Assembly: GCF_013215705.1 (NCBI RefSeq)
Contig: NZ_JABSQR010000004.1
Location: forward strand, 248,001-312,000
Direction: 5' to 3'
DNA: 64,000 nucleotides
Source of the DNA: Moritella sp.
Lineage (GTDB): Bacteria > Pseudomonadota > Gammaproteobacteria > Enterobacterales > Moritellaceae
Translations under genes and position numbers: made by a program
In this document: one piece after another, positions 1 to 64,000 of the stretch
Layout of the letters: every line of letters starts with the position of its first letter
Position numbering within the stretch: position 1 is the first letter of the stretch
The notes under the pieces: model-generated
The model's database searches: none
Seen by the model: the letters and a program-made list of their open reading frames with translations, nothing else
What the model was told of the DNA's origin: nothing

Positions 1-1696
1 CTTCAATATATTCGCCACGACGAAAGGCATCATCGAGTAAAAAGAATATGCCAGAAATTACATCTTGCACTAATTTTTGAGCACCAAAACCAACCGCGAT
101 ACCAACGATACCCGCACCAGCCAATAACGGTGCTATTTCAACCCCCACAATACTGAGTACCATGAGTAGTACACAGGAGAGCAAAAACACCGATAAAAAC
201 GAACGTACTAAAGGCAGCAAAGTTTCAGAACGAGAAGATCCGGCCCCGCCCCCCTCACCTTCTAATGTTGACGTACCATTGTTATTGTCACAAACCATGT
301 CATAAGGTAAATGACGTTCAATAGCAGACTGAATGATTTCCCAAACTGCATAAGCGGCAATGATAACAACAATAATATCAACCAACATTTCAATAAACCC
401 GCCAAGGCTATTGGTGATGGTTTCCCAAGCATTATAATTAAAGCTGGCATCGAGATGATGAAGAATAAAAGCAACGAATATAACTCTAAGTGCAATCATC
501 ACCCGGTTAATAAATTTATCACAACGTTTATTATAAGAGTGACTTTGTAGCCAAGTGATACGTTTTAACTGGGTCAGTGAAACAAAAATAAGCCGATCTG
601 CGATAGGAAAAGTAAAGGTTAACCACCAGATAGGCGTAAAGTTTCGCGCTTGCTCATAGTAGCCTAAGAACTCGTACGTAGCCCAAAATACCCAAGCGAT
701 AAATAACCAAATGGTAAAAATTGTCGTCCAGGTTTGACGTAGAAAGCGCGTAAACGCCGAGCTCGTTTCTTTGGCATCGGTGAACATAGCTTCAATGGTT
801 TTACGGTTAAACCAAATAAAGGCAATCGATAAGATATTTAAGATCATGCCTGTCGCAGGAATAATTAATGCAAATAATATAGTGTCTAGCGAGAACAGTA
901 CGAGGATACGCCAAAACGTTGTAATGATAAGGTAAATCGCCATAAAGCTAAGAATCGACCAATACAGACGATTGGCAGATTCGCAATCTAATTTAAACAA
1001 TCGATTACCTTTGGCATTAGGTGAAAAAATAAGTCTAAGTAAAATCTTTAATGCGCGTATTTTTACCACAAGTCCAAGTGCGTGTAGGCTTAATAAACGG
1101 AAAGGGTCGGCTTCACTGTAATTATAGATAGCAATCAGCGCTGCGGTAACGGCAAAAATAACGATGCCCACATACTGAAAAAAGCCGCGCATTAATAAGT
1201 AATCAAGATTATCCCTAAAGCTACTGTCTTTTTCTTCCGCTACCCGTTCTGAAAAAGCATTGGTTTTGATGCTCGCAACCCGCTCAACGATAAGTCCACA
1301 AACCAGCATTAATACCAAAATAGTAAACAACGATAGGAAACGCTCAATACCTTGCCCATCAGTTAAATCATTGATCAGTTTTTCTTTATGCTCTAGCCAA
1401 TGTTCTAGACTGTTTAATAGCTCATTTTTCCGACTTTGTGCATCTTTCAAAAATATAAAGCGAGCCATATCAGAGTTTTTGTACATGTATTCATTATCAG
1501 CATCATCTAAAACGCCGGTTTCACTGGTATAAACAACCTGGTTCGCTTGAATTTGTGCTACAGGGCTTAGCTGTTTGAAAAGGTCTCCGCCATGCGCATA
1601 AGCAAAGTTTGCACTACTTAGCATCAACAGCATATACATAAATATTGTCGCGGCAAAAGTGCGACTAAAAACGCTTGAGATAATACGCTGGGGCAT
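1..1696 (-). CDS. Mechanosensitive ion channel, MscS family (YbiO-like), 3' end beyond window
   Basis: The minus-strand frame opens with ATG at 1696 and stays open to the window edge, giving about 565 residues of a protein whose C-terminus is missing. It starts with a signal-like segment (TFAATIFMYMLLMLSSANFAYA), a charged linker and then several membrane segments. Close to the edge it has the MscS pore-lining signature GAGIVGIAVGFGAQKLVQDV followed by SGIFFLLDDAFRRGEYIE, which is the TM3/beta-domain junction of MscS channels. The large N-terminal extension resembles E. coli YbiO or YbdG more than MscS itself. Such channels open under membrane tension and release solutes during hypo-osmotic shock. 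An acidic/glycine linker (EGEGGGAGSSRSE) precedes the pore domain. The family call is firm; the subfamily is inferred. Confidence 0.88.
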   Translation of the reverse strand, partial: MPQRIISSVFSRTFAATIFMYMLLMLSSANFAYAHGGDLFKQLSPVAQIQANQVVYTSETGVLDDADNEYMYKNSDMARFIFLKDAQSRKNELLNSLEHWLEHKEKLINDLTDGQGIERFLSLFTILVLMLVCGLIVERVASIKTNAFSERVAEEKDSSFRDNLDYLLMRGFFQYVGIVIFAVTAALIAIYNYSEADPFRLLSLHALGLVVKIRALKILLRLIFSPNAKGNRLFKLDCESANRLYWSILSFMAIYLIITTFWRILVLFSLDTILFALIIPATGMILNILSIAFIWFNRKTIEAMFTDAKETSSAFTRFLRQTWTTIFTIWLFIAWVFWATYEFLGYYEQARNFTPIWWLTFTFPIADRLIFVSLTQLKRITWLQSHSYNKRCDKFINRVMIALRVIFVAFILHHLDASFNYNAWETITNSLGGFIEMLVDIIVVIIAAYAVWEIIQSAIERHLPYDMVCDNNNGTSTLEGEGGGAGSSRSETLLPLVRSFLSVFLLSCVLLMVLSIVGVEIAPLLAGAGIVGIAVGFGAQKLVQDVISGIFFLLDDAFRRGEYIE

Positions 1697-1994
1697 TGTA
1701 ATAACCAATTATTGATTGATAAGAATAACTATAGTATCAAAACTTTATAAACGAATGATATGAAAAATGTCACATATTATTAATGAGTAAAAATACCAGT
1801 TTGGTGAGTAATCGGATTAAAGTAAGAGAATATAAATATAAAAGTAAAAGGAAGTGCACTGCGCTTAGACGTTAACGAGGTAAATATAGGTTTAAGCATT
1901 TTACGTAGACTTCGCTTATAAAAAAACCGCCCACTATTACAGTGAGCGGCTTCATTAGTCAGTGTTGTTTATAGCAACAAATCAACAGGGTTGA
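1697..1994. other. Intergenic gap between mscS-like gene and porin
   Basis: About 300 bases that hold the upstream region of the mscS-like gene on the right-hand side and the porin terminator (1921-1952) on the left. The stretch is AT-rich. No reading frame, RNA gene or clear repeat was seen in it apart from that terminator. Confidence 0.6.
1921..1952 (-). terminator. Rho-independent terminator of the porin gene
   Basis: Read on the minus strand, an eight-pair GC-rich stem (CCGCTCAC / GTGGGCGG with G-T pairs) has a loop of seven bases and is followed by seven T residues. It lies about 45 bases after the porin stop codon. Confidence 0.88.
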
Positions 1995-2960
1995 TTAGAA
2001 GTATACACGACCACCTAAGTATAGAGCTTCATCAGATGAACCAGATTCAGGGTTAGTTGAACCGAATTCAGCGTATGCTTTAACATCTTTAACAATCTCA
2101 TAATCAGCACCAATTACTAGTTCAGTGCGTTCATCAGCTTTTGTATCGCTTGATGTAGCATCAAACATAACATATACGCTTGCTTGACCTAGAGCGTAGT
2201 TAGCACCAAGGCCGTAAGCTGAATTATCAGCGTCACCAACTTCAGATGCAGTGTATACAGCACCTAATGTTAGCGAGTCAAGTGCGTATGAAACACCTAC
2301 AGCATAAGTAGAGTTATCAGTTTTAACTGAAGTACCAACTTGAGTTTTAACAACGTTAGTACCTACAATTGATAATACTTCTGTTTCTGTAGTAACAACA
2401 CGGTCGTTAGCGATGTTATAAGAAGCAACTAAAGATAGACCTGCTACTTCATAAGTACCGCCGATAGCATAAGTATCTTGGTCCATTATAGAAACAACAA
2501 CAGAAGCGCCGCCGAATGCTTTAGTGTATTTAAGTTGATCTTCAGAATCAGAACCAAATAACGCGTTATCTTCGTTGTAGATGTTACCGTGTTCGTACGA
2601 GAAATCATATACGAATGCGTCATCATTTAGACCCATTTGCTTACCAAGTTCAACTGTACCGTATACATCATGCGATAGACCAACGAAAGCATTGTTGATA
2701 TATAGTGTATCACCTTTTGAGCCGCTATATTTGATTTCCATTTGACCAAATGCTTTAAGACCATTGTCTAATTCTTTAGCTGCTTTAATATCGAAACGTG
2801 AGCCAGCATCTTCAAATTTAACGTTATCAGAATCAGCAACAACAACGTGACCACGGAAAGAACCACCTAGAGAAATTGTAGTTGTATCATCGTTATAAAC
2901 TTCAGCAGCGTTTGCAGCGCCAGCTAGTAAAATTGCAGTAGCAAGAATAGTCTTTTTCAT
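1995..2960 (-). CDS. General outer-membrane porin (Gram-negative porin family)
   Basis: A 321-residue precursor with a typical signal peptide (MKKTILATAILLAGAANA, cleavage at ANA/AEV). The mature protein consists of alternating beta strands rich in aromatic and Gly residues and ends in a terminal Phe (GGRVYF), the outer-membrane insertion signal. Segments such as ISLGGSFRGHVVV, RFDIKAAKELDNGLKAFGQME and NNAFVGLSHDVYGTVELGKQ are characteristic of OmpC/OmpU-type trimeric porins of Vibrio and relatives. It forms a passive diffusion channel for small hydrophilic solutes. The ribosome site AAAGGA precedes the start. It is monocistronic, with its own terminator and about 660 bases of upstream DNA before the topA terminator, which suggests complex regulation. 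Ion or substrate selectivity cannot be read from the sequence. Confidence 0.93.
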   Translation of the reverse strand: MKKTILATAILLAGAANAAEVYNDDTTTISLGGSFRGHVVVADSDNVKFEDAGSRFDIKAAKELDNGLKAFGQMEIKYSGSKGDTLYINNAFVGLSHDVYGTVELGKQMGLNDDAFVYDFSYEHGNIYNEDNALFGSDSEDQLKYTKAFGGASVVVSIMDQDTYAIGGTYEVAGLSLVASYNIANDRVVTTETEVLSIVGTNVVKTQVGTSVKTDNSTYAVGVSYALDSLTLGAVYTASEVGDADNSAYGLGANYALGQASVYVMFDATSSDTKADERTELVIGADYEIVKDVKAYAEFGSTNPESGSSDEALYLGGRVYF

Positions 2961-3039
2961 TTTGAAATCCTTTAATTATTTATAAGTTAACTCATTCATT
3001 ACTTGAATCTCTCGCTGAGATGATCCTATTTGTTAATGA

Positions 3040-3052
3040 TTGGTTAAACCAA
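3040..3052. promoter_or_regulatory. Palindrome upstream of porin, possible operator
   Basis: TTGGTTAAACCAA is a perfect inverted repeat about 80 bases upstream of the porin start. The core TAAACCA recurs at 3082-3088 and 3112-3118, giving three similarly oriented half-sites. TTGGTT could also act as a -35 box with TAGGAT 18 bases downstream. The binding protein is unknown; a porin regulator is only an inference from position. Confidence 0.4.
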
Positions 3053-3251
3053 GAGTTAATGTATTCTAACAAATAGCGTGTTAAACCAATAATTCATCTG
3101 GATAAACCATTTGAAATAAGATTTAACAACTACGCTTAAAACTTGGTATCAATTATAGTCACAATAATTTTGTTAAAACTATAGGGAAAATCAATAAGAG
3201 GTCAAAAACAAGATCGCGGACACAAAAAAAGACATGTCAAAATAAAATACC

Positions 3252-3281
3252 TTGACATAAATGATAATTTCTCAATATTAA
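3252..3281 (+). promoter_or_regulatory. Orphan sigma-70-like promoter
   Basis: A perfect -35 hexamer TTGACA is followed after 18 bases by TATTAA, pointing rightwards. No coding frame follows before the topA terminator region, so any transcript would be short and non-coding. Sequence match only. Confidence 0.35.
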
Positions 3282-3390
3282 GAGGCGGCGTCACATGCTA
3301 AATGATTAAAAAACAATCTAGTACGTTACCTATATTATAGAAGTTTAATTCTAAGTTTCATTTACATAGAGTCAGAACTTAAAACGAATA

Positions 3391-3438
3391 AAAAGTTCAA
3401 TTAAAAGTTCAATTAAAAGTTCGATTAATAGTTCAATT
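3391..3438. repeat. Four tandem 12-base repeats
   Basis: The unit AAAAGTTCAATT occurs twice exactly and then twice with one change each (AAAAGTTCGATT, AATAGTTCAATT). Four head-to-tail copies could be a slippage-prone microsatellite or clustered protein sites spaced about one helical turn apart. Confidence 0.85.
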
Positions 3439-3615
3439 AACAAAATTAAACACTGTTTAGCTATATGTCACAAAATTTGGAGACTATTCAGATTCTAGTT
3501 CAATAATTTTAGATTGTAGCTCAATAATAATAAAACGCAGAAGATCGAAAATAGAATCATAACAATTTGCTGTTATTCACCGAAATAGACAGTATCTAGG
3601 GTTCTTAAAAATTCA

Positions 3616-3650
3616 AGGAAAAAATACCCCAGCAATGCTGAGGTATTTTA
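3616..3650. terminator. Terminator downstream of topA (possibly bidirectional)
   Basis: A thirteen-pair stem, aaaataccccagc and gctgaggtatttt, encloses a three-base loop. On the minus strand it runs into a T tract about 50 bases after the topA stop; on the plus strand the flanking Ts are fewer. Confidence 0.85.
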
Positions 3651-3700
3651 TAAACACATAGTAACTTATTAAAGTGTTACATTAACGCGAAAGAAATTCA

Positions 3701-6370
3701 TTAACTACTTTCAGTAGCAGGTTTTTTCTTCTTCACCGCTTTCTTCTTTTCTTCTTCAACCCATTTACCATCGATATAATGCGCAGTCCAACCAGTAGCT
3801 TTCTTTTCTACCTCGGTCATGACATATTGCTCTTTGGTCTTACGACTGAAGCGTACAATGGCTTTATTACCAGCAGGATCTTGCGCTGGCGCATCTGCTA
3901 AGTAATAGAACTTCGATGAGATACGGTCTCTGAAGCGCACTAACTCTTCAATCAAGGGAGCACGCGTCTCACGAGATTTAGGGAAAGTATTCGCGGCTAA
4001 GAAGATACCCGCAGCACCGTCACGCAGCACAAAGTAAGCATCCGATTTTTCACATTCCAATTCAGGAAGGAATACAGGATCTTCTTTTGGCGGCGCAACC
4101 TCACCACTTTTCAGGATCTTACGGGTGTTTTTGCATTCTTCGTTAGTACAGCCCATGTATTTGCCAAAACGGCCATTTTTAAGCTGCATATCAGACATAC
4201 AACGGTCACATTCAACCACAGGGCCATCATAGCCTTTTAGCTTGAACTCACCTTTTTCGACTTCGTAGCCTGTACATTCAGGGTTATTACCACAAACGTG
4301 CAATTTACGGGTTTCGTCAATCAGGTAGCTGTCCATTGCAGTACTGCATTTAGGACAACGACGTTTTGCCATCAGCGCTTCAGTTTCAGCGTCTTCATTG
4401 AGCAAATCAATCGCTTCTTCGCCTGATACGAGGTTGATGGTTTTCTTACAGCGTTCTTTCGGTGGTAAGTTGTAACCCACACAACCAAGGAATACACCTG
4501 TCGTTGCAGTACGGATCCCCATCTCACGTTGGCATGTTGGACATTCGATATCCGTGATAACCATTTCGTTCGAGCGCATACCGCCTTCAGACACCTCAGC
4601 ACCAGCCGTTAATAGCTGTTTCTTAAAGTCACCAAAGAAATCATTAAGTACATCAATCCAATTCAGCTTGCCTTCGGCAACGCCATCAAGTTGAGACTCC
4701 ATGCTTGCGGTGAAATCGAAGTTCATTAACTCTTCAAAACTTTCAGTCAGACGCTCGGTAACAATCTCACCCATTTTTTCAGCAAAGAAACGGCGGTTTT
4801 CAGATTTCACATAACCACGGTCTTGAATTGTCGTGATAATCGACGCATACGTCGATGGACGACCAATTCCACGTTTCTCTAATTCTTTAACCAACGACGC
4901 TTCATTAAAACGCGCAGGCGGCTTAGTGAAGTGTTGCAGTGGATCGACAGTGATCAGATCAAGCGCCTCACCGACTTCAAGCACAGGTAAATTACTTTCA
5001 TCTTCAGACTTCTTGCTCATTGGTGGTAACGCTTTAGTCCAACCAGGGAAACGCATAGTACGTCCCTTCGCGGTAAGCTGATACTCGCCAGCAGCAATCG
5101 TCAATTTGGTTGAATCGTATTGTGCAGGCATCATTTGGCAAGCAACAAACTGACGCCAAATTAATTCGTATAATTTCTTCGCATCATCATCCATGCCTTT
5201 CAAATCGCCTGACATAACATTTACGTCAGAAGGTCGGATCGCTTCATGGGCTTCTTGCGCGCCTTTTTTAGAGCCGTATAGATTCGGTTCTGCAGGTAAA
5301 TAGTCTTTACCATATTTTGTTTCAATGAAACCGCGTGCACTTTCTACCGCGTCTTTACTCAAGTTGGTTGAGTCAGTACGCATGTAGGTAATGTAACCGC
5401 CTTCATATAAACGTTGTGCTAAGCCCATAGTACGCTTAACACCATAGCTATGACGCGTACTTGCCGCCTGCTGTAGTGTTGAGGTAATAAATGGGGCTTT
5501 AGGTTTACTGCTTGTCGCTCTGTCATCACGTTTTAATAACGAATAACTGGCATTTTGTAAGTCAGTAACCGCTTTGGTCGCTTGCGCCTCATTAACAGGT
5601 TTAAATGCTTCACCAGCATATTTAACCGTTTCAACACGAAGAGGTTCGCCCAATGAAGTCACTAAATCTGTATGCACATCCCAAAACTCTTCTGGAATGA
5701 AGGCTTTGATATCTTTTTCTTTGTCTACGATCAAACGCACGGCTACTGACTGAACACGTCCAGCAGATAAACCACGGGCAATCTTTTGCCAAAGCAACGG
5801 TGATACCATATAGCCAACAACACGATCTAAGAAACGACGCGCTTGTTGTGCATTCACACAGTCAATGTTCAATTCTGTCGGTTTATCAAATGCTTCTTGG
5901 ATCGCTGTTTTGGTAATTTCGTTAAACGTGACACGTTGGAAACGTGAATCATCACCACCAATAATTTCCCGCAGGTGCCATGCAATAGCTTCTCCCTCGC
6001 GGTCCAAATCGGTTGCGAGATAGATAACATCTGCTTTTTCAGCAAGTTGTTGTAGTTCAGCAACGACTTTTTCTTTACCAGGTAAAATCTGATACGTTGC
6101 AGCCCAGTCATTTTCAGGGTCTATTCCCATACGTGAGTATAATGATTTTTTATCACGTTTTTCTTTAAATGCAGCTTTCGCTTCTGGCGTCATGCCTTTA
6201 GTTTGTTGCGCAAGCGTCGGTGCACCAGCTCGTTTTTTGGCTGCTCCACCACTTGTCGGTAAATCACGTACGTGACCCACACTTGATTTAACAATGTAGT
6301 CTTTACCGAGATATTTATTAATGGTCTTCGCTTTTGCAGGCGATTCCACAATTACCAGAGATCTTCCCAT
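3701..6370 (-). CDS. topA: DNA topoisomerase I (type IA)
   Basis: Full-length type IA topoisomerase of 889 residues from the preferred start, collinear with E. coli TopA (865). It relaxes negative supercoils by transient cleavage of one strand. The N-terminal Toprim domain shows [12 protein letters not shown] and [12 protein letters not shown] (acidic metal site). The active-site tyrosine is Tyr329 in [22 protein letters not shown] and [12 protein letters not shown] are conserved core motifs. The C-terminal third carries Cys4 zinc-ribbon repeats ([27 protein letters not shown]) and a basic tail. An in-frame ATG at 6427 would add 19 residues not present in homologues, so the ATG at 6370 (MGRSLVIVE) was chosen. 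The region between residues 45 and 75 is a lineage-specific insert. It is transcribed alone and has its own terminator. Confidence 0.97.
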
Positions 6371-6428
6371 ACAGACGGATTCTTTTAATTTATGAATAAT
6401 TTGAAATTGATGAATACAATTGATCATT

Positions 6429-6444
6429 TATCGCTTAAGCGATA
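6429..6444. promoter_or_regulatory. 16-base perfect palindrome upstream of topA
   Basis: TATCGCTTAAGCGATA is perfectly self-complementary and lies about 60 bases upstream of the chosen topA start. It could be an operator or a small transcript hairpin. No known binding site was recognised. Confidence 0.4.
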
Positions 6445-6622
6445 GTCAAAAAGCATCATCTTATATTTGTACTCTATTTATATATATACATTGAATATAC
6501 TTATAGTAGTCAATAATTTTTTAATTATTTTCTTATGGCTACATTTCATACAAAAATATTACATAAGCATAGCAATAATTACATGAAGTAATAACCCACC
6601 AAAAATATAAAAATCAAACCAA

Positions 6623-6652
6623 TAAACTACATACACTTAAAATATGTAGTTT
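6623..6652 (-). terminator. AT-rich hairpin downstream of sohB
   Basis: AAACTACATA and TATGTAGTTT form a ten-pair stem 40 bases past the sohB stop. There is no proper T tract after it on the minus strand, so it is only a weak terminator candidate. Confidence 0.4.
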
Positions 6653-6691
6653 ATGTTTCAATGCATACTTTACAGTTATGAACCTACAATT

Positions 6692-7771
6692 CTATAAATG
6701 TGGGTACTTAGACTGTTGTAGAAACTTATTTAGGCTTATCGAAATAGCCATCGACGCCGCCTGGGCTAATTTTTCAGCCAATTTTTTACGTACCACATAT
6801 TTAACGATGTAAATTGTTTTCAATTTATTCGCTTTTAATAAGTAATCATCACTGGTTTGTAAGGTATCTACTAACCCACGTTCGTGTGCATGTGTACCAA
6901 ACCAGTGCTCACCAGTGGCGATTTTTTCGATATCCATATCAGGTCTGTGAGTACTCACAAAGTCTTTAAATAACACGTGCGTTTCTTCAAGTTCTTGTTG
7001 GAACTTCGCACGTCCAGCGTCGTCATTTTCACCAAACATCGTTAATGTACGTTTGAACTCACCAGCGGTCAGTTGTTCGACATCGATGCTGTTCTTTTTC
7101 AGCAGTCGATTAAAGTTAGGAATTTGCGCAACAACACCAATAGAACCAACGATAGCAAATGGTGCCGCAATAATATGATCGGCAATACATGCCATCATAT
7201 AACCACCACTTGCCGCCACTTTATCAACCGCGATAGTTAGCTTAATATTAGCTTGTTTTAACCGTTCCAACTGCGAGCTTGCAAGTCCATAACCATGTAC
7301 CACACCACCGCCACTTTCTAGGCGTACCAGTACTTCATCATGCTCGGTTGCAACGAATAAAATAGCGGTAATTTCTTCACGCAGTGACGCCACTTCTTTA
7401 GCATCAATACCGGCGGTAAAATCGATCACAAACAAACGTGGTTCAACGTCTTCTTTTGTAACCGCATCGTTATCATTGGCTTTGTCTTTATGGGCCTTTT
7501 TAAAAGCTTTTAATTCTTCTTTGTGTTTTTTCTTTTCTGCTTTGTGCTGTTCTTTTTCTAATACTTTAGCTTCATCTTCGGACACCAGATGTAACTGCAG
7601 TTCATCTTCAACGTCTTTAAATTGCTCCGATAAATTGGTGATCTCTAAACGTCCATTGCTCTTCTTTTGCTTAGACGTAAGATTGATAATACTGACCACT
7701 ACAAATAATAATGCTAAAACGAATGTTATCGTTTTTGCCAAAAAAATACCGTATTCACTTAAAAATTCCAA
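6692..7771 (-). CDS. sohB: Probable inner-membrane serine protease SohB (peptidase S49)
   Basis: At 359 residues it matches E. coli SohB in length and order. An N-terminal membrane helix (about residues 8-31) follows MEFLSEYGIFLAK. Next is a highly charged, Lys/Glu-rich linker (about 45-105), then the S49 (ClpP-fold, SppA-like) domain. The catalytic dyad is Ser188 in VAASGGYM and Lys240 in GEFKRTLT. GSIGVVAQIPNF and TGEHWFGTHA are family motifs. SohB is presumed to cut membrane or periplasmic peptides; in E. coli extra copies rescue loss of HtrA. The C-terminal 25 residues diverge from E. coli. The gene is divergent from the yciK-like gene, whose chosen start lies 113 bases away. Confidence 0.95.
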   Translation of the reverse strand: MEFLSEYGIFLAKTITFVLALLFVVVSIINLTSKQKKSNGRLEITNLSEQFKDVEDELQLHLVSEDEAKVLEKEQHKAEKKKHKEELKAFKKAHKDKANDNDAVTKEDVEPRLFVIDFTAGIDAKEVASLREEITAILFVATEHDEVLVRLESGGGVVHGYGLASSQLERLKQANIKLTIAVDKVAASGGYMMACIADHIIAAPFAIVGSIGVVAQIPNFNRLLKKNSIDVEQLTAGEFKRTLTMFGENDDAGRAKFQQELEETHVLFKDFVSTHRPDMDIEKIATGEHWFGTHAHERGLVDTLQTSDDYLLKANKLKTIYIVKYVVRKKLAEKLAQAASMAISISLNKFLQQSKYPHL

Positions 7772-7884
7772 ATCCTAATCCTCGGTCGGTTATATCGATT
7801 TTGCTCTTTATATCATTTACAACATCGCATCTACAAGCTTTGCAGGTTACAATATTGCGAGATATGTCGATATGGAACCTAAAA

Positions 7885-8628
7885 ATGGATTATCAAGCAG
7901 AAAAAACTTTATTAGAAAATAAAACAATTTTAGTAACAGGTGCTGGTGACGGTATTGGTCGTCAAGCGGCTTTAACCTATGCGGCACATGGCGCGACAGT
8001 GATATTACTCGGAAAAACAGTGGCTAAACTTGAAGCTGTTTATGACGAAATTGAAGCACTTGGCGCACCAACGCCTGCTATTATTCCGCTTGATATGAAA
8101 GGTGCTACGGTTGAAAACTATAAAGACATGGCAGACACCATCGATACGCAATTTGGTAAACTAGACGGTTTATTGAACAATGCGGGTCAATTAGGCGTGT
8201 TAGGTCCATTCCATCAAATCGATGAAAAGAGCTATGACGAAGTCATGCAGGTAAATGTTAAAGCGCAATTATTCATGACAAGTGCGTTATTACCAGTACT
8301 GAAAAAAGCAGACAAAGCATCTATCATTTTCACCTCATCAAGTGTGGGTGTTAAAGGTCGTGCTTACTGGGCTGAATATGCAATTTCAAAATTTGCGACC
8401 GAAGGCATGATGCAAACCCTTGCTGACGAATTTGAAAATACCAGTATCCGTGCGAACTGCATTAACCCGGGTGCAACGCGTACCGGTATGCGTGCAAAAG
8501 CCTTCCCTGGTGAAAACTCGAATACCCTTGTTACAGCAGAAGATATTATGCCGCTTTACCTTTATTTGATGGGTAATGATAGCGTTGCTGAAACAGGAAA
8601 AACATTTAAAGCTCAGCCTAATAGATAA
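7885..8628 (+). CDS. yciK: YciK-family short-chain dehydrogenase/oxidoreductase
   Basis: A 247-residue SDR-fold protein closely similar to E. coli YciK. The Rossmann motif TGAGDGIGRQ (TGxxxGxG) lies near residue 18, NNAG (LLNNAGQLG) follows, and the catalytic set is Ser (SSSVGVKGRAYW) with Tyr/Lys in YAISKFATEG. INPGATRT is a conserved NAD(P)-binding segment. The frame stays open further upstream, but homologues begin at MDYQAEKTLLEN, so the ATG at 7885 is preferred. The substrate is unknown for the family. In E. coli and many relatives yciK lies beside sohB and topA, and that linkage is conserved here. Confidence 0.92.
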   Translation: MDYQAEKTLLENKTILVTGAGDGIGRQAALTYAAHGATVILLGKTVAKLEAVYDEIEALGAPTPAIIPLDMKGATVENYKDMADTIDTQFGKLDGLLNNAGQLGVLGPFHQIDEKSYDEVMQVNVKAQLFMTSALLPVLKKADKASIIFTSSSVGVKGRAYWAEYAISKFATEGMMQTLADEFENTSIRANCINPGATRTGMRAKAFPGENSNTLVTAEDIMPLYLYLMGNDSVAETGKTFKAQPNR

Positions 8629-8644
8629 TCGCTTAGTTACATAA

Positions 8645-8680
8645 ATCCCCCAATAATGCTGTTCTTTATTATTTGGGGAT
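8645..8680 (+). terminator. Hairpin downstream of yciK
   Basis: ATCCCCCAATAAT and ATTATTTGGGGAT form a thirteen-position stem with one mismatch, 16 bases after the yciK stop codon. The T tract is poor, so termination is likely but not certain. Confidence 0.55.
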
Positions 8681-8880
8681 GATTATCCTATGCCTTCAAT
8701 TCTATATCTTTAATTCTGCCCTGCTTTTCCTGCTCTATTTGGCTCTGCCAACACCCTTGCTTATAACTTTGACTCACGTCCTTCCCTATAAAAAACTTGC
8801 TATCGCAAATAATTACTGCAATAACTAATACCTATACTTCTCTATATATAGAAAGACTTTGTTAATAAGGATATTAACCA

Positions 8881-9621
8881 GTGAAATTGAATTGCGATAT
8901 GGGTGAAAGTTTTGGCCTTTGGCAGCTTGGTATGGATGAGGCGGTCATGCCACATGTTGATATGGCGAACATCGCTTGCGGCTTCCATGCATCAGATCCT
9001 CTGATCATGCAACAAACAGTCGCACTGGCTAAACAGTATAATGTCGCCGTCGGTGCTCACCCTGGTTATCCCGATCTGGTTGGCTTTGGTCGTCGCCACA
9101 TAAGCTGCACACCAGATGAAATCCAAGCCTTTATATTGTATCAAGTGGGCGCCCTCGCCGCATTCTGCAAGCAACAACATATCCCCTTAAGTTATGTCAA
9201 ACCTCACGGGGCTCTTTATAACGATATGATGCAAGACGAAACCATCCTAATTGCTATTTTAAAAGGCGTGGCTGCGTTTAGTCCCGGTTTACCACTCATG
9301 CTAATGGCACAAGTAGACAACAGACGCAGTGAAACCCTTGCCGCACAATTTAATGTGCCACTACTATTCGAAGCATTTGCAGATCGTTGTTATACCGATG
9401 ACGGATTATTACAATCTAGAAATCGGCAAGGGGCGGTATTTACCGAACACAGCCAAATTATTAACCAGGCAATACAGCTCGCGCAACAGGGAAGTGTGAC
9501 CAGTAATAACGGCAATATTATTAAGTTAAAGGCTGATACGCTTTGTGTCCATGGTGATAACGCTCAGTCCATCGAAGCCATCGCACGGATAAAGTTAGCA
9601 CTGACAGCAAACAAGGAGTGA
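8881..9621 (+). CDS. pxpA: 5-oxoprolinase subunit A (LamB/YcsF family)
   Basis: A 246-residue LamB/YcsF protein, the usual length. It starts at a GTG eight bases after AAGGAT. Conserved segments are LNCDMGESFG, ANIACGFHASDP, VGAHPGYPDLVGFGRR and YVKPHGALYND, which contribute the His/Asp site of the cyclic-amide-opening enzyme. With PxpB and PxpC it hydrolyses 5-oxoproline (pyroglutamate) to glutamate using ATP, in the cytoplasm. The start of pxpB follows three bases after the stop, so the genes are co-transcribed. The downstream TAXI transporter suggests uptake of the same kind of substrate. Confidence 0.95.
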   Translation: MKLNCDMGESFGLWQLGMDEAVMPHVDMANIACGFHASDPLIMQQTVALAKQYNVAVGAHPGYPDLVGFGRRHISCTPDEIQAFILYQVGALAAFCKQQHIPLSYVKPHGALYNDMMQDETILIAILKGVAAFSPGLPLMLMAQVDNRRSETLAAQFNVPLLFEAFADRCYTDDGLLQSRNRQGAVFTEHSQIINQAIQLAQQGSVTSNNGNIIKLKADTLCVHGDNAQSIEAIARIKLALTANKE

Positions 9622-9624
9622 GGT

Positions 9625-10320
9625 ATGCAATATCAGCTCGAGATGATCGGTTATGATGCCATTCTAATTCGCTTTACCAATGCAGATAATACGCAGCTAT
9701 TACCGGTGATCTACACCCTAAATCAACAACTCAAAAACGCGCCAGATTTAAGCGCCGTGATTATTGATATTATCCCCTCATATCAAACCTTACTTGTTAG
9801 CTTTAATATACTCAAGATGGAACAGTATCAGCTAGCAGATAACATTCACGCTTACGTTAGACGACTATTAAATACAGCGTCACTAAAGTCTAATCATGCT
9901 TCTCCTACTTCCGTTGATTTAATCACTATTCCTGTTTGTTACCACGAAAGTCTTGCGCCGGATCTTGAATCCTTATCACGATATGCAGCACTGAGTATCA
10001 ATGACATCATCCAGATCCATTCTTCTACTATATATAGCTGTTATGCCATTGGCTTTATGCCTAACTTTGCCTATTTAGGTAATGTTGATAAACGGATACA
10101 AATACCAAGGCATGCCAAGCCAAAAAACCAAGTCGCTGCAGGTAGTGTCGGCATTGCAGATAACCAAACGGCTATTTATCCTAAGGCGAGTCCAGGGGGC
10201 TGGAAAATAATAGGTCAAAGCCCAGCTTCACTTGCTCGCTTTGCCGTTGGCTGCCGAGTTACATTTTACCCAATTTCACTCGATGAATTTAATTCTTACG
10301 ACCAACAGGATGACGCATAA
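9625..10320 (+). CDS. pxpB: 5-oxoprolinase subunit B (KipI family)
   Basis: A 231-residue KipI/carboxyltransferase domain 1 protein (cyclophilin-like fold). Diagnostic motifs are IPVCYHESLAPDL, AIGFMPNFAYLG (family consensus GFxPGFxYLG), IPRHAKPKNQVAAGSVGIA and YPKASPGGWKIIG. In this family the protein pairs with PxpC to form the ATP-dependent kinase-like half of 5-oxoprolinase. A GGAG site lies just before the ATG. Its stop overlaps the pxpC start by one base (TAATGA), indicating translational coupling. Confidence 0.93.
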   Translation: MQYQLEMIGYDAILIRFTNADNTQLLPVIYTLNQQLKNAPDLSAVIIDIIPSYQTLLVSFNILKMEQYQLADNIHAYVRRLLNTASLKSNHASPTSVDLITIPVCYHESLAPDLESLSRYAALSINDIIQIHSSTIYSCYAIGFMPNFAYLGNVDKRIQIPRHAKPKNQVAAGSVGIADNQTAIYPKASPGGWKIIGQSPASLARFAVGCRVTFYPISLDEFNSYDQQDDA

Positions 10321-11267
10321 TGACAACGACGTCCGCATTTGAGGTTATCAAACCGGGTATACATAGTTTAATTCAAGACCTAGGCCGATTCGGCTATCAA
10401 CATTTAGGGATCACACCAGGAGGCCCAGCAGATCTTCACGCCTATCTCTGGGCAAATAAAATACTCAGCAATAGCAGTAATATGGCAAGTATTGAAATTC
10501 ATTATGGCTTAATGAGTTTGAAAGTCTTAGCAGAGACTAGAATTGCAATTTGTGGTGCTGAGTTTAGTGTTACAATTAATGGTGAGCCCGCTTTTAATTG
10601 GCGAACGCATAACGTTAGGGCGGGTGACGTTATTCAGTATCACGGCGCTAAAACAGGAAAATGTGGATATCTCGCTGTTTTAGGTGGTTTACAGACCGAA
10701 CAGATCTACCAGAGCCGCAGTACCGTAATACGTGATGAACTCAGCGAATCAACAAGGTCACCATTATACAAGAGGCAAATATTACCGATAATCCGCCAAA
10801 GTTTAAAACAGCTAACAGCAGAATATCCCACATGTGCTCGTGTTCCCCGACATTATATTCCAAATTATTCAACACCATTAATATTAGGCTTGTTGCCTTG
10901 CTACCAATGGCAACAATTAACCTTGCAGCAGCAGCAACAACTGTTAACGACTAAATATCAAGTTAGTACACAAGCCGACCGCATGGGCTATCAATTAACA
11001 GGTAAGGTGATTACCAACTTACCAACAAAACTTGCCTCAGAAGGTATTGCATTAGGCAGTGTGCAGTTACCAGCAAATGGACTGCCCATTATCTTACTTC
11101 AAGACCGGCAAACCATCGGCGGCTATCCGAAAGCAGGGGTTATTTCAGCGTTAGATTGCGGTAAATTATCACAACGCCAACAAGGTGCAAATATTACGTT
11201 CAGACTCGATAACCCGCTTATGTCATATTACAAAATGCATGCTTTTAAGCATTTTTTCAATTTTTAA
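10320..11267 (+). CDS. pxpC: 5-oxoprolinase subunit C (KipA, biotin-dependent carboxyltransferase-like)
   Basis: A 315-residue KipA-family protein with the typical opening VIKPGIHSLIQDLGRFGYQHLGI followed by a GGPAD motif, and the C-terminal LASEGIALGSVQLPANGLPI and LLQDRQTIGGYPKAGVI signatures. It completes the pxpABC set for ATP-dependent 5-oxoproline hydrolysis. Its ATG overlaps the pxpB stop codon. A Gln-rich stretch (LQQQQQLLTTK) around residue 205 is a local oddity. No strong terminator follows; a gap of about 450 bases separates it from the transporter genes. Confidence 0.93.
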   Translation: MTTTSAFEVIKPGIHSLIQDLGRFGYQHLGITPGGPADLHAYLWANKILSNSSNMASIEIHYGLMSLKVLAETRIAICGAEFSVTINGEPAFNWRTHNVRAGDVIQYHGAKTGKCGYLAVLGGLQTEQIYQSRSTVIRDELSESTRSPLYKRQILPIIRQSLKQLTAEYPTCARVPRHYIPNYSTPLILGLLPCYQWQQLTLQQQQQLLTTKYQVSTQADRMGYQLTGKVITNLPTKLASEGIALGSVQLPANGLPIILLQDRQTIGGYPKAGVISALDCGKLSQRQQGANITFRLDNPLMSYYKMHAFKHFFNF

Positions 11268-11719
11268 CAAGAGTAATTACTATCTGATCACTCTAACATT
11301 CTGAAAAACGAACACAAAACAGTCGACCAATTCAGTGACGTAGATCACGTATTTAACTTTAAATATAAATAATTGCGTTATGTTATGAAGATTTAACAAA
11401 ATTTAATATCAGTCAAAAAACGCACCCTTCGAATTTACAAATGCGTATGTTTATAAAAAAAAATTCATCTTAGAGCCCAGTGTGTACTAGAATTTAGCTT
11501 AAATTAGCACAAAACAAGTGGATGTTTGTTTTTTGTTAACCCGGTGTCACAAAGTATGGTCTAAACAGATAATGATGGGTTATTTTGCTGTATCATAAGT
11601 ATTGCATTATTTATTTTTGCTGATTAAATACACCCACTTGAATTTACGGATTCAATTTCATGGCCATAGAATGCCCTGAAGTAAACAAGCGACTAATGAC
11701 TAATAAAAAGGAACACAAC
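11268..11719. other. Intergenic region upstream of the TAXI transporter
   Basis: About 450 AT-rich bases holding the promoter region of the transporter operon, including a strong CRP-like site at 11333-11350. No gene, RNA or repeat was recognised. A short in-frame upstream extension of the binding protein begins at 11660 but lacks a ribosome site. Confidence 0.6.
11333..11350. promoter_or_regulatory. CRP-like binding site
   Basis: CAGTGACGTAGATCACGT contains the GTGA-N6-TCAC core with the TAGATCA interior typical of strong CRP sites. Located 370 bases upstream of the TAXI binding-protein start, it could also act on transcription from further downstream promoters. Catabolite control of amino-acid uptake is plausible but inferred. 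Confidence 0.6.
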
Positions 11720-12703
11720 ATGTCTATTACAAAAACAATTGCAAAATCACTTGCTGTAGCAAGTTTAACACTAGCAGCTGCTGCGCCAAGTATCGCAACA
11801 GCGAAAACAAGTGACTTTATTACAATCGGTACTGGTGGTGTTACAGGTGTTTACTACCCTGCCGGTGGTGCAATTTGTAAATTTGTAAACCGCAACCGTA
11901 AAGAGCACAACATTCGTTGTTCAGTAGAAAGTACTGGTGGTTCAGCTTATAACATCAACACTATGCGTTCTGGTGAACTTGATTTCGGTGTAGCACAATC
12001 TGATCAACAGTATTATGCTTACAACGGTTTAAACCAATACAAAAATCAAGGTGCTTACACAGACCTACGCGCAGTATTCTCACTACACGCTGAAGCACTA
12101 ACAATTGTTGCTCGTAAAGATTCAGGCATTAAAGACTTTAAAGACCTTAAAGGTAAGCGTGTAAACGTGGGTAACCCTGGTTCAGGTCAACGCAGCACAA
12201 TGGACGTTGTAATGAAAGCTTACAACTGGGATAACAGCGCGTTTTCACTTACATCAGAATTAAAAGCGAACGAACAATCTCAAGCACTTTGTGATAACAA
12301 AATCGACGCATTTGTATTCTTTGCTGGTTTCCCGAATGGTTCGATCAAAGAAGCAACAACAACGTGTGATGCAGTACTTGTAACGGTTAACGATGCAACA
12401 GTACAAAAACTCGTTGCTGATAACCCTTACTACAGCCAAGTTGTTATCCCTGGTGGCACTTACACTGGTACACCAAAAGACACAGTAACATTTGGTGCAC
12501 GTGCAACCATCGTTACACCAAAATCATTATCTAATGAAATCGTGTATGAAGTAACGAAAGCTGTATTCGAAAACTTCAATACATTTAAGCGTCTACATCC
12601 ATCATTTGCATCGCTAACAAAAGAAGATATGGCGAATGCAGCACTTAGTGCACCAGTTCACCCTGGCGCACTAAAATACTACAAAGAAGTTGGCCTAAGA
12701 TAA
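11720..12703 (+). CDS. TAXI-family TRAP transporter solute-binding protein
   Basis: A 327-residue periplasmic binding protein. The ATG at 11720 follows AAAAAGGA at good spacing and opens a classical signal peptide (SITKTIAKSLAVASLTLAAA, cleavage near IATA/KTSD). Family signatures are ITIGTGGVTGVYYPAGGAIC, CSVESTGGSAYNINTMRSGE and the DFGVAQSDQQYYAYNG segment that gives TAXI proteins their ligand pocket. The protein delivers an organic acid or amino acid to the membrane permease encoded next. TAXI proteins are known for glutamate-type ligands, and the neighbouring pxpABC genes make pyroglutamate or glutamate the best guess. A terminator-like hairpin lies directly after the gene. Confidence 0.93.
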   Translation: MSITKTIAKSLAVASLTLAAAAPSIATAKTSDFITIGTGGVTGVYYPAGGAICKFVNRNRKEHNIRCSVESTGGSAYNINTMRSGELDFGVAQSDQQYYAYNGLNQYKNQGAYTDLRAVFSLHAEALTIVARKDSGIKDFKDLKGKRVNVGNPGSGQRSTMDVVMKAYNWDNSAFSLTSELKANEQSQALCDNKIDAFVFFAGFPNGSIKEATTTCDAVLVTVNDATVQKLVADNPYYSQVVIPGGTYTGTPKDTVTFGARATIVTPKSLSNEIVYEVTKAVFENFNTFKRLHPSFASLTKEDMANAALSAPVHPGALKYYKEVGLR

Positions 12704-12720
12704 GTTGACTTTTCATTAAA

Positions 12721-12752
12721 AAAATTAAGGGGACATTGTCCCCTTAATTTTT
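12721..12752 (+). terminator. Intercistronic terminator after the binding-protein gene
   Basis: AAATTAAGGGGACA and TCCCCTTAATTTTT form a strong stem with a three-base loop and a T run. It lies inside the transporter operon, so it may be partial and produce more binding protein than permease. Confidence 0.85.
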
Positions 12753-12956
12753 CAATAAAATTACATTGCCTATGTAAATCATTATTTAATTTTTACTACT
12801 CTTACTCAAGTTACTGACTATTCTTACACTACGGATTAGTGAAGCAATAAGCAGTACTCTTTCTGAAATTAAGGGTTCAGTAATTATTAATTACTCTACT
12901 AACGAATAACCGAGCCACTTCTTGTGATAAAAATATCGCAGAATGATGGAGGACAA

Positions 12957-15539
12957 ATGTCTAAAACAGAAAATCAAACCACTAGCATGGATGCTGAACT
13001 GCAGGAAATGCTTGCACAATCAGATACTGGTGCGCGCGATCCCCAAGGTATTGCTAAAAAAATATTGTTAATTGTGCCATTTATTTGGGCGCTATTTCAA
13101 TTATGGTATGCCTCTCCTCTGCCGTTCGTTTTAAATTTTGGTATTATTAACGATACTGAAGCTCGTTCTATTCATTTAGCATTTGCTATATTTTTAGCAT
13201 TTACTGCTTACCCTGCAATGAAATCGTCACCGCGTGACCATGTACCGTTGACCGATTGGATTTTTGCATTCGCAGGTGCATTCAGTGCAGGTTATCTATT
13301 CCTATTTTATAATGAATTGGCTGGTCGTTCAGGCGCACCAACTACCTTTGATACTGCGGTTGCAGTAACGGGTATGTTGATGCTACTTGAAGCAACACGT
13401 CGTTCATTAGGTCCACCGCTGATGATCGTGGCACTGGTATTTTTGACTTATACCTTTGCTGGTCCTCACATGCCAGACATTATTGCCCACAAAGGGGCGA
13501 GTTTAACGAAAACAATGTCTCACCAGTGGTTAACAACCGAAGGTGTATTCGGTGTTGCGGTTGGTGTATCAACATCATTTGTATTCTTATTTGTACTATT
13601 CGGTTCGCTATTAGATAAAGCAGGGGCTGGTAACTACTTCATTAAAGTTGCATTCTCGCTACTTGGTCACATGCGTGGCGGCCCTGCAAAAGCAGCGGTG
13701 GTTGCATCAGGTTTAAGTGGCTTAGTGTCTGGCTCATCCATTGCGAACGTGGTGACAACAGGCACATTCACGATCCCACTAATGAAACGCGTTGGCTTCT
13801 CCGCAACGAAAGCGGGCGCAATAGAAGTTGCAGCATCAACAAATGGTCAGTTAACACCACCAATTATGGGTGCAGCTGCATTCTTGATGGTTGAATACGT
13901 TGGTATCCCATACATCGAAGTAATTAAAGCCGCTATTTTACCTGCGCTTATTTCTTATATTGCCCTGCTCTACATCGTGCATTTAGAAGCATGTAAAGCC
14001 GGTATGGAAGGTTTACCGCGCCGTCATAAGCCGACGATGGCAGAAAGCTTATTCTCGTTTATGACTGTTGCGATGATAATCCTCGTCTTAAGTCTTGCTG
14101 TTTACTACGGTATCGGCTGGACGAAAGATGTATTTGGCAATAATGCAACTTGGGTGCTTGGAATTATTACCATTGCTATTTATATTGGCTTAGTAAAATA
14201 CTCCACTAATTTCCCTGAACTGGTCATTGATGATCCAGATAGTCCATTGCTGGTATTACCGGAACCGGGGCCAACAGCGAAAGCAGGTTTATACTTCCTC
14301 TTACCGATCGTGGTACTCGTATGGTGCTTAACCGTTGAACGTTTCTCACCTGGTCTGTCCGCGTTTTGGGCAACGATGTTTATGATTTTCATTGTGGTAA
14401 CACAACGTCCATTACAAGCATACTTCAAACAAAATAAATCAGTATCAGGCGCGGTTAAAACAGGTTTTATCGAACTGTTTGACGGTATGATCACGGGTTC
14501 ACGCAATATGATCGGTATCGGCGTGGCGACAGCTGCTGCAGGTATTGTTGTAGGTACTGTAACCTTAACGGGTATCGGTTTAGTGATGACCGAGTTTGTT
14601 GAGTTTATCTCCGGCGGTAACATCATGCTAATGTTAGTATTCACTGCGTTGATCAGTTTGATCTTGGGCATGGGATTACCGACAACGGCTAACTACATCG
14701 TGGTATCAACCTTAATGGCGCCTGTTATTGTTGAGATCGGTGCTCAAAATGGCTTGATCGTACCGTTAATTGCAGTGCATCTGTTTGTATTCTATTTTGG
14801 TATTCTCGCCGATGATACCCCCCCCGTAGGTCTCGCCGCATTTGCAGCGGCGGCCATTGCTAAAGCCGATCCAATTAAAACGGGTATCCAAGGTTTTACT
14901 TACGATATTCGTACGGCTATCTTACCGTTCATGTTTATCTTTAATACGCAGCTATTATTAATTGGTGTTGATTCTTGGTGGCATTTATTACTCACTATTT
15001 TCTCTGCTACCACTGCGATGTTAGTCTTCTCAGCGGCAACGCAGGGATACTGGTTCACGAAATCAAAATGGTATGAAACGATCGGATTATTATTAATCAC
15101 GTTCACATTGTTCCGTCCCGGTTTCTGGTGGGATATGGTTTATCCGCCAATTGAAGAGGTAAGTCCACAACATATCGAGCAAGTACTTGCTGACTTACCA
15201 AACGGTAGTCAAGTGCGTTTACGTGTTGAAGGTGAAACGTTAGACGGTGCATTCCAAACCAAGATTGTACAACTACCTTTTGCTGACGATGCGATCACAG
15301 GTGCAGAACGATTATTGAGTACTGGTTTAGAATTACGCTTTGAGGATGACAAAACTATCGTTGATATGATTGGTTTTGGTTCTCCAGCCGAAAAATCAGG
15401 CATTGATTTTGACTGGAATATCCTAATGGTAGAACGTCCATTAGACCGTCCAGCTAAAGAGTTCCTGTTTATTCCCGCGTTACTGTTACTTGCTGGTATC
15501 GCTGCTGGTCAACGCCGTCGTATTGCTCGTAATAAGTAA
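12957..15539 (+). CDS. TRAP transporter permease, fused 4TM/12TM type with C-terminal DUF3394 domain
   Basis: An 860-residue multi-pass inner-membrane protein fusing the small (DctQ-like) and large (DctM-like) TRAP subunits, the form that accompanies TAXI binding proteins. The ATG at 12957 has a strong GGAGGA site; an earlier GTG at 12924 lacks one. DctM-type motifs include ASGLSGLVSGSSIANVVTTG, EVAASTNGQLTPPIMGAAAF and GLPTTANYIVVSTLMAPV, with DDTPPVGLAAFAAAAIAKAD near residue 620. The last 150 residues after the final helices contain a soluble PDZ-like DUF3394 segment (SGIDFDWNILMVERP). It couples sodium or proton flow to solute uptake. Confidence 0.94.
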   Translation: MSKTENQTTSMDAELQEMLAQSDTGARDPQGIAKKILLIVPFIWALFQLWYASPLPFVLNFGIINDTEARSIHLAFAIFLAFTAYPAMKSSPRDHVPLTDWIFAFAGAFSAGYLFLFYNELAGRSGAPTTFDTAVAVTGMLMLLEATRRSLGPPLMIVALVFLTYTFAGPHMPDIIAHKGASLTKTMSHQWLTTEGVFGVAVGVSTSFVFLFVLFGSLLDKAGAGNYFIKVAFSLLGHMRGGPAKAAVVASGLSGLVSGSSIANVVTTGTFTIPLMKRVGFSATKAGAIEVAASTNGQLTPPIMGAAAFLMVEYVGIPYIEVIKAAILPALISYIALLYIVHLEACKAGMEGLPRRHKPTMAESLFSFMTVAMIILVLSLAVYYGIGWTKDVFGNNATWVLGIITIAIYIGLVKYSTNFPELVIDDPDSPLLVLPEPGPTAKAGLYFLLPIVVLVWCLTVERFSPGLSAFWATMFMIFIVVTQRPLQAYFKQNKSVSGAVKTGFIELFDGMITGSRNMIGIGVATAAAGIVVGTVTLTGIGLVMTEFVEFISGGNIMLMLVFTALISLILGMGLPTTANYIVVSTLMAPVIVEIGAQNGLIVPLIAVHLFVFYFGILADDTPPVGLAAFAAAAIAKADPIKTGIQGFTYDIRTAILPFMFIFNTQLLLIGVDSWWHLLLTIFSATTAMLVFSAATQGYWFTKSKWYETIGLLLITFTLFRPGFWWDMVYPPIEEVSPQHIEQVLADLPNGSQVRLRVEGETLDGAFQTKIVQLPFADDAITGAERLLSTGLELRFEDDKTIVDMIGFGSPAEKSGIDFDWNILMVERPLDRPAKEFLFIPALLLLAGIAAGQRRRIARNK

Positions 15540-15557
15540 TCATCCTCGGTAACAATC

Positions 15558-15590
15558 GTATATGCAGTGTGCTTATCCACCTGCATATAC
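15558..15590 (+). terminator. Perfect hairpin between TRAP permease and uspA
   Basis: GTATATGCAG and CTGCATATAC are exact inverted repeats with a 13-base loop, 18 bases past the permease stop. No T tract follows, so it may be a transcript-stability or partial termination element rather than a full terminator. Confidence 0.5.
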
Positions 15591-15618
15591 CCAAACCACT
15601 TTAAATAAGTAACTCATT

Positions 15619-16053
15619 ATGTATAAAACCATCTTACTACCCGTCGACCTTAACGAAGAAGGCTTTAGCCACGTGGCTGCCGAACATGCTTGCGCACTCG
15701 CAAAAATGTCTGGCGCAACAATTCATTTACTTAATGTGCTGCCGACCACGCAAATGCCAATGGTATCAGCACACTTCCCAACGTCGGTCTTACAAGAAAT
15801 TCGAACTTCAACTCAAACAGCCCTACAACAATTTGCCAAAAAACACATTACAGATGACATTCCCGTACAATTACATCTAATGGAAGGCAAGCCGTCAAAA
15901 GAAATTATCAAAGCTGCAGATAAATACAAGGCGGATTTAATTGTAATGCCGAGTCATAAACGCGCTAAGTTGGAACTTGCATTTATTGGCTCAGTAGCAG
16001 CAAGAGTTGTTAGTTCAGCATCGATTAGTGTAATGGTTGTCAAACCACAATAA
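15619..16053 (+). CDS. Universal stress protein, UspA family
   Basis: A 144-residue single-domain Usp protein beginning MYKTILLPVDLNEEGF, with the alternating alpha/beta pattern of the family and the C-terminal LIVMPSHKRAKLELAFIGS, AARVVSSASISVMVVKP block. In ATP-binding members the loop reads G-x2-G-x9-G-(S/T); here the first two glycines are Ser and Arg (PSHKRAKLELAFIGS), so ATP binding may be weak or lost. A Usp gene linked to a TRAP system is known from Halomonas (TeaD with TeaABC), where it controls transport. The position 79 bases after the permease suggests the same type of link. It has its own terminator. Confidence 0.9.
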   Translation: MYKTILLPVDLNEEGFSHVAAEHACALAKMSGATIHLLNVLPTTQMPMVSAHFPTSVLQEIRTSTQTALQQFAKKHITDDIPVQLHLMEGKPSKEIIKAADKYKADLIVMPSHKRAKLELAFIGSVAARVVSSASISVMVVKPQ

Positions 16054-16059
16054 ACATGC

Positions 16060-16094
16060 TAATGGGCAGTGTTATAAACTGCTCATTATTTTAA
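16060..16094 (+). terminator. Terminator of the TAXI-TRAP-usp operon
   Basis: AATGGGCAGT and ACTGCTCATT pair around a short AT loop and run into ATTTT, a few bases after the usp stop codon. Confidence 0.75.
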
Positions 16095-16217
16095 CGCACT
16101 ATATTAGGCTGTCATTAATTTCATTTAATTCATTCTATTCCTTTTACTTCCTGCCTTTTTTAGTTACTATTGCCCAATAATTCTTTGCTATTTCACTGAA
16201 AATGAAAAAGGATATTC

Positions 16218-17297
16218 ATGTCAGTTTCTGTATTAATCTGTGATGATTCAAACCTAGCTCGTAAACAAATGGCTAAAACACTTCCCCCTTACTGGGATGT
16301 GGATGTTAGTTTTGCAGCAAACGGCGTTGAAGGTATTGATGTTATCAGAGCAGGTAAAGGTAGCATCGTATTTCTCGATCTAAATATGCCAGTGATGGAT
16401 GGTTATCAAGTTTTAGAAACAATTCAAAAAGAGCAATTGAATGCACTTGTGATTGTGGTTTCTGGTGATATCCAAGCAGAAGCACTCCAACGAGTGACCG
16501 CATTAGGCGCACTTGCATTTATCAAAAAACCGGTTACAAGTCAGCAAATCGAAACCATCTTAATTAATTACGGTATTATCGAAAAAGACGAATTAGCGCA
16601 AGCAGAAACGCGATTAATGTCCCAACAAGCTGCAGAAAAAAGAAAGACAGATTTAATTCAATCTATTCCAGAAACATTACCTACGTTAGGTAACGAACTT
16701 GAATTATCGCCTGAATTTCGTGATGCATTGCAAGAAGTTGCCAATGTCGCTATGGGTCAAGCCGCCGATTTATTAGCCCGCCTGTTAGACGTGTTTGTAC
16801 TGTTACCCGTACCAAATGTAAATGTCTTTGAAGCCAGTGAATTAACAATGGCATTGTCCGCAGCATCAGAACAAGCAACGATTTCAACCGTATGCCAAGG
16901 CTTTATTTGCTCCGGTATTGCTGGTGAAGCCCTGTTGTTATTCCATGATTCAAGTTTTGATGATATGGCAAAGCTAATGGGAATTTCAGAACGAGACTCT
17001 AACTTCCAAGAGAAAGAAATTCTCATGGATACAGCCAATATCCTCATTGGTGCATTTCTACAAGGCTTTAGCCAACAACTGAATGTGAGTTTTAGTCAAG
17101 GCCACCCTTCTGTTCTCGGCCAACATAGTACCGTGCAAGAAATGATTAACGCGAATAACTTTCGTAAACAAAAAACCATCGCGATTGAAATTAACTATCA
17201 AATTGAACACCATGATGTGCAATGCGATCTGTTATTACTCTTTACTGAAAAATCGCTACCAAGTTTACTTAATAGTCTTTCTTACCTCATCGATTAA
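16218..17297 (+). CDS. Response regulator with C-terminal CheC-like phosphatase domain
   Basis: A 359-residue two-domain protein. The receiver (residues 1-120) has the acidic pair Asp9/Asp10, phospho-acceptor Asp54 in FLDLNMPVMDG and Lys104 in FIKKP. A linker (about 120-160) leads to a CheC/CheX/FliY-type domain with two phosphatase signatures, E173-V-A-N176 and D271-T-A-N274, matching the acidic-x-x-Asn pattern used to dephosphorylate CheY-P. It may regulate its own phosphorylation or that of another receiver, in chemotaxis, motility or c-di-GMP control. No kinase gene adjoins it; a diguanylate cyclase gene follows after 72 bases. An AAAGGA site precedes the start. Confidence 0.85.
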   Translation: MSVSVLICDDSNLARKQMAKTLPPYWDVDVSFAANGVEGIDVIRAGKGSIVFLDLNMPVMDGYQVLETIQKEQLNALVIVVSGDIQAEALQRVTALGALAFIKKPVTSQQIETILINYGIIEKDELAQAETRLMSQQAAEKRKTDLIQSIPETLPTLGNELELSPEFRDALQEVANVAMGQAADLLARLLDVFVLLPVPNVNVFEASELTMALSAASEQATISTVCQGFICSGIAGEALLLFHDSSFDDMAKLMGISERDSNFQEKEILMDTANILIGAFLQGFSQQLNVSFSQGHPSVLGQHSTVQEMINANNFRKQKTIAIEINYQIEHHDVQCDLLLLFTEKSLPSLLNSLSYLID

Positions 17298-17369
17298 CTG
17301 GTTATCTTTTGATAATATACTTAACGTCAAACTGATCAAATAACAATACAGTTACAAGGAATTGTTCAC

Positions 17370-18332
17370 ATGGATAATCAACATTCAATGGATGAGCTTC
17401 ATTGGATCATGGATATGGTACAAACCATTGATGCTGGTCTTGTGGTTTTAGATAAAAATTTCAATGTCCAACTTTGGAATGGCTTTATGAGCAACCACAG
17501 TGGATTGAGTCCAAGGGTGGTACAAGATTCACAACTGTTTTCACACTTTCCAGAGTTGCCAGAAACATGGCTGCGCAGTAAAATAGAATCGGTGTTTTTA
17601 CTAAAAAATAACGCCTTTACCAGTTGGGAACAACGTCCGTATATTTTCCGTTTTAATAACTACCGCCCTGTCACCGGCATTTCTGAATTTATGTATCAGA
17701 ATATGACGATCATACCGTTAGCCTCGCTCACAGGCGAAGTAACGCACGTTAGTTTGATTATTTATGATGTAACCGATATTGCGATTAACCGTTTGCAACT
17801 TGATAAAGCCAATGCCGAATTAGCTCGTTTAAGTCAAACAGATGCGCTTACACAGCTAAATAATCGCCATCGCTGGAATGACCTCATTGATAGTGAATTT
17901 AAACGAGTTAAACGTTATGAGCAGATATCGACATTCATGATGCTAGATATCGACAACTTCAAAAATGTGAATGATACGTATGGCCACGTCGCGGGCGACA
18001 AGGTAATAGCTGAAGTATCAAGAGTGATCCGTGAAAATGTGCGTGAAACTGATTTTTCGGCACGATACGGTGGTGAAGAGTTTGCCATTTGTTTAACTAA
18101 TACAACCGCAGATAGCGCGATTATCTTAGCAGACCGTCTTCGTCAAGCCATTGAGAATACTGTAATCACAGATGATGATAACACCATAAAAGTAACAATA
18201 TCGATTGGCATGGCTGAAATCACAGTGAATACCGATACCGTCGATACTTGGACTAAGAATGCCGATTGTGCATTATATAAGAGTAAAGAAAATGGCCGTA
18301 ACCAATACTCGATATTTAAGCCGCGTCGTTAA
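17370..18332 (+). CDS. PAS-GGDEF diguanylate cyclase
   Basis: A 320-residue cytoplasmic protein. The N-terminal half (about 10-135) is a PAS-like sensor (MVQTIDAGLVVLDKNFNVQLWN, ending in the PAC-type LIIYDVTDI). The C-terminal GGDEF domain starts at LSQTDALTQLNNRHRW; the active-site motif is GGEEF at 234-238, with metal-binding Asp in MLDIDNFKNVND. An inhibitory RxxD site (RETD, 225-228) sits five residues before it, so feedback by c-di-GMP is expected. It makes c-di-GMP from two GTP. AAGGA precedes the ATG. It is probably co-transcribed with the upstream REC-CheC gene and ends at a strong terminator. Confidence 0.93.
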   Translation: MDNQHSMDELHWIMDMVQTIDAGLVVLDKNFNVQLWNGFMSNHSGLSPRVVQDSQLFSHFPELPETWLRSKIESVFLLKNNAFTSWEQRPYIFRFNNYRPVTGISEFMYQNMTIIPLASLTGEVTHVSLIIYDVTDIAINRLQLDKANAELARLSQTDALTQLNNRHRWNDLIDSEFKRVKRYEQISTFMMLDIDNFKNVNDTYGHVAGDKVIAEVSRVIRENVRETDFSARYGGEEFAICLTNTTADSAIILADRLRQAIENTVITDDDNTIKVTISIGMAEITVNTDTVDTWTKNADCALYKSKENGRNQYSIFKPRR

Positions 18333-18360
18333 GCACAGTTTAAGATAATCGATATAAACG

Positions 18361-18393
18361 AAAAAGGTATAGCGAAGATGCTATACCTTTTTT
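18361..18393. terminator. Bidirectional terminator
   Basis: AAAAAGGTATAGC and GCTATACCTTTTTTT form a long stem with a short loop between the convergent cyclase and DUF2986 genes. Both strands end in a T run. Confidence 0.9.
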
Positions 18394-18417
18394 ATATTTA
18401 TCACTTTTTCATTTAAG

Positions 18418-18624
18418 TTAACTATTTTCAGCAGTTGGTTCTTCCTGAACACTTTCTGCCTGCTGAATAGTCTCTTCTTGCTGAGGAGCTTCAGTTTCTA
18501 ACGCCATTTTTTCACGTTCCGCTTTGGAAATGTAACGTGGCTTATTAGAATGAGGGGCTAATTTAGCATTGGCTTTTTTAGCTTTTTTCTTTAATGTCGA
18601 AACAACTTTTTTCTTTCTATTCAT
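18418..18624 (-). CDS. Small basic DUF2986-type protein
   Basis: A 68-residue protein with a very basic first half (MNRKKKVVSTLKKKAKKANA) containing the conserved-looking KPRYISKAEREKM segment and an acidic Glu/Gln-rich tail. This composition matches the uncharacterised DUF2986 family of marine gammaproteobacteria, as recalled without a search. The function is unknown; the basic head could contact nucleic acid. It starts 12 bases after the yehS-like gene and is probably in the same transcript. Confidence 0.75.
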   Translation of the reverse strand: MNRKKKVVSTLKKKAKKANAKLAPHSNKPRYISKAEREKMALETEAPQQEETIQQAESVQEEPTAENS

Positions 18625-18636
18625 TATTTAATCTTA

Positions 18637-19104
18637 CTACTTGTCTTCAGGTCGGTATTTTACTTGCATGCCTGCAAGGAAGTTACGTAATATTTGATCT
18701 TTACATTCACGGTAATGTTTGTGATCAGGTTTACGGAAAAATGCACTTAGTTCGTGTTTACCTAAACGGAATTCAGCAAGTTCTAATAATTCAAGAACGT
18801 CTTCATTCTTAAGATCTAAAGCAATTTTTAACTTACGTAAAATAATGTTGTTATTGATCGCGTGTTCAGGCTCAGGTTGTGGACCGTCTTTTTTACCGCG
18901 TTTTGCATTAATTAGACCATTCAAAAAAGTGGCCATCTGCGTATCTTTACAACTCACATATGCTGGATCATCATCTTTTTTTAACCAATCGCTTATTTCG
19001 CCACGTGTAACATCAGCGTCAGCTTGTTTAAACAAGGCTATCATTTGGTCGTCACTGAAATTAAAAGTGTAGCGAATACGGCGTAAAATATCATTATTGG
19101 TCAT
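18637..19104 (-). CDS. yehS: DUF1456 family protein YehS
   Basis: A 155-residue protein made of two related DUF1456 repeats. The first (about 1-68) begins MTNNDILRRIRYTFNFSDDQ and the second (about 85-150) NNNIILRKLKIALDLKNEDV. Each holds a helical segment ending in a cysteine-containing motif (CKDTQMATFLNGLI; CKDQILRNFLAGMQ). It closely resembles E. coli YehS. The biochemical role is not known. It is followed by the DUF2986 gene in the same direction. Confidence 0.9.
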   Translation of the reverse strand: MTNNDILRRIRYTFNFSDDQMIALFKQADADVTRGEISDWLKKDDDPAYVSCKDTQMATFLNGLINAKRGKKDGPQPEPEHAINNNIILRKLKIALDLKNEDVLELLELAEFRLGKHELSAFFRKPDHKHYRECKDQILRNFLAGMQVKYRPEDK

Positions 19105-19290
19105 TAATTAGTCCTAATAAGGCTAGCGTGATGTCGTTATGACTCACAATTTAAGTTATGGCGCACAGTATAGCAGATAACCTAGAATTGATAACAGGCA
19201 ATACGTACAATCTCAACACCCTAAGCAAGCAAGATCCCCCCCCTAAACTAAAGTCTCTGCATTTAGAAAAATTAATTCGTGATCTAGGCG

Positions 19291-20529
19291 TTAACCATCC
19301 AGCAACCAGTGCCTTATTTTATTATATACATCAGGATGATAGAGTAAGTCCATATGATTCATATCACGACCAATCCACTGATGTTGTTCAGGAAAGGTAA
19401 GGTGCAGTAAATCATCATGATGACGACCTAGGGCACTATCTACATTTACTAAACCATCACCAATTAAACCATCGCCGACTGCTGTTGATTGCTTAGCTTT
19501 AACTGCCGCAACCGTATAACAATGCACACCATTAGGTAATGCTAATGATCCACGATCGTCCACTGCATAACTAAAACGATCTTTACCCTGCCAGTCTTCA
19601 TCGATAATCGAACCATAACGTAAGTCAGTAATACCTGCGCTACGAATTTGCCCTAACTTAGCAAAAGGTAAACTATATGGATTGGAACCAAGTAAGACAT
19701 CAATCAGGTTACCACCTTTTTCAAGTGCCGAGCCATGATGCGGTGTGCCTAAAAATACCATCTTATTTACTTGTTCTAACCAAGTATGCTGCGCCTCTTT
19801 ACCATAATGAAACGCACTACGAGAGACGAGCCCCCCCATACTGTGAGCCAGAATAGACAATGACAAAGGTTGCGGTGATATCGTCACTAAATACTGTAAT
19901 AGTGCGGCTAAATCACGGCCATTTTCTGAAATATGTCGACCGGTATTATAGTGCAAGTAAATCGGTTCATAACCAAGATCACGTGCTAATTCTATACCGT
20001 GATCATGTTCGTCAACTTGCCACTGCAAATCATTCATACATAACCCGTGCACCATTAACAATATCTTGCCATCAGATGTTTCGATCAACTTACGTAATGC
20101 GACATCAGATAAAGCTTTACCGTCCCGGCGTAATTGCATGATCACAGCAAGTGGGTTTTCACGTTCCAGTAAATAGTCACCTAATACACCATTAAGCATC
20201 GAAATGGCGACTTCACGTTGAAGAGATGATTCATGCTGGCCAAATGCCGAGCCAAATTGAGATAAAGAAAGATCAATTTTATCACCAACGAATGCGGTAA
20301 CATTGCGAATATTACGGTATACAAAGCCAGTCACACCACGTGTTGTTGTCGGTTTGTCTTTATCATTAAGGCCTAAACTCAAAATGGTATAATGCAGTGC
20401 TTCAACAATATCGGTTAAACCAGTCACTGCATCTACCGCAAGCTGATTAACACCACGGATATCATTGGCACGATCGGAGTGAGAGCGTTTTATTTCTAGA
20501 TTTTTTGATTTTCTGCGGGTGTTAAACAT
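19291..20529 (-). CDS. Alpha/beta hydrolase (lipase/PGAP1-like)
   Basis: A 412-residue predicted hydrolase without an obvious signal peptide. The N-terminal 150 residues are helical and unassigned. The hydrolase core shows LLMVHGLCMNDLQW (oxyanion region), the nucleophile elbow LAHSMGGLVSRSA (G/A-H-S-x-G) and FLGTPHHGSALEKGGN, a signature of lipase-like acyl hydrolases. A likely catalytic His is in EQHQWIGRDMNHMDLLYH near the C-terminus. The substrate is unknown; an ester or lipid is likely. Its start follows a long inverted repeat (20542-20595). Confidence 0.85.
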   Translation of the reverse strand: MFNTRRKSKNLEIKRSHSDRANDIRGVNQLAVDAVTGLTDIVEALHYTILSLGLNDKDKPTTTRGVTGFVYRNIRNVTAFVGDKIDLSLSQFGSAFGQHESSLQREVAISMLNGVLGDYLLERENPLAVIMQLRRDGKALSDVALRKLIETSDGKILLMVHGLCMNDLQWQVDEHDHGIELARDLGYEPIYLHYNTGRHISENGRDLAALLQYLVTISPQPLSLSILAHSMGGLVSRSAFHYGKEAQHTWLEQVNKMVFLGTPHHGSALEKGGNLIDVLLGSNPYSLPFAKLGQIRSAGITDLRYGSIIDEDWQGKDRFSYAVDDRGSLALPNGVHCYTVAAVKAKQSTAVGDGLIGDGLVNVDSALGRHHDDLLHLTFPEQHQWIGRDMNHMDLLYHPDVYNKIRHWLLDG

Positions 20530-20541
20530 ACAGCACCTTTT

Positions 20542-20595
20542 GTATTTAGCGTTAGCAACGAGTTTAAATCATGACTCTGTTGTAACGCTAAATAC
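20542..20595. repeat. Long inverted repeat between EamA and hydrolase genes
   Basis: Arms GTATTTAGCGTTA (20542-20554) and TAACGCTAAATAC (20583-20595) are exact 13-base inverses, and the inner bases extend the pairing with a bulge. It lies between two minus-strand genes, directly before the ribosome site of the hydrolase. With no T run it is more likely an RNA-stability element or operator than a terminator. Confidence 0.65.
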
Positions 20596-20608
20596 TTGAA
20601 TGCACAAT

Positions 20609-21505
20609 CTAGGTTTTGTTTACGTTCGCTTGTCGTTGTAATAAAAAGGTTGCGGAGGCTGACAATAAAATGCCTGGGATCACTTGCATATTAATACTTT
20701 GCCCGTTCACCAGCAGTGATAACAAGGCAACGACAGCAGGATTCATATAAATATATGCCATCACCCGTGTAGGTCCTAACGCAACAGTGGTTTTCTGATA
20801 CAAATACACCGTCATTAGTGTTGCACCAATCACTAAATAGGCCATGTACAATACCGATTCACCTTGGATAAGATGCCACTCTAGCGGTAATCCTGATAAC
20901 CAAAGTGCCAGCCCCATCCAAATACAGCCACCGAGTAAGGTACTAAATACCATGACAATCAGTTCATCACCACGGTATAAACGCTTCATCGAAATGGAAT
21001 AGCAACACATAGAGACGCAACCCGCGATAAACAATAAGTCGCCATTGTTGAGTGAAAAATCCACTAGTCGAGACAAATCACCTGCAAAAATAACCCAGCA
21101 AGTACCCAGCGCACCAAGTAGATAGATCATTAGCTGCTTCGCTTTAATCTTATCTTTAAATACCAACACGCATAACATGGCGGTTATAAACGGCACCAAG
21201 GTATACAAGGTACCAGTATTTAATGTTGTGGTTATTTTCAATGCTTCAAACTGAAAAATAAAGAACATTGAATAGAATAAGCTGATCACCATCGAACGCG
21301 GTAAGGTTCGTAACACCTTATTACGCCATTTTTTGGTGAATAAAATAAACGGTAATAATAAACTCACCGCTCCAGCGAAACGCAGCAAAGTTAAAGAGAA
21401 TGGGTTTATTAGACCGGCAAGGTTTGCAGATGCTAAAAATGATCCTCCCACTAAAGTAGTCGCAAGCACCACAAGAAGGTGAAATTTGATATTAGATTGT
21501 GCCAA
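20609..21505 (-). CDS. EamA/DMT superfamily transporter
   Basis: A 298-residue inner-membrane protein with ten predicted helices, in two EamA repeats (about 8-138 and 150-290). Typical features are FSLTLLRFAGAVSLLLPF in helix 2, NTGTLYTLVPFITAMLCVLVFKD and the C-terminal PTRVMAYIYMNPAVVALLSLL. Such proteins export amino acids or other metabolites; the substrate cannot be told from sequence. The start is a TTG, forced by an in-frame stop just upstream and supported by AAGG seven bases before it. Confidence 0.88.
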   Translation of the reverse strand: MAQSNIKFHLLVVLATTLVGGSFLASANLAGLINPFSLTLLRFAGAVSLLLPFILFTKKWRNKVLRTLPRSMVISLFYSMFFIFQFEALKITTTLNTGTLYTLVPFITAMLCVLVFKDKIKAKQLMIYLLGALGTCWVIFAGDLSRLVDFSLNNGDLLFIAGCVSMCCYSISMKRLYRGDELIVMVFSTLLGGCIWMGLALWLSGLPLEWHLIQGESVLYMAYLVIGATLMTVYLYQKTTVALGPTRVMAYIYMNPAVVALLSLLVNGQSINMQVIPGILLSASATFLLQRQANVNKT

Positions 21506-21647
21506 GCCTAGGCCTTATTTGGGTATTAATGGTATTTTTCGGCAAGATTAGCACGCAAACAACATAATTTCACTCGGTACTTCAGAAGTGTAAATATTTT
21601 TTAGTTAAAATTAATTTTTGTTTGATAAAAAATAATTTAACCTACAG

Positions 21648-22499
21648 CTATGACGACGAAGCTAACCAATTTGATGTGTCCTGCCATACTGATTCAGACA
21701 TAGACCGCTTGAAAAAGCCAAAATGATCAATCGATCGCATGCCGACCTGCTTAGGATCAACCACAATCATATCTGACGGTGCATTTTTAAAATGTTGTTG
21801 CAGTGCTTTGACACAACTCGGTGGTGCAAATCGGCTGTCATCCGCCATGGCATAAAAGCGCATATTACCAGTATATCGGTGATAACCATCGTGTAATTCG
21901 TTGCCTTGCTCATCAGTATAGAAGGGTTTACGCCCAAAACGACTCCAATCCCTGATTACTTGCTTCGGTAAGTATTCTGCACCCAACACCCACTTTGGTA
22001 ACCCTTTATTAACACTATAAAACAAAGGTAAAACACAATAAAAGAATAGCACTGATAATGGCTGGTCTTTACGCGCCCAATTTTTCCAATGAATTTGCTG
22101 TGCGGCAATATTTAGAAACGATTCATAACGATTATTATTTGGAGTAATACCAAGTAACTGGCCACCGATAGAATGACCAACACCTGACATTTTCATTTCA
22201 GGATAATGGCTTTGTGTCCAAGTTAATACAGCGTCCATATCAAGCTGCCCCCAATGTATCATACTGGCCGGTTTCGCGTTCACACTCGCTTGTTTACTAT
22301 CGCCAATACCACGATAGTCATAGGTGATTATCGTGAAGCCTTGGGCACATAAAAACTCAGCATAAGGTTGATAATACTTACGTAATACCCCTGTCGCCCC
22401 ATTTATAATAACAACACGGCCATTACTCTTATCCGGTTTGAACTGACTCGCGACAAGCTGGTAGCCATCAAGCGTACTAATTTCAATTGTGTTTATCAT
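21648..22499 (-). CDS. Predicted alpha/beta hydrolase (COG4757-like)
   Basis: A 283-residue cytoplasmic hydrolase. The nucleophile elbow is GVGHSIGGQLLG; IINGATGVLRKYY holds the oxyanion region, and ITYDYRGIGDSKQ is a conserved strand-loop. The likely catalytic His is in RSIDHFGFFKR near the C-terminus. It resembles uncharacterised proteins of the COG4757 group. An in-frame TTG seven codons upstream exists, but the ATG at 22499 has GGA at proper distance and is preferred. The substrate is unknown. Confidence 0.82.
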   Translation of the reverse strand: MINTIEISTLDGYQLVASQFKPDKSNGRVVIINGATGVLRKYYQPYAEFLCAQGFTIITYDYRGIGDSKQASVNAKPASMIHWGQLDMDAVLTWTQSHYPEMKMSGVGHSIGGQLLGITPNNNRYESFLNIAAQQIHWKNWARKDQPLSVLFFYCVLPLFYSVNKGLPKWVLGAEYLPKQVIRDWSRFGRKPFYTDEQGNELHDGYHRYTGNMRFYAMADDSRFAPPSCVKALQQHFKNAPSDMIVVDPKQVGMRSIDHFGFFKRSMSESVWQDTSNWLASSS

Positions 22500-22722
22500 A
22501 TTCTTAATCCATGAAATCAATAAATTAACTAGTCAGTTATTTAACCATAGCCTCTCATCCTTTACATTCGCCCTAATGACAAACACGTGTTACCCACCAT
22601 TGCGTTAGATTAATGCAAACGGACTATTACGTCCGCGATTAAATAAGTTACTATTTCAATCTGGTTTCACGTATCTCGGCAGTGTACAATGCGCGGCTTG
22701 TGTGATTTTATTGGAATAAATT

Positions 22723-24075
22723 ATGTTTGTCGGTTTTGACTACGGTACTTCTAACTGTGCCGTTGGGTATGTTAACAATGCTAACCCGGAACTTGTGTCT
22801 CTTGGCCAGAACAGTTCTTATCTAGCATCAACATTATATGCTTCGCACCGTAATATGATCCCTAACTGGGTCGCGCGCCACTTGCCTGACTCAGTAGCAA
22901 AACCAAATTATCTGCAATTACGTCGAGGTCCAATTCAAGCAGGCCGAAACTTAATTAATGATGGTTATGAAGACCAACTTTTCTTTGGCCAAGAAGCCCT
23001 TGATACATACCTAGAAGATCCCGAAGACGGTTACTATATCAAGTCACCAAAATCATTCTTAGGGGCCACCAGCTTAAGTCCGATGCAACTAGCTCTGATG
23101 GAAGATGTAGTGACGGCGATGGTCTGCAATATCAAAAATAAAGCAGAAGCACAATTAGATAAACAAATAACCCAAGTTGTGATGGGTAAACCGGTGAACT
23201 TCCAAGGCCTGAAAGGCGAAGAAAGTAACCAACAAGCGTTATCACTATTAACCACAGCGGCACAACGCGCTGGCTTTAAAGATATTGAATTTCTGTATGA
23301 ACCACTTGCGGCAGGTTTTGATTATGAACAAAGCCTCACCACAGAGAAAACCGTACTTGTGGTCGATATTGGTGGTGGTACAACGGATTGTTCATTACTC
23401 AAGATGGGACCTGACAATTACGGTCTTAGCGATCGTTTTCAGCATGTGTTAGGTTACTCTGGTGAACGTATTGGTGGTAATGATTTTGATATTCATTTTG
23501 CACAAAAGTCATTAATGCCGCTCTTCGGCCTAGGTTCACATTTAACCAGTGGCCTACCGATGCCAGTAAAACCGTTCTGGGATGCGGTAGCGATTAATGA
23601 CATCGGCTGTCAGACTGATTTTTATAGCCAGCGCAGTCGTATTGGTTTAAAAGATTTATACAAAAACGCGGAACAAAAACAGTTAATTTCTCGTTTACTC
23701 AATGTGCAGCAACAAAAGCAAACATATCAGGTGGTCAACCTTGCTGAGCAGATGAAAAAGCAATTGTCACAAGATACCAGTACAATCGCCGATTTAGGCT
23801 TTGTCGAAAATGGTTTAACCTTGCCGTTATCCCGTCAAGCGCTAGAAGCAGCCAATGCGCCACAGTTAACCAAAATCAAAGCATTAATGGATGAAACGAT
23901 CTCACAAGCTCAAACAACACCAGATGTTATCTTTGTGACAGGTGGGACGGCGAAGTCGCCAATCATCTTCCAATATATTCAACAACACTATCCTCACTGT
24001 GAAATCATTATTGGTGATCACTTTGGTAGTGTAACTAAAGGTTTAACCCGCTGGGCAGAGAAGCTTTTTTCTTAA
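22723..24075 (+). CDS. yegD: Hsp70-family protein YegD
   Basis: A 450-residue actin/Hsp70-fold ATPase matching E. coli YegD throughout. Phosphate-binding motifs are MFVGFDYGTSNCAVG at the N-terminus and VVDIGGGTTDCSL near residue 215; FVTGGTAKSPII near residue 408 is the adenosine motif. It lacks the Hsp70 substrate-binding domain and linker, as the YegD group does. It is thought to be an atypical chaperone-like ATPase; no substrate is established. It is convergent with the TraF-like gene, and a shared terminator separates the two. Confidence 0.95.
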   Translation: MFVGFDYGTSNCAVGYVNNANPELVSLGQNSSYLASTLYASHRNMIPNWVARHLPDSVAKPNYLQLRRGPIQAGRNLINDGYEDQLFFGQEALDTYLEDPEDGYYIKSPKSFLGATSLSPMQLALMEDVVTAMVCNIKNKAEAQLDKQITQVVMGKPVNFQGLKGEESNQQALSLLTTAAQRAGFKDIEFLYEPLAAGFDYEQSLTTEKTVLVVDIGGGTTDCSLLKMGPDNYGLSDRFQHVLGYSGERIGGNDFDIHFAQKSLMPLFGLGSHLTSGLPMPVKPFWDAVAINDIGCQTDFYSQRSRIGLKDLYKNAEQKQLISRLLNVQQQKQTYQVVNLAEQMKKQLSQDTSTIADLGFVENGLTLPLSRQALEAANAPQLTKIKALMDETISQAQTTPDVIFVTGGTAKSPIIFQYIQQHYPHCEIIIGDHFGSVTKGLTRWAEKLFS

Positions 24076-24090
24076 TCAATGGTACTTAAT

Positions 24091-24130
24091 TAACGACGGT
24101 TTATTAACGACGGTTTATTAACGAAAGTTA
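24091..24130. repeat. 14-base direct repeats after yegD
   Basis: TAACGACGGTTTAT occurs twice in tandem (24091-24104, 24105-24118) with a partial third copy. This is probably replication slippage in non-coding DNA. Confidence 0.8.
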
Positions 24131-24156
24131 ATTCGAAATGATAAATAATAGATAAC

Positions 24157-24185
24157 AAAAAGGGCTGTATAAGTCAGCCCTTTTA
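24157..24185. terminator. Bidirectional terminator between yegD and TraF-like gene
   Basis: AAAAAGGGCTG and CAGCCCTTTT form a ten-pair stem with a seven-base loop, located between the two convergent stop codons. Confidence 0.88.
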
Positions 24186-24205
24186 AGTATCTACATTAAT
24201 GAGTT

Positions 24206-25348
24206 TTAGAAAGTGAAGCTTAAACTCGCTGATGCGCCAACTTGATTATCACTACCGTAAGAACCCGCAACATCCAAGTTTAACGTGCCAAATGGGCTAA
24301 TACCAATACCGGCAGTTAACGAGTCTTCCATAGTATCTTGAAGATCATGCTCAAAGCCTGCACGTAATTGCGCCCAATGCCATGCGTTCACTTCAACACC
24401 AACACGTACAAACTGGGTATTATCTTCTAATTCCACATAACGAGTTTGTTCTGTTAAATCAACATCTACACCAAAAGTGAAATATTCCTCCGCGTAAGCG
24501 AGACCTAACGTCGCTTGTGGATTCATTTCATAAGTGTAAAGACCAGGCGTTGTTGACTTGATTTCTTGCGCTAATACGTCTTTTACCGCTAATGCCACGC
24601 GGTAATTGTTCTTAATCCATACCGCACCTAAATCGACGTTAAATGCAGTCACTTCAGTATCAGCGTTTTCTAATTCAAGATCAAAATCATCAACATTAGA
24701 TATATCTGAATAGGTTTGTAGTATTTGATATTTAGGTGTTACACCAAATGAAAATGATTCACCATATATTGTATATTTCTTAGCTAAAGCAACGCCAAAC
24801 TCAGTATAAGCAAAACCTGTAACTATAACGTTTGTATTCCTATATCGTGCTTCTACATCAATGTAGTTGTCACCGGTGTTTTCGGCAACACCCACATTAG
24901 CAATAGCCTCAACATAACCACGCCCATATATACTCACTGAAACATTATTACTTGGAATTGCAACAGCGAAAGCAACACCAGCAGTTATACTAACTGGCTT
25001 GTTACCTTCAAGATCATCTAAGTATTGATTCATTTTATTTAAGTCAGATTGTGATGAACCCATATTCAAATTTTCTGCATCATCTTGTAAATCAGTGATC
25101 GTTTCTAAGGAACTATCCGCATCCTTGGCATTAACCCCAAGAGCAGGTAATAAAATACCGATATCATCTGACTTATGGAATACGGCAAGTAATGCAGGAT
25201 TATAAAGAGGGGCGACTAAATAATCTGCGGTTGCAACACCGATATTACCCATTGCATTTGAGCGACCATCAGGCGCATAACTTGCGGCTGTTGAAGCTAA
25301 AGAGGTGAATGCCAGTGCGAGGCCAAGTGAAAATCCATTTTTTGACAT
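24206..25348 (-). CDS. TraF-like outer-membrane beta-barrel protein
   Basis: A 380-residue exported protein (signal NGFSLGLALAFTSLASTAAS). After the signal comes YAPDGRSNAMGNIGVATADY, then LVAPLYNPALLA, the hallmark of the chromosomal TraF_2 family and related to FadL/PorV-like barrels. Repeating amphipathic strands fill the rest and the chain ends in a terminal Phe (GASASLSFTF). Despite the name it is not linked to any conjugation genes here. The role is unknown; hydrophobic solute transport or surface protein assembly are possible. It lies 135 bases downstream of the aminotransferase gene, in the same direction. Confidence 0.8.
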   Translation of the reverse strand: MSKNGFSLGLALAFTSLASTAASYAPDGRSNAMGNIGVATADYLVAPLYNPALLAVFHKSDDIGILLPALGVNAKDADSSLETITDLQDDAENLNMGSSQSDLNKMNQYLDDLEGNKPVSITAGVAFAVAIPSNNVSVSIYGRGYVEAIANVGVAENTGDNYIDVEARYRNTNVIVTGFAYTEFGVALAKKYTIYGESFSFGVTPKYQILQTYSDISNVDDFDLELENADTEVTAFNVDLGAVWIKNNYRVALAVKDVLAQEIKSTTPGLYTYEMNPQATLGLAYAEEYFTFGVDVDLTEQTRYVELEDNTQFVRVGVEVNAWHWAQLRAGFEHDLQDTMEDSLTAGIGISPFGTLNLDVAGSYGSDNQVGASASLSFTF

Positions 25349-25483
25349 AGTATCAACCGTAGTCCTTATAATTTTAAATAACTCGATTGTAGTCTGATAA
25401 TGAATGCGGTGACACCAGCATTAATGCTTTAGTTCAAATTCTGATGAAAAGATCATAAAATAATTAATACTGTAGTACTAGGA

Positions 25484-26638
25484 TCACCCTTTAATACTTT
25501 TTAGTACTTGTGCTAATCGATTAACTGCCAACAATAGATCGGCATGACAGGCATTAGTAAAATTCAACCTAAATGCAGCAGCCTTCCCGACTTCTGATTG
25601 ATAGAATACCGAGCTAGGGACCACAGCAACACCCACATCGAGCATAGCTTTGGCAAGGTTATCAACATTACATTCCGGCAGACGTAGCCAAATAAACATA
25701 CCGCCTTCTACTGGTTCAAACTGACAATTATCTGGTAATTTTTCGGTTAATAAATCAGCTAAATATTGATAACGTTGACGATATAACTGTCGAAGTCCAT
25801 CTAAATGTTTTGGAAAGTCTTCATGTTGTAATAGATCCAGCAACACAGCTTGCATTGGTTGACTTGAATGTAAATCAGCACCTTGTTTTACACGTTCGAG
25901 TGCAGAGATCCAATTCTTAGGACCGCTCACTAAACCTAAACGGATCCCTGGCGTAGCTATCTTAGAATATGAACGCAGTACAATCGCCTGTTCTGGGCAG
26001 AAGCTAGATACCAAAGGTAATTCAGTACCCGCAAAACGTAATTCACGGTAAGGGGCATCTTCAATCAGTGCCACGTTATATTGCTGACACAATTGCGCGA
26101 CTTTTTTACGTACTTCAAGCGACCAACATACCCCGGTTGGATTATGGAAATCAGGTACGGCATAAAACATTTTTATTGTCTTATTGGCAAAGCATTGCTC
26201 TAATTCTTGTAAATCAGGGCCGTCTTCGCGCTGCTGAATACTTTCAATGCTAGCTTGTGCTAATCCAAATACCTGTAAAGCGCCTAGGTAGCTAGGTGCT
26301 TCCATCACCACTTTGTCACCCGCGTCTAAAAATGCACGGGCAATCAAATCAAGTCCTTGCTGCGACCCAGTACAAACCAGCGCATCTTGCTGCTCTGATA
26401 ATTGGTAACACTCACGAAAATAAGCTAATAAAGGCCCATATCCTGCGGTACTACCGTATTGGAACAGTTCTGATCGCGTAGTCAATTGCTGAATGCTCTG
26501 TTCCATTAGCGCTAATGGGAAATGCTCACCATCAGGTAACCCCCCCGCTAATGAGATGACATCTGCAGAGTTAGCGACACTCAAAATTTCTCTTATGTAA
26601 GACGGTTTAATGGCTTGTAATGATTTCGCTAACTGCAT
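25484..26638 (-). CDS. PLP-dependent aminotransferase, class I/II (2-aminoadipate transaminase-like)
   Basis: A 384-residue fold-type I enzyme. ISLAGGLPDGEHFP opens the domain; TGSQQGLDLIARAFLDAGD is the cofactor phosphate region; YAVPDFHNPTGVCW carries the conserved Asn-Pro-Thr-Gly; VLRSYSKIATPGIRLG holds the Schiff-base lysine. VEGGMFIWLRLP is a conserved C-terminal segment. It resembles LysN/ARO8-type aminotransferases and the catalytic half of MocR regulators, but has no DNA-binding domain. An amino-acid/2-oxoacid transamination is expected. It is divergent from an AraC regulator that may control it. Confidence 0.88.
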   Translation of the reverse strand: MQLAKSLQAIKPSYIREILSVANSADVISLAGGLPDGEHFPLALMEQSIQQLTTRSELFQYGSTAGYGPLLAYFRECYQLSEQQDALVCTGSQQGLDLIARAFLDAGDKVVMEAPSYLGALQVFGLAQASIESIQQREDGPDLQELEQCFANKTIKMFYAVPDFHNPTGVCWSLEVRKKVAQLCQQYNVALIEDAPYRELRFAGTELPLVSSFCPEQAIVLRSYSKIATPGIRLGLVSGPKNWISALERVKQGADLHSSQPMQAVLLDLLQHEDFPKHLDGLRQLYRQRYQYLADLLTEKLPDNCQFEPVEGGMFIWLRLPECNVDNLAKAMLDVGVAVVPSSVFYQSEVGKAAAFRLNFTNACHADLLLAVNRLAQVLKSIKG

Positions 26639-26758
26639 AGTGTATCTCTCTGGTGGTTAATAACGATGTGACTCACATTCATACTACGGATATAAATTTG
26701 ACATGGCACGTCCATTTATGCGCTTATAGATGTCCATTTATGCTTTTATAAGATCACT

Positions 26759-27646
26759 ATGTCGACAAGCCCGTCTTTAAATCATCAAACATCACGAATA
26801 AATGATGTACTCTATTTTATCCATAGTGATATTAGTGCTGAACTGCCAGCTAGAAAGTTGGCTGAGATCGCCGCCTATTCTGAACAACATTTTCACCGCG
26901 TGTTCAAAAGTGTTGTCGGCGAATCCGTCCACCAATACATTCGCCGTAGCCGTTTAGAGTTTGCCGCTAACCAACTCATGTTTGATACCCGTAGTTCGGT
27001 CGTCACTGTCGCCACAAAATCAGGTTTTGCCTCGGTATCCTCTTTTAGCCGTGCATTTAAAGCCACCTTTGCCATGTCACCGGGAGAATGGCGCAGTAAA
27101 GACTTAGCCACCAGCACCCCGCCTTATTTACGCGATCCAGAGATTGCAGCTGCTTACTCACGAATTCAAAGCCGCATATTGCCCCGAGTCCAAATTATTG
27201 AATTACCCGAGAGGCATGTGGCTTATGTCCGCCATCAAGGTTATGGCCGATCCATTCGTCTCGCTTGGCAAACTCTAGTGGCGTGGGCCAATGTGGAAGG
27301 CAGAAGTTATCAACAACAGTTTGGCTTGCATCACTCTAACCCCGCTTTTGTCGGCTTAGAACAATGTCGCTACGTGGCATGTCTAGCAATAGATAAACCT
27401 TTGCTGCGCCGTGGCATGGTGAATAGCATGGTGATCCCTGGTGGCTTACACGCAGTATTTAAATTAACGGGAAAATATGGAGAGTTACTGCCTTATCTAA
27501 GTAAGATAATTGAGCAATGGCTACCATCATCCGGATTTAAAATGCAATCAACACCTGCTTATGTCCATTACCAGAAAAATCACTTTTTAGACGATGATGA
27601 ACAGTTTGAATTGCAATTTTGCTTACCTATTTCAACCTTCTTTTAG
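26759..27646 (+). CDS. AraC-family regulator with C-terminal GyrI-like domain
   Basis: A 295-residue regulator with the AraC double helix-turn-helix at its N-terminus (about 13-115: AEIAAYSEQHFHRVFKSVVG, then SGFASVSSFSRAFKATFAMSPGEWR). The C-terminal half (about 140-295) is a GyrI-like effector domain (RVQIIELPERHVAYVRHQGY). This layout matches Rob/SoxS-like regulators of drug or metabolite stress that sense ligands via GyrI folds. Only 120 bases separate it from the divergent aminotransferase, so control of that gene and of itself is likely. Ligand unknown. Confidence 0.88.
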   Translation: MSTSPSLNHQTSRINDVLYFIHSDISAELPARKLAEIAAYSEQHFHRVFKSVVGESVHQYIRRSRLEFAANQLMFDTRSSVVTVATKSGFASVSSFSRAFKATFAMSPGEWRSKDLATSTPPYLRDPEIAAAYSRIQSRILPRVQIIELPERHVAYVRHQGYGRSIRLAWQTLVAWANVEGRSYQQQFGLHHSNPAFVGLEQCRYVACLAIDKPLLRRGMVNSMVIPGGLHAVFKLTGKYGELLPYLSKIIEQWLPSSGFKMQSTPAYVHYQKNHFLDDDEQFELQFCLPISTFF

Positions 27647-27690
27647 AACTATTATGTTCAAAACAGGAACTGGAATAAAACGCCAGATAG

Positions 27691-27728
27691 AAAAAAGCCG
27701 GAACTTAAATGAATAAGTTCCGGCTTCT
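27691..27728. terminator. Terminator of tRNA-Ser copy 1 (also ends the AraC gene)
   Basis: AAGCCGGAACTTA and TAAGTTCCGGCTT form a 13-pair stem. On the minus strand it is followed by six Ts and terminates the tRNA. It is duplicated after tRNA copy 2. Confidence 0.92.
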
Positions 27729-27737
27729 CTAATTAGA

Positions 27738-27828
27738 TGGCGGAGGAGGAGAGATTTGAACTCTCGAGGAGCTATTAACCCCTGCTGGTTTTCAAGACCA
27801 GTGCATTCGGCCACTCTGCCACCCCTCC
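27738..27828 (-). tRNA. tRNA-Ser (anticodon UGA), copy 1
   Basis: A 91-base class II tRNA. Acceptor strands GGAGGGG and CTCCTCC pair (one G-U), followed by G and an encoded CCA. The anticodon stem CTGGT/ACCAG encloses the loop CTTGAAA, giving UGA, which reads UCA and other UCN serine codons. A long variable arm (CAGGGGTTAATAGCTCCTC) and a T arm GAGAGTTCAAATCTCTC are present. It is identical to copy 2. Confidence 0.97.
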
Positions 27829-27841
27829 GCAGCAGGTTCGA

Positions 27842-27870
27842 ATAATAGGTCAAACTCAGTTGTTTGTAAA
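27842..27870 (-). promoter_or_regulatory. Promoter of tRNA-Ser copy 1
   Basis: TTTACA and TATTAT separated by exactly 17 bases end 13 bases before the tRNA 5' end. Copy 2 has the same architecture. Confidence 0.75.
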
Positions 27871-28061
27871 CACACGTCACAGAATAAATTATAATTTCAT
27901 TTCAGTCAGTTAAATAACCAACCAATTGTATAAAAACACAACACAACATTGAATTTCACGGACTGCATATGAACTGAATAGTGCAATCATCATTATCAAA
28001 TACTGGGCGTTGATTATTTTTATGAGATTAAAATTAGAAAATAATAAAAGTCGTAGAAAGC

Positions 28062-28099
28062 AAAAAGCCGGAACTTAAATGAATAAGTTCCGGCTTTTC
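28062..28099 (-). terminator. Terminator of tRNA-Ser copy 2
   Basis: The same GCCGGAACTTA / TAAGTTCCGGC stem as at copy 1, with a T5 run on the minus strand. Confidence 0.92.
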
Positions 28100-28107
28100 T
28101 AAATAGA

Positions 28108-28198
28108 TGGCGGAGGAGGAGAGATTTGAACTCTCGAGGAGCTATTAACCCCTGCTGGTTTTCAAGACCAGTGCATTCGGCCACTCTGCCACCCCTCC
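28108..28198 (-). tRNA. tRNA-Ser (anticodon UGA), copy 2
   Basis: Identical over all 91 bases to copy 1, 370 bases away, with the same cloverleaf, UGA anticodon and encoded CCA. The identical tRNA-terminator block with differing flanks indicates a tandem duplication. Confidence 0.97.
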
Positions 28199-28210
28199 GC
28201 AGCAAAGTGC

Positions 28211-28239
28211 ATACTAGAGGAACTTCAGTTTCATGTAAA
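28211..28239 (-). promoter_or_regulatory. Promoter of tRNA-Ser copy 2
   Basis: TTTACA and TAGTAT with a 17-base spacer end 12 bases before the tRNA 5' end. Confidence 0.75.
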
Positions 28240-28383
28240 TACACGACTCTGAATAAATTGAAAATAGTTATAATTACAAATAACAATGCTCAACTTACAG
28301 ACAAATAGTCTCCATTTAGCTCGATATAACTTAATTTAGCGACTCCAACAGCCTCTACTATCGTTGTTATTTACCCACGATTA

Positions 28384-29598
28384 TTATTTATCCATCGATG
28401 TAGCACCAATTCTATGGATGGCAATATCTGCACCGTGGTATTCAGCTTCTTCATCAAGACGAATACCGACTAATTTATGTATCGTGCCATAAACCAGGAA
28501 ACCACCGACAAGCGCAATAATCGCACCCGCTATCGTACCAAGGATCTGAGCCATAATGCTAACACCACCTAGACCACCAAAAGCTTCGCTACCAAATATA
28601 CCTGCAGCAATACCACCCCAAGCACCACATAATCCATGCAACGGCCAAACACCCAGTACATCATCAAACTTAGGGAACTTATTCTGCACCAAGGTAAAGA
28701 CAGCGACAAACAGACCGCCTGCCACACAGCCCACAACAAGCGCGCCAATCGGATGCATTATATCTGACCCAGCGCAGACCGCGACCAGACCTGCTAAAGG
28801 ACCATTATGAATAAAGCCCGGATCTTTATTTCCGACCACCATAGCAACCAAGGTGCCACCGACCATCGCCATTAAGCTATTAACCGCAACTAATCCTGAG
28901 ATCCCATCCAAGGTTTGTGCTGACATCACATTAAAGCCAAACCAACCCACGGTAAGCACCCAAGAACCTAAGGCTAAGAAAGGGATATTTGAAGGCGCAA
29001 ACGCAATCACTCGACCATCGCGGTAACGTCCCTTACGCGAACCCAGTACCAGGATTGCAGCAAACGCGATCCAACCACCAACACTATGTACGACCACTGA
29101 ACCGGCAAAATCATGAAATTCAGCGCCAAATGTTGCGCCTAACCAAGCTTGAAAATCATAATTTCCATTCCAGATCATGCCTTCAAAGAAAGGATACACA
29201 AAACCGACAATCAACACAGAAGCCATTAACATCGGATAAAATTTGGCGCGTTCTGCCACACCGCCCGAAATAATCGCCGGAATTGCCGCTGCAAAGGTAA
29301 GTAAGAAGAAGAATTTTACTAATTCATAACCATTGTTCTGAGTAAGTTCATTAGCGCTGGCAAAAAAGTCCATACCATAAGCAATTTGATAACCAACAAA
29401 AAAGTAAGCTAATGTCGACATAGCAAAATCAGTCATGATTTTAACCAATGCATTAACCTGATTTTTATGTCGAACCGTACCAACTTCCAGAAAAGCAAAA
29501 CCAGCATGCATGGCCAACACCATGATTGCACCCAGCAAAATAAACATAGTGCTAGCGCTTTGCACTAACGTCTCTACTGCACTATTCACATTTTCCAA
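28384..29598 (-). CDS. amt: Ammonium transporter, Amt family
   Basis: A 404-residue, 11-helix channel. It lacks a cleaved signal peptide. HAGFAFLEVGTVRHKNQVNA marks helix 1; the pore His pair is in FAGSVVVHSVGGW and WPLHGLCGAWGG, equivalent to His168 and His318 of AmtB. It takes up ammonium and probably works with a PII protein, but no glnK gene adjoins it. The start is a TTG at 29598 (an in-frame stop lies directly upstream) after AGAGGGA. A ten-pair hairpin lies in the leader. In this window it can supply nitrogen alongside the urea/ammonia-yielding purine pathway, though no direct link is visible. Confidence 0.94.
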   Translation of the reverse strand: MENVNSAVETLVQSASTMFILLGAIMVLAMHAGFAFLEVGTVRHKNQVNALVKIMTDFAMSTLAYFFVGYQIAYGMDFFASANELTQNNGYELVKFFFLLTFAAAIPAIISGGVAERAKFYPMLMASVLIVGFVYPFFEGMIWNGNYDFQAWLGATFGAEFHDFAGSVVVHSVGGWIAFAAILVLGSRKGRYRDGRVIAFAPSNIPFLALGSWVLTVGWFGFNVMSAQTLDGISGLVAVNSLMAMVGGTLVAMVVGNKDPGFIHNGPLAGLVAVCAGSDIMHPIGALVVGCVAGGLFVAVFTLVQNKFPKFDDVLGVWPLHGLCGAWGGIAAGIFGSEAFGGLGGVSIMAQILGTIAGAIIALVGGFLVYGTIHKLVGIRLDEEAEYHGADIAIHRIGATSMDK

Positions 29599-29617
29599 GA
29601 CTTAATCCCTCTTTTAG

Positions 29618-29643
29618 TATCAGCGTAATCCACTACGCTGATA
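29618..29643 (-). promoter_or_regulatory. Leader hairpin of amt
   Basis: TATCAGCGTA and TACGCTGATA are exact ten-base inverses around a six-base loop, ending about 20 bases before the TTG start and just before the ribosome site. It could be an operator or could affect translation or stability of the message. Confidence 0.55.
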
Positions 29644-29791
29644 TCTCATCCCTGCACGACACAATTAAAGATATTTAATAAACATATCAATTACATTAAT
29701 CATACATAAAGTAAATATGATGTCTATAGCAGCGCTATCTACGATTCAAGATGAGCGATTGGATCAATATAGAAAAGAGAGGGATACGAAA

Positions 29792-29826
29792 AATAACAAG
29801 CGTCACTTAAATTAAATGACGCTTTC
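29792..29826 (-). terminator. Terminator of the frdABCD operon
   Basis: AAGCGTCA and TGACGCTT arms pair with extra A-T pairs inside; the minus strand then reads GTTATTTTT. It lies about 30 bases after the frdD stop. Confidence 0.8.
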
Positions 29827-29855
29827 TCGTTAAGCATGGCACTTACAAGCTGCGA

Positions 29856-30233
29856 TTAAATCATTTGTAATAACAAGGTAAATACAAACACAGTCACTGC
29901 AAATGCAAAACCATAACTGATCACTTGCTGCCAATCTCGACCGCGTTTAACACCTAAATCATGCAATGCATGAAATATACGATGTAAGGTATGCCATAGC
30001 GGCAGCGTAACTAGCACCAATATAATACCTGCGCCATACCAAGTAGTCGCAAAGCCATGCAGGGTTTGATAATTAAAGTTACCTTGATCTATGATCCCCA
30101 ACGGAATTAATAGACCAGTAAGCACAATCATCACTGGCGTTAAAAACGCAGTTAACATGCCTCCAGCACCAAACAATCCCCAAAACACCGGTTCATGCGA
30201 GCGTACGTAGGTTTTCTTATTCATCTCAGACAT
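29856..30233 (-). CDS. frdD: Fumarate reductase subunit D (membrane anchor)
   Basis: A 125-residue protein with three membrane helices, close in size to E. coli FrdD (119). RSHEPVFWGLFGAGGMLTAF is the conserved opening; WHTLHRIFHALHDLGVKRG carries conserved His residues near the quinone site. With FrdC it anchors FrdAB and passes electrons from menaquinol. The ATG follows the frdC stop by ten bases. It is the last gene of the operon. Confidence 0.93.
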   Translation of the reverse strand: MSEMNKKTYVRSHEPVFWGLFGAGGMLTAFLTPVMIVLTGLLIPLGIIDQGNFNYQTLHGFATTWYGAGIILVLVTLPLWHTLHRIFHALHDLGVKRGRDWQQVISYGFAFAVTVFVFTLLLQMI

Positions 30234-30243
30234 AACTCGCTCC

Positions 30244-30633
30244 TTACAACATAATAACTAATAGACAAAAAACAGTCGCGGCAGCAAAAGCCGCATAATG
30301 ACCCGAGACAATAATCTTGTCATCGAGGCGTTTTCCTTTTATCCATAAATCAACAGCTTTAGGCGCTAATGAAAACCAGGTCACGGTATGATACAGCGCG
30401 AATGCTAATGCGATCAGATGAAAAATAACCGCAACAGGGTTATGTAATGATTCAAGCCACCCATTAAAAGCGACTTCACCTTGGCTAAGTCTTAACAGAC
30501 CCCAGGCGAGTATCAAACTATAAATAGTGATAAATACACTACTGCCTTCGCGGAGCATATACTTGGTATAAAAAAGTTGTTTCATCCACCAGTCGGTAGG
30601 CAGCACTCTTGTATAAGGTTTACGTTTACTCAT
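30244..30633 (-). CDS. frdC: Fumarate reductase subunit C (membrane anchor)
   Basis: A 129-residue protein with three membrane helices (E. coli FrdC has 131). KRKPYTRVLPTDWWMKQLFYTKYMLREGSS is conserved as an uninterrupted N-terminal block; its Arg/Lys residues lie near the menaquinol site. FHLIALAFALYHTVTWF is helix 2. It lies 52 bases after frdB. Confidence 0.93.
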   Translation of the reverse strand: MSKRKPYTRVLPTDWWMKQLFYTKYMLREGSSVFITIYSLILAWGLLRLSQGEVAFNGWLESLHNPVAVIFHLIALAFALYHTVTWFSLAPKAVDLWIKGKRLDDKIIVSGHYAAFAAATVFCLLVIML

Positions 30634-30685
30634 TGCTATTCCTCACTATGTTCTGCTCACTATTTACTGCTACTATTCACCGCGA

Positions 30686-31438
30686 CTACTCAGGTTTAAA
30701 CATGCCAATTAGGTAGTCTTTACTGCTCTCAACTTTTAACAGCTGAATTGCAGCCGCAGGATCAACCCCTTTCGGACAAACCACGGAACAGTAACCAACA
30801 AATGTACAAGCCCAAACACCTTCTTCTTGGTTCACTATTTTCATCCGCTCTGCAGTGCCGGTATCACGACTGTCACGGTTATAACGCGCCAGTAATGCAA
30901 GAGCTGCAGGACCAATAAATTTAGTATCCAGCGCATATTGTGGACACGCGGAGTAGCACAGTCCGCAATTAATACACATGGAGAATTTTTTATATTTCTC
31001 CATCTGCTCAGGCGTTTGCTTGTACGTCCCTTCTGATAAACATTTCTTATCTTGCGTTCCGGTTTTCTCTGGAATGATATACGGTTTTATCTCTTCGAGC
31101 TTTTTAATAAAATCATCCATGACTACCACTAAATCACGCTCAATAGGGAAATTAGCCAGTGGTTCTAAACTGATTTTATTCGGGAAGTAATCACGTAAGA
31201 ATGCTTTGCAGCCTAATTTGGGTACACCATCAACCATCAAACCACAACTGCCGCAAATGGCCATACGACAAGACCAGCGAAAGCTGATTGTGGCATCAAG
31301 ATGATCCTTAATATATTGCAGCGCCTCTAAAATCGACATATCGGCTCTATAAGGCAGTTCAAATGTTTGGGTAAACGGTTTGTCATCCATCTCTGGGCGA
31401 TAACGCAGAATGTCTATGTTGATACTTTGCTGAGTCAT
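30686..31438 (-). CDS. frdB: Fumarate reductase iron-sulfur subunit
   Basis: A 250-residue subunit with all three cluster motifs. The N-terminal plant-type ferredoxin half has [21 protein letters not shown] for [2Fe-2S]; the C-terminal half has [12 protein letters not shown] ([4Fe-4S]) and [14 protein letters not shown] ([3Fe-4S], with the last Cys contributing to the other cluster). It transfers electrons from the membrane subunits to FrdA. Its ATG overlaps the frdA stop (TAATGA), indicating coupled translation. Confidence 0.96.
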
Positions 31439-33225
31439 TATTTTATCCCCTGCGCTAATTTTTCACCCGCAGCACCATAAGCACGGACTGCAGGTTGACT
31501 CTTGGTGATCTTCACATCGCTATAATCAATTTTTGGCGCTTTATCAACTTGATAGTAAGCCAGTGAATGCTTTAAGAATTTCTTATCATCACGCGCTTCA
31601 AAGCCATCAATACGCTGATGTGAACCACGAGACTCCTCACGTAAAATAGCACTGTGGGCCATTGCCTCAGCAGTATCGAGTAGATAACCCAGTTCAATGG
31701 TGTAAAGGAAGTCAGTATTAAACACGCTGGATTTGTCTTCGACTTTAACGTTTTTATAACGCAACTTTAACTCTGCTAATTTATCAATGGTCTTTTGCAT
31801 TGATTCCTGAGTACGGTAGATGCCAACGCCCTCTTCCATACAATCACCCATCTCTTGACGGATAACGGCAGACTTTTCAGTACCGTCGCTGTGCAACAGA
31901 GCGTCCATGCGTTTGATCACCGTTTCTGCTTGGGCTTTAAGTGGCGCAATATCTTGATGTTGATGGTTACTCGCATAATTTGCCGCTTCTTGACCAGCAA
32001 GTTGACCAAATACTGCGAGTTCCGTCAGGGAGTTAGATCCTAAACGGTTAGCGCCATGTAAACCGACCGAAGCACATTCACCAACCGCATATAACCCAGC
32101 GAGTGAGGTTGCCGTTTTCGCATCAGTCGCTATACCACCCATAGTGTAATGCACAGTAGGACGTACTGGGATAGGTTCATAAACCGGATCAACACCGACA
32201 TACGCTTTGGCCAGTTCACGAATAAAAGGCAAGCGTTCATTGATTTTCTCTTCGCCTAGATGACGTAGATCGAGATAGACATAATCGCCACGTTCACCTT
32301 CAACAACTTGTCCTTTTTGTTGCTCTTGCCAGAAACATTGGCTGAGTTTGTCACGTGGGCCGAGTTCCATGTATTTATTCTTGGTTTGACCAACGGGCAC
32401 TTCAGGTCCTAAACCGTAATCTTGCAGATAACGATAGCCATCTTTATTGACTAAAATACCACCTTCACCACGACAGCCTTCGGTCATCAAAATACCACTA
32501 CCAGGTAAGCCTGTTGGGTGATATTGCACAAACTCCATATCGCGCAGTGCAATACCATGGCGATAAGCCAGTGACATACCATCACCGGTAACAATACCGC
32601 CATTGGTGTTGTAGCTATACACTCGCCCTGCACCACCCGTTGCCATGATCACTGATTTTGCTTGGATCAGTTTTATTTCACCTTCGGCGATATCGAGAAT
32701 AACCACGCCTTGGATCTTGCCATCTTCAACGATTAGATCTAAACAGAAATGTTCGTCAAATCGGGTGATCTTCGGATGCTGAATCGATGTTTGAAACAGG
32801 GTATGCAGAATATGAAAGCCACTTTTATCCGCTGCAAACCAAGTACGCTCTATTTTCATGCCACCAAAAGCGCGCACATTAATCGACCCGTCAGCTTTAC
32901 GGCTCCACGGACAACCCCAATGTTCTAATTGCGTCAATTGCTTCGCGGCATTTTCAACAAAGTACTCAACCACATCTTGTTCGCATAACCAATCGCCACC
33001 CGAAACGGTATCGTTAAAATGATTATCTAAAGAGTCATGGTCCTGCGCGACACCCGCGGCACCACCTTCAGCTGCAACGGTATGACTACGCATTGGATAG
33101 ACTTTGGAAATAAGGGCGATATCAAGCTCAGGATGATTTTCAGCTATTTCTATCGCTGCACGTAAACCCGAGCCGCCGGCACCAATAATGGCAACATCTG
33201 TTTGAATAATTTTAAATTTATGCAT
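31438..33225 (-). CDS. frdA: Fumarate reductase flavoprotein subunit
   Basis: A 595-residue catalytic subunit that reduces fumarate to succinate in anaerobic respiration. The dinucleotide fold is [30 protein letters not shown] holds the His that covalently binds [22 protein letters not shown] and [20 protein letters not shown] line the substrate site. It is closer to E. coli FrdA than to SdhA, and the FrdC/FrdD anchors confirm the assignment. A GTG two codons earlier is possible; the ATG at 33225 was chosen. A perfect FNR box lies upstream. Confidence 0.96.
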
Positions 33226-33301
33226 ATTCACTCACATCAAAGTTAGTTTAAAAGCAAGTAGCCACTAAGAGGTATTTTAATGCGAATGTCGTCGACAGTG
33301 T

Positions 33302-33315
33302 TTGATATGAATCAA
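33302..33315 (-). promoter_or_regulatory. FNR-binding site upstream of frdA
   Basis: TTGATATGAATCAA matches the FNR consensus TTGAT-N4-ATCAA exactly. Its centre lies about 80 bases from the frdA start, a normal activator position for an oxygen-responsive frd promoter. Confidence 0.85.
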
Positions 33316-33450
33316 TAACAATATCTAAATTAATCGAGCTTAGATATTGAATTACATTTTGTGATCTGGCTGTAGTTAACAACTCGATTCTAGGTATTGT
33401 TTAGCGGTTTTATTAGTACAAGGCAAGGAGGGATATTTAACATTAAAGCA

Positions 33451-33484
33451 CGTTACACAGACGACTAATATAGACCATGTAACG
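33451..33484 (-). terminator. Weak terminator candidate after doxX
   Basis: CGTTACA and TGTAACG arms with some further pairing flank a 20-base loop, 21 bases past the doxX stop. There is only a short T run, so this is tentative. Confidence 0.4.
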
Positions 33485-33504
33485 CATATTAAAAATAGGA
33501 CTGA

Positions 33505-33909
33505 TTATTTGTTTTCAGTATCCGTATTAGTGACTTGAACTGATGTCCAATGATGACCAGATAACACCAACAGACCAGCAAAAATACCTAAGTTTTTAAT
33601 GAAGTTTTGCATTTCATGCCCCCCTTCTAGGCCCGTTAAGTTCCAAAAATCATGTAAGTTGACATTAATTACCAGAACCAGTCCAGCCAGCATTAGCGCA
33701 ACGATAGCAGTATAACGATTAGCAATAAGCAAGATAGCTGCAACAATCTGGAATACACCTGCAGCCGCTAGCAGCACAGGTACAAACGGCATGTTATGCT
33801 TTTCCATTAACCCAATATGCATGTCCCAAGATACAAACTTCATAATGCCTGGAATTAAGAAGTACAACGCCAACATGATGCGACCAACGGTTAATAACAC
33901 CTTATTCAT
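33505..33909 (-). CDS. DoxX family membrane protein
   Basis: A 134-residue protein with four predicted membrane helices, starting LLTVGRIMLALYFLIPGIMKF and holding the conserved FQIVAAILLI helix, typical of DoxX/DoxD-like proteins. The function of this family is poorly defined; some members join redox enzymes in the membrane. It starts one base after the ohr stop, so the two are co-transcribed and a role in peroxide or redox stress is plausible. Confidence 0.85.
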   Translation of the reverse strand: MNKVLLTVGRIMLALYFLIPGIMKFVSWDMHIGLMEKHNMPFVPVLLAAAGVFQIVAAILLIANRYTAIVALMLAGLVLVINVNLHDFWNLTGLEGGHEMQNFIKNLGIFAGLLVLSGHHWTSVQVTNTDTENK

Positions 33910-33910
33910 C

Positions 33911-34333
33911 TTATGCTTGACCCTTTACGTTAAGTTGCACATCAATATTACCGCGAACTGCGTTTGAATAAGGGCAAACCTGATGTGCTGTTGCCACTAA
34001 TTTTTCAGCATCCGCTTGAGATAATGCTAACTCAATAGCAAGGCTGACTGTTAACACAAAACCACCCGTCGCATTAGGACCAATCCCCACTTCTGCAGAT
34101 ACTGGCGCAGCAGTAATTTTAATTTTCATTTCGCGTGCTACATGCAGGATAGCATTCGAAAAACAAGCCGCGTAACCCGCAGCGAATAACTGTTCTGGAT
34201 TTGTCGCAGCGCCCGTGCCGCCCATTTCTTTAGGATAGCTTAGTGCTAACGATAACATACCGTCATCTGTAGCTACTTGACCGTTACGACCCGCTGACGC
34301 TGTTGCTGTTGTTGTATAAAGTGTTGTCATCAT
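33911..34333 (-). CDS. ohr: Organic hydroperoxide resistance protein (Ohr/OsmC family)
   Basis: A 140-residue thiol peroxidase. LYTTTATASAGRNGQVATDD is the Ohr-type opening, NPEQLFAAGYAACFSNAI holds the peroxidatic Cys, and AHQVCPYSNAVRGNIDV holds the resolving Cys. It reduces organic and fatty-acid hydroperoxides in the cytoplasm using lipoylated partners in known systems. No ohrR gene adjoins it, but two copies of a TTGCGCGCAA palindrome lie just upstream. An AGGAA site precedes ATG ATG; the second ATG is equally possible. Confidence 0.93.
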   Translation of the reverse strand: MMTTLYTTTATASAGRNGQVATDDGMLSLALSYPKEMGGTGAATNPEQLFAAGYAACFSNAILHVAREMKIKITAAPVSAEVGIGPNATGGFVLTVSLAIELALSQADAEKLVATAHQVCPYSNAVRGNIDVQLNVKGQA

Positions 34334-34357
34334 AAATTCCTATAAATAAACCCAAGT

Positions 34358-34371
34358 TACATTGCGCGCAA
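34358..34371. promoter_or_regulatory. Operator-like palindrome upstream of ohr, copy A
   Basis: TACATTGCGCGCAA with the perfect palindrome TTGCGCGCAA, 25 bases upstream of the ohr start, repeated 57 bases away. By position, an OhrR-type (MarR-family) repressor site is inferred. Confidence 0.6.
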
Positions 34372-34414
34372 CTCAACTGCGTTAACTATAGTCCTGATGA
34401 CACACAATTACAAC

Positions 34415-34428
34415 TACATTGCGCGCAA
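34415..34428. promoter_or_regulatory. Operator-like palindrome upstream of ohr, copy B
   Basis: A second exact TACATTGCGCGCAA; here the palindrome extends to ATTGCGCGCAAT. The 57-base spacing from copy A places the two near the same helix face at 5-6 turns. Confidence 0.6.
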
Positions 34429-34457
34429 TTTATATTTATAGTTGAAACTCTAGAAAG

Positions 34458-34493
34458 TAAAAAGCCCCATCATGAGAACCATGACGGGGCTTA
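34458..34493 (-). terminator. Terminator of the YbaY-META gene
   Basis: AAGCCCCGTCATG and CATGATGGGGCTT pair (one G-T), followed by a T run on the minus strand, 43 bases after the stop. Confidence 0.88.
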
Positions 34494-34535
34494 TAACAAA
34501 AAATAAAAACGTTAGTTGATAAATTAGGTTATCGG

Positions 34536-35372
34536 TTATTTATTTGCCTGTGCCGTAAATTGCCCTAAAACAATACCGACATTACTGTATAACGTTAATG
34601 TATTATCAATCACTTTATAATTATCAGTTTCTGATAATGCGGTTAAAAATTGGGTTTCCAAGTTCATTTGTTGAAAACACAATTTCTTTGTTGTTAACAA
34701 TTTTGTCAGGTTTACGTTACTCGCAAGTACATCATAACGGCCGCTAAAACGATTGCAGCCAGCAAAACCAACAACCTTATTATCACCTTGGGTAAACGTA
34801 AGGTGAGGCGGCTGCTGAGTCTCTTCTACAGTGATCGCTTGCGACCCTAATATCGACAGCTGCCACTGCGTATCAACCAAACTCGCTTGCCCGTCATTTT
34901 GAACTTCAGAGCGAACTTGTGACACTAAAATTTCACTTGGTTTTAGCCCTTGATTAGCAAATGCATCTACCTGCTGTGTATTGGTAAATAATAACTGACC
35001 ATCAAGCTCAATCCGCGCACGTAGTGCATAACGATGTCGCGGCTTTATTTTCGCAGCATCGTAACTTAAGTCTATTTGATATGGTGGCGCACCAACCGCT
35101 GTAATTGTCTGCTTAGCAATAACTTCTGCTGCCACATCCATTTTTGAAACATCTTCTAATACCAAGCTCACTTGTGCACCCGGTGGTAACGCAATACGCT
35201 GACGGTAGAATACGCTCGCAGTAATACTCTGTTGCTGAACTGTTACAGTTTGTGCAAGGTTAGCACTCTTCTGCTCGGTAGTTACACAGCCACTCAAGCC
35301 CATTAATAAGCTTGTGATAACCGCAGTAGTTAAAAATGTTTTATGATTTAGCAGACGTTTATTTTTTTGCAT
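34536..35372 (-). CDS. YbaY-META domain lipoprotein
   Basis: A 278-residue lipoprotein (lipobox LMGLSGC after KTFLTTAVITSLLMGLSGC). Residues about 50-130 form a YbaY domain (ASVFYRQRIALPPGAQVSLV, then LEDVSKMDV, ending RARIELDGQLLFTN). Residues about 165-270 form a META/HslJ domain (WQLSILGSQ, VVGFAGCNRFSGRYDV, KKLCFQQMNLE). Both domains are envelope-associated; HslJ is linked to heat and novobiocin resistance in E. coli, but the molecular role is unknown. The frame opens 14 codons earlier, but the ATG at 35372 has AAGG upstream. The gene lies downstream of the amidohydrolase, which has its own YbaY domain. Confidence 0.85.
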   Translation of the reverse strand: MQKNKRLLNHKTFLTTAVITSLLMGLSGCVTTEQKSANLAQTVTVQQQSITASVFYRQRIALPPGAQVSLVLEDVSKMDVAAEVIAKQTITAVGAPPYQIDLSYDAAKIKPRHRYALRARIELDGQLLFTNTQQVDAFANQGLKPSEILVSQVRSEVQNDGQASLVDTQWQLSILGSQAITVEETQQPPHLTFTQGDNKVVGFAGCNRFSGRYDVLASNVNLTKLLTTKKLCFQQMNLETQFLTALSETDNYKVIDNTLTLYSNVGIVLGQFTAQANK

Positions 35373-35491
35373 GTAAATAATTACCTTAGAAGAATTGGTT
35401 AAATTAGCAAACAATCAAAATATAGCAGCAGTCTAACGGATATGTCCGGTAACACTTTGATATAAATCAAAGTTAGCGCCGCTTTACAAAC

Positions 35492-37837
35492 TCACTGCAC
35501 AAGTACGGTTTTAGGTTCTGGTACAATACCACTGCCTGTGCTAGGCGGTTGTGGGGTCGGCTTCACAACTAACTCAAATAACTGTCCTGACAACTTACTC
35601 AACTCAGGTAGGTCTAAAGTCGCTGAGTACAGTGGCTTACCATTATTTTCGATTCTCGCTCTAACAACATACTGACCATTGTTATCAAATAGTGCAGGAT
35701 CGTATTGTAACGAAATATTATATGGCGGGGGCGTATGTGCTACGATGGTTTTTTGGCCTAACATAGCGTTGCTAATATCGGTTTTAGAAATATCTTCTAA
35801 CGTGATCGTGATCGTTGAAGATGCAGGTAAACTCGCACGTTCTAAATAAATCACACGCACTTCTAAATGTTGCTTTTTAGGTGTTACCGCAACCGTATTC
35901 ACCTGATCTTCAAACACCACGCCCCATACCGGAATATCTTTAATCTGCATTGGCGTTACTTTTAATGGGTTTTGCTCCAGCAAGGTAAAATTAGCCGTTT
36001 TACCTACAACAATAGAGCCAATTTTATCTTCCAGCCTTAACGTATGCGCCGCGTTAATGGTAATGGCTTGCATCGCTTGATACGCAGTAATACGCTCTTG
36101 CTGTGAAACCTTATTTAGACCCGATGTGACACGGTTAACCGCCGTCCACGCTAACGTTAACGGCTCCATTGGTGCCATTGAAAAATCGGAATGAAATGAA
36201 ACCGGCACATTGCTCTGCATTAAACTATTAACCCGCACTAAATTTTCGGCACGCTCGCGGCCTAATCCAACCTCCGAATATTTATCCGCTAATGCCCATA
36301 AATAATACGGGTTAACCGATGCTTCGATGTCTAATGTTACCAACTGAGTCACTTGCTCTTTAGTAAAGTAGCCCATGTGATGTAAAGTAAATCGATGATC
36401 TTCACGCGCTAATTTAGCTTGATCCGCTTGGTTAAAATCTAGCACTTGTTGGATCCCTAAGTCACCATTAGCATGCACATGGATCTGATAGCCATTTTGC
36501 CAATAAAAACTCAGTTGCTGCTGGAATATATCCAACGGTGTCATCCACTCACCTTTATGACCATCAAGATAACCGTCTTGCATCTGCATTAACTGAGAAT
36601 AGATCGCCCCATCAGAGAATAGCTTCACTTGCTTAGGTAAGAACTTGATGTTGCCGGTATTGTATTGAGCTTCTAGCGTTTCCATGAACGCTAATGCTTT
36701 CTGATTACTCTGCCCATTGGCATTATATAAATACGTACCATTCGGAATAAGAAAGACATCATAAGGTGGTTTTTGATCCATTTCTGATTTTAATAACTGG
36801 TATTCCAAATCAAAGTTAGTGCTAGGGAAACCCGGTTCCGCTATCGTTGTAATACCATTTTTAAGCACTAATTTAGACATGATATTTAACCCTAACTTGT
36901 AACTTTCAGGATTAATAAAATCAGCCGTAATCTTAGGTAATAATGCTAGCCAGCCACCTTCATAAAAATGACCTTTATCCCAATCAACTTGTGGGTTGTC
37001 AGCAAAATCTGCTTGTTTAAGACCAAATTTTTTGATCGCTGCATCGTTTAAAAATATTTCATGGAAAGAACGATGAATGATCGCAACAGGTTTGTCTGGT
37101 GACAATTCATTTAATATTTCACGGGTTAACTCGCCATGCCAAAGTTGGTGATAACCCCAAACAAAAAATACCTTATCTTGGTCAGCATTGGCATCAATCG
37201 ATTGCTTTAAACGTTCAAGATAAGCGAAATGACCAGCAACACCTTTTTTAACTTCATTCGGTAACACCCAATCATATGGGGCAATAATTTCATTGGGCAG
37301 CATAATAGCCGCAATGGAAGGATGTACGTGCGGTTCGACAAAACCCGGTAACATGGTTTTGCCGCTAATATTAATGAGTTTAGTATTATCGCCACTGAGC
37401 TTCATCGCATCGATTTTAGCGCCAACAAAGATAATTTTTTTATCTTTGGTCGCGACCGATTCAGTATAACTAGGCTCCACACCTGCCATCGTCAAAATAT
37501 CACCGCCAAAATAAATAGCATCAGCAATAACGGGTAATACTTTGATTGCTGATACTTCGGTATTTTTTAGTGGTGAATCGCTAGAGTCCGGCGTTTTTAC
37601 ACCAGTATTATCAACGACTTTCGTTGTCTCTACCGTGTTTGATTTATTTACTTTTAATGGCGTGGCAGCCGCCTCATCTGAGACCGTATTGGAAACAATG
37701 TTAGCTTCGATGTTAGCCATGTCGTGTGCATGGGCTTGTATACCAAACAATAGACCGCACAAAAGTGTAATTAGCATAAGCCATTGCACAAAAACAGAAA
37801 ACGATTGAATAGGGCTAACGAAGCCTTGAGTTGACAT
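35492..37837 (-). CDS. Exported amidohydrolase (YtcJ-like) fused to a C-terminal YbaY domain
   Basis: A 781-residue protein. A signal or membrane segment (about 14-37, ending QAHAH) is followed by a low-complexity region. The amidohydrolase_3 domain spans about 105-645: GFVEPHVHPS is the metal HxH motif, KLFSDGAIYSQLMQM and IHVHANGDLGIQQVL are further conserved metal-site segments, and LRLEDKIGSIVVGKTANF is the typical C-terminal closure. Residues 656-760 are a YbaY domain (VRVIYLERASLPASSTITIT, LEDISKTDIS) similar to that in the next gene. Periplasmic or envelope hydrolysis of an amide-like substrate is inferred. A GGGAG site precedes the start. The substrate is unknown. Confidence 0.85.
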   Translation of the reverse strand: MSTQGFVSPIQSFSVFVQWLMLITLLCGLLFGIQAHAHDMANIEANIVSNTVSDEAAATPLKVNKSNTVETTKVVDNTGVKTPDSSDSPLKNTEVSAIKVLPVIADAIYFGGDILTMAGVEPSYTESVATKDKKIIFVGAKIDAMKLSGDNTKLINISGKTMLPGFVEPHVHPSIAAIMLPNEIIAPYDWVLPNEVKKGVAGHFAYLERLKQSIDANADQDKVFFVWGYHQLWHGELTREILNELSPDKPVAIIHRSFHEIFLNDAAIKKFGLKQADFADNPQVDWDKGHFYEGGWLALLPKITADFINPESYKLGLNIMSKLVLKNGITTIAEPGFPSTNFDLEYQLLKSEMDQKPPYDVFLIPNGTYLYNANGQSNQKALAFMETLEAQYNTGNIKFLPKQVKLFSDGAIYSQLMQMQDGYLDGHKGEWMTPLDIFQQQLSFYWQNGYQIHVHANGDLGIQQVLDFNQADQAKLAREDHRFTLHHMGYFTKEQVTQLVTLDIEASVNPYYLWALADKYSEVGLGRERAENLVRVNSLMQSNVPVSFHSDFSMAPMEPLTLAWTAVNRVTSGLNKVSQQERITAYQAMQAITINAAHTLRLEDKIGSIVVGKTANFTLLEQNPLKVTPMQIKDIPVWGVVFEDQVNTVAVTPKKQHLEVRVIYLERASLPASSTITITLEDISKTDISNAMLGQKTIVAHTPPPYNISLQYDPALFDNNGQYVVRARIENNGKPLYSATLDLPELSKLSGQLFELVVKPTPQPPSTGSGIVPEPKTVLVQ

Positions 37838-37927
37838 TACGCCACTCCCTTATAACTCAGTGAAAGTATGAATAAAATAACATATCAGTCGCTATAAAAC
37901 CATAAAATCACCATCACTGATAGTCTG

Positions 37928-39013
37928 CTAACCAGCCTCTTTTTCTAGTTCATATTCACATTGCGCTACAAACTTACCAATTTCAATGTATGCCTCGTCA
38001 GCCTCTTCTAAATCAAATAAATGCCAGACATGCAACATATTAGACCATGTTTGCAAGCGTACATTAGAACCTTGCGAGCGGGCTTTATTGGTATAACGGC
38101 GAGAATCATCAACCATCATTTCGGTATCACTGGCCTGGATCAAAATGGGAGGTAAACCAGATAAATTGGCGAAAATCGGTGATACTTGTGGGTCACGGGG
38201 ATTCATGCGGAAAAGTATAGCGACCCAAAGAAGTAAAATAAATTGCGGGAAATGGTGAAACTTACCCAAAAACGGATGCAACAGGAAATCAGTTTTAGCA
38301 TTATAACTCAAACTGCCATAACTAAAGGTACTATCAATACAAGGACATATCGCAATTGCAGCGTCAACTTGACGAATTTCTTGCTGCTTGAGCCAACCAA
38401 TAAGCGCAAGAGTTAAATTGCCACCCGCAGAATCACCTGCAACATAAATTCGATGACACACTTGCGGATTATTGGGATTATTAGCCAGTAACCATTGATA
38501 CGCATAACGGCAATCTTGAATGCCCTTCACTCGTTTACCATCTGGGATCATGTCATAACTCACCGCAAAGACAGTGACACCGAGTTCACGCGCCAGACGC
38601 TCTGTCACGACACGGTGACTCTTGGGACTGCCAACCGCAAAACCACCACCGTGAATATAAAGTAAACGCTTATTTACATCACTTTTTTTATTCAGCACCC
38701 ATTCACCCATAATGCGATGACCTTGAAAGCTTGTTAAGACGGGAATAATCTCACAATCTAATTCCACATCACCTAAACGATCAATATTTTTACGCAATGC
38801 ATAGAGATACTTACTCGGTTTAATAAAACTAATTGGTTCCTTTATACTTTCGATAAGTTCCAGTGCTTGAGGATATTTATATGAAGGTGTCGGGCGGTAA
38901 AAAGTGGCACTTAAATCAGCGCTATCATATTGGCGAAGATCTTCACCATATAGATTACGTATCAACAACAACAAAATAACTAAAACGATAATAGCAGTAA
39001 TCAAAGACCACAT
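37928..39013 (-). CDS. Alpha/beta hydrolase, hormone-sensitive-lipase-type esterase
   Basis: A 361-residue protein with an N-terminal membrane anchor (MWSLITAIIVLVILLLLIRN). The oxyanion motif is YIHGGGFAVGSP, the nucleophile GDSAGGNLTLAL, and a likely acid/His pair lies in LIQASDTEMMVDDSR and MLHVWHLF. This arrangement is typical of HSL-family carboxylesterases acting on short acyl esters. The ATG at 39013 has GGGAG eight bases upstream and was preferred over a start 11 codons earlier. It lies 90 bases upstream of the amidohydrolase, in the same direction. Confidence 0.88.
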   Translation of the reverse strand: MWSLITAIIVLVILLLLIRNLYGEDLRQYDSADLSATFYRPTPSYKYPQALELIESIKEPISFIKPSKYLYALRKNIDRLGDVELDCEIIPVLTSFQGHRIMGEWVLNKKSDVNKRLLYIHGGGFAVGSPKSHRVVTERLARELGVTVFAVSYDMIPDGKRVKGIQDCRYAYQWLLANNPNNPQVCHRIYVAGDSAGGNLTLALIGWLKQQEIRQVDAAIAICPCIDSTFSYGSLSYNAKTDFLLHPFLGKFHHFPQFILLLWVAILFRMNPRDPQVSPIFANLSGLPPILIQASDTEMMVDDSRRYTNKARSQGSNVRLQTWSNMLHVWHLFDLEEADEAYIEIGKFVAQCEYELEKEAG

Positions 39014-39215
39014 GTTCACAACTCCCTGTCTGTATTTAAACAACAATAAAGCAATTAACCAAAACTAAAGCGATAACAGTATTATTCAAATAAAACCAGC
39101 CAGTAGAGTAAAAACATCATGAAAACGCTAGCTTTACGGCAAAACATTCATTTCAATATGAAGCTAGCTCACAACATTGGGCATCAACCAAAACATCAAC
39201 AACACGCAGCGCCAA

Positions 39216-39265
39216 TATACCCAAGCCAGTCTCAGATATAACATCTCGACGTAGTTGGGGGTATA
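39216..39265. repeat. Imperfect inverted repeat downstream of flgT
   Basis: TATACCCAA (39216-39224) and TTGGGGGTATA (39255-39265) can pair at the ends of a 50-base segment. The arms look like the dispersed TATACCCAA-type intergenic elements seen in marine gammaproteobacteria; this is from memory. It could also end the flgT transcript. Confidence 0.35.
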
Positions 39266-39303
39266 CAAGGTAGTTCAGGGAAACCACTGGATCACGACAT
39301 TAG

Positions 39304-40479
39304 TTAATTTAAAATGACTAAATCATCGATTTGCACATTGGCAGTTGGTTGCCTATCCGTGGTCTTCAAACTCGCTTGCTGGTCGTAAAGTTTCGTTACT
39401 TCAACTTCGCTACTGCTATTAGTCTCTTTTTTACGGCTGATACCAAACTGATCAACATAACTGCCAGTATGCTTGATCATAAATTTATCACCTAATTTCA
39501 GGCCATTATTCCGACCTATATTAATGTTCACTTCATTACCATCCACAGCAATAACACGCGCTTCAACCAATTTACATTGCAAACTGGCATCTAAATCAAA
39601 TAATACATCATCAATAATTAACTGCAAAGATTGGCCAAACTCAGAGCGCCAAAATTTTAACGTATCCGTATCCACTATGCGGTGCTTAGCAAACTCCCAC
39701 TTAGTGACTTTACTGTAATTTCGATCAAACAACAGGCTACCGTTAAAACCATCAAAAACTTGTATATTCAAGCGAAAATTACGCTCAGGCAAATCATCCG
39801 CGAGTATTTTGGCGATACCATTAACAACAGGTTTAAATGTCGATAAGTCTGTAATTGTGCCCAAAATAATATACTGACTATCTGCTGACTTGCTGATTTG
39901 CTTAACTTCTTGTCCAGTTAAACTACCTCGCAGCGGCAAAGAACTGCCGCTAAAGCCGATGTTTTGATTGATAAATTCACGTGCATCGAAAGTTTGACTA
40001 TTTTTACGCAGACTTTGGTACAACAAGCGACTGAAAGATTCGTTAATATTGTAGATACCACCATAACTGGCTTGTTCACGGTGTCTAATACCAAAACGCA
40101 GTAAAGACACTGATTTTTGATAACCCGCACTTAAGCATTTATTACGGTCTGCAACGATATCCGTTACAATTTGCACCCTGATTTTATCTAATTTAATCGA
40201 TTCACTTTTTAATCGAATATCCCTCACCTCACCATCCATACGGATCTGAAAGCTATCAGATAATATCCTACCGCCGTTAAAAGATTGTAAGCTAGAAACC
40301 GATGCGCCTGCATATAATAGCGCTTGTTTCAATGCATTGCGTACCGCTAACTCTCGAGCAATGTCAACGTCACCGTCAATAATAATCGCCTCACCCTCAA
40401 CCTCATACCATTCAGCATGTAGGGTGAACGAACAACAAATTAGCAATAGTAGTAGCAGTTTTTTCATTTTTAATCGCAT
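39304..40479 (-). CDS. flgT: Flagellar assembly protein FlgT
   Basis: A 391-residue periplasmic protein with a signal peptide (MKKLLLLLLICCSFTLHAEW). The N-terminal domain EWYEVEGEAIIIDGDVDIAR, then ELAVRNALKQALLYAGA, and the middle region SLPLRGSLTGQEVKQISKSA match FlgT of Vibrio, which forms the H-ring of the sodium-driven polar flagellar motor. The C-terminal third holds a small beta domain (ARVIAVDGNEVNINIGRNNG). A second in-frame ATG lies four codons on; neither has a clear ribosome site. A sigma-54-type promoter lies directly upstream, and flgO/flgP are divergent. Confidence 0.9.
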   Translation of the reverse strand: MRLKMKKLLLLLLICCSFTLHAEWYEVEGEAIIIDGDVDIARELAVRNALKQALLYAGASVSSLQSFNGGRILSDSFQIRMDGEVRDIRLKSESIKLDKIRVQIVTDIVADRNKCLSAGYQKSVSLLRFGIRHREQASYGGIYNINESFSRLLYQSLRKNSQTFDAREFINQNIGFSGSSLPLRGSLTGQEVKQISKSADSQYIILGTITDLSTFKPVVNGIAKILADDLPERNFRLNIQVFDGFNGSLLFDRNYSKVTKWEFAKHRIVDTDTLKFWRSEFGQSLQLIIDDVLFDLDASLQCKLVEARVIAVDGNEVNINIGRNNGLKLGDKFMIKHTGSYVDQFGISRKKETNSSSEVEVTKLYDQQASLKTTDRQPTANVQIDDLVILN

Positions 40480-40504
40480 ATGAATTTTGAATATGTCTAT
40501 TTTA

Positions 40505-40522
40505 AAAGCAACATTTGTACCA
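40505..40522 (-). promoter_or_regulatory. Sigma-54 promoter of flgT
   Basis: TGGTACAAATGTTGCTTT has GG and GC elements with exactly ten bases between them, the spacing required by RpoN. Transcription would start about 18 bases before flgT. Polar flagellar genes commonly use RpoN with FlrA/FlrC. Confidence 0.65.
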
Positions 40523-40611
40523 GATCAAATTTTTCTGAATATAAAACCGTATCTAGGTGAATTTAATAGATAATAACGCTATCGTAATAAAAATTAAGTT
40601 GTATCAATTTA

Positions 40612-40629
40612 TTGGCAAGTAAATTGCTT
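40612..40629 (+). promoter_or_regulatory. Sigma-54 promoter of the lipoprotein-flgO-flgP operon
   Basis: TTGGCAAGTAAATTGCTT matches the RpoN consensus TTGGCACG-N4-TTGCT almost base for base, with ten bases between GG and GC. It faces the small lipoprotein gene, 65 bases from its start. Confidence 0.8.
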
Positions 40630-40694
40630 GTGTTTATGTATATCTCTAACGATGTATTCTTATAATCACGCATAACATAATTTTAGGAACTAAT

Positions 40695-40964
40695 ATGAAG
40701 CGTTTTTTACTACCGTTATTAGCGGTTGTGTTGACTTCAGCCTGTACTGTGATTAAAGAGCCCAATCACGTTTTATTGACTGGCGCAAATACCACAGTGC
40801 AACCTATCGTTATTAAACAAGTTATTGTTCAACCTATTTATCAGCCAAATGGCCATAATGCAAATATGGCACAAAGTATGCTAACTAAAGAACAGTATAA
40901 TAATATATTTAGAAGTCCTTACACCTACCCTTACCGCCGTGACATTTCAACCAGCAGTAAATAA
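40695..40964 (+). CDS. Small predicted lipoprotein in the flgO-flgP transcript
   Basis: An 89-residue protein with a lipoprotein signal (MKRFLLPLLAVVLTSAC; lipobox LTSA/C). The short mature part includes VQPIVIKQVIVQPIYQPNG and TKEQYNNIFRSPYTYPYRR, with no family recognised. It follows a sigma-54 promoter and precedes flgO by 39 bases, so it is expected to be made with the flagellar outer-membrane lipoproteins. TAGGAA is a good ribosome site. The function is unknown; a part of the outer flagellar ring complex is an inference from the operon. Confidence 0.75.
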   Translation: MKRFLLPLLAVVLTSACTVIKEPNHVLLTGANTTVQPIVIKQVIVQPIYQPNGHNANMAQSMLTKEQYNNIFRSPYTYPYRRDISTSSK

Positions 40965-41003
40965 CGGTTTAACGACAATAATTAAAGCACTTAAGGAAGT
41001 AAT

Positions 41004-41687
41004 ATGAAAAAGGCAGTCATAGCTATCAGCCTAATTACCTTACTCACAGGTTGCGCATTAAAACAGCCCGCAGCTCCTGAAGAAGAGAAAGAAACACCGC
41101 CTCATTCATCTTGGGATGGTAATTCTTATGAACCAAAATACCCAAGAAGTTTATTACCAAACCAACCAATAAACTATACTCAAGAATTAAGTTTTATCGT
41201 GCGAGGTTTAGCGGATCAGTTGATCGTCAATGATTTGTCTATTATTCCTAATAATGAGCCGATTGCCGTCACTTCTTTCGTCAATCTTGACGATCTATCG
41301 ACAACAAATTGGCTCGGTCAGACCTTATCTGAATCTTTTATTCACGAATTAACCATTCGTCGTATTCCGGTTATTGATTATAAAACCACAGGCACGATCA
41401 GTGTTACTGGCCAAGGTGACTTTGTATTCACCCGAGATTGGAAAAAATTACGCGGTCAATTACCTGTATCACGTATCTTAACCGGAACCATGTCACGTAA
41501 CAGTGAAGGCGTGATTGTTAATATGCGTATCATTAATATGGAATCAGGTTTTGTTGAATCAACAGCGCAAGGTATTATTCCTAACCATCTCGTAATTGGC
41601 GGCTCAAATAGTATGGGTCCATTAGAGGGGCGTGGTCGTTATATTTACCGTACTGGTTCAGCACCTTCTGTGCGTATTACTAATTAA
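41004..41687 (+). CDS. flgO: Flagellar outer-membrane lipoprotein FlgO
   Basis: A 227-residue lipoprotein (signal MKKAVIAISLITLLTGC). The FlgO domain spans about 55-215: QELSFIVRGLADQLIVNDLS, then IAVTSFVNLDDLSTTNWLGQ and SESFIHELTIRRIPVIDYKT are typical. In Vibrio cholerae FlgO is an outer-membrane protein needed for normal flagella and motility. AAGGAAGT precedes the start; flgP follows after nine bases. Confidence 0.92.
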   Translation: MKKAVIAISLITLLTGCALKQPAAPEEEKETPPHSSWDGNSYEPKYPRSLLPNQPINYTQELSFIVRGLADQLIVNDLSIIPNNEPIAVTSFVNLDDLSTTNWLGQTLSESFIHELTIRRIPVIDYKTTGTISVTGQGDFVFTRDWKKLRGQLPVSRILTGTMSRNSEGVIVNMRIINMESGFVESTAQGIIPNHLVIGGSNSMGPLEGRGRYIYRTGSAPSVRITN

Positions 41688-41696
41688 GGTTTATCA

Positions 41697-42155
41697 ATGA
41701 AATATCTGCGTCTACTTATGTTTGCCACTCTGGTTAGTCTAACAGGCTGTTCACTATTAGAAAAAAATACAGTTTATGATATCAAAGAACCGAAAACCTT
41801 CCCTGTACTCAAGGCAGTTGGCTATGCTGCTTTAAGTTCTCAGCCGGGCAATAGTGACAGTGAGCGCATGCTTAATGCGATGCGCGCATCTAAATTAGAT
41901 GCTTACCGAGAATTAGCAGAGCAAGTCAGTGGCCAAGAAATTTACAGTGACACTAGCTACAGGTCACGTTCATTGCAAGGCGAGACCATCGAAGCATCAG
42001 TATCCGGTATCATCCGTGGGGCACGTGTGGTGCAAACTTACCCGATTAATGAAGATGTATACGCAACAGAGCTAGAGCTCGATTTTAAACGAGTTTTTGA
42101 GTTATATGAGAATACATCGTCAATGCCAACTCGCGTGCAAAAAACCCGTTATTAA
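41697..42155 (+). CDS. flgP: Flagellar outer-membrane lipoprotein FlgP
   Basis: A 152-residue LPP20-family lipoprotein (signal MKYLRLLMFATLVSLTGC). AMRASKLDAYRELAEQVSG is the family signature. FlgP forms part of the basal disk or outer ring of polar flagella in Vibrio and Campylobacter; in V. cholerae it is FlrC-dependent. It is the last gene of the operon, followed by a terminator. Confidence 0.92.
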   Translation: MKYLRLLMFATLVSLTGCSLLEKNTVYDIKEPKTFPVLKAVGYAALSSQPGNSDSERMLNAMRASKLDAYRELAEQVSGQEIYSDTSYRSRSLQGETIEASVSGIIRGARVVQTYPINEDVYATELELDFKRVFELYENTSSMPTRVQKTRY

Positions 42156-42185
42156 TATCAATTTCATGAGATTAGTGAGCAATTA

Positions 42186-42243
42186 TAAAAATACCGAATT
42201 AACTTATTATTTACTATAATAAAAACTAACTCGGTATTTTTAT
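42186..42243. terminator. Bidirectional terminator between flgP and menA
   Basis: AAAATACCGA and TCGGTATTTT pair, and the inner TTATTAT/ATAATAA pairs too. T runs occur on both strands between the convergent genes. Confidence 0.85.
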
Positions 42244-42299
42244 AACATTCACGGTATAGCACGGGCAGTCATTATCAGTACTGCTCTCTTCAATTTCGG

Positions 42300-43166
42300 T
42301 TAACGCATCATTAAATCAACTGAATAAAATCCGCCCCACAATAATACCAACATCGAAGTTTGTGCTAGCTGTACGTTTAATTGTTTACCATCACGTTGGT
42401 ATATCACAATACACAAAGCCAACTGAACAGGCAGTAATAACAGCATTAGCAACCCTTGATAGCGATCAATAACAAGCAACAGCGAAGGCAATAACACAGT
42501 AAAGCAATAAAGATGCTTACTTGCTTTGACGCCTAAGCGCGTCGCTAACGTAAATTTCTGTGCACGACAATCAGACGCTACATCACGAATGTTATTAACC
42601 AACATGATAGCCACAACCAAAAAGCCGACCTGACTAGCAGGAATAAAGACAGCAAACGCCAACACTTGGGTTTGTAAATAATAACTGCCGACCACAGCTA
42701 ACCAACCGAAATAGAGAAAAACAGCCATTTCTCCAAGCCCATGTGAAGCTAATGGCCGCGGACCGCCACTATAAATATACACGCCAGCCAGCGATAATAT
42801 GCCTAACACGACGTACAGCCAACCACCGACATAGATAAGATAACAGCCACTGACAATAGCAAGTAAGCACATTGCTATAATACCAAGGCGTAAATGCGCT
42901 GCTGATATCAAACCTTTCTGTAATGCACGATCGGGGCCTAATCGATCTTCACCATCGACACCACTTTTACCATCAAAATAATCATTAGAAAGATTCACCG
43001 CAATTTGTAGAGCCATACAGCAGACCATACACAATGTGGCGATATAAAAACTGAAATTAACTGGAGAGTCGACCCAAGCCAGTGTTTGTCCAAGTAAAAT
43101 AACCGCTAATGCCACCAGCAGTGTTTTCGGACGTGTAACAAGAAACCAAGAAGATAATGTAGTCAT
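42300..43166 (-). CDS. menA: 1,4-dihydroxy-2-naphthoate polyprenyltransferase
   Basis: A 288-residue UbiA-superfamily membrane prenyltransferase. LVTRPKTLLVALAVILLGQ opens helix 1; the first Asp-rich site is NLSNDYFDGKSGVDGEDRLG and the second NNIRDVASDCRAQKFTLATR, as in MenA. It attaches the polyprenyl chain to DHNA, the membrane step of menaquinone synthesis. Menaquinol is the electron donor to the fumarate reductase encoded about 9 kb away. Transcribed alone. Confidence 0.92.
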   Translation of the reverse strand: MTTLSSWFLVTRPKTLLVALAVILLGQTLAWVDSPVNFSFYIATLCMVCCMALQIAVNLSNDYFDGKSGVDGEDRLGPDRALQKGLISAAHLRLGIIAMCLLAIVSGCYLIYVGGWLYVVLGILSLAGVYIYSGGPRPLASHGLGEMAVFLYFGWLAVVGSYYLQTQVLAFAVFIPASQVGFLVVAIMLVNNIRDVASDCRAQKFTLATRLGVKASKHLYCFTVLLPSLLLVIDRYQGLLMLLLLPVQLALCIVIYQRDGKQLNVQLAQTSMLVLLWGGFYSVDLMMR

Positions 43167-43244
43167 AACATTTAAACATGCGAAAAATAGATAAAATGAG
43201 CATAAAATACCTATTTAGTAATGTCCACTTTTATTGTTTGATTA

Positions 43245-43273
43245 ACAAGGTCATTCCAACCAGAATGACCTAA
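43245..43273 (-). terminator. Terminator candidate after the lytic transglycosylase gene
   Basis: AGGTCATTC and GAATGACCT are exact nine-base inverses with a six-base loop, about 75 bases past the stop codon. The T tract is short. Confidence 0.5.
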
Positions 43274-43345
43274 CGCAATATTCAGACTAATCGCTCTGCC
43301 ATGGCTAATGAACAGATAATAACGCATTCGCGACACGCCCTCGGC

Positions 43346-45505
43346 TTAGATTTTTTTCACAATATTGTCATACGTTTCAAAGCGACGTTTAATTTCACGG
43401 ATATAATTAACAGGTTCTTGCCCACGTACATAACCGTAACGGGCTTTAGCCGCATATTTAGATTTAGACAGCAGTAACATGGCGTTTTCAACATGGCCAA
43501 ACCAGACATCATCACGCCAGCCTTGTTGTTTCGCTAAGCGCATTGCATCACGAACATGCCCTGCGCCGGCATTATAAGACGCCAACGTAAACCAGATTAA
43601 CTGATCCGCCTGCACTTCATCCTTACGCATACGTTCACGAACCCAATTCATATAAAGCACACCCGCTTTAATCCCCCGCTCTGGCACATGTACGTCGAGG
43701 ATCCCCAATTCTTTTGCAGTACGTGGCATTAATTGGAATAACCCTTTCGCACCCGCCATCGATTTGGCTTTAGGATTGAAACGACTTTCTTGATGCATCT
43801 GAGAGACGAGTAAGCGCCAATCAAAATCATGCTGACGGGCATATTTCTTCACAATATCGTCATAAGGCGATAAAACCCCAGAATCATTCTGCAGCACATA
43901 ATCTTTATAATGGGTATCTAAGCGTTTTTGATTCTTAAAGTATTTATTATAAATGACATTATAAAACAGACCCTTGTAATGCTTTTTAATAAAAGCATTA
44001 GACTTTGCTAAGAGCTTATCATGGCCCGATGCCACCGCCCAACTTTGCGACTTAGGCGCACCTAACGCCATTAAAGATTGGATATCATCACGAAAGGTCA
44101 TCTCGATATCGACAATATGGCTATCAGCTATGGTCATTTCGTATTCTTTTCCCCCCACTTTATCAATGATCGCTTCTGTTTCCTGACTTTCAGGCACGCC
44201 AACTAAATTAATACCACTGACGGTTTTCTTTAACTCGACCGCACTCTCCCAATACGAGCTCGATGGTCTAATATAAATATTACTGTTGGCCAGTTCTGTT
44301 GCATCACGGATCTCGGCACGGTCCTTATGGGCAACAATCAATTCAGAGGCATAATGATAAGGACGTGAGAAGGCAATGCCTTTATTTCGTCTCTGCGCCG
44401 TTGGAGTTAAAAAACCCAGCGCAATATCAGCTTTATCTTCAAGCAAGTAATCAAGTAAGGCCACATTGTTCGGCGCGACGATAATTTCGTAGCGTAATTT
44501 ATGCTCTTTGGCAAATCGTTTTGCTAACTCATAATGAAAGCCGAGCAGTTCACCACGCCAAATATAATAAGAAGAAAGGTTGTTACGTAACACGAAACGA
44601 ATGGTTTTGGTTTCCTGGATCTTTTGCCATTGGGTTTTATAGCGATGTGCTGATTTCGGCTTCACTTTGGCAATTAAATTTTGTTCTTTCAGAAATTGAT
44701 TTAACTCATTTAACAGTTGTTTGTTATTCGGAGCAACCCCCCAAGCAAGCTGACGTGTGGCACTTGCTTGTAAACTCATTTTAATATCATCACGGTAAGC
44801 GCTTGCTGACTGAATTAAATTTTTATCTTGAATGGTAATATCATATTCACCACTCGCCAGTTTATCGTATAAGGCTTCATGGCTAATCCTGCTATCGACT
44901 AACCGGATTTTCAGGTTTGGATAGATTTTTTGTAGTCCGAATGCCGTGGATTCATAGCTCTTCCCCTTTTGAATCACAATTTCACGACCATTTAAGTCTT
45001 TACCCGATTGTAAACTCTTGCTTTGACTGCCCATCAGCAAGTATTCTTTGGTGAGTAAAAAAGGATCACTAAAACTGATCAATTTTTCCCGTTGACCAGT
45101 CTTAGTTAAATTCGCGGCAATCACATCACCCTCACCCGCTAATAGCATTGGAATAAGATCGGCGAATTTTGTCACGCGGATATTTTCAATTTTCAGCTTC
45201 TTTTCATCGGCAAATTGCTGGAGGTAATCTAATTCAATATCTTGAGGGTGGCCTCGACGGGGGAAAATAATTTCGCCACCAGCCCACGTTAGTACGCGTA
45301 ATGTCTTTTGAGTGGGTACCGAAGCAGGCACTATAGCAACGGGAATGGTCGCAATAGTCAGGCCTGAAGGCGCAATATGAGTCGCCTTATTTGAGCTTGT
45401 CACTGCACTTGACTGTAAATATGTGATAAACATATCTAGAATAAATAGAGTCAGCAGCAAAAAATACACTTTTTTGGCTGTCTTGGTGATTAAAAATTTA
45501 TACAT
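43346..45505 (-). CDS. MltF-like lytic transglycosylase with two solute-binding domains
   Basis: A 719-residue protein with an N-terminal membrane anchor (VYFLLLTLFILDMFITYLQSS). Two bacterial extracellular solute-binding (SBP_3) domains follow: about 68-285 (TLRVLTWAGGEIIFP, GEGDVIAANLTKT) and about 298-525 (KTIRFVLRNNLSSYY, DKADIALGFLTPT). The C-terminal SLT domain carries catalytic Glu573 in MHQESRFNP, plus AGAKGLFQLMPRTAKELG and ASYNAGAGHV. E. coli MltF (518 residues) has one SBP domain, so this is an extended form. It cleaves peptidoglycan with release of anhydromuropeptides; the SBP domains may sense muropeptides or amino acids. RBS AAAGGA. Confidence 0.9.
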   Translation of the reverse strand: MYKFLITKTAKKVYFLLLTLFILDMFITYLQSSAVTSSNKATHIAPSGLTIATIPVAIVPASVPTQKTLRVLTWAGGEIIFPRRGHPQDIELDYLQQFADEKKLKIENIRVTKFADLIPMLLAGEGDVIAANLTKTGQREKLISFSDPFLLTKEYLLMGSQSKSLQSGKDLNGREIVIQKGKSYESTAFGLQKIYPNLKIRLVDSRISHEALYDKLASGEYDITIQDKNLIQSASAYRDDIKMSLQASATRQLAWGVAPNNKQLLNELNQFLKEQNLIAKVKPKSAHRYKTQWQKIQETKTIRFVLRNNLSSYYIWRGELLGFHYELAKRFAKEHKLRYEIIVAPNNVALLDYLLEDKADIALGFLTPTAQRRNKGIAFSRPYHYASELIVAHKDRAEIRDATELANSNIYIRPSSSYWESAVELKKTVSGINLVGVPESQETEAIIDKVGGKEYEMTIADSHIVDIEMTFRDDIQSLMALGAPKSQSWAVASGHDKLLAKSNAFIKKHYKGLFYNVIYNKYFKNQKRLDTHYKDYVLQNDSGVLSPYDDIVKKYARQHDFDWRLLVSQMHQESRFNPKAKSMAGAKGLFQLMPRTAKELGILDVHVPERGIKAGVLYMNWVRERMRKDEVQADQLIWFTLASYNAGAGHVRDAMRLAKQQGWRDDVWFGHVENAMLLLSKSKYAAKARYGYVRGQEPVNYIREIKRRFETYDNIVKKI

Positions 45506-45560
45506 TACATTCCTTTATAATGTTTACAGGACAACTCGAGTATTTTACGGCGGTCAGATT

Positions 45561-45755
45561 ATGTTATTATCGACATCCTTAAACCACTCACTCTATAAGG
45601 CTCTGTTTATGCTTATTTCTTTCTTTGTTGGCGTTACCTTAGTTGTTTATATTAAACAAAAAGCACTGAAACCGAATTCAAAAGATACCATAATAATGTT
45701 AATTTCTGATGGTTATAAAGCACTGATCGATGACGTCAAAAAGGTAATGAAATAA
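45561..45755 (+). CDS. Hypothetical small membrane protein
   Basis: A possible 64-residue protein with one hydrophobic helix (ALFMLISFFVGVTLVVYI) and a basic, helical tail (KDTIIMLISDGYKALIDDVK). The frame opens further upstream, overlapping the divergent transglycosylase gene, but the ATG at 45561 fits better. Ribosome site is weak and no family is recognised, so the gene is uncertain. Confidence 0.4.
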   Translation: MLLSTSLNHSLYKALFMLISFFVGVTLVVYIKQKALKPNSKDTIIMLISDGYKALIDDVKKVMK

Positions 45756-46004
45756 TTGCACAGTAATAACAGAATCGTCAACAGTATCTCACTTTAGGTA
45801 AACAAAGTTCATTTAATCGACAGAATAACCGATTATAAAACATGTCACAGCCAATATAACTAAGGATTTATCAATATAAAGCATGAATGGCTTTACATTT
45901 AACATTGGACCGATAGACTGACCTCTCTTTAACTAGGCTAACGGATGCTAAATTAGCACCCCGTTATGCTACACAATACGACACAGAAAACAGAGGACGT
46001 CATT

Positions 46005-47264
46005 TTGAGTAATACTCAATCAGTAGATACACCCACTTTAGGCCAAAAATTATGGTTTAATTTACCGCTTTGGCAAAAAATTGTTATCGGTATGATCCTT
46101 GGTATTACCGTTGGTCTCATTTTTGGTGAAGATGCAGTCGTCCTAAAACCAATTGGCTCATTCTTTGTTAACACCATTAAGATGTTAATTGTACCGCTGG
46201 TTTTCTGTTCCATTATTGTTGGTATTACGTCAATGCAAGACACCAATAAAATGGGCCGCATTGGTTTTAAAGCCATTATGTTTTATCTTATTTCAACCGC
46301 AGTTGCGATCACCATCGGCTTAGTATTAGGTCATGTGCTACAGCCTGGCGCAGGTTTAGGACTTGTTGCTCAACAGGTTGAAGTAGTAAAAGAAACATCA
46401 TCACTCGTAGATACACTCGTTGCATTAGTACCCACTAACCCAGTAAGTGCGCTTGCTCAGGGTCATATCCTCCAAATTATTGTCTTTGCTGTTGCCCTTG
46501 GCGTATCACTCACACTGATTGGTGAAAAAGGAAAACCTGCTGTAGCACTTTTCGAAAGCCTGGCAGAAGCAATGTACAAGCTAACGGATCTCGTGATGAA
46601 ACTCGCACCGTACGGTGTATTTGCGTTAATGGCGTGGGTGGCTGGTAAATTTGGTTTGGCACTGCTATTACCTCTCGTTAAAGTAATTGGTGCGGTTTAC
46701 CTCGGTAGCATCTTGCATGTGTTAGGTGTTTATAGCGCATTAATTCTATTTATTGCAAAACTAAATCCAGTACAATATTTCCGCGGTATTGTTGATGCTC
46801 AGGTTGTTGCTTTCACCACTACATCAAGTGCAGGTACATTACCAGTATCAATGAAATGTGCACGTGAGAACCTCGGTGTATCAAAAGGTGTATCAAGCTT
46901 TGTATTACCACTAGGCACCACCATTAACATGGACGGCACAGCGCTTTACCAAGGTGTAACTACATTATTTGTCGCGCAAGCATTCGGTATTGATTTAGGC
47001 ATGCCTGAATACATCACTATTATCTTAACAGCTACATTAGCATCTATTGGTACTGCCGGTGTACCTGGTGCGGGTCTTATCATGCTAACGTTAGTACTTA
47101 CTACTGTTGGCCTACCTGTTGAAGGTGTGGCACTGATTGCTGGTATCGACCGTATTCTGGATATGGCACGTACCACCGTTAATATTTCTGGTGACATCGC
47201 CGCATCAGTGATCATTGCTAAATCAGAAAAAGAATTAGATACCACTATTTATAACGCAAAATAG
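46005..47264 (+). CDS. Dicarboxylate/amino acid:cation symporter (DAACS/GltP family)
   Basis: A secondary transporter of about 419 residues with eight helices and two re-entrant loops. WQKIVIGMILGITVGLIFG is helix 1; the re-entrant motif TTSSAGTLPVSMKCARENLG (serine-rich) and GTTINMDGTALYQGV in helix 7 form the substrate and Na+ sites; ASIGTAGVPGAGLIML and the DRILDMARTTVNISGD segment complete it. It imports glutamate, aspartate or C4-dicarboxylates with sodium or protons. A TTG at 46005 follows GAGGA at proper spacing and is preferred; an ATG at 45966 in the same frame lacks a ribosome site. Confidence 0.9.
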   Translation: MSNTQSVDTPTLGQKLWFNLPLWQKIVIGMILGITVGLIFGEDAVVLKPIGSFFVNTIKMLIVPLVFCSIIVGITSMQDTNKMGRIGFKAIMFYLISTAVAITIGLVLGHVLQPGAGLGLVAQQVEVVKETSSLVDTLVALVPTNPVSALAQGHILQIIVFAVALGVSLTLIGEKGKPAVALFESLAEAMYKLTDLVMKLAPYGVFALMAWVAGKFGLALLLPLVKVIGAVYLGSILHVLGVYSALILFIAKLNPVQYFRGIVDAQVVAFTTTSSAGTLPVSMKCARENLGVSKGVSSFVLPLGTTINMDGTALYQGVTTLFVAQAFGIDLGMPEYITIILTATLASIGTAGVPGAGLIMLTLVLTTVGLPVEGVALIAGIDRILDMARTTVNISGDIAASVIIAKSEKELDTTIYNAK

Positions 47265-47304
47265 TGATATCACGGTACAGTTTTATCTAAACCGTACCAA
47301 CAAC

Positions 47305-47356
47305 AAAGCCACTGATAAGTATCCTATTATTGGATACAGCATCAGTGGCTTTTTTA
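47305..47356. terminator. Terminator between the symporter and the purine permease
   Basis: AAAGCCACTGAT and ATCAGTGGCTTTTTT form the outer stem and GTATCC/GGATAC an inner one. The T run favours the plus strand; the convergent permease gene may also use it. Confidence 0.88.
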
Positions 47357-47372
47357 TTGGCTTAACCTGTGT

Positions 47373-48740
47373 CTACATAAATGCTAATTTAGCCACAAAC
47401 ACCGCCGTTAATACCCAAATACTAATCGATACTTCTTGGTATTTACCTGATCCTACTTTTAGGAAAGTATAAGCGATAAAACCAAGTGCAATACCATTGG
47501 CGATAGAGAACGTGAAGGCCATCATGATTGCCGTAATACAGGCTGGTACATAATCGGTAAACTCATCCCAGTTCACTTTACTCAGACCACTCATCATCAA
47601 GAAAGAAACAAAGATAAGTGCACCGGCAGTCGCATAACTTGGAATAATTAACGCTACATCAGTAAAGAAAGTCGCCGCTAAGAATAACACACCAACCGTT
47701 ACCGCAGTTAAACCTGTTCGGCCACCAGCAGCAACACCAGACGCACTTTCAACATAGGAGGTTACTGGCGGGCAACCCACACACGCACCTAACACACTTG
47801 ATACCGAATCGGCTTTTAATGATTTTTTCAGGTTTTGGATCTCGCCTTTTTCATTCACAAGATTGGCTTTGTCCGCCACCCCCATTAACGTACCCGCAGT
47901 ATCAAACATATTCACGAATAAGAACGAGATGATGACACTGACCATACCAACATTAAACAAACCTTCAGTATTGTAAAATAGATGCTCAAAATCCATGGCC
48001 ATGAATAATGGCGCAATGCTTGGCGGCATAGAAATAATTGACGCCGGTGCCGACACCAGACCTAGTGGAATACCAGCAAGCGTTGTCACTAACATACCGA
48101 TTAATACCGCACCAAATAGATTACGGCGGAATAATGAGCCAATGATGAGGAAGGTTAACGCGGCAAGTAATACACTCGGCTCTGTAAAATCGCCCATGGT
48201 CACCAAGGTTGGTTGAGAAGCAACGATGATACCGGCACTTTTAAAACCAATGATGCCTAAAAACAAACCCACACCTGCAGTCATCGCATAACGTAAACTC
48301 TGCGGAATACTGTCTAATATCCATTCTCGGATCTTGTAAAAACTCATTAACGCAAAGAGCACACCCGATACAAAAACCGCAGCCATCGCAACCTGCCAAG
48401 TGTAACCCATGTCAAATACGACCGTATAAGTAAAGAAAGCATTAAGCCCCATACCCGGTGCAAGTCCCACTGGCCAGTTCGCATATAGACCCATCAACAT
48501 ACAGCCAATTGCAGCACCGATACAGGTAGCCACGACCAGTGCATCTTTATCCATACCTGTTTTGGCCATAATATCGGGGTTTACAAAAATAATATAAGCC
48601 ATAGTAACGAACGTTGTTAAACCTGCCATAAGCTCAGTTTTCACCGTAGTGCCATGCTCTGAGAGTTTAAATAACCGCTCCAGTACGCCACTTTTAGCTG
48701 ATCCCTGTAACTCAGATCCTTGTTGTGTTTTATCCATCAT
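47373..48740 (-). CDS. NCS2-family purine permease (AzgA/GhxP-like)
   Basis: A 455-residue, 12-14 helix nucleobase transporter. ELMAGLTTFVTMAYIIFVNP, GLAPGMGLNAFFTYTVV and VNMFDTAGTLMGVADKANLV are signatures of the AzgA subgroup (adenine, guanine, hypoxanthine), rather than the UraA/xanthine-uric-acid subgroup. Later PPVTSYVESASGVAAGGRTG is the conserved substrate-site loop. It probably supplies purines for the catabolic enzymes encoded nearby. It lies 77 bases downstream of uraH on the same strand and is likely in its transcript. RBS AAGGAA. Confidence 0.92.
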   Translation of the reverse strand: MMDKTQQGSELQGSAKSGVLERLFKLSEHGTTVKTELMAGLTTFVTMAYIIFVNPDIMAKTGMDKDALVVATCIGAAIGCMLMGLYANWPVGLAPGMGLNAFFTYTVVFDMGYTWQVAMAAVFVSGVLFALMSFYKIREWILDSIPQSLRYAMTAGVGLFLGIIGFKSAGIIVASQPTLVTMGDFTEPSVLLAALTFLIIGSLFRRNLFGAVLIGMLVTTLAGIPLGLVSAPASIISMPPSIAPLFMAMDFEHLFYNTEGLFNVGMVSVIISFLFVNMFDTAGTLMGVADKANLVNEKGEIQNLKKSLKADSVSSVLGACVGCPPVTSYVESASGVAAGGRTGLTAVTVGVLFLAATFFTDVALIIPSYATAGALIFVSFLMMSGLSKVNWDEFTDYVPACITAIMMAFTFSIANGIALGFIAYTFLKVGSGKYQEVSISIWVLTAVFVAKLAFM

Positions 48741-48817
48741 ACTTTCCTTGTTGTATTCGGGTTTACCGATTTTACGTTTTTACGTTTTTATATTATTAAT
48801 TTTATTATTTGTTTCAA

Positions 48818-49171
48818 CTAACTACCACGATAAGTTGAATAACTAAACGGGGATACGAGCAGCGGCACATGGTAATGCGCTTGGGTATCGTTAATCCCAA
48901 AGCGGATCACAATGTCATCTAAAAAAGCAGTCTCAGGTACCGCAGCGCCACGTGCACGGAAATAATCAGCCGTATCAAACTGTAATTGATACTTACCAAC
49001 ACGCAGTTCATCACTGGTTAATAGCAAAGTATCGGTACGCCCATCACTGTTAGTGACAGCTGAAGCGACTAATTCTAATTGATCTGCTTCTACCTTATAT
49101 AATTTAATACTGATGCCAGCACCTGGTACGCCATTAGCTGTATCAAGTACATGTGTACTGAGTCCACTCAT
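48818..49171 (-). CDS. uraH: 5-hydroxyisourate hydrolase
   Basis: A 117-residue transthyretin-related protein. LSTHVLDTANGVPGAGI holds the first catalytic His motif, HYHVPLLVSPFSYSTYRGS the second, and the final YRGS tetrapeptide marks true HIU hydrolases. It converts 5-hydroxyisourate from urate oxidation to OHCU. The ATG at 49171 (MSGLSTHVLD) fits the family; 12 upstream codons are open. AAGG is a modest ribosome site. It is divergent from the allantoinase operon, which encodes the next steps. Confidence 0.94.
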   Translation of the reverse strand: MSGLSTHVLDTANGVPGAGISIKLYKVEADQLELVASAVTNSDGRTDTLLLTSDELRVGKYQLQFDTADYFRARGAAVPETAFLDDIVIRFGINDTQAHYHVPLLVSPFSYSTYRGS

Positions 49172-49559
49172 AATCAAAAATACCTTACTGTCACAATTAA
49201 ATATCACGGCTTAAATATCGTCCAAACTACAAAGTGAATACATAGATCGATACAATATGTTAAATTTATGTTTCACATGATTACAGAAAAATAGTAAAAA
49301 GTTAAATTATTAATCTGTTTTTTATTTTAAAAATACAAAAAAACACTTAATTAACTCCAGAATAATCACTAATAAATAGATAAAACCAAGCATATACTAA
49401 CGACTCACCCCATTTTAGGTACAAAACAAAATCTTGCAAACTTGTTAAATATTTATATAGATTTTGTATACAATAATTGTAATAATTGTTTAACAACGTG
49501 ATTACTTATCTATAATTTAAAGAGTGATTAGCGAAATATACGCATAATAAGGAGTCATG
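49172..49559. other. Divergent control region of the purine catabolic genes
   Basis: About 390 very AT-rich bases between uraH and puuE that must hold promoters for both directions. The only strong element seen is the TTGTATACAA palindrome at 49464-49473. No gene or RNA was recognised. Confidence 0.6.
49464..49473. promoter_or_regulatory. TTGTATACAA palindrome, possible GntR-type operator
   Basis: A perfect ten-base palindrome of the TNGTATACNA type bound by FadR/FCD-class GntR regulators, 85 bases upstream of puuE. No GntR gene is in the window, so this is a suggestion from motif likeness only. Confidence 0.45.
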
Positions 49560-50474
49560 ATGACTGTTGCCTATCCCAGAGATCTTATTGGTTATGGCCA
49601 AAATGTGCCAAATGCCAACTGGCCTAACAAAGCCCGCTTAGCGATCTCATTTGTTCTTAACTATGAAGAAGGTGGCGAACGTTGCATATTACATGGCGAT
49701 AGTGAATCAGAAGCTTTTTTATCCGAAATGCCAGGCGCAGTACCACTACAAGGCGTGCGTAATCTCAGTATGGAGTCTTGTTATGAGTATGGCAGCCGTG
49801 CGGGGGTTTGGCGCTTGTTAAGCTTATTCGCTGACTATCAAATACCACTCACTATATTTGCAGTTGCAATGGCGTTAGAAAGACACCCGGATGTCGCCAA
49901 AGCATTTGTTGCTGCCAATCACGAAATTTGTAGTCATGGTTATCGTTGGCTTGATTATCAATATACCGATGAAGCCGAAGAGCGTGAACACTTACATAAA
50001 GCTATCGACATTATCAAAGCATTAACCGGTAAACGTCCAACAGGTTGGTATACAGGTAGACTCGGTCCTAATACTCGACGTTTAGTGGCTGAAGAAGGCG
50101 GATTTCTGTATGACTCAGATGCTTATGATGATGACCTACCGTATTGGGTCAACGCCAACAATCAACCGCACCTAGTGATCCCTTATACCCTAGATGTGAA
50201 TGACATGCGCTTTGCAACCCCACAAGGTTTTAATAGTGGCGAGCAATTCTTTCAATACTTAAAAGACAGCTTCGACACCCTTTATGCTGAAGGTATAACA
50301 TCGCCAAAAATGATGTCAGTCGGGCTACATTGCCGCTTAATAGGCCGTCCGGGTCGTGTGGCGTCACTAAAGCGCTTCTTAGATTACGTAAAGCAACATG
50401 ATGATGTGTGGCTATGTACACGAGAGCAAATAGCAAATCACTGGATCAAACATCACCCATACAAGGACGCGTAA
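49560..50474 (+). CDS. puuE: Allantoinase PuuE (polysaccharide-deacetylase fold)
   Basis: A protein of about 304 residues of the cofactor-free PuuE group, not the metallo-amidohydrolase allantoinase. RDLIGYGQNVPNANWPNKAR and LNYEEGGERCILHGDSESEA are group markers; EICSHGYRWLDYQ and GWYTGRLGPNTRRLVAEEGG hold conserved catalytic residues. It hydrolyses S-allantoin to allantoate. ATG ATG doublet: the second (49560) lies five bases after GGAG and is preferred. It is the first gene of puuE-uraD-alc-allA-puuD. Confidence 0.95.
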   Translation: MTVAYPRDLIGYGQNVPNANWPNKARLAISFVLNYEEGGERCILHGDSESEAFLSEMPGAVPLQGVRNLSMESCYEYGSRAGVWRLLSLFADYQIPLTIFAVAMALERHPDVAKAFVAANHEICSHGYRWLDYQYTDEAEEREHLHKAIDIIKALTGKRPTGWYTGRLGPNTRRLVAEEGGFLYDSDAYDDDLPYWVNANNQPHLVIPYTLDVNDMRFATPQGFNSGEQFFQYLKDSFDTLYAEGITSPKMMSVGLHCRLIGRPGRVASLKRFLDYVKQHDDVWLCTREQIANHWIKHHPYKDA

Positions 50475-50475
50475 C

Positions 50476-51003
50476 ATGACACGTTTTAATACCTGCACCC
50501 CAAGTCAACTATCGCAATCCGATTTTGTGGCGGTGTTTGCTGATATCTATGAACACAGCCCTTGGGTAGCAGAAGCAGCATTTCAACAATTTCAACATCA
50601 AGGTATTGATGACGATATCGATGATATTGCGAGACTGCAGCAATGCATGGCAGATATTTTGCTCGCAGCTAGCGATGAAAAAAAACTGGCTTTAATCAAT
50701 GCCCACCCTGATTTAGCTGGCCGTGCAGCAGTTAATGGTGAACTTACCACCGCATCAACCTCTGAACAAACTGATGCAGGGATAGATCAATGCACCGCCG
50801 AAGAATTTACCCATTTCACACAGCTCAACGATGCCTATAAAGCGAAATTTAATTTCCCTTTCATCAAAGCAGTGCGCGGCGCTAACCGCTTTTTAATCTT
50901 AGCTGACTTTAAACGTCGTATTCAAAATGATATCGACACCGAGTTCAAGCAAGCATTATTAGAGATAAACAAAATAGCCGAATTTCGCTTAAACGACCTA
51001 TAA
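50476..51003 (+). CDS. uraD: OHCU decarboxylase
   Basis: A 175-residue helical protein. YEHSPWVAEAAFQQ is the family opening; LINAHPDLAGRAAVNGELT contains the catalytic His, and FPFIKAVRGANRFLIL the C-terminal motif. It decarboxylates OHCU stereospecifically to S-allantoin, between UraH and PuuE. It starts one base after the puuE stop. Confidence 0.95.
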   Translation: MTRFNTCTPSQLSQSDFVAVFADIYEHSPWVAEAAFQQFQHQGIDDDIDDIARLQQCMADILLAASDEKKLALINAHPDLAGRAAVNGELTTASTSEQTDAGIDQCTAEEFTHFTQLNDAYKAKFNFPFIKAVRGANRFLILADFKRRIQNDIDTEFKQALLEINKIAEFRLNDL

Positions 51004-51017
51004 CAAGGACGACTACA

Positions 51018-52013
51018 ATGACTACTGTATTAAACTTTGACCGACATATTAACCTTGCAGATGAAAAGCTCGGTGCTGAAGCCATTTTTGCGACTGATGA
51101 CTTTTTTGCTGATAAGCAACGTATGCTAAAAACCGAATCCGCCGTATTTGTCCCTGATTTATATGATGAAAACGGCAAATGGATGGACGGTTGGGAATCT
51201 CGCCGTAAGCGTCATGAAGGTTATGATTACTGCATAGTTCGCCTTGGTTTACCTGGTTCAATTGAAGGTTTAAACATTGATACAGCAAACTTCACCGGTA
51301 ACTATGCACCTTCAGCATCGGTTGATGCATGTTTTGTTGCTGACGGTCAAGATCCACAAGAAGATACAGAGTGGACAGAGATCTTAGGTTCAGAATCATT
51401 ACAAGGTGACAGCCAACATTTATTTAGCCTAACAGGCGATACCGTTTATACCCATGTACGACTTAACATTTACCCTGATGGTGGTGTTGCGCGTTTACGT
51501 GTTTACGGTAAGCCAAGTATTAACTGGGAGTCTATCGCAGCAGACCAAGAAATTGATTTAGCGGCAACCGTTAACGGCGGTCGTGCGATCGCGTGTAACG
51601 ATGAACACTTTGGCGTAATGGGTAATTTATTAAACCCAGGTCGAGGGGTCAACATGGGTGACGGTTGGGAAACTGCACGTCGTCGTACACCCGGTAATGA
51701 CTGGGTGATTATCGCGTTAGGTAACAAAGGTAGCGTTAATCGTATCGAAATCGATACTGCTCACTTTAAAGGTAACTTCCCAGATTCAATCAACATTCAA
51801 GCAGCTTGTGTGGCTGGCGGTACTGAAGAACAGATCCAAGCGCAGAGCTTATTCTGGCGTGAACTGTTACCTGTACAAAAGTTATCTGCTGATAATATTC
51901 ATCACTTCCAAGAACAAGTAAACACACTCGGTGATATTACCCATATCCGCGTCAATATTTACCCAGACGGTGGGATTAGCCGTGTTCGCATGTTTGGTAC
52001 CGTATCGAAATGA
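51018..52013 (+). CDS. alc: Allantoicase
   Basis: A 331-residue protein of two similar beta-sandwich repeats (about 1-160 and 170-330), each with a G-W-E-(S/T)-x-R-R motif (DGWESRRKRHEGYDYCIVRL; DGWETARRRTPGNDWVIIAL) and an NIYPDGG(V/I)(A/S)R(L/V)R motif. It splits allantoate into ureidoglycolate and urea. It lies 14 bases after uraD and overlaps allA by four bases. Confidence 0.95.
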   Translation: MTTVLNFDRHINLADEKLGAEAIFATDDFFADKQRMLKTESAVFVPDLYDENGKWMDGWESRRKRHEGYDYCIVRLGLPGSIEGLNIDTANFTGNYAPSASVDACFVADGQDPQEDTEWTEILGSESLQGDSQHLFSLTGDTVYTHVRLNIYPDGGVARLRVYGKPSINWESIAADQEIDLAATVNGGRAIACNDEHFGVMGNLLNPGRGVNMGDGWETARRRTPGNDWVIIALGNKGSVNRIEIDTAHFKGNFPDSINIQAACVAGGTEEQIQAQSLFWRELLPVQKLSADNIHHFQEQVNTLGDITHIRVNIYPDGGISRVRMFGTVSK

Positions 52014-52549
52014 TGACTAACATTATCGCACTTGAACCATTAACCGCTGAAGCGTTTAAACCTTACGGGGATGTGATCGCAACAAGGGATCGTGAATATT
52101 TCATGATCAACAATGGCTCAACGCGTCGCTATCATCAGCTTGCCGATGTAGACACCGAAACGGAGGGTGGTCGTACGATCATCAGTATCTTTCAGGCAAC
52201 ACCATTAACTTATCCATTGTCGGTAGGCATGATGGAACGCCACCCGTTAGGTTCACAAGCGTTTATTCCTTTATTTGGCAATGCGTATTTAATTTTAGTC
52301 GCCGCGCCAACCGGTGATCTAGAACAAGACCGATTAGATAGTCAAACCATTCGTGGTTTTATCAGTGATGGATCACAGGGTGTTAATTATCATAAAGGTG
52401 TGTGGCACCACCCTATCCTCGCGTTAACCGAACAAGATAAATTCTTGATTGTCGATCGCGCAGGTCCGGGAAACAACTGTGAAGAAGTACATTTTACCGA
52501 TGCTGAAACACGCATATTTAATAAAGGCGTACTTGGTACGCAACTATAA
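52010..52549 (+). CDS. allA: Ureidoglycolate lyase
   Basis: A 179-residue cupin-like enzyme. PLTAEAFKPYGDVIATRD, MMERHPLGSQAFIPL and GVNYHKGVWHHPILAL match AllA; the His and Glu residues there bind metal/substrate. It releases urea and glyoxylate from ureidoglycolate, the last step of the pathway here. The ATG overlaps the alc stop (ATGATGA). Confidence 0.94.
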   Translation: MMTNIIALEPLTAEAFKPYGDVIATRDREYFMINNGSTRRYHQLADVDTETEGGRTIISIFQATPLTYPLSVGMMERHPLGSQAFIPLFGNAYLILVAAPTGDLEQDRLDSQTIRGFISDGSQGVNYHKGVWHHPILALTEQDKFLIVDRAGPGNNCEEVHFTDAETRIFNKGVLGTQL

Positions 52550-52564
52550 TAACAGGGAGTATTT

Positions 52565-53716
52565 ATGGATCCGCATATTACGGAATGGCTGAATCTTGCG
52601 ATTCGATGGATGCATATGATTTTTGGTATCGCTTGGATCGGTGCCTCATTCTATTTTGTATGGCTAGAAAATCACCTTAACCGCATCAATCCAAAAACAG
52701 GGTTAGCTGGCGATCTTTGGGCTATTCATGGTGGTGGTATTTATCACTTAGAAAAATACAAACTTGCACCAGAAAAAATGCCAGAAACCTTACATTGGTT
52801 TAAATGGGAAGCATACACCACTTTCCTTAGCGGTATCTCACTGTTAACGGTTGTGTATTATTTCAACGCACAATCTATGCTGATCGCACCAGCGTCGGGC
52901 TTAGTCGAATGGCAAGGTATTGCGATTGGTATCGCTACGATTGTACTGGGTTGGATTGTTTATCATGTATTATGTGAATCACCATTAGCACAGAAACCCG
53001 CCTTAATGGGCGCGGTATTAATGCTTATGATTATTGCCGTTGCATATGGACTATCACTGGTATTCACAGGCCGTGCTGCTTATATCCATGTTGGCGCGAT
53101 GATCGGCTCTATCATGGTCGGTAACGTATTCTTTGTGATCATGCCGGGCCAGCGTAAAATGGTGGCTGCGGTATCGAAAGGTGAACAACCTGATCCTAGA
53201 GATCCTGCTAAAGCACTATTACGCTCGCGTCATAATAACTACCTGACATTACCAGTGTTATTTATCATGATCAGTAATCACTTCCCAAGTACCTATGGCA
53301 GTGAGTACAACTGGTTAATATTAGCGGCGGTATCGATTATCAGTGTATTAGTACGTCATTACTTTAATACCCGCCATCTGCATCAAAAATACGCTTGGAC
53401 ATTACCGTTTGCTGCTTTCGCCATGATCACATTAGCGTTTGTGACGAAACCAACAGTCGATAACAGCGCACCACAAGTGGCGTTTAGTGAAGTACAAACT
53501 ATTGTCATCGAACGTTGCGCAATGTGTCATGCGACGGCCGGTGTAGCACCAATGGCAGGTGTTCATCTTGATACTCCAGAGAATATCAAGTTAAATTCAG
53601 ACCGGGTATTATCAGCTGTGCGCAACCGCGTTATGCCACAAGGCAATATCACCAAAATGACCGATGATGAACGCACCATCGTCGTCAATTGGATCAACCA
53701 AGGCGCGAAAATTTAA
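52565..53716 (+). CDS. puuD: Membrane urate hydroxylase PuuD with C-terminal cytochrome c domain
   Basis: A 383-residue inner-membrane protein with about eight helices (Urate_ox_N domain). WMHMIFGIAWIGASFYFVWL and GGGIYHLEKYKLAPEKMPE are family markers. The C-terminal domain after residue 300 has a cytochrome c heme motif, CAMCH at 318-322, and Met in the NRVMPQGN segment as possible axial ligand. This type oxidises urate to 5-hydroxyisourate and passes electrons to the respiratory chain, unlike soluble uricase. It is the last gene of the operon, 15 bases after allA, and is followed by a terminator. Confidence 0.93.
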   Translation: MDPHITEWLNLAIRWMHMIFGIAWIGASFYFVWLENHLNRINPKTGLAGDLWAIHGGGIYHLEKYKLAPEKMPETLHWFKWEAYTTFLSGISLLTVVYYFNAQSMLIAPASGLVEWQGIAIGIATIVLGWIVYHVLCESPLAQKPALMGAVLMLMIIAVAYGLSLVFTGRAAYIHVGAMIGSIMVGNVFFVIMPGQRKMVAAVSKGEQPDPRDPAKALLRSRHNNYLTLPVLFIMISNHFPSTYGSEYNWLILAAVSIISVLVRHYFNTRHLHQKYAWTLPFAAFAMITLAFVTKPTVDNSAPQVAFSEVQTIVIERCAMCHATAGVAPMAGVHLDTPENIKLNSDRVLSAVRNRVMPQGNITKMTDDERTIVVNWINQGAKI

Positions 53717-53742
53717 GCGCTTAACGGTCCGTATAAAACGAT

Positions 53743-53778
53743 AAATGCTACCCACAACATTGTGTGGTAGCGTTTTAA
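53743..53778 (+). terminator. Terminator of the puuE-puuD operon
   Basis: GCTACCCACAA and TTGTGTGGTAGC pair (one bulge) and run into GTTTTAA, about 30 bases after the puuD stop. Confidence 0.8.
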
Positions 53779-53847
53779 CAATATCAATGGAACAAAAAAC
53801 CTCCAAACTTGTCCTAACGCTATATAAAATCATAATAAGTTGCGTTA

Positions 53848-54420
53848 ATGGAACAATTAAACAATCACCTCTTTTCGACCATCAATCAGTTTGCTGGCCA
53901 AAACCAATTCTTTGACTACCTTTTCATTTGCTTCGCAGAAGCGATGCCTTATGCTTTTATCGCATTGGTCGTGATCTTATGGTTTTGCAGTAAAGAACAA
54001 TCGAAGCGTTATCTTATTAGTGCAACGCTGACTTCTGTTGTTGGTATCACGATTAATACACTTATTGCTCAGGTTTATTTCCACCCGCGCCCTTTTATGA
54101 ACGATTTGGGTACAACGCTTGTCGCTCATGCGCCAAGTACATCATTTCCCTCTGATCACACCACATTTATGTTTTGTATCACCTTTAGCTTACTGTGCCA
54201 TCAAACAACAAGAACAGTCGCATTAGGATTGACGGTATTAGCCGTTATCGGGGGATTATCTCGGGTCTATATTGGCGTGCATTTTCCTTTCGACATAGCC
54301 GCAGCAGCGGTTGTCAGTGGCTTTGCAGCAATGGTAGTACATGCCGCGCGTTATAAACTGCAGGCATGCTACAACATGATTATTGCAACAGGGGAAGTCT
54401 TAACAAAGCGGATGTTATAA
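53848..54420 (+). CDS. PAP2-family phosphatase (BcrC/undecaprenyl-diphosphatase-like)
   Basis: A 190-residue, five- to six-helix membrane protein. The acid-phosphatase signature is split into VYFHPRPF, APSTSFPSDHTTF and SRVYIGVHFPFDIAAAAVVS, i.e. the RP, PSDH and SR-x5-H motifs. It likely dephosphorylates undecaprenyl diphosphate for recycling the cell-wall lipid carrier. It has its own short upstream region and is not functionally tied to the purine genes. Confidence 0.9.
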   Translation: MEQLNNHLFSTINQFAGQNQFFDYLFICFAEAMPYAFIALVVILWFCSKEQSKRYLISATLTSVVGITINTLIAQVYFHPRPFMNDLGTTLVAHAPSTSFPSDHTTFMFCITFSLLCHQTTRTVALGLTVLAVIGGLSRVYIGVHFPFDIAAAAVVSGFAAMVVHAARYKLQACYNMIIATGEVLTKRML

Positions 54421-54440
54421 TTAGATGATAAAATGAGGGG

Positions 54441-54473
54441 GTAACCAGCAATACTTGAGTATTTGCTGGTTAC
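54441..54473. terminator. Hairpin between convergent PAP2 and HD-GYP genes
   Basis: GTAACCAGCAATACT and AGTATTTGCTGGTTAC form a stem of about 15 pairs with a one-base bulge. T runs are weak on both sides, but the site between two stop codons supports a terminator. Confidence 0.65.
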
Positions 54474-54489
54474 TACGCTGTGCTAATCG

Positions 54490-55662
54490 TTACGCTTCAC
54501 TAACTAAGAAACGCATGATCTCTGCCATGTCTAAGTTAAAATCATCCGCTCTTACCGACTCAGCAATACCATCATCGACCATCGACAGATCAATCTGATT
54601 CGAATTTTCGAAATCTCGCTTATCTAAACTATAAAACGAGTTCACTTTAGGGCGAGTAGGATCGATCTTATTGTAACTTTCAACAATCGCTAAACGATTA
54701 GAGTTTAATTTAACCAGTGAGCCAACCGGATACACGCCCATACATTTAATAAAGGCATGGACTAAGTTCAAATCTAATTGTCCATCTTGAGCAAGACTAC
54801 GCAAAATAGAGAAGGATTTTAACTGGGTCAAACCTTCCTTATAACAGCGGTTGGCCGTTAATGCATCATAGATGTCACAGATAGACAGCATTCTGCCATA
54901 GCGAGATATTTTCTGCCCAGCTAAACCGAACGGATAACCTTCACCATTTAATTTTTCATGATGACAAGCTGCAACATTTAAGCTGGCTTTCGAAATACCC
55001 GGAATTGATTTAATAATATCGATAGAGTGATTGACATGTAGTTTCATAATCTCAAACTCATCAGCGGTCAATTTCCCCGGCTTATGCAGAATATGGTCTG
55101 GTGTGCGAATCTTGCCGATATCATGCAAAAAAGCACCTATAGCAAGCTCTTCGATATCCGTTTTGTTAATCCCTAAATAACGACAAAATAACGCCATTAA
55201 CATAGAGACCGCAAATGAATGCTCTAACAAATACTCATCTTTATTACGGATATTAACCGCGCACATTAACGCGTCAGAATTGGTAAATATGGTCTCAATT
55301 AATTCACTAGTGAGCGTTTTAACTGACAGAAGGTCTATTTCCATTCCTTCTTCAATGTGCTGAAACATTCTCTTCTGTATTTCTTTAGACGTTGAGATAA
55401 GCGCCTTAGCTTGCGTCATCTTCACACTGAAATTACGTTTACGTTCAAGTGTATCAGCGCTTAAAGCATCCGCCGCCATTTTTTCATCAAATTTTTCGGT
55501 ATCAACTAATACCCGTTTAATCCCAAATTCAATCAGTTTATTAAGTACAATCTCATTTTTCACCCATTCTGCTTGTGTAAGCCTGAAACTGCCTGTTTGA
55601 ACAGTTATTTTTTCGATGTAAGTACCAACAACAATGTCGGTAATATCTTGTTCTATAAGCAT
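54490..55662 (-). CDS. HD-GYP phosphodiesterase (c-di-GMP) with N-terminal DUF3391 domain
   Basis: A 390-residue cytoplasmic protein. Residues 1-120 match DUF3391 (DITDIVVGTYIEKITVQTGS). The HD-GYP domain starts near 130: HSFAVSMLMALFCRYLG, the metal pair H180-D181 in FLHDIGKIRTPD, and HHEKLNGEGYPFGLAG (234-249) with the GYP motif. It is expected to hydrolyse c-di-GMP to GMP or pGpG, opposite to the cyclase at 17.4-18.3 kb. CDIYDALTANRCYKEG is another conserved part. Environmental signal unknown. Confidence 0.93.
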   Translation of the reverse strand: MLIEQDITDIVVGTYIEKITVQTGSFRLTQAEWVKNEIVLNKLIEFGIKRVLVDTEKFDEKMAADALSADTLERKRNFSVKMTQAKALISTSKEIQKRMFQHIEEGMEIDLLSVKTLTSELIETIFTNSDALMCAVNIRNKDEYLLEHSFAVSMLMALFCRYLGINKTDIEELAIGAFLHDIGKIRTPDHILHKPGKLTADEFEIMKLHVNHSIDIIKSIPGISKASLNVAACHHEKLNGEGYPFGLAGQKISRYGRMLSICDIYDALTANRCYKEGLTQLKSFSILRSLAQDGQLDLNLVHAFIKCMGVYPVGSLVKLNSNRLAIVESYNKIDPTRPKVNSFYSLDKRDFENSNQIDLSMVDDGIAESVRADDFNLDMAEIMRFLVSEA

Positions 55663-56038
55663 TACAACTAACTCAAGAAAGGTTACAGTTTCAATGATAG
55701 CTATTTTATCACCATATAACCCGCAAATACACCAAATAACCGACCTGCTCTTTATGCTAATACTACAATTTTCATTTTATGTTCAAGGTACATAGCTTGT
55801 AACTTAACCGCTAAACATTTTAAATAGCATACACTCAGCCAAGCTCCTCAACGAGGTGATAGATAAATTGATTTGTCGCCGTTTGTTACATATCTTTAGT
55901 TAATACCAAAAGCGACATTTCTATCGGTGAGAGCACATGACATTTTAAATGGGGTTTAACAGCCGCTATTATATGCATAGCTTTTAATTAATAAAATCTG
56001 TATATTTTTAACATTCAGTTAAGAACAGTTGAACAAGT
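55663..56038. other. Intergenic region between HD-GYP and LysR genes
   Basis: About 375 AT-rich bases holding the divergent promoters of the HD-GYP and LysR genes. No gene, RNA or repeat was recognised. Confidence 0.5.
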
Positions 56039-56941
56039 ATGAATCTATCGTTAAAGCAATTACGTGTTTTTGTTGCCGTCAGCCAGCAACAAAGTATTAC
56101 CCACGCAGCAAAGACATTATTTCTAACCAAAGCAGCGGTAAGCATGGCATTAAGCGAACTTGAGAATCAATTGGGGCAACAATTATTTGATCGTACCAAT
56201 AACCGCTTACATCTAAACCCTTACGGTCAACGTTTATTACCTATCGCTGATGAATTACTGCAGCGCGCAGCCAGCATTGACACCTTATTCCTACAATCAG
56301 GTCAACTCATTGGTGAGCTTGCAATTGGTGCCAGTGAAACTATAGGTAACCAGTTATGTCCTTGGCTGCTTGCCCAATTCATTCAATTGACAGCACATAC
56401 CCAACAAACGCTGCATATCAGCAACAGCGCAAATATTGCTGATATGATATTAAGTTACCAATTGGATATCGGGCTTATCGAAGGTGATGTTAAGCACAGT
56501 GACATTGAAACAATCCCTTGGATAAAAGATGAAATGTGCATTATTGTCGCCTCAAATCATGCATTGCTGAAAAATACCAGCTTAACGCTGCCAGACTTAC
56601 GCGACAATACTTGGGTATTACGCGAGCCGGGGTCAGGAAGTCGGGCTTTCTTTGAAAGCCACATTGCCCCCTCTGTTGCACAATGGCAGCTGGCCTACGA
56701 GCTAAACTCGATTGAAGCACAACTTAACTTTGTCGCCGCTGGATTAGGTCTGGCCTGCGTCTCTAAATTCAGTGCGACACATGCCTTGGCCAATGGTCGG
56801 GTGCAGATATTGCAGCTAGATAACAAATTAGAACGACAATACAAAATAATAATGCACAAAAAAAAATACAAAAGTGAATTAATATCCGCGTTTATCGACT
56901 TTAGCCAACAGTGGGATGCAACAGCCTTAATCACCACATAA
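56039..56941 (+). CDS. LysR-family transcriptional regulator (YeiE-like)
   Basis: A 300-residue LTTR. The N-terminal winged helix is LSLKQLRVFVAVSQQQSITH and AAKTLFLTKAAVSMALSELE; the effector domain covers about 90-295 (GELAIGASETIGNQLCPWLL; LDIGLIEGDVKHSDIE; WVLREPGSGSRAFFESHI). It resembles E. coli YeiE, which responds to sulfite-type signals. Target genes are not evident; the flanking HD-GYP and purine genes are both possible. Confidence 0.85.
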   Translation: MNLSLKQLRVFVAVSQQQSITHAAKTLFLTKAAVSMALSELENQLGQQLFDRTNNRLHLNPYGQRLLPIADELLQRAASIDTLFLQSGQLIGELAIGASETIGNQLCPWLLAQFIQLTAHTQQTLHISNSANIADMILSYQLDIGLIEGDVKHSDIETIPWIKDEMCIIVASNHALLKNTSLTLPDLRDNTWVLREPGSGSRAFFESHIAPSVAQWQLAYELNSIEAQLNFVAAGLGLACVSKFSATHALANGRVQILQLDNKLERQYKIIMHKKKYKSELISAFIDFSQQWDATALITT

Positions 56942-57154
56942 AGCATTATAAAATCAGTGGTCGCCACCAGCGACGAACAAAACATACGCGAGTATTAATA
57001 TCATATAGGCTGATAATTTAAGGCAATTAAATGTTGAATCGACCCATATTATCTACCCCGTTTCGGTTCAGACTTTACTACTACAAATTCAAGATTTACA
57101 TGTACAATACGATCACATCATTAACAATTATACTTTTAATCCTAAATTTTAGGT

Positions 57155-57382
57155 AAAAAAAAGGAGTAGCAAACGCTACTCCTGTCGTAATAGTTAATTA
57201 AATTATTACGCCTGAATACATCGCCAACCTAGCTGGCAATTTCAGGATAAAGTATACTTACTTCTTTGATATAAAATATTCAAATAGCTGTTGCTAGGCA
57301 AGCGGTCGAAAGGAATAAAAGTACCCTTGCCAAATAAGTACACATACAACTCAAACTCGTGCGAAGCTTGAGTATCCGTGCT
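57155..57382 (-). ncRNA. Candidate structured small RNA
   Basis: No reading frame of useful length exists here on the minus strand, yet the segment looks transcribed leftwards. A TTGACC-N17-TTTAAT promoter lies just upstream, and the 3' end is GGAGTAGC-loop-GCTACTCC followed by eight Ts (57155-57182). Between them are further inverted repeats: ACTCAA/TTGAGT (57349-57373), GGCAAG/CTTGCC (57297-57331), CCTGAA/TTCAGG (57211-57246) and CGTAATA/TATTACG (57186-57210). The 3' end faces the stop of the LysR gene. A TATACT box at 57251-57256 could start a shorter form of about 90 bases. It is unlike any small RNA I know by sequence. Regulation and targets are unknown. Confidence 0.55.
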
Positions 57383-57388
57383 AAGACC

Positions 57389-57417
57389 ATTAAACAAAAA
57401 ACTGACTTACTGGTCAA
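57389..57417 (-). promoter_or_regulatory. Sigma-70 promoter of the candidate small RNA
   Basis: TTGACC (57412-57417) and TTTAAT (57389-57394) are separated by 17 bases on the minus strand. Each differs from consensus by one base. Start predicted near 57382. Confidence 0.6.
57402..57417. promoter_or_regulatory. RutR-like operator overlapping the small RNA promoter
   Basis: TTGACCAGTAAGTCAG (minus strand) has one perfect RutR half (TTGACCA) and a partial second half relative to TTGACCA-N2-TGGTCAA. It lies about 140 bases upstream of a RutR-like TetR gene and overlaps the -35 box of the small RNA. Confidence 0.4.
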
Positions 57418-57554
57418 GTTTTAATGTGGGATTTGTTAGTTTTTTGTAAAACTCCTATACAATCATATGTCATTATATAATGCATACAGTTTTATATAGC
57501 TTTCAATAATGTCTATAACTTTATATAAGTAACTGCGAAAGGATGAATATAAGT

Positions 57555-58193
57555 ATGTCTACCATACGGAAGAAAAACGAAGCAAAGATTTTAAAGGCTG
57601 CCAGTCAAGTGTTTGCCAGTGAAGGTTACGCAGCAACAAAAACCATTGATATCGCGAAACTTGCCGGTGTACCTAAGGCTAATGTCTATTATTATTTTGG
57701 TAATAAAGAGACACTATACTCTGCTGTATTGGAAACGATCATTGAACCATTACTCAGCGCAACTCATCCGATTGAAACCATTGATAACCCCGCTATCGCC
57801 TTAACCGAATACATCAAGACCAAGCTAATCATCTCTCGAGATTATCCTTATGCATCTAAAGTATTTGCCAATGAGATCATGCGTGGTTCGCCATTATTAT
57901 CACCTGAAATACGCCAGCGTTTAATGAATCAAAGTACCTTTTTGCTCGATAAATTTACGCAATGGATTGACGCGGGTCAGATGGATAACGTATCACCACA
58001 CCATCTGTTATTTATGATCTGGTCTTCGACCCAAACTTATGCCGACTTTAGCTGGCAGATTAATGCCGTGATGGGGAAATCATCACTGACAGCCAGTGAT
58101 TATGATGATGCGGCGCATCTCATCAGCCAACTGGTCCTAAAGGGCTGTAATGTGCGCTCTGGTGACGACACCGTGATATCGACTTCTGGTTAG
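57555..58193 (+). CDS. TetR-family regulator, RutR-like
   Basis: A protein of about 212 residues. The helix-turn-helix is KILKAASQVFASEGYAATKT, with DIAKLAGVPKANVYYYFGNK following. The C-terminal part (KLIISRDYPYASKVFANEIM; HHLLFMIWSSTQTYADFSWQ) matches RutR, which senses uracil/thymine and controls pyrimidine and purine use in E. coli. In this gene neighbourhood, a role in purine or pyrimidine catabolism is likely. The ATG at 57555 is preferred since the earlier one (57543) abuts AAGG too closely. Its stop overlaps that of the convergent glycosyltransferase gene. Confidence 0.85.
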   Translation: MSTIRKKNEAKILKAASQVFASEGYAATKTIDIAKLAGVPKANVYYYFGNKETLYSAVLETIIEPLLSATHPIETIDNPAIALTEYIKTKLIISRDYPYASKVFANEIMRGSPLLSPEIRQRLMNQSTFLLDKFTQWIDAGQMDNVSPHHLLFMIWSSTQTYADFSWQINAVMGKSSLTASDYDDAAHLISQLVLKGCNVRSGDDTVISTSG

Positions 58194-59122
58194 GCACTCG
58201 GGCTTAAAATTAATTTTTTTATATCGCCTAAGCCATTTTTAATACGTCGAATTTGAGGGTTAAGTAAAAAAGCATAACCCTCATAACGCAGCGCACGCAT
58301 AAATTTTTTCTGCGTACGATAATAGTCGGCATACCCTTCTTTTAATTTAGCATCAGCCAAGGTAAACGTATGCTTGCTTAATCCAACCCCACGCTGCTTA
58401 TAATCGCTAATTATCTGTTCAACACACTCTAGATGTTGTAAACGCTTACTATCAGTCTGAGTTATAGAATCTTTACGTATAAGATACCCTGTATAGCTTT
58501 TAGTTAAGACTGCCACTTCAAAGTGCTCACAAATTTTCAGCCACAACTGCCAATCTTCGCAATAACTCATATCCACATCAAACAAGCCAACGGTCTCAAA
58601 AACAGATGCTTTGACCATCACGGTTGATGTACCGACCACATTATGAGCCAATACCTGAGCTAAGGGCTGTTTGATACAATGGCTAGACGACGTCACACCT
58701 GTAAATTGATTCCAATAACCGAAACAATCAACAATGTACTGGTACTGCTCGTTCGTATGGTCATAATTAGTAAATGACATCGCCACAGTCGGATTCGCCT
58801 CATGCAATGCTAACTGCGCCGATAGTTTGCCGTGATACCAATAATCATCAGCATCTAAAAATGCAATATACGTACCCTCGGCTTGCTCTATCGCGGTATT
58901 ACGCGCACCTGAAGCACCCAGCCCCGAAGTGGTAATAACCTTAACGCAAGCCTCCTGCTGACTTAAACATTCAAGGTATTGAGCGGTCTCATCACTGCTA
59001 TTATCATTAACAATAATGATTTCGACATCGCTTCGGTCTTGCTCAAAAATACTATTTATCGCTTTCGGCAAATATGCCAAACAGTTATAACTCGGAATAA
59101 TCACAGACACTGTATACCCCAT
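58190..59122 (-). CDS. Glycosyltransferase family 2
   Basis: A 310-residue GT-A-fold glycosyltransferase. VSVIIPSYNCLAYLPKAINS is the opening; IIVNDNSSDETAQYL binds the nucleotide; the DxD-type motif is in YIAFLDADDYWYHGKL. A second acidic segment is MSYCEDWQLWLKICEHF. It adds a sugar to a surface polysaccharide or lipid; the acceptor is unknown. It stands beside the divergent GT4 gene. Confidence 0.9.
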   Translation of the reverse strand: MGYTVSVIIPSYNCLAYLPKAINSIFEQDRSDVEIIIVNDNSSDETAQYLECLSQQEACVKVITTSGLGASGARNTAIEQAEGTYIAFLDADDYWYHGKLSAQLALHEANPTVAMSFTNYDHTNEQYQYIVDCFGYWNQFTGVTSSSHCIKQPLAQVLAHNVVGTSTVMVKASVFETVGLFDVDMSYCEDWQLWLKICEHFEVAVLTKSYTGYLIRKDSITQTDSKRLQHLECVEQIISDYKQRGVGLSKHTFTLADAKLKEGYADYYRTQKKFMRALRYEGYAFLLNPQIRRIKNGLGDIKKLILSPSA

Positions 59123-59320
59123 AACACCACCCTTATGTTATCTGCCGACACCGACGTTTAGCGCCCTGAACAATAATTCCATTTATATACTATTATTTAT
59201 CAAAGGCTCATTTATTTATCAAAGACTTAATTTTTATAAATTCATGTTGATAAGCCTAGTTAATAAATTTTTTTTGGCTCTAAGATTATGGACAATCGAA
59301 TACAGAGAGAATGATCTGAG

Positions 59321-60484
59321 ATGAAAAAAGTGGCATTTTTAGCCCCCTCATACCCGGTACTGAGTGAGACATTTATTCGCACTGAAGTGGACTCGGTAAA
59401 AGCCTGCGGTCACCCAGTTTGTGTCATGACATTTATCAAATATCATGACTGTAGTGAATTTAGCTATGATACTCATGAGATAGGTGCCAACTTTTACCTG
59501 TCTTTGCTGACAACCCTCAGCCTCGCTGGCATGGTAAGAGCACTGTCTTTTATTGCCAAACAGCACGCTATGCCTAAATTATCTTTATTTCGATATAGCC
59601 TCAATCTGGCGCTACAAATGCGCAAAGAGGGCGTTAATCATGTCCATGCGCATTTTGCACAGCATACCTGCGCACATGCCATCACTGCCGCTAAAATGAT
59701 GGGGATAACGAGCTCCTTTGTCGCCCATGGCCATGATCTGTATGAAGCACCTTACGATGTTCACTTGAAGGTGAATAACAGCAATTTTGTGGTTGCGGTG
59801 TGCAAAGATATGGAACACCATTTAAAGCAAATTAATAGCGATAAAATAAAGTTATTGCATTGTGGTGTTAAAATTAATGAATTTCCGCCCCCCCAATCAT
59901 CATCTGCCAAGCGCCATATAACAACCCCGATTAGACTGGTCTTTTTAGGTCGTTTAGTCGAACAAAAAGGCCTAAATTATCTGATCCAAAGTCTGCATGA
60001 TCTAGCGCAGCAGCACTTGATTACTCTCGATATTATTGGTGATGGAGCACTGCGTTCAAGCTTGCAGCAGCAAGTGCATACATTGGGTTTATCAAAAATA
60101 GTGCACTTCCTTGGCGCTAAATCGCCACATTGGGTTCACCATAATCTCGCCACCTTTGATTGCCTCGTCGCGCCATTTTGCGTGTCACAATCAGGTGGCG
60201 TTGATACTGGTCCGCTCGTGCTAAAAGAAGCTATGGCTTCTGGTGTCCCTGTGATAACCACAGATCTAATGGGTTGCAAAGAGATTGTCGCGCCAGGTAC
60301 GGGATTGATTGTAAAACAAAAAGATAGCCAATCACTGAGCCACGCCATCATTGAGTTTATCCATTACCCGTACGAAAAACGTCAAGAAATGAGACGTTTA
60401 GCACGCTTAAATATAGAAAATAACTTTGATGCTTTGCATCAGGCAAAAAGTCTATCTCATTGGATTGAAAATTGCGCCAGCTAA
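59321..60484 (+). CDS. Glycosyltransferase family 4 (WcaL/colanic-acid type)
   Basis: A 387-residue GT-B-fold glycosyltransferase. APSYPVLSETFIRTEVDSV and VNHVHAHFAQHTCAHAITAA characterise exopolysaccharide GT4 enzymes; the donor-binding part is RLVFLGRLVEQKGLNYLIQS, then GPLVLKEAMASGVPVITTD. It probably builds a capsular or exopolysaccharide repeat unit, perhaps with the GT2 gene next to it. No other polysaccharide genes are in the window. Confidence 0.9.
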   Translation: MKKVAFLAPSYPVLSETFIRTEVDSVKACGHPVCVMTFIKYHDCSEFSYDTHEIGANFYLSLLTTLSLAGMVRALSFIAKQHAMPKLSLFRYSLNLALQMRKEGVNHVHAHFAQHTCAHAITAAKMMGITSSFVAHGHDLYEAPYDVHLKVNNSNFVVAVCKDMEHHLKQINSDKIKLLHCGVKINEFPPPQSSSAKRHITTPIRLVFLGRLVEQKGLNYLIQSLHDLAQQHLITLDIIGDGALRSSLQQQVHTLGLSKIVHFLGAKSPHWVHHNLATFDCLVAPFCVSQSGGVDTGPLVLKEAMASGVPVITTDLMGCKEIVAPGTGLIVKQKDSQSLSHAIIEFIHYPYEKRQEMRRLARLNIENNFDALHQAKSLSHWIENCAS

Positions 60485-60572
60485 GCCGCGAACAGGCATG
60501 CTTACTGCTGTATCATTAGGTTAAATAGCCCTATTCAGAACGACTAGTTACAGAATAGTTACGGACTGAATA

Positions 60573-61880
60573 TTACAGACTGCTATAACGGTTTTCACCA
60601 AACACATAAGTTTCGCATACAACACGATCATCACCCATGAGCATTAATGCAAACAAGGTTTCTTCTAACGACGTTGAGTTTTCCATACGGAACTTAAGTA
60701 AGGGGGTAGCCGCCAAATCTAATACCACGAAATCAGCTTCTTTACCGACTGCCAAGTTACCAATTTTGTCTTCTAAGCGTAATGCTTTCGCGCCGCCTAA
60801 CGTCGCTAAAAATAATGATTTAAACGGGCTTAACGCCTTGCCCTGCAGCTGCAATACTTTATACGCTTCGTTCATTGTTGATAATAATGAGAAACACGTA
60901 CCCGCACCTACATCCGTACCCATGCCCACATTAATACCAAATTTTTCTAGGCGTGGCAGATCTAATAGACCTGAACCCAAGAATAAGTTTGACGTAGGGC
61001 AGAAAGCGACTGCCGAACCGGTATCAGCTAAACGCTGACATTCGCTATCACACAAATGAATTCCGTGGGCAAATACTGATCGTTCGCTTAACAGACCATG
61101 ATGGTCGTAAACGTCTAAATAATTAGTACGTTCAGGGAATAACTCTTTAACCCACTCAATCTCTTTTAAGTTTTCTGATAAATGCGTGTGCAGATACAGA
61201 TCAGGGTATTCACTTAACAAACGCGCCGCAACATCAAGCTGCTCAGGAGTGCTTGTCGGGGCAAAACGAGGCGTAACCGCATAGTGTAAACGGCCTTTGT
61301 GGTGCCAGCGTTCGATCAGCTCTTTACTGTCTTCATAACAACTTTCAAGGGTATCAGTTAAGAAATCAGGCGCATTACGATCCATCATCACTTTACCGCA
61401 GATGATACGCATATTACGTAATTGTGCTTGGGTGAAGAAGCTATCAACCGATTGTTTATGCACAGTACCAAACACTAACGCGGTCGTGGTACCGTTACTC
61501 ATTAACTCTTGTAAGAAGATCTCTGCCACTTTAGTCGCATGCTCAGGATCATCAAACTTACCTTCCGCTGGGAAAGTATAGTTATTTAACCAATCGAGTA
61601 ATTGCTCACCATACGACGCGATCATACCCGTCTGTGGGTAATGCACATGGGTATCAATAAAACCCGATGTGATGATTTTATTTTCAAATATTTTAACATC
61701 GATATCGCTGCTTTCATCAGCAAGAATGTCTTGGGCATTACCTAGCGCTTGCACGATACCGTTTTCAATAATCATGGCACCGTCAGCAAAATATTCGTAC
61801 GAATTTTCCATACCGACTTTATCGGGATCACCAATGCTGTGTAATATTGCTGATCGGTATGCGGTTCGAATTGTACTCAT
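60573..61880 (-). CDS. guaD: Guanine deaminase
   Basis: A 435-residue amidohydrolase. Zinc ligands are H78/H80 in GFIDTHVHYPQTG; further motifs are HTHLSENLKEIEWVKELFPE, FAHGIHLCDSECQRLADTGS and NVGMGTDVGAGTCFSLL. It converts guanine to xanthine plus ammonia, feeding XdhAB. LRLEDKIGNLAVGKEADFVV is the usual C-terminal part. AAGGA precedes the ATG. It lies 87 bases downstream of xdhC and is probably in the xdh operon. Confidence 0.96.
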   Translation of the reverse strand: MSTIRTAYRSAILHSIGDPDKVGMENSYEYFADGAMIIENGIVQALGNAQDILADESSDIDVKIFENKIITSGFIDTHVHYPQTGMIASYGEQLLDWLNNYTFPAEGKFDDPEHATKVAEIFLQELMSNGTTTALVFGTVHKQSVDSFFTQAQLRNMRIICGKVMMDRNAPDFLTDTLESCYEDSKELIERWHHKGRLHYAVTPRFAPTSTPEQLDVAARLLSEYPDLYLHTHLSENLKEIEWVKELFPERTNYLDVYDHHGLLSERSVFAHGIHLCDSECQRLADTGSAVAFCPTSNLFLGSGLLDLPRLEKFGINVGMGTDVGAGTCFSLLSTMNEAYKVLQLQGKALSPFKSLFLATLGGAKALRLEDKIGNLAVGKEADFVVLDLAATPLLKFRMENSTSLEETLFALMLMGDDRVVCETYVFGENRYSSL

Positions 61881-61967
61881 TTAAAAATTCCTTCATTATG
61901 CTGCTGCATCGTATCTCACGCTATCCTAATACTCTGGTGATAGCGTGTCTACAAAACACTGCCTATA

Positions 61968-62804
61968 TTAGGCTAACTTAGCGATATCACTATTTACTTG
62001 TACGAGATTAGGTTTTTGTTTATTTTCTAATGCTCTGCTTTGGTAGGTTGCAATTAATTCACCGGCAACCGAAATCGCGATCTCAGCAGGATGTTTACCC
62101 ACCACCGCACTAATGCCAATCGGGCAGATCATCTGATTTATCTGGGTATCAGTGAAATCACGCGCCCGTAACCGATATTGGAAACGTTTTTTCTTGGTTT
62201 GCGAGCCTATCATGCCGAAATACTTCGCATCACCACGTTTTAAAATTGCCCTAGCTAAATCAAAATCCAGTTGATGATTATGCGTCATCACCAGATAGTA
62301 GCTATCTTTGGGCATATCAAGCACATCCCCCGCCGGATCATCACTGACTAACTTGGTGACATTATCAGGTAACTGCGCCGGAAACTGTTCTTCACGCTCA
62401 TCAATCCAAGTAACGCGAAATGGCAAGGTTGCAACAACATGCAATAACGCTTTCGCCACATGTCCAGCCCCAAACACCACCAAATGCTGTAGTGACTGCC
62501 CAATCGGTTCAAACATCAAGGTCGCACTGCCACCGCAGCACTGTCCTAAGCGAGCGCCTAAATCAAAGCGTTCCACGACCAATGACTCTTTGCCTTCAGT
62601 TAACATTTCACGCGCAATTTTAGTCGCCAGATGTTCTAAATGACCGCCGCCAATAGTGGCATATAGTTGATCTTGTGTGACCAGCATTTTGGTACCTGAG
62701 TCACGGGGTGTTGAACCATGATGTTCAAGTACAGTGACCATAATACAAACTTCACCACGTTGCTTTAATTCAGCAAGTGGGTCAATCCAATTGTCTTCAA
62801 ACAT
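61968..62804 (-). CDS. xdhC: Xanthine dehydrogenase accessory protein XdhC
   Basis: A 278-residue protein that binds and sulfurates the molybdenum cofactor for insertion into XdhB. VLEHHGSTPRDSGTKMLVT and GQCCGGSATLMFEPIG lie in the XdhC_CoxI part; HLVVFGAGHVAKALLHVVAT is the Rossmann motif of the C-terminal part, followed by FGMIGSQTKKKRF. The ATG at 62804 has GAGGAG seven bases upstream and is preferred to the GTG directly before. It lies 29 bases after xdhB. Confidence 0.94.
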   Translation of the reverse strand: MFEDNWIDPLAELKQRGEVCIMVTVLEHHGSTPRDSGTKMLVTQDQLYATIGGGHLEHLATKIAREMLTEGKESLVVERFDLGARLGQCCGGSATLMFEPIGQSLQHLVVFGAGHVAKALLHVVATLPFRVTWIDEREEQFPAQLPDNVTKLVSDDPAGDVLDMPKDSYYLVMTHNHQLDFDLARAILKRGDAKYFGMIGSQTKKKRFQYRLRARDFTDTQINQMICPIGISAVVGKHPAEIAISVAGELIATYQSRALENKQKPNLVQVNSDIAKLA

Positions 62805-62832
62805 CACAGAACTCCTCGCGGATCTACATTAA

Positions 62833-64000
62833 TTAGATCGTCACGCTTTCTACATCAGCGGCACTGATCGCAACCGTTTTCACCTGATTACTTAGGCGTT
62901 TTTTTTTCCGTAGATAATCTTCCGCATCCTGCACAGCCCATAACACACGCTCAGGTGTTGCAGGGGTATCTAAATGCGGCATGTACTGATGGTCAGTCAC
63001 ACTCGCAACCGCATCACGTAATGCACTCCACACCGACATGCTTAACATAAATGGCGGTTCACCTACGGCTTTTGAATTATAAACCGTTTGCTCAGGGTTA
63101 CTGCGGCTTTCAACTAACTGGGTTCTAAAATCGATCGGCGTATCAGTAATGGCAGGGATCTTGTAACCCATAGGGCCATTGGTCGCTAACTTACCTTTGT
63201 CATTCCAGACTAACTCTTCGGTGGTTAACCACCCCATGCCTTGAATAAAACCACCTTCGATTTGGCCGATATCAATATCGGGATTCAGTGACGCGCCGAC
63301 ATCATGCAGAATATCCACACGCAAGGTTTTGTACTCACCCGTTAAGGTATCAATGAGCACTTCAGAACAAGAGGCGCCATAGGCATAATAATAGAATGGA
63401 CGACCTTTCGCCGTCGCGTGATCATAATAGATCTTAGGCGTTTTATAGAAACCGGTACTCGATAGCGAGATCTGATTGAAATAAGCGAGTTGGATCAGAT
63501 CTGCAAACGTCATGATCTGTTCTCGAATGGTCACTGTATTATTACTAAAAATAACTTCTTCGTCTGTCACCCCAAAGTGCGCTACACAGACATCAATCAA
63601 ACGTTGCTTAATGGTGCGCGCGGCATTTTGTGCCGCTTTACCATTTAAATCCGTACCCGATGAAGCCGCTGTCGGCGAGGTGTTCGGTACTTTACTGGTA
63701 TTTGCCGAGGTGATCTGAATATGCTCAATATCTACTTGGAATTCTTGCGCGACAATCTGCGCCACTTTGGTATTAAGCCCTTGGCCCATTTCGGTACCAC
63801 CGTGACTTAACTGCATACTGCCGTCGGTATAAACATGCAGTAATGCCCCCGCTTGATTCAAGAAAGTTGCGGTAAACGAAATACCAAATTTAACCGGGGT
63901 TAACGAAATACCTTTTTTCAAAATAGGACTGGTTTTATTGTATGCATCAATCACTTTACGACGCGCTGCATACTCACTCGTTACTTCGAGATCGGCAACC
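62833..64000 (-). CDS. xdhB: Xanthine dehydrogenase, molybdopterin-binding subunit, 5' part beyond window
   Basis: The last 388 or so residues of the large molybdenum subunit; the frame is open to the window edge. TPVKFGISFTATFLNQAGAL, SHGGTEMGQGLNTKVAQIVA and PTAASSGTDLNGKAA line the cofactor, GRPFYYYAYGASCSEVLIDT and LHDVGASLNPDIDIGQIEGG follow, and the active-site Glu is in SKAVGEPPFMLSMSVW. It oxidises hypoxanthine and xanthine to urate with XdhA. The C-terminal tail (DYLRKKKRLSNQVKTVAIS) is a short extension. XdhA is expected just to the right. Confidence 0.96.
   Translation of the reverse strand, partial: VADLEVTSEYAARRKVIDAYNKTSPILKKGISLTPVKFGISFTATFLNQAGALLHVYTDGSMQLSHGGTEMGQGLNTKVAQIVAQEFQVDIEHIQITSANTSKVPNTSPTAASSGTDLNGKAAQNAARTIKQRLIDVCVAHFGVTDEEVIFSNNTVTIREQIMTFADLIQLAYFNQISLSSTGFYKTPKIYYDHATAKGRPFYYYAYGASCSEVLIDTLTGEYKTLRVDILHDVGASLNPDIDIGQIEGGFIQGMGWLTTEELVWNDKGKLATNGPMGYKIPAITDTPIDFRTQLVESRSNPEQTVYNSKAVGEPPFMLSMSVWSALRDAVASVTDHQYMPHLDTPATPERVLWAVQDAEDYLRKKKRLSNQVKTVAISAADVESVTI

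Follow-up and report, generated by a model that had tools for sequence, protein, structure and literature searches.

A probable small regulatory RNA gene divergent from a RutR-like repressor gene in Moritella

A transcription unit between the LysR and TetR genes

The window analysed here, a stretch of 64,000 nucleotides from Moritella sp. (contig NZ_JABSQR010000004.1, positions 248,001 to 312,000), contains an intergenic gap of about 600 nt between a LysR gene and a gene for a TetR protein. The open reading frame (ORF) of LysR ends at 56941 and that of TetR starts at 57543 or 57558, in agreement with the gap between a LysR and a RutR-like gene described by the first-pass annotation. On the minus strand of this gap lies a 229-nt unit (57155-57383) that has a promoter and an intrinsic terminator of its own and that, judged from its sequence, very probably constitutes a genuine gene for a small regulatory RNA (sRNA). 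The features of the locus are as follows.

56039-56941, plus strand: LysR gene, flanking and convergent with the sRNA gene; its best NCBIfam match is YeiE, below the cut-off
57155-57383, minus strand: probable sRNA gene, called on conservation and fold z-score; transcript of about 228-229 nt with its 3' end in a T8 run
57155-57183, minus strand: intrinsic terminator hairpin and T8 tail, kept in nine species
57389-57394, minus strand: -10 hexamer TTTAAT (TCTAAT in G010), at 17-nt spacing in all ten copies
57402-57417, minus strand: imperfect 16-bp palindrome TTGACCAGTAAGTCAG overlapping the -35 hexamer, candidate operator of the RutR-like repressor
57412-57417, minus strand: -35 hexamer TTGACC, invariant in ten species
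57558-58193, plus strand: gene of the RutR-like TetR repressor, divergent from the sRNA gene; in-frame alternative start at 57543

The promoter, TTGACC-17-TTTAAT, agrees with the sigma-70 consensus at 10 of 12 positions, and the expected +1 lies at about 57382/57383, 7 nt past the -10 hexamer. Our promoter scan demands an A at the second position of the -10 hexamer and hence does not list this site. Since promoter-like sites are common by chance (8.4 matches expected in a 2.5-kb AT-rich region), the call rests on conservation rather than on the scan: both hexamers and their 17-nt spacing are maintained without an indel in ten species. The near-consensus promoter noticed at first therefore holds. 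The extent first given, 57155-57417, holds for the existence of the unit but not for its upstream end, as 57417 is the edge of the -35 hexamer and the transcript is expected to start at 57382/57383.

The terminator, AGGAGTAGCGTTTGCTACTCCT followed by the T run, lies on the same strand as the promoter, as first described, and consists of a stem of nine pairs (57183-57162), five of them G-C, with a loop of four and T8 at 57162-57155. It is the strongest of five terminator-like sites in the 2.5-kb region, against 2.1 expected. It faces left, where the ORF list indeed shows no minus-strand gene that could own it.

Between LysR and the sRNA gene, a LysM/FimV-like gene convergent with the latter is found in part of the genus. 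It encodes 266 aa in M. dasanensis (L011:698-1498) and has nearly full-length matches in G001, G002, G005, G007, G008 and G010, only fragments in the window genome (57031-57156, plus strand) and in G003, and no match in G004, G006 and G009. Elsewhere in the window, two minus-strand tRNA genes (27741-27828 and 28111-28198), 370 nt apart and with identical scores, are probably a tandem duplication.

Conservation and fold of the RNA

The unit is present once per genome in all 11 Moritella species examined, always at the same LysR/TetR locus, where a family-2 glycosyltransferase gene comes after tetR. Complete-length copies are found in ten of them, the window genome and nine sisters. RNA identity to the window copy ranges from 81 to 98% in the nine other species, as compared with 51-91% at 4-fold degenerate sites in the neighbouring tetR gene, indicating that the constraint on the RNA is stronger than on silent sites. 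The spacer between the promoter and tetR is 40-61% identical in eight of the nine and 95% in one. Two copies depart from this pattern, and their sequences look like loss in progress. In G003, one of the complete-length copies, the terminator is eroded, with broken stem pairs and T5 only; the RNA is 91% identical beside a nearly identical tetR (4-fold sites 89%), suggesting a decaying copy. In M. dasanensis, the promoter and the 5' half are deleted up to the tetR leader, and the terminator hairpin is degraded. The sequence upstream of tetR is deleted there too (L011, about 1500-1645), yet the TetR protein is about 96% identical.

A covariance model of the sRNA, applied to 395 genomes from the order, scored 225-280 bits with the complete copies, 85 bits with the truncated copy, and at most 28 bits elsewhere. 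The matches outside the genus (17-28 bits) were rejected, the alignments shown covering mainly terminator hairpins whose core resembles GCGAUUGC. In different families of the order, terminators that combine a GCGAUUGC or GCAAUUGC core with a long T run are found repeatedly (L024-L031, L274), and such sequences can pass for sRNA matches when genomes are searched with a model. A match of 52 nt in G020 (E 3e-5, near mdh) was also discarded as AT-rich chance, as the covariance model finds nothing at that locus. Phage and plasmid collections gave only chance matches of 20-50 nt, and the model detected no sRNA at the Vibrio loci encoding TetR orthologues (54-56% identity), where TetR follows other genes. 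As far as searched, the sRNA appears confined to Moritella, and within the genus the conserved copy that the first-pass annotation had proposed to look for is there, with sequence, stems, promoter and terminator kept. No Rfam 15 family scored above its gathering threshold, the best on the sRNA strand being AbsR28 (17.4 against 50 bits), so that the initial impression of no recognisable sRNA family is upheld. GcvB (RF00022) in particular is found neither in the window nor at the locus, and has no match over the cut-off in the 11 Moritella genomes.

The minus strand folds with a minimum free energy of -74.1 kcal/mol, versus -48.1 +/- 4.2 kcal/mol for 200 dinucleotide shuffles (z -6.3), the opposite strand being less extreme (z -4.3). 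Copies from three relatives yield z-scores of -6.2, -4.1 and -4.7. The window, G006 and G009 copies, folded singly, share one architecture: a hairpin at the 5' end, then a four-way junction, two further hairpins (the first imperfect, the second AU-rich) and the terminator; in G010, the minimum-energy fold differs and the centroid keeps most helices, including the four-way junction. Nine helices are kept across the alignment, where at least four internal inverted repeats had been noticed initially. Those upstream of the terminator are distributed as follows.

57347-57375, minus strand: helix 1, the 5' hairpin, with two two-sided changes (C-G to U-A and U-A to A-U)
57252-57343, minus strand: helices 2-5, a long closing helix and three hairpins in a four-way junction, 97-100% of cells paired
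57307-57322, minus strand: apical loop of helix 3, core AUUCCUUUC; A68-C76 invariant in ten species
57211-57246, minus strand: helices 6-7, an imperfect hairpin, with A-U to U-G changed on both sides in three species
57186-57210, minus strand: helix 8, an AU-rich hairpin

The consensus-fold energy reaches a z-score of -8.1 against column-shuffled alignments, the structure conservation index is 0.77 versus 0.46 +/- 0.07 in shuffled alignments, and 96.8% of the cells are paired in the named structure versus 36-46% when the partners are slid. The expectation that stems would covary in related genomes is borne out in part: the stems are kept and the covariation score (0.058) is above that of the slid controls (0.016-0.029), but two-sided changes are limited to four pairs (seven cells), and about 10% of the shuffles reach four pairs. 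These changes are few because most stems hardly vary. We conclude that the main support for the structure comes from the stability of the fold and the lack of broken pairs, covariation making a modest contribution. With its own promoter, an intrinsic terminator, no conserved ORF, and structure and sequence conserved in relatives, the unit has the sequence-level attributes of an intergenic trans-acting sRNA.

The RutR-like neighbour and a candidate operator

The protein encoded divergently from the sRNA matches PF08362 with 178 bits and is 37% identical to E. coli RutR, and its score with the RutR model TIGR03613 is 167.9 bits, under the cut-off of 368. RutA, the marker of the pathway controlled by E. 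coli RutR, is absent from all 11 Moritella genomes. Because of this absence and of the score below the NCBIfam cut-off, we refer to the neighbour as RutR-like, not RutR; with RutA absent, the ligand and regulon of the repressor need not be those of RutR. In RutR, acetylation of K52 and K62 abolishes DNA binding, and the uracil-pocket residues include Y97, W167, Q171 and Q179 (PMC10891134). The RutR-like protein keeps K52, K62, Y97, W167, Q171 and Q179, and has a leucine in place of W77.

In all ten complete copies, the -35 hexamer constitutes the left arm of the palindrome TTGACC-N4-(A/G)GT(C/T)(A/G)G. The operator consensus of E. coli RutR is TTGACCANNTGGTCAA, and the palindrome resembles this consensus, the window copy having three mismatches to it and an imperfect right half. 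Sites of 16 bp with up to four mismatches to the RutR box are frequent by chance, 37 of them lying in 64 kb. In the 11 genomes, the strict form TTGACCN4GGTCAR is limited to seven sites, four at the sRNA promoter, two inside ftsZ and one elsewhere. An operator upstream of carA was also considered and rejected, as no genome has a site with fewer than three mismatches and none is consistent (one strand was read, the box being palindromic). Since the -35 hexamer is embedded in a RutR-operator-like palindrome and the RutR-like gene is divergent, the neighbour probably controls the sRNA in response to a ligand, and repression of the sRNA by this TetR protein is a reasoned inference from the sequence. 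We know of no sRNA under RutR control. If the RutR-like repressor controls the sRNA, the locus would illustrate how a genus without RutA makes use of such a repressor. That the genus-specific sRNA is the principal output of a pyrimidine-sensing repressor, so that with RutA absent a nucleobase signal would regulate many mRNAs post-transcriptionally through this RNA, is a more ambitious proposal that we consider improbable.

In several Vibrio species (L043-L047), the TetR orthologue (54-56% identity) is encoded just downstream of a tartronate semialdehyde reductase-like gene, itself preceded by likely hyi and gcl genes (named by eye), a context hinting at a role of this repressor subfamily in glyoxylate or purine catabolism.

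Mode of action, alternatives and known systems

The gene-like unit, its conservation and structure, its promoter, terminator and palindrome, and the presence of Hfq, encoded in 11 of 11 genomes, are computational observations, and we infer from them how the RNA may be expressed, repressed by TetR, released by a ligand and paired with targets. The RutR-like repressor would bind the palindrome over the -35 hexamer and block RNA polymerase. A small ligand, which may be uracil or another pyrimidine, would free the promoter of the repressor, and the sRNA would then be transcribed. The RNA would end at the intrinsic terminator, leaving a U tail to which Hfq can bind, and pairing of the apical loop with purine-rich ribosome-binding sites (GAAAGGAA type) would reduce the translation of target mRNAs. 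The loop in question is the largest apical loop of the RNA, and its core AUUCCUUUC is the complement of a strong ribosome-binding site, GAAAGGAAU, making it a candidate anti-Shine-Dalgarno seed. We judge this model, in which a 228-229-nt trans-acting RNA has a gene of its own that is TetR-repressed and ligand-released, to be as likely right as wrong.

Target searches were conducted with the loop. Upstream of ATG codons, the seed pattern GAAAGGAAT has 96 matches in the 11 genomes, versus 65 in the reversed control. Across 2 Mb of one genome, the best loop-target energies do not surpass those obtained with shuffled loops. The leading individual candidate, luxO, was abandoned, its strong pairing being found in one species only and not conserved. 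A thiC site (gene named by eye) recurrent in 7 of 11 genomes was also set aside, as it may reflect ordinary Shine-Dalgarno conservation.

The lack of a target signal in the 2-Mb scan and the non-conserved luxO pairing would fit a real sRNA that acts by binding protein, the four-way junction serving as a scaffold or sponge, as would the near-invariance in sequence of junction helices 2, 4 and 5, which exceeds what pairing alone needs. However, no protein-binding motif was recognised in the sRNA, the two GGA motifs counted by eye in the transcript argue against CsrA titration of the CsrB kind, and the combination of an invariant C/U-rich apical loop and a U tail is characteristic of sRNAs that act by pairing, so that we hold protein binding to be unlikely. 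Somewhat less likely still is a feedback RNA directed mainly at the divergently transcribed tetR mRNA, the leader of which (CGAAAGGA or CGAAGGGA) would pair with the loop UCCUUUCG in a two-gene loop. Seven to eight contiguous pairs are possible in every species (duplex of -12.5 to -16.7 kcal/mol), but over 2 Mb of one genome, the loop pairs with 1.5-14% of the translation starts at least as well as with the tetR leader. This pairing is therefore unremarkable, being expected of any Shine-Dalgarno site.

The unit could also be a small-protein gene or a dual-function RNA. The first-pass annotation had reported no reading frame; this is true of frames conserved across species, but the window copy does hold short ORFs, TTG-initiated ones of 45-51 aa and an ATG-initiated one of 21 aa, which are frameshifted or stopped in other species. 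The 21-aa ORF, starting at an AUG at transcript position 39 and encoding the hydrophobic peptide MCTYLARVLLFLSTACLATAI, is intact in the window, G005, G002 and G003. However, the start codon is lost in G004, no frame of 15 aa or more begins at position 39 in G007 and G008, a 1-nt deletion changes the C-terminal frame of the peptide in G006, G009 and G010, and most alignment indels are not multiples of three, making a coding function very improbable. Finally, promoter-like matches are frequent in AT-rich DNA, but the conservation and fold statistics contradict a chance assembly of promoter-like and hairpin sequence, and that there is no gene at all is scarcely credible.

We thus retain the loop-pairing, TetR-repressed sRNA as our working model. 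Both its controller candidate, which adjoins the sRNA, and its candidate seed are testable, and the unit represents an RNA family that Rfam lacks, in marine bacteria adapted to cold and pressure, including a fish pathogen. A genus-restricted trans-acting sRNA beside its probable regulator is a known kind of arrangement. In GcvB-GcvA, OxyS-OxyR and SgrS-SgrR, the sRNA is likewise divergent from the gene of its own regulator. Like these, the Moritella RNA has its own promoter and intrinsic terminator and is transcribed away from the gene of its probable controller; unlike these, the regulator is a TetR, RutR-like repressor, and the sRNA sequence is unrelated. Our literature search found no description of this sRNA. 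For the chromosome of M. viscosa 06/09/139, Table 1 of the genome paper gives a total of 261 annotated sRNAs, with no family, structure or function given there (PMC4462113); the G009 copy, at C1:1497015-1497229, may be one of them, and the sRNA is thus possibly already annotated without a function. With respect to the E. coli RutR regulon (PMC10891134, PMC6245113), the Moritella locus is alike in six of the key DNA- and ligand-binding residues and in a palindrome of about 16 bp at a divergent promoter, and differs in a protein that is only 37% identical, scores below the RutR cut-off, carries leucine for W77 and belongs to a genus without RutA.
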